29,583 bases of DNA. It comes from a virus. This document shows positions 1-29,583 of the stretch, one piece after another (the stretch's first letter is position 1; the number at the start of each line of letters is the position of its first letter). The stretch lies in IMG/VR virus record IMGVR_UViG_3300025626_000094, positions 1-29,583 of that record, one strand, 5' to 3'. The notes beneath the pieces are model-generated. The model was given only the letters and a program-made list of their open reading frames with translations, was not told the DNA's origin and did not search any database. A program made the translations under genes and the position numbers.

Positions 1-5
1 ATACT

Positions 6-107
6 TTAGTTTCGTATAGCATAAGCAGCGGCGCTACCTAACTTAGTTAATACTTTGTTTACTTTTGCTAATAATATTAGCACTCGGTGTTTAAATTTAA
101 TATCCAT
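6..107 (-). CDS. Small hypothetical protein (33 aa), last leftward gene in window
   Basis: An open frame of 33 codons starts with ATG at 107-105 and stops with TAA at 8-6. Its start overlaps the end of the upstream leftward gene (97-435) by 11 bases, an arrangement typical of translationally coupled phage genes. The predicted peptide begins MDIKFKHRVLILLAKVNKVL and ends AAAYAIRN. It is basic, with a hydrophobic stretch at about residues 9-14, and could be an amphipathic or weakly membrane-associated peptide. I recognise no family. The case for a real gene is the tight overlap and same-strand context. The short length means it could be chance. Confidence 0.4.
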   Translation of the reverse strand: MDIKFKHRVLILLAKVNKVLTKLGSAAAYAIRN

Positions 108-435
108 CTTTTATCATGTCGTTTAGTAGGGCTATCACTCTGTCTTTTGGGTTATCTTGTGTATACCCGTTTATATCGATTCTATTATTAACCCTCGCAA
201 GACACGCTCGTTCGTCGTGAGTTTCACGGATGTATTTTCTAACTTGGTTTCTAGCAAAGTCTTCTACTTCGCCGTCATCTCCACACCATTGCTTGTAATT
301 AAGCGGATCTTCAGACTTTAATCTAACTAAGTGACCTATTGCACAGCACTTACCGTGGCCGTCGGAAAATTTATGTAATAAAAAATCATTTTGTGGTATT
401 GGTAATAATAATTCTTTTGCTTCTAGTGAGTTCAT
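97..435 (-). CDS. Hypothetical phage protein, 112 aa, with a CCxxGH motif
   Basis: The start ATG at 435-433 lies 16 bases downstream of copy 1 of the 43-bp promoter-like element (452-494), behind an A-rich leader with no Shine-Dalgarno site. The protein has a Cys/His cluster, GHGKCCAIGHLVRL, near residues 27-40. It has further cysteines near residues 51 and 78, and a C-terminal segment PKDRVIALLNDMIKDGY that looks like an amphipathic helix. The pattern of a CxxGH box followed by a closing ERVIALLDDMI-type helix recurs in small uncharacterised phage and bacterial proteins, but I cannot name the family. The role is unknown; its position in the leftward small-gene block suggests an early or host-takeover gene. 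Confidence 0.75.
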   Translation of the reverse strand: MNSLEAKELLLPIPQNDFLLHKFSDGHGKCCAIGHLVRLKSEDPLNYKQWCGDDGEVEDFARNQVRKYIRETHDERACLARVNNRIDINGYTQDNPKDRVIALLNDMIKDGY

Positions 436-451
436 TTGTTTGTTATTTTAA

Positions 452-494
452 ATTCATATATATTATCGAAAGGGGATCGTATTTAGTTTGTAAA
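452..494 (-). promoter_or_regulatory. 43-bp promoter/operator-like element, copy 1
   Basis: First of four 43-bp copies, all in the same orientation and each just upstream of a leftward gene. In plus-strand terms all four share ATTCA at columns 1-5, TATATTATCG at 8-17, CGTATT at 27-32 and TGTA at 38-41. This copy ends 16 bases before the ATG of the 112-aa gene. Its inner inverted repeat is imperfect (CGAA-N5-ATCG). Either a promoter or a repressor-binding promoter region fits; the exact -10/-35 assignment is not clear. Confidence 0.7.
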
Positions 495-514
495 GGTGTA
501 AAATTATTTATAGG

Positions 515-588
515 TACAAATAGTAGTGAAAGTGTTATACTACCTCTAAATGTAAGTAAAAGTAGTATATTTACCTACAAATAGTAGT
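515..588. repeat. Pair of 13-bp direct repeats in a gene-free stretch
   Basis: TACAAATAGTAGT occurs at 515-527 and again at 576-588, 61 bases apart, in the non-coding stretch behind promoter copy 1. No ATG-started frame of useful length covers it on the minus strand. It could be a pair of protein-binding sites upstream of the leftward promoter, or a slipped duplication. Confidence 0.6.
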
Positions 589-605
589 TATTTTAGTTGT
601 TTTAC

Positions 606-719
606 CTATGAAATGGAGGTTTTGTAGTGAAAAAGACTTGATCGACTGATCGTTACAGGTGAAGTGTATAGCATTTGAACGTTACGTAGGGCGGAGTCTA
701 CTCTTCCGGTGTATAGCAT
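606..719 (-). CDS. Possible very small leftward ORF (37 aa)
   Basis: An ATG at 719-717 opens 37 codons ending in TAG at 608-606. The peptide begins MLYTGRVDSALRNVQMLYTS, so MLYT recurs in frame because the 13-bp DNA repeat at 664-676 and 709-721 is read twice. No 43-bp element lies upstream and I recognise no family. Codon use is richer in G and C than in the neighbours. The stretch could equally be a non-coding RNA or regulatory DNA, so this is a weak call. Confidence 0.2.
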   Translation of the reverse strand: MLYTGRVDSALRNVQMLYTSPVTISRSSLFHYKTSIS

Positions 720-721
720 TT
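664..721. repeat. Pair of 13-bp direct repeats GTGTATAGCATTT
   Basis: GTGTATAGCATTT is present at 664-676 and 709-721, 45 bases apart. The intervening DNA (about 677-708) is visibly richer in G and C than the surroundings. The pair lies just upstream of the hairpin at 765-821. Possible roles are binding sites, a repeat-flanked insertion, or part of a structured RNA. Confidence 0.6.
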
Positions 722-764
722 ATACCCAGGCCAAGATCTCGCAACGGAAACTCGAAGCGGAATA

Positions 765-821
765 AAAAGTGTGACGTTAGCTTGTTATATTAATATAATA
801 GCAGGCTATTGTCACGTTTTT
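765..821 (+). terminator. Long hairpin followed by a T-run (terminator-like), copy A
   Basis: Bases 765-788 pair with 798-821: a stem of 24 positions with one T-T mismatch (777/809), several G-U wobbles and an AT-rich loop. The 3' arm ends in TTTTT. All wobbles are G-T in the plus strand, so the fold is better in plus-strand RNA, while minus-strand RNA would carry A-C mismatches. The 5' arm begins with an A-run, so a terminator could work in both directions. Its closest leftward neighbour is the gene ending at 839. A related hairpin is at 2128-2183. Confidence 0.65.
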
Positions 822-838
822 AGGGGTTGATCCTAAGA

Positions 839-1177
839 CTACTTTTCAGTAGCCTCAGTTTCAATTGTTTCACGTTCTGACAGATGTCTAACATTTGCTG
901 GCATATCAGTTGACTGTGACCAGTATCCGCGTTTGATCCAACATGGCATGATATTTAGTTTAGGTAACATCGCTTGTAAGACGTCATCATGATTGTAGGT
1001 TACTTTGATACTTGGTTTTGTTTTAGTAGCTTTCGAGTTGAAAGTTATGATTTGATTTCTACCTAGCCATGATTTTCTGACTACAAAGTTTGCTCGAGTG
1101 ATCGGTGGGAAGATTAGAGCTTTTTCTTCAGTTGACATTTTTGCGATTGCAGTTGTAATTAATTCTTGATTTGACAT
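839..1177 (-). CDS. Hypothetical phage protein, 112 aa
   Basis: The start ATG (1177-1175) follows promoter-like copy 2 (1214-1256) by 36 bases of A/T-rich leader. The gene stops just before the hairpin at 765-821, so it looks like a self-contained transcription unit. The protein has a helical N-terminus (about residues 1-20), a mixed basic centre including NQIITFNSKATKTKPSIKV, and a hydrophilic tail rich in Glu and Thr (ETIETEATEK). There is no signal peptide or membrane segment. I recognise no domain. It is probably a small early or accessory protein of the phage. Confidence 0.7.
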   Translation of the reverse strand: MSNQELITTAIAKMSTEEKALIFPPITRANFVVRKSWLGRNQIITFNSKATKTKPSIKVTYNHDDVLQAMLPKLNIMPCWIKRGYWSQSTDMPANVRHLSERETIETEATEK

Positions 1178-1213
1178 AATTTAATTTATTTAGTTATTAT
1201 TATTTGATTTGTT

Positions 1214-1256
1214 ATTCACTTATATTATCGATTGTTGATCGTATTTAGTTTGTATT
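1214..1256 (-). promoter_or_regulatory. 43-bp promoter/operator-like element, copy 2
   Basis: Same length and same invariant blocks as copies 1, 3 and 4. It contains a perfect inverted repeat CGAT-TGTTG-ATCG in its centre. It drives towards the 112-aa gene at 839-1177. Its upstream edge overlaps the stop codon of the 57-aa gene (1255-1428) by two bases, so promoter and upstream gene are packed end to end. Confidence 0.7.
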
Positions 1257-1428
1257 ATTTATATATTTGGATCAATTTGTTAATTTCATTTAGATTTGAA
1301 AAGTGGTAATGATAAACAACTTCTTTTGTATTAGAGTTGAAGATTGTAAAATCATACATTTTATTTTTTGAGCAATAGTAAATTTGAAAGTAAGTTTTGT
1401 TTTGAAAAATTGAATTTGAGATTGTCAT
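1255..1428 (-). CDS. Small hypothetical protein (57 aa)
   Basis: An ATG at 1428-1426 opens 57 codons closed by TAA at 1257-1255. It is 17 bases behind promoter-like copy 3, and its leader (CTAAAATAAATATACAA) closely matches the leaders of the genes at 97-435 and 1658-1789. That shared arrangement is the main reason to call it. The peptide (MTISNSIFQNKTYFQIYYCS...) is rich in Asn, Tyr, Phe and Ile. It reads like a small beta-rich domain: FQIYYCSKNKMYDFTIFNS, then VVYHYHFSNLNEINKLIQIY. The function is unknown. Confidence 0.65.
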   Translation of the reverse strand: MTISNSIFQNKTYFQIYYCSKNKMYDFTIFNSNTKEVVYHYHFSNLNEINKLIQIYK

Positions 1429-1445
1429 TTGTATATTTATTTTAG

Positions 1446-1488
1446 ATTCAGTTATATTATCGGTATAAGACCGTATTTAGACTGTAAA
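1446..1488 (-). promoter_or_regulatory. 43-bp promoter/operator-like element, copy 3
   Basis: This copy lies 17 bases upstream of the 57-aa gene start. Its central inverted repeat is CGGT-ATAAG-ACCG: both arms differ from copy 2 (CGAT...ATCG) in a compensating way. That supports a real dyad, as an operator or a small hairpin. The outer blocks ATTCA, TATATTATCG, CGTATT and TGTA are intact. Confidence 0.7.
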
Positions 1489-1535
1489 TTTTTAAGATGG
1501 CTAACAGCCGTCCATGATGAGGTCTCCCGATAGGG

Positions 1536-1676
1536 CTACTCCGTAGTGTCCCATGCTTTGAGCTGGTCTGCTATCTGTTGCTGCTCAGGCGTAAGATCCT
1601 GGCTCAGGCCATTGATCCTGATACATTGCACGTAGCTGGTTCCATCTGGTCTGGTTACTATTTCTGATCTGTACAT
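1536..1676 (-). CDS. Small hypothetical protein (46 aa)
   Basis: An ATG at 1676-1674 opens 46 codons ending in TAG at 1538-1536. The start lies inside the end of the 43-aa gene upstream (overlap 1658-1676), suggesting coupled translation of a two-gene unit behind promoter copy 4. The peptide (MYRSEIVTRPDGTSYVQCIR...) reads like a short beta hairpin, SEIVTRPDGTSYVQCIRING, followed by a helix, LTPEQQQIADQLKAWDT. Codons are noticeably richer in G and C (CAG, CTG, GCC, ACG) than in the rest of the leftward block, so it may have a separate origin. No family recognised. Confidence 0.6.
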   Translation of the reverse strand: MYRSEIVTRPDGTSYVQCIRINGLSQDLTPEQQQIADQLKAWDTTE

Positions 1677-1789
1677 TGTGTTCTGTTGTTAAGATTGTAC
1701 AATGCGGTTGCGTACGGTTTTGTATATCCTTCTGCGATCCAGTCCGCGATTGTTCTGTTTGGGGCGTTGTAATTGTCTTCGGTAGTCAT
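1658..1789 (-). CDS. Small hypothetical protein (43 aa)
   Basis: The frame is open further upstream, to 1978, but only because the tract there lacks stop codons by composition. I choose the ATG at 1789-1787: it sits 17 bases behind promoter-like copy 4, and its leader (CTAAAATGATATACAAT) aligns with the leaders of two other genes in the block. The peptide is MTTEDNYNAPNRTIADWIAE followed by GYTKPYATALYNLNNRTQCTDQK. It has a likely short helix at ADWIAEGY and no recognised domain. Its end overlaps the start of the 46-aa gene by 19 bases. An alternative in-frame start four codons upstream (MIYN) is possible. Confidence 0.55.
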   Translation of the reverse strand: MTTEDNYNAPNRTIADWIAEGYTKPYATALYNLNNRTQCTDQK

Positions 1790-1806
1790 ATTGTATATCA
1801 TTTTAG

Positions 1807-1849
1807 ATTCATATATATTATCGGTATCGTATCGTATTCTCTCTGTAAA
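1807..1849 (-). promoter_or_regulatory. 43-bp promoter/operator-like element, copy 4
   Basis: The most upstream copy of the family, 17 bases before the chosen start of the 43-aa gene. It keeps the ATTCA, TATATTATCG, CGTATT and TGTA blocks, but columns 33-37 differ (CTCTC instead of TAG-type). Its inner repeat is imperfect (CGGT-ATCGT-ATCG). It directly abuts the GC-rich, T-depleted tract. Confidence 0.65.
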
Positions 1850-1860
1850 CGTATGCTTCG

Positions 1861-2038
1861 CGAACCAGACCACAGGCCAAGGCCAGGACCAGGCACGGGA
1901 ACAAAAACGCACGGCAACGAAACAACCAGCACCAGCGCAATAGCTCGGGCCCGGACAGAAAAAGCCAGAACCAGGCACGAAATCACACGCAAAAGCCGAA
2001 ACCGTACGGCAAAACCCAAAAAAAGGCAGGGGGCCCGG
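1861..2038. other. GC-rich, almost T-free tract between the two gene blocks
   Basis: Only four T residues occur in these 178 plus-strand bases (1941, 1945, 1983, 2005), and bases 1859-1940 contain none. G+C is 37/60 in 1861-1920, against an AT-rich background. A 16-bp direct repeat with one mismatch, GCCAG(G/A)ACCAGGCACG, lies at 1882-1897 and 1964-1979. Frames stay open here because stop codons need T, so the 62-codon plus-strand frame at 1853-2041 (Arg/Pro/Thr/Lys-rich) is not good evidence for a gene. The tract sits between the leftward and rightward blocks, where an origin, packaging signal or control region could lie. Confidence 0.7.
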
Positions 2039-2127
2039 TAAAATGAAACGCGTTTTCCCACAGGATTAAGGGCATTAAGGTAAGGTGTAACCCCCATGCT
2101 CTCTATATATAATATTTTTTTTTAAAA

Positions 2128-2183
2128 AATAGTGTGACAATAGGTAGTTATATATAATAGTAGTAGGCTATCGTCGCATTATT
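2128..2183. other. Hairpin related to the one at 765-821, copy B
   Basis: Bases 2128-2143 pair with 2168-2183: 15 of 16 positions, with two G-U wobbles and one A-C mismatch. The upper part is looser and AT-rich. The arms resemble copy A: GTGTGAC and GTTATAT on the left, TATAATAG and AGGCTAT on the right. On the minus strand the stem is followed by a run of six T, so it could end leftward transcription. On the plus strand it lies in the leader of the rightward block, about 60 bases before its first ATG. Confidence 0.55.
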
Positions 2184-2241
2184 GAGTATTGTAAGTATTG
2201 AGGCTTTTGTGTAAGTATATAAGGTATATAGAAACCACATT

Positions 2242-2505
2242 ATGGCAAAACCAAAAAGGAAAGGCGGACCGAAACAAAAATTAAGTCCAGTAGCAGCGGC
2301 AGCAAAGGCAATTAGAGACAAGAAGTATGCCATGACGGACAGAAGAAGGAAGATGAAGGCAGAGAGTCAAAGGAAAAATTGTTCTAAAGGCCATGATTAT
2401 GACCATAATACCAAAAGATGTGTTACATCGTCTCATAACAGGGGTGGAACGCAGAGTAGAAGTAAAAAAGACGGTACTAAAGCCGAACGTAAACAAAATA
2501 GATAG
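2242..2505 (+). CDS. Small basic hypothetical protein, 87 aa, first rightward gene
   Basis: First gene of the rightward block. ATG follows the leader at 2184-2241, and the next gene starts three bases after its stop. The protein is strongly basic, with a Lys/Arg-rich N-terminus (MAKPKRKGGPKQK), a helix around residues 16-43 and a centre with NCSKGHDYDHNTKRCV, where two Cys and two His could bind a metal ion. The tail is again Lys/Arg-rich. It could bind nucleic acid or be a minor virion protein. I recognise no named family. An overlapping minus-strand frame (2281-2496) is a shadow. Confidence 0.65.
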   Translation: MAKPKRKGGPKQKLSPVAAAAKAIRDKKYAMTDRRRKMKAESQRKNCSKGHDYDHNTKRCVTSSHNRGGTQSRSKKDGTKAERKQNR

Positions 2506-2508
2506 AAC

Positions 2509-4044
2509 ATGTCAAATATATCAAGTTTCCCTACGGCTATTCCAGATGGCGATGATCTAATACTGGGCTCACAGATAGATGTGGCAGGTATACCAAGCAC
2601 AAAAAACTTCACAGTACAGAGTATTGTAGATTTAGTTCCAGGAGGCGGAGGAGGTGGTTCATATTTACCACTTGCAGGCGGTACGATGACTGGCAATACT
2701 ATCCACAATGATAATGTAAAGTCTGTTTATGGTACAGGAAATGATTTACAAATATATAACAGCGGAAATAATAGCTATATACAAAACATAAGCGGAGCAG
2801 TTGGAGATTTATTCATAGATAATCTTGTTGATGATAAAGATATAATACTTAGATCTGACAATGGAGCTGGATCTATTACTAACTATATTGTTTGTGATGG
2901 TTCTAATGGATCTGTGTCATTAAATCACTACGGTAATCTCAAATTAGAAACAACAACCTCAGGAGTTGATGCGTACGGAACTCTTAATATTTATGATCCT
3001 GTATCATTAACAGACAGAGTCCGAATTTATAACGATGGAGTTACAAGTTATATTGACTCTCCTAACAATCCTTTGCAGATAGGTGTTGACTCCTTTAAAA
3101 TTAAAGGGACTGACGGATTAACAAATATGATTGCTGCTAATTCAGCAGGAGGTGTGTCACTTTATCACGTTGGAGGGCAAAAATTATACACAAAAACAAA
3201 CGGAATAGCTGTAACTGGAACTATTCAACAGTTAACAGATCCAAGTGCGGCTCAAGACGCAGCTACTAAAAACTATGTAGATAACGCAGTATCTGGAGTT
3301 GATCTTACAAGTTATTTACTAAACACGACAGATACTTTTACAGGAACTTTAACATTAACTGGAAAACTAGTTTTAGGTGATACTTTAAATAATAGTTTTA
3401 TTGGATTAAGTTCAGGTTTTTCAAATACAACAGGAGGATTAAATGTAGGTTTAGGTTATTTTTCACTGTTTGGAAATACAACAGGAGCTAGTAATATAGC
3501 AATAGGAAATTCTTCAGGTAGATTTATTGCAGACGGAGCAACTGAAAATGAAACAGGTGGGAACTCTATTTTCATAGGAAAAAGCACAAGAGCAAACGCA
3601 GACGGACAAACAAATCAAATCGTAATAGGGACTGATGCTATCGGAGCAGGGAGTAATACGGTTACACTAGGTAATGATAATATTACAAACACCTACTTAA
3701 AAGGTGATGTAACGGTTGCAGGAAATCTAATAGGAGGTCTACCTTACACTTCTTTGGTTCAACTATTAACTCAAACAAGTACTAATGCTCCTGTAGCCAC
3801 AGAAGTTTACAACAACACAGGACAAACTTACACATGGACAAGAACAGGCGCTGGAACCTTTAGAATAACAGCAACTAATACTCCATTTACTTTTGATAAA
3901 ACTGTTGTGTTTGTTAATGCAGGGAAAAGCGAAAACACTTTTTTACCTATTTACTGGGAATATGTCAATACAAATACTATTGATTTATTAACTTATGATA
4001 ATGAATTAGAAAACGCTTCTTTTGAAATAAAAATATACAACTAA
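2509..4044 (+). CDS. Tail fibre protein (511 aa) with head-type repeats
   Basis: A probable receptor-contact or fibre protein at the virion tail. The N-terminus (residues ~1-45, ending TKNFTVQSIVDLV) resembles the adaptor of the next gene. Residues ~55-65 carry the PLAGGTMTGN motif common in phage tail fibres. Two diverged copies of a GSVSLNHYGNLKLETTTSGV-type unit follow, then AAQDAATKNYVDNAV, a classic fibre motif. Residues ~300-400 hold GNTTGASNIAIGNSSGRF-type repeats like trimeric adhesin heads, ending SNTVTLGNDNITNTYLKGD. That segment is often followed by an S74 chaperone domain, but here a different ~100-residue C-terminal domain takes its place. The function is inferred from motif style. 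Confidence 0.8.
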   Translation: MSNISSFPTAIPDGDDLILGSQIDVAGIPSTKNFTVQSIVDLVPGGGGGGSYLPLAGGTMTGNTIHNDNVKSVYGTGNDLQIYNSGNNSYIQNISGAVGDLFIDNLVDDKDIILRSDNGAGSITNYIVCDGSNGSVSLNHYGNLKLETTTSGVDAYGTLNIYDPVSLTDRVRIYNDGVTSYIDSPNNPLQIGVDSFKIKGTDGLTNMIAANSAGGVSLYHVGGQKLYTKTNGIAVTGTIQQLTDPSAAQDAATKNYVDNAVSGVDLTSYLLNTTDTFTGTLTLTGKLVLGDTLNNSFIGLSSGFSNTTGGLNVGLGYFSLFGNTTGASNIAIGNSSGRFIADGATENETGGNSIFIGKSTRANADGQTNQIVIGTDAIGAGSNTVTLGNDNITNTYLKGDVTVAGNLIGGLPYTSLVQLLTQTSTNAPVATEVYNNTGQTYTWTRTGAGTFRITATNTPFTFDKTVVFVNAGKSENTFLPIYWEYVNTNTIDLLTYDNELENASFEIKIYN

Positions 4045-4047
4045 AAC

Positions 4048-4905
4048 ATGGCAATAATATATTCATACCCATATGATCAGATTATAACTGATACAGACGC
4101 ATGGGTAGGTACTGATTCCGTCAATAGACAGACAAAGCAATATACAGCAAAGGCGGTAGCGGATTACTTGAATATAAACGGTAAGGTAGCAATTGCAGGA
4201 CAAATGAATTATCAGTTTGTTCAAGACCCTTCTTTTAAAGGAGGTACTTTTGCTTTTGCAGCCGGAAGCGGTGGTGGCACTCCTTGGTCTAGTATTACTT
4301 CTATAGTAATATCGAACATGGATCTATCAGGTCAGATTGTTTCACCTTTCTTAGAATATCTTGTAGATGAACAAGTAATGTTTCAAGATGTAGCCGGTAA
4401 AGGTTCATTTGGGCATTATATAATGAGAGGGTACACGCAGATAGGTACAACTAACTTTTACACATTAACATTAGAATACTTAGGTGGAAATGGTTCCATA
4501 GCAATGGACAACTATTACACTCTTGTAAACTTCTATCTAGAACTCGGTGCAACAGGTGTTGACAGCGTTAGAAGTCTTGATACTACGTTTATAGATATGA
4601 CACCTACAACACCTCAAACGGGTAACGTAGAAATTACAGCATCATTGTCAGCTACTGGTACGCCTGATAATACTAAATTCCTAAGAGGAGATAATGTTTG
4701 GGCTAGAGCAAACGAAACATACACATTTGTACAAGCAGGAGCTAGTGCAACGTGGACAGTTCAGCACAACCTAGATAAGTTTCCTTCTGTAACTATGGCT
4801 TTGTCCACCGGGCAAAAAGGTTATGGGGATGTAGTATATATAGATGAAAACAACTTAACAATAACTTTTGCCTCTGCCGAATCTGGTAAGGCTTATATGA
4901 ATTAA
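4048..4905 (+). CDS. Tail fibre protein (285 aa)
   Basis: Starts three bases after the preceding fibre gene. Its N-terminus (MAIIYSYPYDQIITDTDAWV) has the same layout as the 511-aa fibre: a Tyr/Phe-Pro, an Asp-rich turn, then a T-x-x-YT-x-x-x-VADYL helix. This is probably a shared virion-attachment adaptor. Residues ~185-228 carry LSATGTPDNTKFLRGDNVWA, almost repeated in the next gene. The last ~70 residues (WTVQHNLDKFPSVTMALS...ENNLTITFASAESGKAYMN) form a small beta-rich terminal domain common in marine phage fibres. It is likely a separate fibre or an accessory tip protein. Confidence 0.75.
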   Translation: MAIIYSYPYDQIITDTDAWVGTDSVNRQTKQYTAKAVADYLNINGKVAIAGQMNYQFVQDPSFKGGTFAFAAGSGGGTPWSSITSIVISNMDLSGQIVSPFLEYLVDEQVMFQDVAGKGSFGHYIMRGYTQIGTTNFYTLTLEYLGGNGSIAMDNYYTLVNFYLELGATGVDSVRSLDTTFIDMTPTTPQTGNVEITASLSATGTPDNTKFLRGDNVWARANETYTFVQAGASATWTVQHNLDKFPSVTMALSTGQKGYGDVVYIDENNLTITFASAESGKAYMN

Positions 4906-4907
4906 TT

Positions 4908-6155
4908 ATGGCGATACCTTTTTTAAATAACATTGATCTCAATAACAATGAGATACAAAACGTAAGACTTCAAAATGGAAGCAACCCGCCGCTAAATTCC
5001 GGTTCGGGTCAAATATATTTTAACACCGGAGATACGATAGCTAAGTATTATTCAAATGCAACAGATACTTGGGTTAGCTTAGTTCAAACTGATTTTGCAA
5101 ATGGTACTTATGTAAGTCTAACAAATAGTGGAACATCGATAAAAAGAGTTTACACTGTAGATTTATCTGCCACTGGGACTAAAGATGCAACAACATATTT
5201 AAGAGGAGACAACACATGGGCTGCTTTAGCTGATATATATAGCTGGAATCTATCTGCTAACGGTGGAACAGCTGAATCAGTAGAAGATAACGAAACGGTT
5301 GATTTCATACAAGGAGGTACTACAACAATAACTAGATCAGGTAAGGATATAACAATATCTTCAGCAGATCAATTTGTAGGTACATTAACAGGTATTGGAG
5401 CGGGTACTTATATAACTATAGACAATACAACTCCTGCTGTTCCAATAGTAAACGTCGAAGGAACTGAAGCTGCTACTGTAAGTAAGTTAGTAGCTAGAGA
5501 CTCTAGCGGTTATGGTTATGTGGTAACACCGGCATCCGGTGATAGTTCAACTAAAATAGCAACAACCGCTTACGTGCAAGAAGCTGTAACAGGTTTATTA
5601 GAATTCAAAGGTGGTTTCAATGCTAGCACCGGCGCAATTGTTGGTGGTGGTAATCTAACAAGTGGTGCAGCTAGGGTTGCAGTTGAAGTTGGTGATTACT
5701 ATGTTGTGACCGTTGCAGGTGATTTCTTTGGAAACGCAGCAACACCATTAACTCCAGGTGATTCAGTTATAGTTCAAACAGCCGCAGTAGCCGGCGCTTC
5801 TACGGAAGCAGATTTTATAGTAGTGCAATCAGACACGGATCTTGCTACGTTGACAACAGTAGGTATTGGTAATGTAAACGCCGGTACTGGCATAAGCGTT
5901 GCCTATGTATCAGGTACAGCAACTGTAACAAATACAGATACAAATTCTTCAAACACATATGCTGTAACAATAACGGACACGGCGACTATAACACATAGTT
6001 TAGGGAGTAAAGATGTTATTATACAGCTTTACGATGTAACAACTAATGAAACTGTTTATGCAGATGTTGAAAGAGGTTCTACCTCTGAAGCAACGATTAC
6101 ATTTGCTGCAACACCAACTAATAGTGTTAGAGTTTTGGTACAAAAGATAGGTTAA
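4908..6155 (+). CDS. Tail fibre / tail tip protein (415 aa)
   Basis: Begins MAIPFLNNIDLNNNEIQNVR, an N-terminal layout recurrent in marine phage fibre proteins, followed by SGQIYFNTGDTIAKYYSN. At residues ~85-105 it has DLSATGTKDATTYLRGDNTW, matching the preceding gene's module in position and sequence. ATTAYVQEAV (near residue 220) is the usual fibre helix motif, seen as AATKNYV in the 511-aa protein. The C-terminus is a beta-rich domain (ITHSLGSKDVIIQLYDVTT...ATPTNSVRVLVQKIG) like that of the 285-aa protein. Likely structural, in a virion-surface tail appendage. Three bases separate it from its upstream neighbour. Confidence 0.75.
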   Translation: MAIPFLNNIDLNNNEIQNVRLQNGSNPPLNSGSGQIYFNTGDTIAKYYSNATDTWVSLVQTDFANGTYVSLTNSGTSIKRVYTVDLSATGTKDATTYLRGDNTWAALADIYSWNLSANGGTAESVEDNETVDFIQGGTTTITRSGKDITISSADQFVGTLTGIGAGTYITIDNTTPAVPIVNVEGTEAATVSKLVARDSSGYGYVVTPASGDSSTKIATTAYVQEAVTGLLEFKGGFNASTGAIVGGGNLTSGAARVAVEVGDYYVVTVAGDFFGNAATPLTPGDSVIVQTAAVAGASTEADFIVVQSDTDLATLTTVGIGNVNAGTGISVAYVSGTATVTNTDTNSSNTYAVTITDTATITHSLGSKDVIIQLYDVTTNETVYADVERGSTSEATITFAATPTNSVRVLVQKIG

Positions 6156-6171
6156 TAATAAAAATTAACAC

Positions 6172-9078
6172 ATGAAATTTAAAAGTAATATAGAAATACA
6201 AGCTGGCCTAGAAGACAAAGACGGTCAGGTAGGAAGCAGCGGTCAAATACTAGCTTCAACTGGTAGTCAAGTTGATTGGATAGATCCAGCTAGCATAGTC
6301 ACGTCGGCAACAGACGTGGTTATAGAGTGTAAAAACACTTCAGGCGTTACTATATCAAAAGGCACACCAGTTTACCAAACAGGTAATGTTGGTGCTACGG
6401 CTGTTATAGAGATAGCGGTAGCTGATGCTTCTGATGAAGATAAGATGGCTGCTATTGGACTTTTACAGTCTGACCTTGTAAATAATGCTTTTGGATATGT
6501 AGTTGTAACAGGAGAGCTTTTAAACATCACCACATCACCTATAGACGGATCGACTCCTACTGTTGGAGATACAATATATGTAAAACCCGGTGGAGGCTTA
6601 ACTCTTACAAAACCAACTGGTGTTAATTTTATACAAAACGTAGGTTTAGTTGGTAAAGTATCTGGTGGAAACGCTGGGTCTATTACAGTATCCTCTATTA
6701 TGCGTACAAACGATGTACCCAACCTGCCTGAGGGTAGAATATGGGTAGGTGATGGAAATACTATAGTGTCTGATACAGTTTATGTAGATGAGCCAAATAA
6801 TAGAGTCGGGATCGGAACGACTAGTCCTAATACAGCTTTAGAAGTAGACGGAACTATTTCAACAACTACATCTGATTATGTACAGGGATCAACAGGTTCT
6901 AGGCTACTTCTTGAAACTTCCGGTTCAGGAAATACTCACTCATATATTCAAGCTCAAAACGTTGGTGGAACAAGTAACAATGAAGACTTAGCTCTTCAAT
7001 TATACGGAGGCAACGTAGGTATAGGAACTAATAGTCCTGGTGTTAAGTTAGATGTAGTAGGGGATGTTTATTTAAGACAAACAACATTTACTAACATAGT
7101 TAGACCATATTCCACTCAACAATTAACATTACTAGGAGGAGGGGCTAATACTTTATTTGTAAACGGTAACGTAGGTATTGGAACTACTGGTCCTAGTGAG
7201 AAATTAGAGGTAGATGGAAATGTACAAATAGGTAGTACAACAGATGCTAAACTTTATATGGTTTCTACAGGTGGTAATGGAAACAATGAAAGATTTTTTA
7301 TTGAAGGTTATGCTGACGGAGGAACTTATGGAGGTGGGTTTAAATTATCAACAAGAAATGATGTTAACGTATTTAATACTGCTGTAACTGTTAATAGAAA
7401 CGGCAACGTCGGGATAAAAGGAACAGGAACAAAACTTGGATGGGAGAGAGCAAGTGACAATTCTCCTAATATTGTTTATTTAACTAAAAATGAGGATTTA
7501 GGTGTTAATGGAAACGCTAAACTGCACGGATATGATGGGATAGTATTTAGTACGGCAGGTTCTGAATCCGAACGAATGCGCATAGACTCGAGTGGCAACG
7601 TCGGTATCGGAACGGATAGTCCAACAAACTACAAACTTGAAGTTGATGGTACAGTTGAAGGGTCTGCTTTCTCTGTAGATGGAGCATCATCAAGAATATT
7701 TGCACCAGCAGGGGCAACATACAACGGGAATGGAACTCAAACAGGTTATTTAATAGCAAAACTTCCAGATAATGGAGCAAGTGGAGTAAATAATATGATG
7801 ACTGGAGTAATACGAGTTTTTGATTATACATTTCACGAATCATTTGATATACATTTTGCAGGATACTGGTACTCGGGTTACAATTGGACTAATTGTACTG
7901 CTTGGATAGGCAGTTCATCTTATGATGATAGAAATTTTACCGTTCGTTTTGGAGCAATGACTGGGGCTGCTGGAGCCGGCACTAGACCCTATATTACAAT
8001 AGGAGAAGGAAGTTCTACGTGGACCTACTGTAAGTTTAGTGTAATTAACTATGAACCAGGACATTCAAACTACCAGGCCTACAAATGGGATAGTGGTTGG
8101 AGTATGGATATAAGCGTAACAAATCCAGGGGTTGTCGCAAGTACTATTTCTAATTGTCAAGTAAACAATTGGGCTAGAAACGGTCAAGATCTTTACTATG
8201 GATCTGGATCTGGCAACGTCGGGATCGGGACGACTAGTCCACTTGGTCCTTTAGAAGTTTACAGATCAAATAGTGGTGGGTTAGGTGGATACATTGTTAT
8301 TAATAACGATGGAACCACAGTAGGAAATGAGACTGCATTAATGTTTGGAGATGGTGGTAGTACAAGTATAAGAGCAGCTATTTCTTCTACTACAGAAAAT
8401 TCACCTTATTTTGGTGATTTAAAATTTAAAACAGGAGGCTCTGCATACAGTTCATTGAATACCAGAATGATTGTTAAGGGCACTGGCAACGTCGGTATTG
8501 GTACGACTAGTCCTCAAGCTAAACTTCACGTATCAGGAGGTTCTTCTATTGAAACAACTTTAATAGTTGGCGCTGAAGGAACTGGTAATGACAAATCAGC
8601 AAGAGTGTTTTTAAATGAAGGAGAGGGAGGGGTTACCAATTCAAAAGACTATGGATTTTCAGTAGCTTATGATGGACAAGGTGCTCAATATGGGGGCTTA
8701 TCTGCAAACCAATTTGGAATACTTAGACATAACAACAGTGCTGCTGGAGCTGCTGTAATGGTTATGAATAGAGCCAATAACAACACAGTGTTTTCAGGAA
8801 CAGTTACAGGAACCAACTTTATACTATCTTCTGATGAAAAGCTAAAAGAAAATATTGAAAAAGCCTGTGATAATAGAATTAAAGCAGATTGGAAAACTTT
8901 TGAATTAAAAACTGAAAAAGGACAAAAGAGATACGGAGTTATAGCTCAAGAGTTAGAAAAGACTAACCCAGAGTTTGTAAGAGAAGACACACAAGGGTTT
9001 AAGTCAGTTGCTTATATAGATTTACTAATCGCTAAAATTGCTGAGTTAGAAGCAAGATTAGAAAAAGCAGGAATATAA
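6172..9078 (+). CDS. Large tail fibre/spike (968 aa) with C-terminal S74 self-cleaving chaperone
   Basis: A long adhesin-like protein. Residues ~1-200 form a beta-rich attachment domain (VVIECKNTSGVTISKGTPVY). From ~210 to ~780 it carries about seven spaced copies of an NVGIGTTSP-type unit followed by K-L-x-V-x-G. The C-terminal ~85 residues are a Peptidase_S74 intramolecular chaperone: SSDEKLKENI, GVIAQELEKTNPEFV, then a closing coiled coil (LLIAKIAELEARLEKAG). In known S74 domains a Ser-Lys pair five residues apart cleaves the trimer after folding; S887 and K892 have that spacing here. The protein probably folds as a trimer and releases its last ~80 residues. It is the best candidate for the main receptor-binding spike. 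Confidence 0.88.
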   Translation: MKFKSNIEIQAGLEDKDGQVGSSGQILASTGSQVDWIDPASIVTSATDVVIECKNTSGVTISKGTPVYQTGNVGATAVIEIAVADASDEDKMAAIGLLQSDLVNNAFGYVVVTGELLNITTSPIDGSTPTVGDTIYVKPGGGLTLTKPTGVNFIQNVGLVGKVSGGNAGSITVSSIMRTNDVPNLPEGRIWVGDGNTIVSDTVYVDEPNNRVGIGTTSPNTALEVDGTISTTTSDYVQGSTGSRLLLETSGSGNTHSYIQAQNVGGTSNNEDLALQLYGGNVGIGTNSPGVKLDVVGDVYLRQTTFTNIVRPYSTQQLTLLGGGANTLFVNGNVGIGTTGPSEKLEVDGNVQIGSTTDAKLYMVSTGGNGNNERFFIEGYADGGTYGGGFKLSTRNDVNVFNTAVTVNRNGNVGIKGTGTKLGWERASDNSPNIVYLTKNEDLGVNGNAKLHGYDGIVFSTAGSESERMRIDSSGNVGIGTDSPTNYKLEVDGTVEGSAFSVDGASSRIFAPAGATYNGNGTQTGYLIAKLPDNGASGVNNMMTGVIRVFDYTFHESFDIHFAGYWYSGYNWTNCTAWIGSSSYDDRNFTVRFGAMTGAAGAGTRPYITIGEGSSTWTYCKFSVINYEPGHSNYQAYKWDSGWSMDISVTNPGVVASTISNCQVNNWARNGQDLYYGSGSGNVGIGTTSPLGPLEVYRSNSGGLGGYIVINNDGTTVGNETALMFGDGGSTSIRAAISSTTENSPYFGDLKFKTGGSAYSSLNTRMIVKGTGNVGIGTTSPQAKLHVSGGSSIETTLIVGAEGTGNDKSARVFLNEGEGGVTNSKDYGFSVAYDGQGAQYGGLSANQFGILRHNNSAAGAAVMVMNRANNNTVFSGTVTGTNFILSSDEKLKENIEKACDNRIKADWKTFELKTEKGQKRYGVIAQELEKTNPEFVREDTQGFKSVAYIDLLIAKIAELEARLEKAGI
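6799..8514 (+). repeat. Interspersed ~30-bp DNA repeats encoding VGIGTTSP units
   Basis: Within the 968-aa spike gene, GGCAACGTCGG is identical at 7402, 7594, 8212 and 8485, and diverged relatives lie at 6799, 7012 and 7168. Around 8212 and 8485 the match extends through ACGACTAGTCC, also present at 6799. These islands are richer in G and C than the surrounding codons. DNA-level identity over ~30 bases in an otherwise diverged gene is more than protein conservation requires, and could support recombination between modules. Confidence 0.75.
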
Positions 9079-9818
9079 TGCCAGGTGTACCAAATACAAC
9101 AGATTTTACGCTAGCAGATGTTATAGCAGCGGTGCTACCTTCATCTAATGATTTAGATGAATGTTTTACAGATGCGATTCAAGGAGCTTTTAATTATACT
9201 TACAATCCAGGTGGTAATCAAAACACCAACCTTTTAAATTTTAGAGATTACGGTAATGACACAGCTGCTCAAAATCAAGTGTATATTACACCTGATGAAT
9301 TTAATCCTACAGGGGCCTGCTCGACCAGTAGAACTGTACTTGCTTGGAAAAACAATAATCCAAATTCAGTTCAGAATGGAGATAAATTTTGGGAAGATGA
9401 TAATGGGTCACCAGGTGATCCCTACCCAGGAGGTGGAGAATTTCAGTTTTTTGGTGCTTTTACAGGGCTAAACTCTGCAAGTTTTAAATTATCTAGTTTA
9501 GGTATTGCTTCAAACGTAACGTTTTGTAGTTTACCTTCATTAGTATTATCTGATGTTTATTACAGTGTAAGTGGCGGAACGTCTACCCCTGTTGATTATT
9601 ATTATAGTAGTACTATTGGAAATGCAAGTAATTTATCGGTTGGAGATATTATTTATACAGATGCTGCATTAACAACTCCTCTAAATTATACGTCACTTTA
9701 CTATCTTCAAAACGGGAGTTCAGCTACAACAACTCACTGTACTACATCTTTTGTTGCTTTTATGTCAATTTCTGGAGTGTCAGGAGTTATTAAAGAAATT
9801 GGTTGTGATAGCCCATAA
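9078..9818 (+). CDS. Probable tail-associated structural protein (246 aa)
   Basis: Starts in the TAATG overlap with the stop of the S74 spike gene, so the two are likely translated together. It opens MPGVPNTTDFTLADVIAAVL, then LNFRDYG near residue 55; this opening recurs in flavobacterial phage structural genes as I remember them. Residues ~165-215 (YYSSTIGNASNLSVGDIIYT...LTTPLNYTSLYYLQNG) look like a small beta module. There are several Cys residues (for example ACSTS, FCSLP, HCTTS) but no membrane segment. Its position after the spike suggests a virion or spike-accessory protein. The function is not established. Confidence 0.6.
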   Translation: MPGVPNTTDFTLADVIAAVLPSSNDLDECFTDAIQGAFNYTYNPGGNQNTNLLNFRDYGNDTAAQNQVYITPDEFNPTGACSTSRTVLAWKNNNPNSVQNGDKFWEDDNGSPGDPYPGGGEFQFFGAFTGLNSASFKLSSLGIASNVTFCSLPSLVLSDVYYSVSGGTSTPVDYYYSSTIGNASNLSVGDIIYTDAALTTPLNYTSLYYLQNGSSATTTHCTTSFVAFMSISGVSGVIKEIGCDSP

Positions 9819-9820
9819 TA

Positions 9821-9844
9821 TAAATAAATAAATAAATAAATAAA
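9821..9844. repeat. Tetranucleotide microsatellite (TAAA)x6
   Basis: Six perfect tandem TAAA units run directly up to the ATG of the next gene (9846). They form an A-rich leader without a Shine-Dalgarno site. Such a tract can change length by slippage and so alter the leader of the 121-aa gene; here it is only seen, not shown to vary. Confidence 0.8.
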
Positions 9845-9845
9845 T

Positions 9846-10211
9846 ATGATTACTTACAAATGGGATATCCCAACAATGAATGCTCACATTCAAGCGGATG
9901 GACAAGACAACGTAATTTACACAGTACACTACAGATACACAGGTTCTGAAGAATCTGGAGGAGTTACTTATTCATCAACTAACATTGGAACACAGGGTTA
10001 TACATATGTAGCAGGTGAACCTTTTACACCTTATGAAAACACTGAAGCTTTTGAAGCTATAGTTATTGGGTGGCTTGAAGGATCTTTAGACGTAACATCA
10101 ATGCAAGCTAGCATAGCTGCAAATATACAATCTCAAATTACACCAGTAAATGAAGATTTATATTTTACGTGGCAAAATCCAACGCCTCCAGTTCCTCCTG
10201 TTGAAGAATAA
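9846..10211 (+). CDS. Small conserved phage structural-type protein (121 aa)
   Basis: The protein begins MITYKWDIPTMNAHIQADGQ, continues with VIYTVHYRYTGSEESGGVTY and GEPFTPYENTEAFEAIVIGW, and ends with a Pro-rich tail (QNPTPPVPPVEE). I recognise this layout (Y-x-W near the start, a VHW/YRYT beta strand, FxPY, a W at the start of the last helix) from many marine tailed phages, where it is encoded near tail fibre genes and usually called a structural or hypothetical protein. It is soluble, with no catalytic motif. Its place after the spike cluster supports a virion role, but this is inference. Confidence 0.65.
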   Translation: MITYKWDIPTMNAHIQADGQDNVIYTVHYRYTGSEESGGVTYSSTNIGTQGYTYVAGEPFTPYENTEAFEAIVIGWLEGSLDVTSMQASIAANIQSQITPVNEDLYFTWQNPTPPVPPVEE

Positions 10212-10212
10212 A

Positions 10213-10266
10213 TAGGTAAAAAAAACCTAAAACGGGTAATAATACTCGTATACCTGAAAAGGTATA
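10213..10266 (+). promoter_or_regulatory. Three tandem hairpins in the groEL leader
   Basis: Hairpin 1: TAGGT (10213-10217) with ACCTA (10225-10229), loop of seven A. Hairpin 2: ACGGGTA (10232-10238) with TACTCGT (10243-10249), one G-U pair, four-base loop. Hairpin 3: TATACC (10249-10254) with GGTATA (10261-10266), perfect, six-base loop. They lie end to end between the 121-aa gene and groEL. None matches a CIRCE operator. They could form a terminator, processing site or thermosensor-like leader. Confidence 0.55.
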
Positions 10267-10293
10267 ATCAAATCAAATTAAATTTAATTAAAT

Positions 10294-11847
10294 ATGAATG
10301 GAATTGTCAAGAACTTGAACTTTGGTGATGACGCCAGAGATCAAGTATTTAAAGGTATAGAGAAACTAGCAAAAGCCGTTAGCTCTACACTAGGGGCTGG
10401 CGGTAAATGCGTAATGCTAGAAGACAGTGCAGGTAACCCTATTATAACAAAAGACGGTGTAACTGTAGCAAATTCAATAATACTTTTAGACCCTGTAGAA
10501 AACATGGGATCTACTTTATTAAAAGAAGCTGCTAGAAAAACTGTACAAGAAGCCGGTGACGGAACAACAACAGCTACTGTATTAGCTCACTCTATATTAA
10601 AAGAAGCTTATGCTGTTTCTGGAAAGAAAAACTCTAGAGAAATTAAAGACGGTATAAATTCAGCTGTAGAAAAAGTTATAGATTACTTAGATACTATAGC
10701 TACCGATGTTAAAGGTAACATGTTAGATCACATAGCTTCTATATCGGTAAATAATGACAATGAACTAGGATCTATTATAGCAGACGCTTTTAGATCTGTA
10801 GATAATACAGGTATTGTAATGATGGAAACTGCCGGTGACGGTAAAACTGTTTCTGAATTAATTGAAGGAGTTCCTTATGACAAAGGTTTAACAAATTCTC
10901 ATTTCATTACAAACCCTCAAACAAAAACAGCGGAATTAGAAAACCCGTTAGTGTTAATAATGGAATCACCAGTTAACACTATAAGAGATATACAAAAAGT
11001 GCTGGAGTACGTAATAAAAAACAACAAACCTTTGCTTATAATAGGCGACTTAGAAGAAGGTGTTTTATCAACTCTAGCTACAAATAAGAAGAAAGGGAAC
11101 TTAAAAGTTAATGTAATTAACGCTCCAACTTACGGTATAAGTAAGAGAGAAGTTCTTGAAGACCTTTCTTTACTAACAGGTGCCACAATATTTAATGAAG
11201 ATTTAGGAGATGATGCAGATTCTATTGATTTAGATTATTTAGGTTCTTGTCTAAAAAGTGTTACGTCTCACGAGGACACTGTTATAACAGTCTCTGAGGC
11301 ATCCGAAAAGATAAAGGATGTAATACGTAGTATAAAAGAAAAGCTTACAAATAACACGCTTAAAAGTTGGGAAGTTATAAAGCTTGAAAAAAGATTATCA
11401 ATGCTAACTGCTAAAATTGCGGTGGTTAAAGTTGGTGCAAACTCTGAAGTAGAGTTAAAAGAAAAAACAGACAGGGTAGAAGATGCTATCTGCGCCACGA
11501 AAGCGGCTGTTAAAGAAGGTATTGTTCCAGGTGGAGGTGTTGCATTACTAAATGCAGGTCAAAAGCTAATAGCTAAAAATATAGGAGAAAAAGTTTTGTT
11601 AAAAGCAATACAAGCTCCTTACTTTACAATATTAGAAAACGCTGGAATAGAAATGTCTGATATACAAGACGAAGGAATTGGATTAAACGCTTTAACAGGT
11701 AAACCTGTAAATATGGTGGATCAAGGAATAATAGATCCGCTTATGGTAACCAAGAGTGCATTAAGAAACGCTGCGTCTGTAGCTACTACGATATTATCAA
11801 CTGATTGTGTAATTAATAATTTAAGAGCAAATGAAGGCGATAGGTAG
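10294..11847 (+). CDS. groEL: Phage chaperonin GroEL (517 aa)
   Basis: An ATP-driven barrel chaperonin that would fold client proteins in the host cytoplasm, with GroES as the lid. The sequence shows ITKDGVTVA (D54, matching the D52 ATP-site residue of the bacterial protein), GDGTTTAT at 88-95 (D89, equivalent to D87), VEDAICATKAAVKEG (D397, equivalent to catalytic D398) and VPGGGVALLNA at 411-421. Equatorial, intermediate and apical regions are all present. The protein is shorter than the ~548-aa bacterial GroEL and lacks the C-terminal GGM tail, ending CVINNLRANEGDR. It overlaps groES by 17 bases, with groEL first, the reverse of the usual bacterial order. The start ATG sits in an A/T-rich leader. 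Likely clients are capsid or fibre proteins (inference). Confidence 0.95.
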   Translation: MNGIVKNLNFGDDARDQVFKGIEKLAKAVSSTLGAGGKCVMLEDSAGNPIITKDGVTVANSIILLDPVENMGSTLLKEAARKTVQEAGDGTTTATVLAHSILKEAYAVSGKKNSREIKDGINSAVEKVIDYLDTIATDVKGNMLDHIASISVNNDNELGSIIADAFRSVDNTGIVMMETAGDGKTVSELIEGVPYDKGLTNSHFITNPQTKTAELENPLVLIMESPVNTIRDIQKVLEYVIKNNKPLLIIGDLEEGVLSTLATNKKKGNLKVNVINAPTYGISKREVLEDLSLLTGATIFNEDLGDDADSIDLDYLGSCLKSVTSHEDTVITVSEASEKIKDVIRSIKEKLTNNTLKSWEVIKLEKRLSMLTAKIAVVKVGANSEVELKEKTDRVEDAICATKAAVKEGIVPGGGVALLNAGQKLIAKNIGEKVLLKAIQAPYFTILENAGIEMSDIQDEGIGLNALTGKPVNMVDQGIIDPLMVTKSALRNAASVATTILSTDCVINNLRANEGDR

Positions 11848-12097
11848 AAACTTAATAATAAAGAAAGAAAAAGAAGGTATAACTCCTACAAAGGGAGGAT
11901 TACTTTTAGCTGAAAAACAAAGAGAAGATATCAGGTACATTAAAGCATCTGTAGTATCTCCAGGGGAAGAAGCTATTAATGCTGGTATGAAAGAAGGTGA
12001 TTTAATATATTACGACAGACATGCCGGTCATATCATAGAAATAAACGGTGATCCGTATCAAGTTATAAAAATGCAAGATATAGTTGTAGTTTTATGA
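11831..12097 (+). CDS. groES: Phage co-chaperonin GroES (88 aa)
   Basis: The lid partner of GroEL. The N-terminus MKAIGRNLIIKKEKEG matches the first strand of GroES. TKGGLLLAEK at 20-29 is in the position of the mobile loop that docks on GroEL. SVVSPGEEAINAGMKEGDLI at 40-59 corresponds to the V-x-x-x-G...VKVGD core, and YQVIKMQDIVVVL to the final strand. At 88 residues it is slightly shorter than bacterial GroES (~97), mainly in the loop and roof regions. It starts inside the end of groEL and ends in an ATGA overlap with the next gene, so the three are probably translated as one unit. Confidence 0.9.
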   Translation: MKAIGRNLIIKKEKEGITPTKGGLLLAEKQREDIRYIKASVVSPGEEAINAGMKEGDLIYYDRHAGHIIEINGDPYQVIKMQDIVVVL

Positions 12098-12534
12098 GAA
12101 TAGAAGCCAGTGACGTTAAAAAATTAGGATTATTAAAGCACTACAGAATAATACGTAAGTGGGCATGCAGAAATAATGATTTAAACGACGCTGATTTAGA
12201 ATTGTTAATATACCTTGATTGTTTGGACATGTTTACTAAACAAGATTTTAAAACAGGTTGTTTTTCATATAGTTGGGATAATAGAAGATGGAATAGATTA
12301 TTGAAAGAAGGTTGGATAGTTGTTTGGAGAAAAAGAAATCATACTACACAGAAATATCATATATATAAAGTATCCTTTAAAGGTAAGCAACTTATAAGTA
12401 GGTTGTACAGAATGATGCTCGGTACAGAAGATATACCAACTGGTAGAAGAAATAAAATAATGAAGGGGGATACTTATACTGATAAAGTGCTAAGTGTTTC
12501 TATAAAGAATGTAAACAATGATAAAACAAGATGA
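12094..12534 (+). CDS. Putative winged-helix DNA-binding protein (146 aa)
   Basis: ATG overlaps the groES stop in ATGA. The layout resembles MarR-type winged helices: LNDADLELLIYLDCLDMFT (helices, ~31-49), SYSWDNRRWNRLLKEGWIVV (recognition helix then first wing strand, ~58-77), and RNHTTQKYHIYKVSFKGKQL (wing, ~80-99). A helix with an aromatic/basic pattern follows (ISRLYRMMLGTEDIP). It is basic overall. If correct, it could regulate transcription of the phage or host, perhaps this block. No cofactor motif is visible. The assignment rests on secondary-structure pattern and is moderate. The gene overlaps the next by 17 bases. Confidence 0.5.
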   Translation: MRIEASDVKKLGLLKHYRIIRKWACRNNDLNDADLELLIYLDCLDMFTKQDFKTGCFSYSWDNRRWNRLLKEGWIVVWRKRNHTTQKYHIYKVSFKGKQLISRLYRMMLGTEDIPTGRRNKIMKGDTYTDKVLSVSIKNVNNDKTR

Positions 12535-12772
12535 ATCTATATTGGGTCAACCAATATTCCAAAATCCAGGTGTTCCAACGCCCTCTAATGAATTAGGTGC
12601 TGCTAAACCAGTTTTTAATCCTAACCAAGCAGGTAATGCTGAGTATATATTTGATACAGTTGATCAAAGACAAGCAACCATGCCTCAAAGGCAAATAACA
12701 CCTTTTGCTAAGTTAGATCCTATGCATAATGGAGAGCCTGGTGTGCAAAAAGAAGATTTCGAACAATTTTAA
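12518..12772 (+). CDS. Small hypothetical protein (84 aa), proline/glutamine-rich
   Basis: Starts inside the end of the winged-helix gene (17-base overlap) with ATGATAAAACAAGATG. The protein is polar and probably disordered: repeated Pro, Gln and Asn (PIFQNPGVPTPSNELGAAKP, PQRQITPFAKLDPMHNGEPG), an acidic end (KEDFEQF), no membrane segment and no catalytic motif. Tight packing with its neighbours supports a real gene. No family recognised. It could be a minor virion or scaffolding-type peptide, but this is not supported by motif. Confidence 0.55.
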   Translation: MIKQDESILGQPIFQNPGVPTPSNELGAAKPVFNPNQAGNAEYIFDTVDQRQATMPQRQITPFAKLDPMHNGEPGVQKEDFEQF

Positions 12773-12782
12773 ATATAAAAAC

Positions 12783-12971
12783 ATGAAAGACTATAAAAAC
12801 AAAGCATCAGTAGGGCAGAACGCTATATGGGATGGACCGTTAGATTTAGACGCATTGCCAAAAGGTAAAGGATCTAGTTCTGGAAAATACGGCATGGAAT
12901 TATCTAAAGCACATTGTGGATGTAGCTCTATAAAAGGACCTATTACTCAGATTGCTAAAGGTTCTATGTAA
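12783..12971 (+). CDS. Small hypothetical protein (62 aa)
   Basis: I choose the ATG at 12783: it follows the upstream stop by ten bases behind an A-rich leader, while the longer in-frame start (12729) lies inside the previous gene. The peptide is MKDYKNKASVGQNAIWDGPL followed by DLDALPKGKGSSSGKYGMELSKAHCGCSSIKGPITQIAKGSM. It is Gly/Ser/Lys-rich with a HCGCSS cluster, resembling other small basic phage peptides in this run. Its stop forms TAATG with the next gene's start. The function is unknown. Confidence 0.55.
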   Translation: MKDYKNKASVGQNAIWDGPLDLDALPKGKGSSSGKYGMELSKAHCGCSSIKGPITQIAKGSM

Positions 12972-13135
12972 TGAACATAGGAGACATAAAACTATACGCT
13001 TTAAACATAACCGCATTATCCGTTAGTATGACTAACATTGAGAACTATTTAAAAGTACTGCTATTATTAGTCAGTATAGGTTATACTTTGTCCAAATGGG
13101 TTGGATTAAAAGATGAAGAAAAAAAAGATAAATAA
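12971..13135 (+). CDS. Small membrane protein (54 aa), possible holin-related
   Basis: An open frame of 54 codons starts in the TAATG overlap at 12971 and ends with TAA at 13133-13135, three bases before the next start. It has a hydrophobic N-terminal part (KLYALNITALSVSM, residues 7-20) and a clear membrane helix (YLKVLLLLVSIGYTLSKWVG, 26-45), then a charged tail (LKDEEKKDK). Small phage membrane proteins with a short hydrophobic hairpin and charged tail are sometimes holins or accessory lysis proteins. A better holin candidate lies at 13907-14308, so I treat this as an unassigned membrane protein in the lysis neighbourhood. Confidence 0.6.
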   Translation: MNIGDIKLYALNITALSVSMTNIENYLKVLLLLVSIGYTLSKWVGLKDEEKKDK

Positions 13136-13137
13136 TT

Positions 13138-13419
13138 ATGCAACGTACAAACTCAAACTCACCGTTTCAAATAAAAGAAGCAGCTTACGAAAAGCAGAAT
13201 AGAAAAATGCGAAAAGAAAATCCAGGTATGGGTAAAAGACTCACAAGTGGCACAAGCCCTCGTAGAGTTTCTTTTGCTTGTAGATTTGCTGGTATGAAAG
13301 GAGCTATGAAAGATTCAAAAGGAGAGCCTACTAAAAAAGCAATGGCTTTAAAAAAATGGGGTTTTGGTAGCGTTGGTGCTGCAAGCAGTTTTTGTCAAAA
13401 AAATAAATCTAAAAAGTAA
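13138..13419 (+). CDS. DUF6321-type small protein (93 aa)
   Basis: The C-terminal half follows a pattern I recognise as DUF6321 in marine phages: RVSFACRFAGMKGAMKDSKG (~43-62), then PTKKAMALKKWGFGSVGAAS (~64-83), ending FCQKNKSKK. The N-terminal 40 residues are polar and basic (KQNRKMRKENPGMGKR). Two Cys sit at the RFxxACRF and SFC positions. The function of this family is unknown to me. The gene is part of a run of small, tightly spaced genes, and its start is preceded by an A/T-rich leader. Confidence 0.7.
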   Translation: MQRTNSNSPFQIKEAAYEKQNRKMRKENPGMGKRLTSGTSPRRVSFACRFAGMKGAMKDSKGEPTKKAMALKKWGFGSVGAASSFCQKNKSKK

Positions 13420-13429
13420 ATAAATAATT

Positions 13430-13594
13430 ATGAAAAATTACAACAAACAAGAAAAGAAAGACTTGATTAAAGACAATGCAATAGCAGACAAAGCATCCGC
13501 TATTAAAAATCTTAACAAAGGATATGGTTCTGAGTTAGGTAAATCACCTCTTAACATGGGAGGTTCATGGATGTCTAAGCACGTTAAGAAATAA
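13430..13594 (+). CDS. Small basic hypothetical protein (54 aa)
   Basis: ATG at 13430 lies in a leader (TAAATAATT) like that of the previous gene, and TAA is at 13592-13594, four bases before the next start. The peptide begins MKNYNKQEKKDLIKDNAIAD and ends SWMSKHVKK. It has a Lys-rich N-terminal helix, the motif GYGSELGKSPLNMGGSWM and a basic tail. It fits the size and spacing of neighbouring genes, and the frame fills a gap that would otherwise be empty. The role is unknown; Lys/Gly-rich peptides of this kind are often found beside virion genes. Confidence 0.55.
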   Translation: MKNYNKQEKKDLIKDNAIADKASAIKNLNKGYGSELGKSPLNMGGSWMSKHVKK

Positions 13595-13598
13595 GTTA

Positions 13599-13907
13599 AT
13601 GTCTTTTAAATTACAAAATCCTCCATACGCTATAGATAACACACCTATTTATAGCGTAGATATGGAAGACGGAGTTTTAGGAAAAGCTAATAATAACGGT
13701 ACTATTATAGTAAACAAAAATCTTTCACCAGCTATGTTAGAAGGTGTTGTAAACCACGAAAAGATACACATAGATCAAATGAAACGTGGTGATTTAGATT
13801 ACGATGACAACAATGTGTATTGGAAAGGTAAAAAGTATTCAAGAGCTCAAATGAAAGAAGGAGCTAAAAACTTACCCTGGGAGGCAGAGGCATATAAAAA
13901 AGCATAA
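13599..13907 (+). CDS. Putative HEXXH metallopeptidase-like protein (102 aa)
   Basis: Residues 53-57 are HEKIH, a zinc-binding HEXXH motif, with hydrophobic residues before it (MLEGVVN) as in zincins. A later PWEAEAY (93-99) offers E95 or E97 as a possible third ligand. The protein is short for an enzyme but has the full motif and an N-terminal beta part (PIYSVDMEDGVLGKANNNGT). If active, it could be a processing protease or act in lysis, given that the holin gene follows directly in an ATGA overlap. A non-catalytic role is possible. Family not recognised; evidence is the motif alone. Confidence 0.55.
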   Translation: MSFKLQNPPYAIDNTPIYSVDMEDGVLGKANNNGTIIVNKNLSPAMLEGVVNHEKIHIDQMKRGDLDYDDNNVYWKGKKYSRAQMKEGAKNLPWEAEAYKKA

Positions 13908-14308
13908 TGAAAAAAATATTAGAATTTTTCAGCACTAAAGTATTTAAACAAGTAGGTGATGTAGTTGATAAACTATTCACTAGCGAAGAGGAAAGATTAA
14001 ATGCTAGAAATCAAATATTTAAAGTATTACAAGATGCTCAGTTAGAATTGCAGAAAATGCAAACAGAAATTATTGTAGCTGAAGCTAAAGGTAATTGGTT
14101 GCAAAGAAGCTGGAGACCAATACTAATGCTTTCATTTGGTTTTATAATTATATATACAAAATTCATATCACAGTTATCAGCACACTTAATAACACCTGTT
14201 TTAGAACCAGAATTCTGGAGCTTATTGGAAATAGGTATTGGGGGTTATGTAATCGGTAGAAGTGGTGAAAAAATAGTAGACAAGCTAGGGCCGCTATTTA
14301 AAAAGTAA
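13907..14308 (+). CDS. Holin, 3TM superfamily type (133 aa)
   Basis: The gene starts in the ATGA overlap with the HEXXH gene. The protein has an N-terminal amphipathic helix (KKILEFFSTKVFKQVGDVVD), a charged coiled segment (~26-62), then GNWLQRSWRPILMLSFGFII, the tryptophan/RSWRP entry to a membrane helix (~71-88) typical of the 3TM holin superfamily also found in gene transfer agents. A second hydrophobic helix (~103-118, FWSLLEIGIGGYVIGRSG) follows, then a basic tail. This should be the holin that makes the membrane lesion for lysis. No endolysin with a classic motif is visible in the window; the HEXXH protein or a gene outside may serve. Confidence 0.75.
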   Translation: MKKILEFFSTKVFKQVGDVVDKLFTSEEERLNARNQIFKVLQDAQLELQKMQTEIIVAEAKGNWLQRSWRPILMLSFGFIIIYTKFISQLSAHLITPVLEPEFWSLLEIGIGGYVIGRSGEKIVDKLGPLFKK

Positions 14309-14363
14309 AAAGATAAAAAACAAGTAATAATAGTAATAACAGTAACCAATTAAATTAAATAAA

Positions 14364-14627
14364 ATGGGTAAATTAACAGATGAACAATTGAAGTCAGTAA
14401 AAGAAGGTCAAGGAAAAATCAATTCTATATTAGTAGAGATTGGTTTTTTAGAAGCTAGAAAAGCAGAATTTTTAGGAGCGCACTTCGAGGCAGTAAAAGC
14501 TTTAGAAGAAGTTAAATCAGAATTAAAAGAAGAGTATGGTGACATAACTGTAAACTTGGCTGATGGTAGTTTTGAAAAAGTAGAAGCAGAAGTAGAAGAA
14601 GCAGAAGTACTTGAGATAGTAAAGTAA
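14364..14627 (+). CDS. Hypothetical coiled-coil protein (87 aa)
   Basis: ATG follows a 55-base A/T-rich gap (14309-14363) with a (TAA)n-like run. The protein is almost entirely helical: residues 1-60 show heptad-like hydrophobics (SVKEGQGKINSILVEIGFLE, AVKALEEVKSELKEEYG), followed by DITVNLADGSFEKVEAEVEE and an acidic tail. I have seen the EEYG-x-(V/I)-x-(I/V)-NL-x-DG pattern in small phage proteins, but the role is unknown. It is immediately joined to the next gene through TAATG. Confidence 0.6.
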   Translation: MGKLTDEQLKSVKEGQGKINSILVEIGFLEARKAEFLGAHFEAVKALEEVKSELKEEYGDITVNLADGSFEKVEAEVEEAEVLEIVK

Positions 14628-14854
14628 TGAGCTCTGTTGTAAGGAAAATAAGTATAGGCTCCGACTATAAGAACGACGCAATGCACTACTCTGTAGGTCA
14701 AAGCGTTTATGGTGGACATACTATAGATTGCATCTTACATGATGAACAATCTAATTCTTACAGTATTTATATAAGAAAAGGAGATGAGGTAATGCCATGG
14801 AAAAAGTTTAATCCTAACATGGCAATATCCGTTGAATATGATTTAGAATATTAA
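14627..14854 (+). CDS. Conserved marine-phage small protein (75 aa)
   Basis: Starts in the TAATG overlap at 14627, and its stop is followed directly by the next ATG. It begins MSSVVRKISIGSDYKNDAMHYS, followed by VGQSVYGGHTIDCILHDEQSN and a C-terminal MPWKKFNPNMAISVEYDLEY. The signature of a GxxYKNDAMHY opening and a W/PWKKF-x-x-x-MPISxEYDLxY ending recurs in marine phages as I recall. It is predicted all-beta and soluble, without catalytic residues. The function is unknown. Confidence 0.6.
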   Translation: MSSVVRKISIGSDYKNDAMHYSVGQSVYGGHTIDCILHDEQSNSYSIYIRKGDEVMPWKKFNPNMAISVEYDLEY

Positions 14855-15460
14855 ATGAGAAGTCTATATGATTTTATCGTCAAGCCGCTTGGTGATAAAT
14901 ATGACAACGAAATAAAGCTAGGAGACGTTACACTAATACTAAACACTAAAATTGAAAACTTTAAAGCAGTTAATAATTTAGCTATAGTAGTTGAAACTCC
15001 AAAAGCTTTTAAAACAGATATTAAAAAAGGAGACATAATAATAATACATCATAATGTATTTAGAGTTTTTTATGATATCCGAGGTAATAAGAAAAAAAGT
15101 AGATCATACTTTAATGATGATTTATATTTTTGTTCAGCAGATCAAATATATTTGTATAAGAATACCGGGGATTGGAAATCATTTGGCGACAGATGCTTTG
15201 TAATGCCTTTGAAAAACAAAGACACTTTAAGGTCACAAAAAGAGCAAGAACTTATTGGTATACTAAAAATCGGTAATAGTTCGTTAAAAGCACTTAATAT
15301 CAACCCAGGGGACACGATTGGATTTACTCCAGGCAGTGAATGGGATTTTATTATAGATGATCAGAGAGTTTATTGTATGAAATCTAATGATATTGTAATT
15401 AAGTATGAACACAAAGGAAACGAAGAAGAATATAATCCAAGCTGGGCATGTAGCAGTTGA
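14855..15460 (+). CDS. Second GroES-like co-chaperonin candidate, two modules (201 aa)
   Basis: Two segments each follow the GroES strand order. Module 1: FIVKPLGDKY (7-16), NLAIVVETPKAF (41-52), KKGDIIIIHHNVFRV (57-71), YFCSADQIYLY (91-101). Module 2: RCFVMPLK (113-120), ELIGILKIGNSS (132-143), INPGDTIGFTPGSEWDFIID (149-168), VYCMKSNDIVIKYE (172-185). The GD-I/V-x-x turn followed by a strand and a final D-I/Q-x-x-x strand is the GroES core. This suggests a tandem co-chaperonin or a T4 gp31-like lid variant. No mobile loop with GG was found. It begins right after the 75-aa gene, and its last 56 bases overlap the next gene. Confidence is moderate without a structure search. Confidence 0.5.
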   Translation: MRSLYDFIVKPLGDKYDNEIKLGDVTLILNTKIENFKAVNNLAIVVETPKAFKTDIKKGDIIIIHHNVFRVFYDIRGNKKKSRSYFNDDLYFCSADQIYLYKNTGDWKSFGDRCFVMPLKNKDTLRSQKEQELIGILKIGNSSLKALNINPGDTIGFTPGSEWDFIIDDQRVYCMKSNDIVIKYEHKGNEEEYNPSWACSS

Positions 15461-15680
15461 AGAATTAATTAAGGTAGCTAAGGAAGCTATTATTGATTCT
15501 GATGATGATATATCTGCTGACAGATTAAAAAACGCTGCAGCTACAAAAAAACTAGCTATATTCGATGCCTTTGAAATACTTACTAGAATAGAAGAAGAAG
15601 AAGAAAAACTAAATGACAAACCAAAAGAAGCTACGGGAGAAAAAGCTTTTAGGGGTTTTGCAGAAGGGAGATCTAGGTAA
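15405..15680 (+). CDS. Small helical protein upstream of terL; candidate small terminase (91 aa)
   Basis: The only Met in the protein is the first, at 15405, so the long 56-base overlap with the previous gene is forced unless a non-ATG start is used. The protein is helical and acidic: VAVEELIKVAKEAIIDSDDD, then ADRLKNAAATKKLAIFDAFE, EILTRIEEEEEKLNDKPKEA and FRGFAEGRSR. Its location directly before terL (start overlapping the stop by one base) and its mostly helical nature fit a small terminase subunit that recognises DNA for packaging. I do not see a definite helix-turn-helix, so the terminase role is inferred from position. Confidence 0.45.
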   Translation: MNTKETKKNIIQAGHVAVEELIKVAKEAIIDSDDDISADRLKNAAATKKLAIFDAFEILTRIEEEEEKLNDKPKEATGEKAFRGFAEGRSR

Positions 15681-17890
15681 TGTACGAGCAAACTTTAGTA
15701 AAAATATTAAAAGACCATATAAAGCCTACTATATTTAAAAGATTAAATAGGTATAAGAAATGGGAGTATGGCTACAACCAAGAACATGACGTAGTTGTTA
15801 TTAGTAGAACAGGTCAAATAGGAGAGGTTTACGAAATACAAGGTGTTAAGATAGCTCTTCCTAAAGAAGATGACGTAGTTGCTTTTGATGGAAATAGATG
15901 GAAATATTCTGAATATCCAAAAGAACTAAATAGAATTAAATCAGTATTTGATTGGGATGAATACCCAGTTGAGTTTAAAGAAAAATGGTATGACTACATT
16001 GATACAGAGTTTAAAAGGCGTGAAGAAGGTTTTTGGTTTTATAACAAAGACAAGCCTTCTTATATTACTGGTACTCACTACATGTACTTGCAGTGGTCCA
16101 AGATTGATGTTGGGCAACCAGATTTTAGGGAATCAAACAGATTATTCTTTATATTCTGGGAAGCTTGTAAAGCAGATGTACGATCCTACGGAATGTGTTA
16201 TCTTAAGAACAGACGATCAGGTTTCTCTTTCATGGCGTCAGGTGAGACAGTTAACCAGGCAACAATATCCACAGATTCACGATTTGGTATTCTTTCAAAG
16301 TCCGGGCCAGATGCCAAAAAGATGTTTACTGATAAGGTCGTCCCCATCTCAGTCAACTATCCTTTTTTCTTTAAACCAGTCCAAGACGGAATGGACAGGC
16401 CGAAGACGGAACTTGCATACAGGGTACCAGCGTCCAAATTTACCCGTAAAAAACTTGACTCCAATGAAAAGCTACAAGAGATCACGGGTCTCGATACAAC
16501 GATCGACTGGAAAAACACGGGGGACAACTCGTACGATGGTGAAAAATTAAAACTACTAGTACACGATGAAAGTGGAAAGTGGGAAAGACCAACAAATATA
16601 TTAAACAACTGGAGGGTAACTAAAACTTGTTTAAGACTAGGTTCGAGAATTATAGGTAAGTGTATGATGGGATCAACATCAAACGCTTTAGATAAAGGTG
16701 GTGAGAATTTTAAAAAATTATATTATGATTCCGACGCAACAAAAAGAAACGCCAACGGACAGACTCGTTCAGGACTCTATAGTTTGTTCATACCTATGGA
16801 ATGGAACTACGAAGGATACATTGATTCTTATGGATTTCCTGTATTTGAAAAACCAAAAAAACAAACCGAAGGCCCCGATGGGTCGCTAATAACTCAAGGC
16901 GTAATTGATTATTGGGGTAATGAAGTAGAAGGATTAAAAGGAGATCAAGATGGTTTAAACGAATACTATCGTCAGTTTCCAAGAACGGAACAACATGCTT
17001 TTAGAGACGAAGCAAAACAATCTCTGTTTAATTTAACAAAGATATACGAACAAATAGATTATAACGAAGACTTAAGAAATACAGCTATAATAACCACAGG
17101 AAGTTTTATGTGGGAAAACGGTATCAAAGATACTAAGGTTGTTTTTGTACCAAATAAAAACGGTAGGTTTAATGTTAGCTGGGTTCCTCATGTAGGACTT
17201 CAAAATAGAGTTGTTGTAAAAGGCGGTGTAAAATATCCTGGTAACGATCACTGTGGTGCCTTCGGGTGTGACAGTTATGATATATCTGGAACCGTTGATA
17301 AAAGAGGATCTAATGGAGCTTTGCACGGTTTAACAAAGTTTAGTATGGAAGATGTTCCACCTAATAGATTCTTTTTAGAATATATAGCTAGACCACAAAC
17401 CGCTGAGATATTTTTTGAAGACGTATTAATGGCTTGTGTATTTTACGGAATGCCAATACTTGCTGAAAATAACAAACCTAGGTTACTGTATCATTTTAAA
17501 AGAAGAGGCTATAGAGGTTTTTCAATGAACAGACCTGATAAAAGATTAAACAAATTATCTGTAACTGAAAGAGAAATAGGTGGAATACCTAATTCAAGTG
17601 AGGATATAAAACAAGCGCACGCTGCAGCTATAGAATCTTATATAGAAACTTGTGTTGGGCAAACAGAAGCTGGTTATGGAGATATGTATTTCCAAAGAAC
17701 ATTAGAAGATTGGGGTAAATTTAATATAAACAATAGGACAAAGCATGATGCTTCTATAAGTTCAGGACTTGCTATAATGGCTTGTAATAAAAATTTATAT
17801 TCACCAGTTAGTCCAGTGCAAAAGAAAGTTTACGATTTAGGAATTAAAAGATATGACAATAGAGGTTCTTCGTCTAAAATATTAAGATAA
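15680..17890 (+). CDS. terL: Terminase large subunit (736 aa)
   Basis: The ATPase/nuclease motor that packages DNA into the prohead. An early GTHYMYLQWSKIDVG (131-145) segment is followed by a Walker A-like KNRRSGFSF (176-184), which lacks the full GxxGxGK(S/T), and a Walker B LLVHDES with D296 and E297. Nuclease-domain acidic residues are likely at D531/D534 (FGCDSYDISG) and D690 (KHDASISS). Length is at the upper end for TerL. It starts right at the end of the 91-aa gene and is followed directly by the portal. Codons in about 16080-16545 (ATC, GTC, ACG, CTC, TCC) differ from the flanks. No intein or frameshift is seen. Confidence 0.9.
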   Translation: MYEQTLVKILKDHIKPTIFKRLNRYKKWEYGYNQEHDVVVISRTGQIGEVYEIQGVKIALPKEDDVVAFDGNRWKYSEYPKELNRIKSVFDWDEYPVEFKEKWYDYIDTEFKRREEGFWFYNKDKPSYITGTHYMYLQWSKIDVGQPDFRESNRLFFIFWEACKADVRSYGMCYLKNRRSGFSFMASGETVNQATISTDSRFGILSKSGPDAKKMFTDKVVPISVNYPFFFKPVQDGMDRPKTELAYRVPASKFTRKKLDSNEKLQEITGLDTTIDWKNTGDNSYDGEKLKLLVHDESGKWERPTNILNNWRVTKTCLRLGSRIIGKCMMGSTSNALDKGGENFKKLYYDSDATKRNANGQTRSGLYSLFIPMEWNYEGYIDSYGFPVFEKPKKQTEGPDGSLITQGVIDYWGNEVEGLKGDQDGLNEYYRQFPRTEQHAFRDEAKQSLFNLTKIYEQIDYNEDLRNTAIITTGSFMWENGIKDTKVVFVPNKNGRFNVSWVPHVGLQNRVVVKGGVKYPGNDHCGAFGCDSYDISGTVDKRGSNGALHGLTKFSMEDVPPNRFFLEYIARPQTAEIFFEDVLMACVFYGMPILAENNKPRLLYHFKRRGYRGFSMNRPDKRLNKLSVTEREIGGIPNSSEDIKQAHAAAIESYIETCVGQTEAGYGDMYFQRTLEDWGKFNINNRTKHDASISSGLAIMACNKNLYSPVSPVQKKVYDLGIKRYDNRGSSSKILR

Positions 17891-20299
17891 ATGAAAATAC
17901 AAACAAATACCGATAGTTCTTTCCCTAACCAAGTTGTTAGCGACGAAGTAAAAGCTAGTTACGATTATGGCTTACAAGTCTCTAGAGCTATTGAACAAGA
18001 GTGGTTCAATCAAGGAAGAGGTAATGGTAATAGATATTTAAACAATTGGAATAGTTTTCACACACTACGGTTATACGCCAGAGGCGAGCAGTCAGTACAA
18101 AAATACAAAGATGAATTATCTATAAATGGTGACTTGTCTTATCTTAATTTAGATTGGAAGCCTATACCAGTAATATCAAAGTTTGTAGATATCGTTGTAA
18201 ACGGTATGTCTAACAAGACTTACGAAATAAGTGCTTTTGCGCAAGATCCGTTTTCTGTAAAGAGCAGAACTGAATACGCTGCAGCAGTGGAAGAAGATAT
18301 GAACAACAAAATTATGTTGCAAAATATCAAACAAGCTATGAATATAGACATGGCGCGTACTGGAAACTTAGAAGATTTACCTGAAAACAAAGAAGAGTTA
18401 GATGTTCATTTACAAATGACAACTAAGCAAAGCGTTGAAATAGCAGAAGAAGAAGTTATAAATAATGTATTGGCTTTTAATAAGTATGATCAAACAAAAA
18501 AGCGTTTAGCTCAAGATTTAACAGTTATAGGCATTGGGGCTGTTAAAACATCTTTCAATAAATCAGAAGGAATAGTAACTGATTACGTTGATCCAGCTAA
18601 TATGATTTATTCATATACAGAGGATCCAAACTTTGAGGATATATATTACGTAGGAGAGGTTAAGTCTATATCACTGGCGGAACTTAAAAAACAATTCCCA
18701 TCATTATCAGCATCAGAGTTAGAAAAAATACAGGATATGCCTGGTAATTCTCAGTATGTAACTAACTGGGGTAATTATGATGAAAATACAATACAAGTAT
18801 TATACTTTGAGTACAAAACGTATTCAGACCAAGTATTTAAAATAAAGAAAACAGAACAAGGCTTAGAAAAAACATTAGAAAAGTCAGATACATTTAACCC
18901 ACCTGAAAACGATAACTTTGAAAGAGTATCAAGAACAATAGAAGTTCTATATTCAGGAGCTAAGGTTTTAGGTACAAATACAATGTTAAAGTGGGAGATG
19001 GCTGAAAATATGACCAGACCTACAGCGGATACTACAAAAGTAATGATGAATTACTGTATATCAGCGCCTAGAATGTACAAAGGACGCATAGAATCTATAG
19101 TTAGTAAAATTACTAGCTTTGCTGATATGATCCAAATAACACATCTTAAACTACAACAAGTAATGTCTAGAATAGTACCAGATGGTGTATTTTTAGATAT
19201 GGATGGTTTAGCTGAAGTTGATTTAGGTAACGGTACTACGTACAATCCAGCAGAAGCATTGAATATGTATTTCCAAACAGGTTCTGTTGTAGGTAGATCA
19301 TTAACGCAAGACGGAGAATTAAATAGAGGTAAAATACCAGTACAAGAATTATCATCTTCAAGCGGTCAAGCAAAAATACAAAGTTTAATAGGTACGTATC
19401 AATATTATCTACAAATGATAAGAGACGTAACCGGGTTAAACGAAGCAAGAGACGGCAGCGCTCCAAGCAAAGATGCATTAGTAGGTTTACAAAAAATGGC
19501 AGCTAACGCTTCTAACATTGCAACCAAACATGTATTGGACTCTTTATTATATTTAACCGTTAGAACTTGTGAAAATATTAGTTTAAAAGTTGCTGATGTT
19601 ATTGAAAATCCTTTAACTGAAAACGCTTTAACCAATGCCATAAGTACATTTAATACAAAAACTCTAGAAGAGTTAATGAATTTACAGTTGCATGACTTTG
19701 GTATTTATTTAGAATTAGAACCAGAAGAAGAAGAAAAAGCTTTATTAGAACAAAATATACAGGTTGCTTTACAAACACAAGCTATTCAATTATCTGATGC
19801 TATTGATATTAGACAAATTAAAAATATAAAATTAGCTAATCAATTCTTAAAGCTTAGACAAACTCAAAAGATTAAGAGAGAGCAAGAGCAACAACAAAAA
19901 AATATACAAGCTCAAGCTCAAGCAAATGCAGAGTCTGCTGAGAAAGCCGCTATGTATGAAGTTCAAAAACAACAAGCATTAACCGCTGAAAAAGTTAGCA
20001 TTGAACAAGCTAAGTCTCAGTTTGAAATAGAAAGAATGCAAACAGAAGCTCAAATAAAAAGAGAGTTGATGGCTGAAGAATTTCAATACAACATACAATT
20101 AGCTCAAGCTCAAATGGGTGCAGATCAAGCAAAAGAGCAAGAAATAGAAGATAGAAAAGATAAAAGAATTAAAATGCAAGGTACCCAACAATCTGAATTA
20201 ATAAATCAAAGACAGACAGATGGTTTACCTAAGGACTTTGAATCATCAGGAAATGATGTATTAGGTGGGTTTGGATTAGAACAGTTCGGGCCTAGGTAA
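17891..20299 (+). CDS. Portal protein (802 aa)
   Basis: Forms the ring at the packaging vertex that TerL docks on and DNA passes through. It directly follows terL without a gap. The N-terminal part has WFNQGRGNGNRYLNNWNSFH and GEQSVQKYKDELSINGD, then ISKFVDIVVNGMSNKTYEIS, a portal-like early segment. The centre is mixed alpha/beta (VTDYVDPANMIYSYTEDPNF). From about residue 650 to 770 the protein is a long Gln/Glu/Lys/Ala-rich coiled region (KIKREQEQQQKNIQAQAQAN, AEFQYNIQ), as in the barrel or crown of large portals. The C-terminus ends GFGLEQFGPR. Call based on order, length and architecture. Confidence 0.85.
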   Translation: MKIQTNTDSSFPNQVVSDEVKASYDYGLQVSRAIEQEWFNQGRGNGNRYLNNWNSFHTLRLYARGEQSVQKYKDELSINGDLSYLNLDWKPIPVISKFVDIVVNGMSNKTYEISAFAQDPFSVKSRTEYAAAVEEDMNNKIMLQNIKQAMNIDMARTGNLEDLPENKEELDVHLQMTTKQSVEIAEEEVINNVLAFNKYDQTKKRLAQDLTVIGIGAVKTSFNKSEGIVTDYVDPANMIYSYTEDPNFEDIYYVGEVKSISLAELKKQFPSLSASELEKIQDMPGNSQYVTNWGNYDENTIQVLYFEYKTYSDQVFKIKKTEQGLEKTLEKSDTFNPPENDNFERVSRTIEVLYSGAKVLGTNTMLKWEMAENMTRPTADTTKVMMNYCISAPRMYKGRIESIVSKITSFADMIQITHLKLQQVMSRIVPDGVFLDMDGLAEVDLGNGTTYNPAEALNMYFQTGSVVGRSLTQDGELNRGKIPVQELSSSSGQAKIQSLIGTYQYYLQMIRDVTGLNEARDGSAPSKDALVGLQKMAANASNIATKHVLDSLLYLTVRTCENISLKVADVIENPLTENALTNAISTFNTKTLEELMNLQLHDFGIYLELEPEEEEKALLEQNIQVALQTQAIQLSDAIDIRQIKNIKLANQFLKLRQTQKIKREQEQQQKNIQAQAQANAESAEKAAMYEVQKQQALTAEKVSIEQAKSQFEIERMQTEAQIKRELMAEEFQYNIQLAQAQMGADQAKEQEIEDRKDKRIKMQGTQQSELINQRQTDGLPKDFESSGNDVLGGFGLEQFGPR

Positions 20300-20331
20300 G
20301 ATTACAAACAATTATTTAATTATATTATATT

Positions 20332-21462
20332 ATGTCAGAAGTAAAACAAGAAGGGGATTTTAAAATTAAATCCAAGAAAAAAAGCCCTAAAAAATTAGGC
20401 AACCAATCTAATGAGCCCATAAAGGTTAATATAGATGAGGTTAAAGAAAATATAACTGAAGATACTGCTAAGGTAATAATACCTGAAGTAAAAGAAGAAT
20501 CAGAAGCTCAAGAAGAAGTTGTTATAGTTGGTGAAACTAAAACAGAAGAACAAGCTCAAGATGGTTTGATTGAGGTTATTGAAGAAAGTGAAGATGATGC
20601 TGAACCAATTATCGAACAGCAAGCTCAACCGGTAGTTGATCAAAGAGTATTACCGGAAAACATTGAAAAGCTTGTTAGCTTTATGGAAGATACTGGCGGT
20701 ACAGTAGAAGATTATGTTAGATTAAACGCTGACTATTCTAACATCGATGACAAAGCATTGTTAAAAGAATATTATAAAAAAACAAAACCATATTTAGAAT
20801 CTGATGACGTAAGTCTTCTTTTAGAAGATTATGATTACGACGAAGATCTAGATGAGGAAAGAGATATACGCAAAAAGAAAATTGCGTTTAAAGAAGAAGT
20901 TGCAAAAGCAAAAGGCTTTTTAGAGAACACTAAGAGTAAATATTACGACGAGATCAAGTTGAGACCCGGCGCTACTCAAGAACAACAAAAAGCAACAGAG
21001 TTTTTCAACCGATACCAAGAGGATCAAAAAGTAGCTGAGCAACAGCACACAGATTTTAAATCAAAAACAAACGATTATTTTACAAAGGAGTTCAAAGGTT
21101 TTGACTTCAATGTAGGTGAAAAGAAGTTTAGATATGGTTTACAAGATCCGTCGAAAGTTGCAGAAAACCAATCCAGTATTAATAACTTCGTAGGAAAGTT
21201 TCTTGACGATAGCGGTAATATAAAGGATACTAAAGGTTATCACAAAGCTATTTATTTAGCTTCTAATGCTGACAAGATTATTAATCATTTTTATGAACAA
21301 GGTAAAACAGATGCTACTAAAGAAATAATTAGTAAATCTAAAAATCCAAGCACAGAACCTAGGCAAACTGGGACAGGTGAGTTTGTAAATGGAATAAAAG
21401 TTAAGTCGATTAGTGGCTACGATAACTCTAAACTTAGAATTAAAACAAAAAAATTTAACTAA
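20332..21462 (+). CDS. Probable capsid scaffolding protein (376 aa)
   Basis: Lies between portal and major capsid, the usual place for the scaffold. The N-terminus is Lys-rich (KIKSKKKSPKKLGNQSNEP), followed by a very acidic low-complexity region (~35-110, many Glu/Asp). The middle is helical and charged (EERDIRKKKIAFKEEVAKAK), and the C-terminus is basic (KLRIKTKKFN), a feature that in scaffolds contacts capsid protein. It is soluble, with no catalytic motif; a protease is not evident. Its leader (TATATTATATTATG) is shared with the 277-aa gene at 23043. Scaffold role is inferred from context and composition. Confidence 0.75.
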   Translation: MSEVKQEGDFKIKSKKKSPKKLGNQSNEPIKVNIDEVKENITEDTAKVIIPEVKEESEAQEEVVIVGETKTEEQAQDGLIEVIEESEDDAEPIIEQQAQPVVDQRVLPENIEKLVSFMEDTGGTVEDYVRLNADYSNIDDKALLKEYYKKTKPYLESDDVSLLLEDYDYDEDLDEERDIRKKKIAFKEEVAKAKGFLENTKSKYYDEIKLRPGATQEQQKATEFFNRYQEDQKVAEQQHTDFKSKTNDYFTKEFKGFDFNVGEKKFRYGLQDPSKVAENQSSINNFVGKFLDDSGNIKDTKGYHKAIYLASNADKIINHFYEQGKTDATKEIISKSKNPSTEPRQTGTGEFVNGIKVKSISGYDNSKLRIKTKKFN

Positions 21463-21477
21463 AAAAAATTAAAAATT

Positions 21478-22956
21478 ATGGCAAATGTAAGTCCAGCGTT
21501 CGGGAGTTTAATCCCAACGCAAAAAAAGCAAGCCTTAGAGGGCAATTATTTAAACTTTACTGATGGGACGAATGATTTCGCACAACAGTACTTACCAGAA
21601 ATCTATGAAGCTGAAGTAGAGCGTTATGGAAATAGAACCTTAAGTGGTTTCTTAAGAATGGTAGGAGCTGAAATGCCAATGACTTCTGATCAAGTAGTAT
21701 GGTCTGAGCAAAATAGATTACACATCTCTTATGAGAATGTAATAGCAACTAATGCAGGTGCTGTAGGAGCAAAAGTTTCTACTTTAACTATACCTGTTGG
21801 TGGTGCTGGTGCAACTCTTATTCAAAATGTTGTATCTCCTGGTTCTACTATTGTAGTGATGAATCCAGCAACTGGAGCAGAATTAAACTGTTACGTTGTT
21901 GCTTCTGGAGCTACTACTGGAAGTGCTTTAGGTGCTGGTGTATTAACTGTTGCTCCTTATTCTCAAGAAGCATTAGATGGAACTGGAGCTGGAGCTGCTG
22001 AAATAGATTTAGTGACTGGTGGACCAGCACTTAAGATCTTTGTATATGGATCTGAATACGGAAAAGGAACTGGAGATGCTAACAGAGTTTCTGTAACGCC
22101 TTCTTTTACTCAGTATTCTAATTCTCCTATTATCATCAAAGACAAGTATGCAATCAACGGATCTGACACTGCTCAGATTGGATGGGTTGAAGTAGCTACT
22201 GAGTCTGGTCAAGGAGGTTTCTTATGGTACTTAAAAGCTGAATCTGAAACAAGATTACGTTTTGAAGACTACTTAGAAATGTCTATGGTAGAAGGTGAAT
22301 TAAAATCTGGAAGTTCAACTACAACTGCTAAAGGTACTGAAGGTCTTTTTGCTGCTGTTAAAAGCCGTGGAAATGTATTAGTAGACTTTACTGCAGCAAC
22401 TGGTTTAGCTCAGTTTGATTCAATTCTTAAAAACTTGGATACTCAAGGAGCTATCGAAGAAAACATGTTATTCTTAAATAGAGAAACTTCTTTAGATTTT
22501 GATGATATGTTAGCTACTGTTGGTCAACAAGGTGGAACTGGTATATACCAAGGAGGTAGTTCTTATGGTGTATTTGAAAATTCTGAAGAAATGGCATTGA
22601 ACTTAGGCTTCTCTGGTTTTAGAAGAGGTTCTTATGACTTCTACAAAACTGACTGGAAATACTTAAACGACGCTTCTACTCGTGGTGGTGTTGCTGATGC
22701 TGGTATCGAAGGAGTATTAGTACCTGCTGGAACTTCTACAGTTTACGATCAAATATTAGGAACTAACATCAGAAGACCTTTCTTACATGTAAGATATAGA
22801 GCTTCTCAAGCTGATGATAGAAGAATGAAAAACTGGATCACTGGATCTGTAGGTGGCGCTGCTACTTCTGATTTAGATGCTATGGAAGTTCACTTCTTAT
22901 CTGAAAGATGTTTAGTAACTCAAGCGGCTAACAACTTTGTGTTATTCACAGACTAG
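21478..22956 (+). CDS. Major capsid protein (492 aa)
   Basis: Best candidate for the main shell protein: follows the scaffold, has typical length for an HK97-fold capsid, and uses an unusually uniform codon set (GCT, ACT, TCT, GGA, TTA) as expected for the most abundant virion protein. The N-terminus has EGNYLNFTDGTNDFAQQYLP (21-40) and a conserved-looking TSDQVVWSEQNRLHISYEN (69-87). Mid-protein Gly/Ala-rich segments (GVLTVAPYSQ, DGTGAGAAEIDL) and the C-terminal region (RRPFLHVRYRASQADDRRMK) fit a shell subunit. A strong hairpin follows its stop. Fold not verified by search. Confidence 0.8.
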   Translation: MANVSPAFGSLIPTQKKQALEGNYLNFTDGTNDFAQQYLPEIYEAEVERYGNRTLSGFLRMVGAEMPMTSDQVVWSEQNRLHISYENVIATNAGAVGAKVSTLTIPVGGAGATLIQNVVSPGSTIVVMNPATGAELNCYVVASGATTGSALGAGVLTVAPYSQEALDGTGAGAAEIDLVTGGPALKIFVYGSEYGKGTGDANRVSVTPSFTQYSNSPIIIKDKYAINGSDTAQIGWVEVATESGQGGFLWYLKAESETRLRFEDYLEMSMVEGELKSGSSTTTAKGTEGLFAAVKSRGNVLVDFTAATGLAQFDSILKNLDTQGAIEENMLFLNRETSLDFDDMLATVGQQGGTGIYQGGSSYGVFENSEEMALNLGFSGFRRGSYDFYKTDWKYLNDASTRGGVADAGIEGVLVPAGTSTVYDQILGTNIRRPFLHVRYRASQADDRRMKNWITGSVGGAATSDLDAMEVHFLSERCLVTQAANNFVLFTD

Positions 22957-22972
22957 TACCGATTAAATTAAT

Positions 22973-23013
22973 GTAGTAGTTACCCTCGTTGAACTGACGG
23001 GGGTGATTATTAC
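22973..23013 (+). terminator. 17-bp stem hairpin after the capsid gene
   Basis: Bases 22973-22989 pair fully with 22997-23013 (loop TGAACTG), including several G-U pairs that only form in plus-strand RNA. A T-rich stretch (TCTTATTCACATTTTTATT) follows. It probably reduces readthrough from the capsid gene or protects its mRNA end. It lies just upstream of the next gene's TATATTATATT leader. Confidence 0.75.
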
Positions 23014-23042
23014 TCTTATTCACATTTTTATTATATTATATT

Positions 23043-23876
23043 ATGGCTGCAAAAAAAGCACCAGCAAAGACAGTTGAGGTTGCTCCTCAGCAAGAAGTAG
23101 TAGCAAAAGTAGCTACACCAAAAAAACAAGAACCAGTAAAACCAACCTGGGAAATTAAAGATAGAATGTATATCGTTGTAGGTCAAGCACCTTTGACGTT
23201 AACTATTTCATCTAAACATACATCAAGGCACCCACTTCTTTGGTTTGATAAGGAAAAAGGTATCCAAAGAGAAATCAGATACGCAACCAATCAAAACTCA
23301 CCTTTAATAGATGAGCAAAAAGGAGAAGCAACACTAGGACATATAATGTTCAAAGACGGAGCGCTTTATGTTAAAAAAGAAAAACAAAACTTACAAAAAC
23401 TATTATCTTTATATCATCCACTATTAGGCAATAAATACTACGAACACAATCCAGTAGCTATTGCAGAAAATGAATTAGAAGATTTAGAGATTGAAGTAGA
23501 TGCAATGATTGCTGCAAGAACAATGGAAGTAGATCAAGCCGAAGCAATACTTCGTGTTGAGATAGGTTCTAAAGTTTCAAGCATGACATCTAAAGAATTA
23601 AAAAGAGATCTTATGTTGTTTGCTAAAAGAAATCCACATTTATTTATGGAATTAGCAAATGATGATAATGTACACTTAAGGAACATAGCTATAAAAGCTT
23701 CTGAAATGGGTATCATTAAATTATCACAAGATCAAAGAACATTTACTTGGGGATCAAACGGTAGAAAATTAATGACTGTACCTTTTGATGAAAACCCTTA
23801 CTCTGCAATGGCAGCTTACTTTAAAACCGATGAAGGTGTAGAAGTTTTTAGGTCAGTAGAGAAAAACTTAGAATAA
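23043..23876 (+). CDS. Probable virion protein after capsid (277 aa)
   Basis: N-terminal ~35 residues are Ala/Lys/Pro/Val-rich and likely flexible (KKAPAKTVEVAPQQEVVAKV). Then WEIKDRMYIVVGQAPLTLTI, HTSRHPLLWFDKEKGIQREI, RYATNQNSPLIDEQKGEATL and HIMFKDGALYVKKEKQNLQK follow, a beta-rich core seen in uncharacterised phage structural proteins. The C-terminal part is helical (~150-260). It is bracketed by two strong hairpins (22973-23013 and 23887-23925), so it may be separately expressed. Likely a head-completion or head-decoration protein, inferred from its place between capsid and connectors. No catalytic motif seen. Confidence 0.6.
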   Translation: MAAKKAPAKTVEVAPQQEVVAKVATPKKQEPVKPTWEIKDRMYIVVGQAPLTLTISSKHTSRHPLLWFDKEKGIQREIRYATNQNSPLIDEQKGEATLGHIMFKDGALYVKKEKQNLQKLLSLYHPLLGNKYYEHNPVAIAENELEDLEIEVDAMIAARTMEVDQAEAILRVEIGSKVSSMTSKELKRDLMLFAKRNPHLFMELANDDNVHLRNIAIKASEMGIIKLSQDQRTFTWGSNGRKLMTVPFDENPYSAMAAYFKTDEGVEVFRSVEKNLE

Positions 23877-23886
23877 CATGTAATAT

Positions 23887-23925
23887 TAATATTAGCTGGT
23901 CACTTATCGTGGCTGGCTGGTATTA
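23887..23925 (+). terminator. 17-bp stem hairpin between the 277-aa and 231-aa genes
   Basis: Bases 23887-23903 pair completely with 23909-23925 (loop TTATC). Five of the pairs are G-U in the plus strand, so the stem is only perfect in plus-strand RNA. It is followed by an A-rich stretch and the ATG at 23943. No T-run follows, so it may be an RNA-processing or stability element rather than a classic terminator. Confidence 0.65.
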
Positions 23926-23942
23926 TAATAAAAAAATAAATA

Positions 23943-24638
23943 ATGGCTATAAATGTAGATTTAGTTTATAAAACTGTCTTATTAATACTTAACCAACAAC
24001 AAAGAGGTTATATAACTCCAGACGAGTTTAATAAAGTAGGTAATCAAGTTCAGCAAGGTATATTTGAAAAATATATGAGTGACTTGAATCAACAGCTGCG
24101 TATACCTGAAAATGATAACGAGTATGCGAACAGAGTTAAAAACCTAGAAGAAAAAATAGATATATTTAAAACTATAGCCACACCTACATTTTCAACAGAT
24201 CACTTCACAACTGCTTCATTGCCAAACTTTTATAGGCTAGGTACCGTTATATACAACGATACTATTGAAGCTCAAATGGTAGAAAGAAACGAATGGTACA
24301 AAATAAAGAGAGCACCATTACTTGCGCCAACTAAAAAACAACCTGTATTTTTATACGAAGACACTAAGATAAGTGTATATCCAACAAGTATAACATCTGA
24401 TATTCAAGTATCTTACTTGAAACAACCTGCAATGATAAATTGGGGATATTCAGTTGGTAGCTTAGGACAATATATTTATGATGCTAGCTCTTCAGTAAAC
24501 TTTGAATTACATCCATCTGAACAAGTTGATGTTGTTACAGGTATATTATTATACTCAGGAGTCATAATACAAGACCCTACCATCATACAAGTAGCGGCAC
24601 AAAAAATACAACAAGAAGACATAAACGAAAAATCTTAA
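23943..24638 (+). CDS. Probable connector / ring protein (231 aa)
   Basis: Recognisable layout of a neck or ring protein from crAss-like and marine short-tailed phages: VDLVYKTVLLILNQQQRGYI (5-24), then TPDEFNKVGNQVQQGIFEKY, and YRLGTVIYNDTIEAQMVERN near residue 100. The C-terminal half has FELHPSEQVDVVTGILLYSG and ends with an Ile/Gln-rich helix. In such phages these proteins stack below the portal to form the DNA exit channel. It lies six bases before the 400-aa gene, with which it probably forms a neck complex. The assignment rests on remembered patterns. Confidence 0.65.
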   Translation: MAINVDLVYKTVLLILNQQQRGYITPDEFNKVGNQVQQGIFEKYMSDLNQQLRIPENDNEYANRVKNLEEKIDIFKTIATPTFSTDHFTTASLPNFYRLGTVIYNDTIEAQMVERNEWYKIKRAPLLAPTKKQPVFLYEDTKISVYPTSITSDIQVSYLKQPAMINWGYSVGSLGQYIYDASSSVNFELHPSEQVDVVTGILLYSGVIIQDPTIIQVAAQKIQQEDINEKS

Positions 24639-24644
24639 TAATAC

Positions 24645-25847
24645 ATGGGCTTAATTACAGAAAATAATCAGCAATACTACGCAGGTGTACAAAAGTTTCT
24701 ATCTGCAGCCGGTACTGGGCAAGCCTTTACAACTACTTTTGATACAGATTTAATACTTGGTAGTTATGATCCTCTTCAACCAAACTACGCTTTAAACAAC
24801 TTTAAGTTATACACCGCTAATGCTGGTGTTTTAACATATACAGAATACACGTCAGCATATACAGTTAGTGGTAACACAATTACATTTACAGGTAACTTAG
24901 CAGCTAACACAAGTATAGTTGTTCAATTAAAAATATTAAGTGGTGGTGAATACGGAAACAGAGATGCTTATGGTAACACTGTTGAAGAAAACTATGGAAG
25001 TTATAGTTATATATCATTAGAAGATGTAATAAACAATTTTCAAATAGCTTATGTTGGAACAGGTAAATTAATACCTAGCTGTAAAAGAACAGATATTATA
25101 TTTCACGCGAAACGTGGAATGCAAGAGTTTAGCTATGATACGTTAAAAAGTATCAAGTCACAGGAATTAAGTATACCCCCTGAATTAAGTGTAGTGATAC
25201 CTCAAGACTACGTAAACTACACTAAAGTATCTTGGATAGATAAATTAGGTGTAAAAAGACCTATATATCCCGCAAACAATTTAACTACAAACCCGTTTGA
25301 AAACCCTGTACAAGATTCAAAAGGTGTACCGACACAAGACAATTTTGGAAACAATATCGAAGGAACATCGATAACAGAAGAAAGATGGCGAACAGCAGAA
25401 GACACTTTAATAAATCAAGGTGATTTAGAAGATCTATACAATGAAGGTTATGACAGTTGGGGTTGGGATGAACAGCTTTTAGGTCAGAACTACGGAATAG
25501 ACCCTCAGTATGCTCAAGTAAACGGATGGTTTACTATAAACAATAGGGAAGGAAAAATGTCTTTTTCGAGTAACTTAGCGGGATCATTAATAGTTTTAGA
25601 GTATATTTCTGACGGATTAGCTTCTGATATGGACACTAAAGTTCCTAAGTTAGCAGAAGAGGCTCTATATGCTCATATAAGCCACGCTATCGTAGCTTCT
25701 AGAATAAACCAACCTGAATATATAGTTAGAAGATTAAAGCAAGAGAGAAGCGCTAAATTAAGAAACGCTAAATTAAGATTATCAAATATAAAACTTGATG
25801 AAATAGTTCAAGTAATGAGAGGTAAATCTAAATGGATAAAACACTAG
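24645..25847 (+). CDS. Probable tail connector / structural protein (400 aa)
   Basis: Residues ~1-115 form a beta-rich N-terminal domain (MGLITENNQQYYAGVQKFLS, QAFTTTFDTDLILGSYDPLQ, NTSIVVQLKILSGGEYGNRD). The remainder has GMQEFSYDTLKSIKSQELSI, VIPQDYVNYTKVSWIDKLGV, RPIYPANNLTTNPFENPVQD, and SLIVLEYISDGLASDMDTKV, then an RRLKQERSAKLRNAKLRLSN helix and a basic end. This MQEF..D.LKS / PQDYVNY / YISDGL pattern recurs in marine and crAss-like short-tailed phages next to the ring protein. It is likely part of the tail tube or hub attachment. Function inferred. Confidence 0.65.
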   Translation: MGLITENNQQYYAGVQKFLSAAGTGQAFTTTFDTDLILGSYDPLQPNYALNNFKLYTANAGVLTYTEYTSAYTVSGNTITFTGNLAANTSIVVQLKILSGGEYGNRDAYGNTVEENYGSYSYISLEDVINNFQIAYVGTGKLIPSCKRTDIIFHAKRGMQEFSYDTLKSIKSQELSIPPELSVVIPQDYVNYTKVSWIDKLGVKRPIYPANNLTTNPFENPVQDSKGVPTQDNFGNNIEGTSITEERWRTAEDTLINQGDLEDLYNEGYDSWGWDEQLLGQNYGIDPQYAQVNGWFTINNREGKMSFSSNLAGSLIVLEYISDGLASDMDTKVPKLAEEALYAHISHAIVASRINQPEYIVRRLKQERSAKLRNAKLRLSNIKLDEIVQVMRGKSKWIKH

Positions 25848-25853
25848 AATTAA

Positions 25854-28800
25854 ATGGCTGAAATTAAAAATACATTTCTCAAAGGCAAGATGAATCAAGA
25901 TCTTGATCCTCGTATAATACCTAATGGTGAATATAGAGAGGCTATAAATTTAGCCTTGAGTAGATCCGAGGGTTCAACTGTTGGTGAGTTTGAAAATATT
26001 TTAGGTAATAAATCAATTTCACAAACAGAAAATTCAGCTATAATAATAGGTTTTTACGTAGACGAGTCTAATGATAGAGTATTCATTTTTGCTACAAATC
26101 ATAACAGCGCTAGCGGAGATTACAACACTTCGGCTAATAATTATATATATGAACTATCTTTAGCTGGTAGCTACACTAGAAAAACATTAGTTTATGGTGC
26201 GTTTTTAAATTTTAATCAATCATTTCCAATAATTGGTATAAATTTAGTAGAAGATCTTTTATTTTTTACTGACAACTTAAATCAACCCCGCAAAATAAAT
26301 ATAACATTAGCTAACCCAGAAGGCGCATCAAACCCTAATCATTATACTAAAGAAGAACAAATATCAGTAGCTAAATACGCTCCATGCGAGCCTATCATAA
26401 CTATGGATAGAATTGTAGTACAATCAGACGCTGGTAGTAATGTTAGTACTCTAACTGTTAATGATTCCACAGGCATAAGACCAGGCGATGCTGTATTTCC
26501 TTTAGAAACAATAACTGTTCCTAGTGGCTGGGACAATAGAGTATACGTTGTAGCAGTAAATCCTGGAGGAGTATCTAATACGATAACTTTGTCAAGACCA
26601 GTGACTGTTGCGTCTAACGAAAAACTATCTATAACTAGATCAACAGCTACTAACAAGACAAATGAGTACAATCCTAATGGACTTAAAGTGCAGGGTATTT
26701 CTATACCCTCAGGAACAGGCACTAGTACTGTTTACCAATTTTCACTTCCAGCTTTAAGCAAAGAGGCTGCTGTTATACCTAACCTAGGTGATTTAGTTTT
26801 AATGACAGATGTAGCAGGTACAACTAATTATCTTCCAGATAACACATCTATAGTCAGCGCAACAGCTACACAATTTTCAGGAAGTGGTGAATTTTTAACC
26901 TGGCAAGTTACTTTATCTAACGCACCTATAAACTTACCAAATCCCTGGCCTGGATCTGCTGTTATGAAGCTAGGTGTTAATTCAGATTATGATCCGCTTT
27001 GGTCTCAACAAGATTCTAACTCTAAGTTTTTAGAAGACAAATTTGTTAGATTTAGTTACAGGTTTAAATTTGAAGATAACGAACATTCTTTAATGGCTCC
27101 TTTCACTCAGCCTATATTTATACCTAAACAATTTAGTAACTTCGGTGGTGGAACAGATTCTTTAACCGAAGATATGGATAACGCTTACAAATCTACAATA
27201 GTTGCCTGGTTTGAAAATAACGTTCAAAATGTATTATTAAAAATACCGCTACCATATAATACTCTACAACAAAATATAAATAATCTTTTAATAAAAGATA
27301 TAGATATACTTTATAAAGAATCAGATGCTTTAGCAGTGAAAGTTTTAAACACTGTAGATATAGTAAACTTACCTAATAAAACAAATAACCTAGAATACAT
27401 AGAGTGGTATGACGCTGTACATGGGGATAATGATACTTATTATTATCCATATAATTACGCTTCTAGCAAGCCTTATAAAACTCTTCCCAATAATGATGTT
27501 ACTAGAGTGTATGACAAAGTGCCTGTAAAGGCATTATCTCAGGAAATTATAGGTAATAGAGTTGTCTACGGAAATTATATAGACAAACACTCGAGCCCTT
27601 CTGATATACCGTACGCAGCTATAGTTAAGGACAGAGACGCTTATAGCGTTAACACTATAGAATACCCGTCTCATACTTTAAAACAGAACAGAACTTATCA
27701 GGTAGGATTTATATTAGCTGACAAATACGGCAGGCAATCAAATGTAATACTATCCTCTCATGATTATAATGAAAACGAAGAAGGTGGATCAACCGTATTT
27801 GCTCCATATAAAACATATGCTCAACAAGAAAATAATTCTAAAGTTATAAACTGGCTAGGAGACGCTTTGAGCGTTAGAATTGATTCTGCTATAGGTACAG
27901 AAACTACGGGGGGTCAACCAGGTGTTTACAATGGTGACTCTACCTCTAGTAATTATAATCCTTTAGGTTGGTATTCGTACAAAATAGTTGTTAAACAGCA
28001 AGAACAAGAATATTATAATGTGTATTTACCGGGATTTGTAGATGGTTATCCTGTAATTAATTCAACAGAAAAAGATAAAACATCGTTTTCAGTGTTGCTA
28101 AGTGACAATATAAATAAAGTTCCTAGAGATCTTAATGAAGTAGGTCCTAATGATAGAGAATATAGTAGTAGTGAGAGTCTTTTTATAAGAGTAAATAACC
28201 CAGCTATAAACACAAGCGCTACAGCGGGTGATAGACCTTATGGTTATCCACAAAAATTTGAACCTTGGAATAAACAATACTACCCAGGCTTAATAAGACA
28301 GGAAGTTACAACAATATCTACAGTCAGAGATTTAGAAATATCAGGTATACCTTTTGTAGCCGATGCTCCAGAAGGGGAATATGGCTCTGTTGTTACAACT
28401 AGCAGTTATACCTACCAAACACCACCGTATGGAGGGGCAGTAACAGGGGTTGAGGAAAATACTAACCCTACAGGATCTATACCCTGGGGACAATCACCTA
28501 AATTACAGCCATTATATGATTCAGACTCTAATCCTTTTATTTTACAAATAAGTACTACGCAGAACGGAAAAACACCAAAGCCGCAACCAAGACCTACCCG
28601 CCCTGGGCCTATAGGCGCTTATACAACAAACAAAGATAGAGCAACAGCTGGTGGCTTAATAGTTAGCATGCAGCCGTTTTTATCGATAGCTGAAACAAAA
28701 CCATTTGAATCTGTTTTAGAATTATTTTACGAAACTTCACTTCAAGGTAAAGTAGCTGTTTTAAATGAAATAATAAATAGTCAATATGCGGGAATTATAG

Positions 28801-29583
28801 GTATTGATGGAAATAATTTTGCTTCTTTTTCAGAAAGTCTTGCTCCGGAAAGTCAAATAGGTAGTAGTAATATAATTTGGAAAGATGGGTCAGGAACAAA
28901 TATAACAGACAACAACTTATTTACATCAACTCCTGTTATACTGTCTGCCTATAGAGCTAGCGACGTAGGTCAAAGCAATAATATAGCTAATCAATTCCAG
29001 TTGGTTTATTCAAATATAGACGCTCAGTACCAGTTAAAAACAGCAGCTGCAACATATTTTTGGTACAGTGAAGACTCGGCTGATAACCCTTCTAGTGATA
29101 TTTACAATTTAACCTTTCAAACTACTTATGAACCGGTTTCTGGAACAGTGTATACTGATAATACAACATATACAGCTACTTTAACTAATGAACAACCAAC
29201 ATTCACATTGCCCGCAACTTGTCCGTTAGCTTTGACAGGTATAACCACAAGTACGTCTACAATTTATAGTTTTGCAGCTGAAAACGGGAGTAATACTAGC
29301 GGAGGTAATGAAGCTAGCGAATTACTTTTTGAATTAGATTCTAGTAACCCACAAGCTATATTAAATGGATTTAGCATAAGTTCCTCAGGTGTTTTAACCG
29401 CTAATTCAGGTACTTTGGTTGATGAAGATGCGTATAGCATAATTGTTAAAGTTACAGACGCTAATGGGTTTGGTTCGTCTAACACATGTACTATCTCATT
29501 TACTGTTGGCACAGACCCTGTTCCTCAAACTATTTGTGCTGGTAGACAAGGAGGTACGAACGCTGAATGTAATGAAAACATAG
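25854..29583 (+). CDS. Very large tail protein, truncated at the window edge (>1243 codons)
   Basis: A continuous frame starts with ATG at 25854, seven bases after the 400-aa gene, and remains open to 29583, so its end lies outside. The N-terminus (KNTFLKGKMNQDLDPRIIPN, then GEYREAINLALSRSEGSTVG) is a pattern common in tail hub or nozzle proteins of marine short-tailed phages, as I recall it. Most of the protein is beta-rich and repetitive in character (for example NRVYVVAVNPGGVSNTITLS, KFVRFSYRFKFEDNEHSLMA, GWYSYKIVVKQQEQEYYNVY). Near the right edge, AENGSNTSGG...LLFELDSSN and ...DEDAYSIIVKVTDANGFGS resemble a cadherin-like domain. It probably forms the tail hub or nozzle, with the added domain possibly touching the host surface. 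Confidence 0.75.
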   Translation, partial: MAEIKNTFLKGKMNQDLDPRIIPNGEYREAINLALSRSEGSTVGEFENILGNKSISQTENSAIIIGFYVDESNDRVFIFATNHNSASGDYNTSANNYIYELSLAGSYTRKTLVYGAFLNFNQSFPIIGINLVEDLLFFTDNLNQPRKINITLANPEGASNPNHYTKEEQISVAKYAPCEPIITMDRIVVQSDAGSNVSTLTVNDSTGIRPGDAVFPLETITVPSGWDNRVYVVAVNPGGVSNTITLSRPVTVASNEKLSITRSTATNKTNEYNPNGLKVQGISIPSGTGTSTVYQFSLPALSKEAAVIPNLGDLVLMTDVAGTTNYLPDNTSIVSATATQFSGSGEFLTWQVTLSNAPINLPNPWPGSAVMKLGVNSDYDPLWSQQDSNSKFLEDKFVRFSYRFKFEDNEHSLMAPFTQPIFIPKQFSNFGGGTDSLTEDMDNAYKSTIVAWFENNVQNVLLKIPLPYNTLQQNINNLLIKDIDILYKESDALAVKVLNTVDIVNLPNKTNNLEYIEWYDAVHGDNDTYYYPYNYASSKPYKTLPNNDVTRVYDKVPVKALSQEIIGNRVVYGNYIDKHSSPSDIPYAAIVKDRDAYSVNTIEYPSHTLKQNRTYQVGFILADKYGRQSNVILSSHDYNENEEGGSTVFAPYKTYAQQENNSKVINWLGDALSVRIDSAIGTETTGGQPGVYNGDSTSSNYNPLGWYSYKIVVKQQEQEYYNVYLPGFVDGYPVINSTEKDKTSFSVLLSDNINKVPRDLNEVGPNDREYSSSESLFIRVNNPAINTSATAGDRPYGYPQKFEPWNKQYYPGLIRQEVTTISTVRDLEISGIPFVADAPEGEYGSVVTTSSYTYQTPPYGGAVTGVEENTNPTGSIPWGQSPKLQPLYDSDSNPFILQISTTQNGKTPKPQPRPTRPGPIGAYTTNKDRATAGGLIVSMQPFLSIAETKPFESVLELFYETSLQGKVAVLNEIINSQYAGIIGIDGNNFASFSESLAPESQIGSSNIIWKDGSGTNITDNNLFTSTPVILSAYRASDVGQSNNIANQFQLVYSNIDAQYQLKTAAATYFWYSEDSADNPSSDIYNLTFQTTYEPVSGTVYTDNTTYTATLTNEQPTFTLPATCPLALTGITTSTSTIYSFAAENGSNTSGGNEASELLFELDSSNPQAILNGFSISSSGVLTANSGTLVDEDAYSIIVKVTDANGFGSSNTCTISFTVGTDPVPQTICAGRQGGTNAECNENI

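Follow-up and report, generated by a model that had tools for sequence, protein, structure and literature searches.

We identified the GC-rich, T-poor tract at 1859-2038 of the window (the whole 29,583-base IMG/VR record analysed here) as the hypervariable left part of a conserved, cis-acting and non-coding element of ~350 bp, which lies at the switch between the early left arm and the late right arm of the phage; comparison with relatives supports this assignment well. We give a probability of roughly 0.4 to the reading that the element includes the phage replication origin or control region, and origin function, the initiator and any R-loop are inferred. The comparisons indicate that the conserved part adjoins the tract on its right, mostly outside the coordinates of the first-pass annotation, and that it is the variable part which has the odd composition. 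The locus is a genuine control region, conserved and non-coding, whose hypervariable tract is unusual, and it constitutes a candidate origin or terminus region for a widespread group of uncultured marine phages, apparently of Bacteroidota. As a conserved module, it can be searched for in other genomes and tested by plasmid or phage assay.

In its terminase, portal and virion proteins the window matches phage families, and a long open frame (25856-29583, plus strand) continues past the right-hand limit of the record. The window is therefore a fragment; it comes from an uncultured podovirus of ~60-64 kb that is distant kin of Elemovirus and Pachyviridae. Its terminase is 65% identical to that of the uncultured podovirus MW202828, 45% to those of Flavobacterium phages of the genus Elemovirus, 38% to that of Cellulophaga phage phi13:2 (Pachyviridae) and 29.5% (~30%) to that of Tenacibaculum phage Gundel_1; no DNA similarity to phage records was found. 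The window also encodes a 517-aa GroEL and, next to it, a Cpn10 co-chaperonin of 88 aa (10294-12097, plus strand); a further GroES-like protein is encoded at 14855-15460. Two complete or near-complete relatives, one of 60.6 kb and one of 63.6 kb with a 127-nt end overlap, are both two-armed. The left arm of the relatives holds small early genes and encodes a sigma-70 region 2 protein, an ERF annealing protein, an exonuclease, a 206-aa HTH protein, a T7-gp4-like primase-helicase, thymidylate synthase and ribonucleotide reductase, and the right arm carries the structural genes. No DNA polymerase gene was seen among the left-arm proteins scanned.

Recounting reproduced exactly the T counts, G+C count and repeat coordinates of the first-pass annotation. 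T is absent from 82 consecutive plus-strand bases (1859-1940), four T fall within 1861-2038 (at 1941, 1945, 1983 and 2005) and five across 1859-2040, and 104 of the 180 bases of 1861-2040 are G or C. The longest other T-free run in the window has 39 bases, the expectation for runs of at least 82 is 1e-8 at the window's T content, and the maximal-scoring T-poor segment window-wide is the tract itself (score 50.6; runner-up 16.5). Its T-poverty is far beyond chance. The internal 16-mer direct repeat, whose copies differ by one mismatch, is only mildly to moderately unusual for such composition: of 400 shuffled tracts with dinucleotide content kept, four held an equally good repeat. Among all 50-mers of the window, the one beginning at 1907, within the tract, is the most stable. 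On the plus strand, the most C-depleted segment of the window is a C-poor stretch at 1096-1500, largely the leftward gene and promoter DNA. As had also been claimed, the tract sits between leftward genes (839-1177 and 97-435) and rightward genes (2242 onward). The features of the region are as follows.

771-815, plus strand: second dyad box, GTGACGTTAG...CTATTGTCAC, in the same orientation as the dyad at 2134-2177 and without a G-box
839-1177, minus strand: leftward 112-aa gene, 55-100% identical in relatives
1810-1823, minus strand: leftward early-promoter-like motif, CATATATATTATCG on the plus strand
1859-2038, plus strand: T-poor, GC-rich tract of ~180 bases, its left part (1861-1980) hypervariable among relatives
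1882-1897, plus strand: internal direct repeat copy 1, GCCAGGACCAGGCACG
1957-1988, plus strand: weak copy (7 edits in the window) of a motif, CAGGAAAAAGCCYGAATCCTGCACGGAATCC, that some relatives carry upstream of their G-box
1964-1979, plus strand: internal direct repeat copy 2, GCCAGAACCAGGCACG
2025-2059, plus strand: conserved G-box, GGCAGGGGGCCCGGTAAAATGAAACGCGTTTTCCC, which carries a palindromic tail and overlaps the tract's right end
2101-2130, unstranded: AT-rich stretch CTCTATATATAATATTTTTTTTTAAAAAAT, counterpart of ATATATCTAACAAAAAATTTTTT in the element of relatives
2134-2177, plus strand: dyad or promoter-like box, GTGACAATAG...CTATCGTCGC, preceding the first rightward gene
2242-2505, plus strand: first rightward gene, encoding an 87-aa basic protein conserved in relatives

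Relatives were recruited via the neighbouring 112-aa and 87-aa genes and via the dyad. At the same position these have a tract that is rich in GC and often poor in T, and that in the nearest relatives stops ~98 nt short of the dyad; an acquired insertion, one of the options raised in the first-pass annotation, is rejected on this ground. Comparison of the upstream regions among relatives revealed a shared G-box (GGGGG..GG-AAAA-GAAACGnGTTTCC), AT-rich stretch and dyad, and from left to right the element comprises the leftward early-promoter-like motif, the variable tract, the G-box, the AT-rich stretch and the DNA dyad, followed by the first late gene. We used 55 non-redundant copies to build a profile, which matches the window at 1990-2187 (E 5e-45), and nearly full-length matches, from G-box to dyad, were obtained in 136 fetched loci (not deduplicated). 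The full element generally occurs once per genome, and the dyad alone recurs. Elemovirus elemoE and MW202828 gave no match to the profile, and literature searches returned nothing on this element. One contig (IMGVR_UViG_3300047157_000162, 129,537 bases) carries two differing copies of this type of phage ~62 kb apart (L054/L100 and L103), each with the element and a primase-helicase, and is probably two genomes joined in assembly.

The 112-aa protein encoded to the left has many invariant residues across relatives and a confident AlphaFold model; it has no match in Pfam, PHROG or PDB, and no PDB relative was found for the model. A search of bacterial genomes found its family in only two metagenome-assembled genomes, one of them labelled Sphingobacteriales, and therefore indicates no firm host.

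Within the tract, the two ends evolve differently. In the closest distinct relative (L051), the right part is 95-98% identical, which equals or exceeds the identity of most of the next gene, and the left carries a short deletion; against three further relatives (L050, L052, L055) the left part is unalignable, and 1981-2040 keeps 77-80%. We measured base composition over the 192 nt ending at the G-box in 47 non-redundant relatives, among which the tract region has diverged beyond alignment and is often GC-rich still. Median T was 0.22 and median A 0.32, T was rarer than A in 38 of the 47, and one relative (L085) showed the opposite strand bias, being A-poor. Since strong T-poverty (T at most 0.15) was found in only 12, it is a strong lineage feature and not a rule. 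The word CAGGAYC is enriched in the same set (70 copies, in 27 of the 47 and in none of the other 20), with CAGGATC/GATCCTG observed 48 times against 0.9 expected (~50-fold); the window's own tract holds one CAGGAYC copy. The coding strand of a 46-aa ORF at 1537-1677 (minus strand) shares this vocabulary, with CCAGACCAG and CAGGATC twice, and the ORF may be a small gene that arose from repeats of this kind. The persistence of a tract that is unalignable yet GC-rich and often T-poor would make selection on strand composition directly testable.

If the element includes an origin, the GC-rich, strand-biased tract and the G-box would adjoin a promoter dyad and AT-rich DNA that melts readily. The region would be opened by transcription running rightward, by a DNA-binding protein or by both, and the T7-gp4-like primase-helicase encoded by the phage would be loaded at this site, acting with the host polymerase. 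With T scarce on the plus strand, a rightward transcript would pair into an RNA:DNA hybrid of unusual stability and would form few hairpins, as befits transcription-primed opening. The non-coding nature and conserved position of the element count for this reading. An iteron-type origin calls for AT-rich DNA that melts, and the AT-rich stretch is conserved in relatives, with the 50-mer from 2104 among the six least stable of the window; it also calls for repeated initiator sites, a part for which CAGGAYC, with the distribution given above, is the candidate. No initiator protein was recognised; the left arm encodes the 206-aa HTH protein and the gp4-like primase-helicase. For a transcription-primed origin, a hybrid formed in one direction is expected, and the computed energetics agree: with rightward RNA, no other 150 nt in the window favour an R-loop as much as the tract does, and leftward RNA is unfavourable. 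Shuffled tracts reached nearly the same value; R-loop favourability is therefore a consequence of composition, and of the R-loop element proposed earlier this energetic part stands.

Among relatives of at least 45 kb, 30 of 41 encode a T7-gp4-type primase-helicase, as do all 24 of at least 58 kb; those in which it was not detected are contigs of 45-54 kb, and in a few of the 41 the element matched only in part. Elemovirus elemoE and MW202828, which lack the element, carry another primase type, and the Elemovirus-type primase was found in none of the 41, in a search with no positive control among the records. By gene content, this association favours a replication role, the primase link amounting to one lineage and two contrasts since the contigs were recruited via the element or its neighbours. 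In the two complete relatives, cumulative GC- and AT-skew reach their minimum at the element; the maximum occurs at the point where the two arms meet and not across the genome from the tract, and the skew therefore tracks gene direction or transcription. T7-type primase sites (GACCA on the plus strand) were enriched over pooled T-poor tracts, but were rejected as a general feature: they come with the CCAGGACC repeats, and clades with GATCCTGG words showed none. Phasing of A-tracts was likewise rejected, the spacing of run starts being irregular. Against an origin speak this skew pattern, the failure to recognise an initiator, the compositional cause of the R-loop favourability, the lack of universal T-poverty, the single CAGGAYC copy in the window's tract and the 20 relatives without that word, and the predicted physical ends of the cultured distant relative Gundel_1 at such a junction.

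A plain divergent promoter control region is a less probable but plausible account. The G-box, AT-rich stretch and dyad would then regulate the late promoter, the leftward motif would be the first early promoter, and the T-poor tract would be an insulating spacer free of promoter-like sequence. Four related 62-nt leftward promoter-like copies lie on the minus strand of the window (436-497, 1198-1259, 1430-1491 and 1791-1852), and the core CATATATATTATCG (at most two mismatches) occurs several times in the genome of each relative; most copies share one orientation, and most lie within a few kilobases to the left of the element, near the start of the early arm. Dyad-like boxes also occur elsewhere in the genomes, and the phage encodes the sigma-70 region 2 protein. 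The dyad shows no RNA-type covariation, by which an RNA hairpin was rejected; it is therefore probably a protein-binding site or promoter. However, the other dyads recur without G-box and AT-rich DNA, which are therefore neither part of every such promoter nor needed for one, and a spacer need not stay GC-rich and strand-biased across divergence that erases alignment.

Sequence alone cannot separate an origin from a genome terminus used in packaging (a direct terminal repeat, a cos site or a pac site), and we consider the origin more likely, the terminus being rated on a par with the plain promoter account. The terminase would cut near the tract, and both arms would be transcribed inward from the ends. 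Such an arrangement is suggested by Gundel_1 (Pachyviridae; NC_062747), for which PhageTerm predicted a 322-bp direct terminal repeat that separates a leftward from a rightward block of genes and adjoins DNA with strand asymmetry (PMC8776804), although its terminal region has no G-box by eye. Moreover, the first rightward gene is present on 54 contigs (L097-L150), of which 32 end at most 1.73 kb to the left of that gene and two at most 1.73 kb to the right. The left ends, however, spread evenly over 1.6 kb, and what near-complete contigs miss is the early region; assembly breaks at variable early DNA therefore explain the ends equally well, and we rejected these ambiguous ends as proof of a terminus. 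Also against this reading, the complete relative with the end overlap is cut elsewhere (the 127-nt overlap is k-mer-like), and the terminase gene lies 13 kb from the tract. Pac sites are usually near terminase genes.

It is improbable that an origin is set here by strand composition and not by sequence, the lack of T being selected for a stable, hairpin-free rightward hybrid that opens the DNA for the gp4-type primase-helicase; if true, a composition-defined origin would let the tract sequence drift freely between phages. Highly improbable is a rapidly evolving non-coding RNA or leader, as might be supposed from the T-poor, unstructured RNA-like composition of the tract and from the rightward dyad at 771-815, ~1 kb upstream. 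Folding was no better, and often worse, than in dinucleotide shuffles (both strands, 25 sequences), consensus folds lacked covariation support and Rfam gave no match, and a structured RNA was rejected on these grounds. A small basic protein of 62 aa (ORF 1853-2041, plus strand) has hardly any likelihood: the frame is open in the window and, by inspection, in L051 with an in-frame deletion, but lack of T alone predicts open frames, as the first-pass annotation had anticipated, the other relatives compared show stops or frame-shifting indels, no frame has an excess of synonymous changes among the relatives compared (the L001/L051 pair, aligned without a true gap, giving unreliable counts), and the ORF has no family match; with the frame not kept and no third-position signal, a protein-coding gene was rejected. 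The options first listed (origin, packaging site or terminus, R-loop, acquired DNA) are partly supported: what holds is a cis-acting role at the arm switch, supported by a position conserved in relatives and by a non-coding, unstructured tract.

Like the Gundel_1 direct terminal repeat, the tract lies between divergent gene blocks and adjoins strand-asymmetric DNA; unlike the tract, the Gundel_1 terminal region is T-rich, no G-box or dyad was seen in it, and that phage has other replication genes. The phage lambda ori and the iteron-type origins of phages and plasmids are non-coding and combine short repeated words beside an AT-rich stretch with promoters. The element resembles them in being non-coding and in its AT-rich stretch and putative promoters, with short repeated words in part of the relatives, and differs in that its repeat word varies in number, orientation and presence, with a single copy in the window's tract, and in that no initiator gene was recognised. 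Transcription-primed origins (the T7 primary origin, the T4 R-loop origins and ColE1) feature a promoter and AT-rich DNA, a gp4-type primase-helicase and a hybrid-stabilising composition. Unlike in these, no phage RNA polymerase was seen, and the late promoter is preceded by a tract rich in GC and poor in T; like them, the element joins a putative promoter to AT-rich DNA in a phage with a gp4-type primase-helicase, and its computed composition would stabilise a hybrid.
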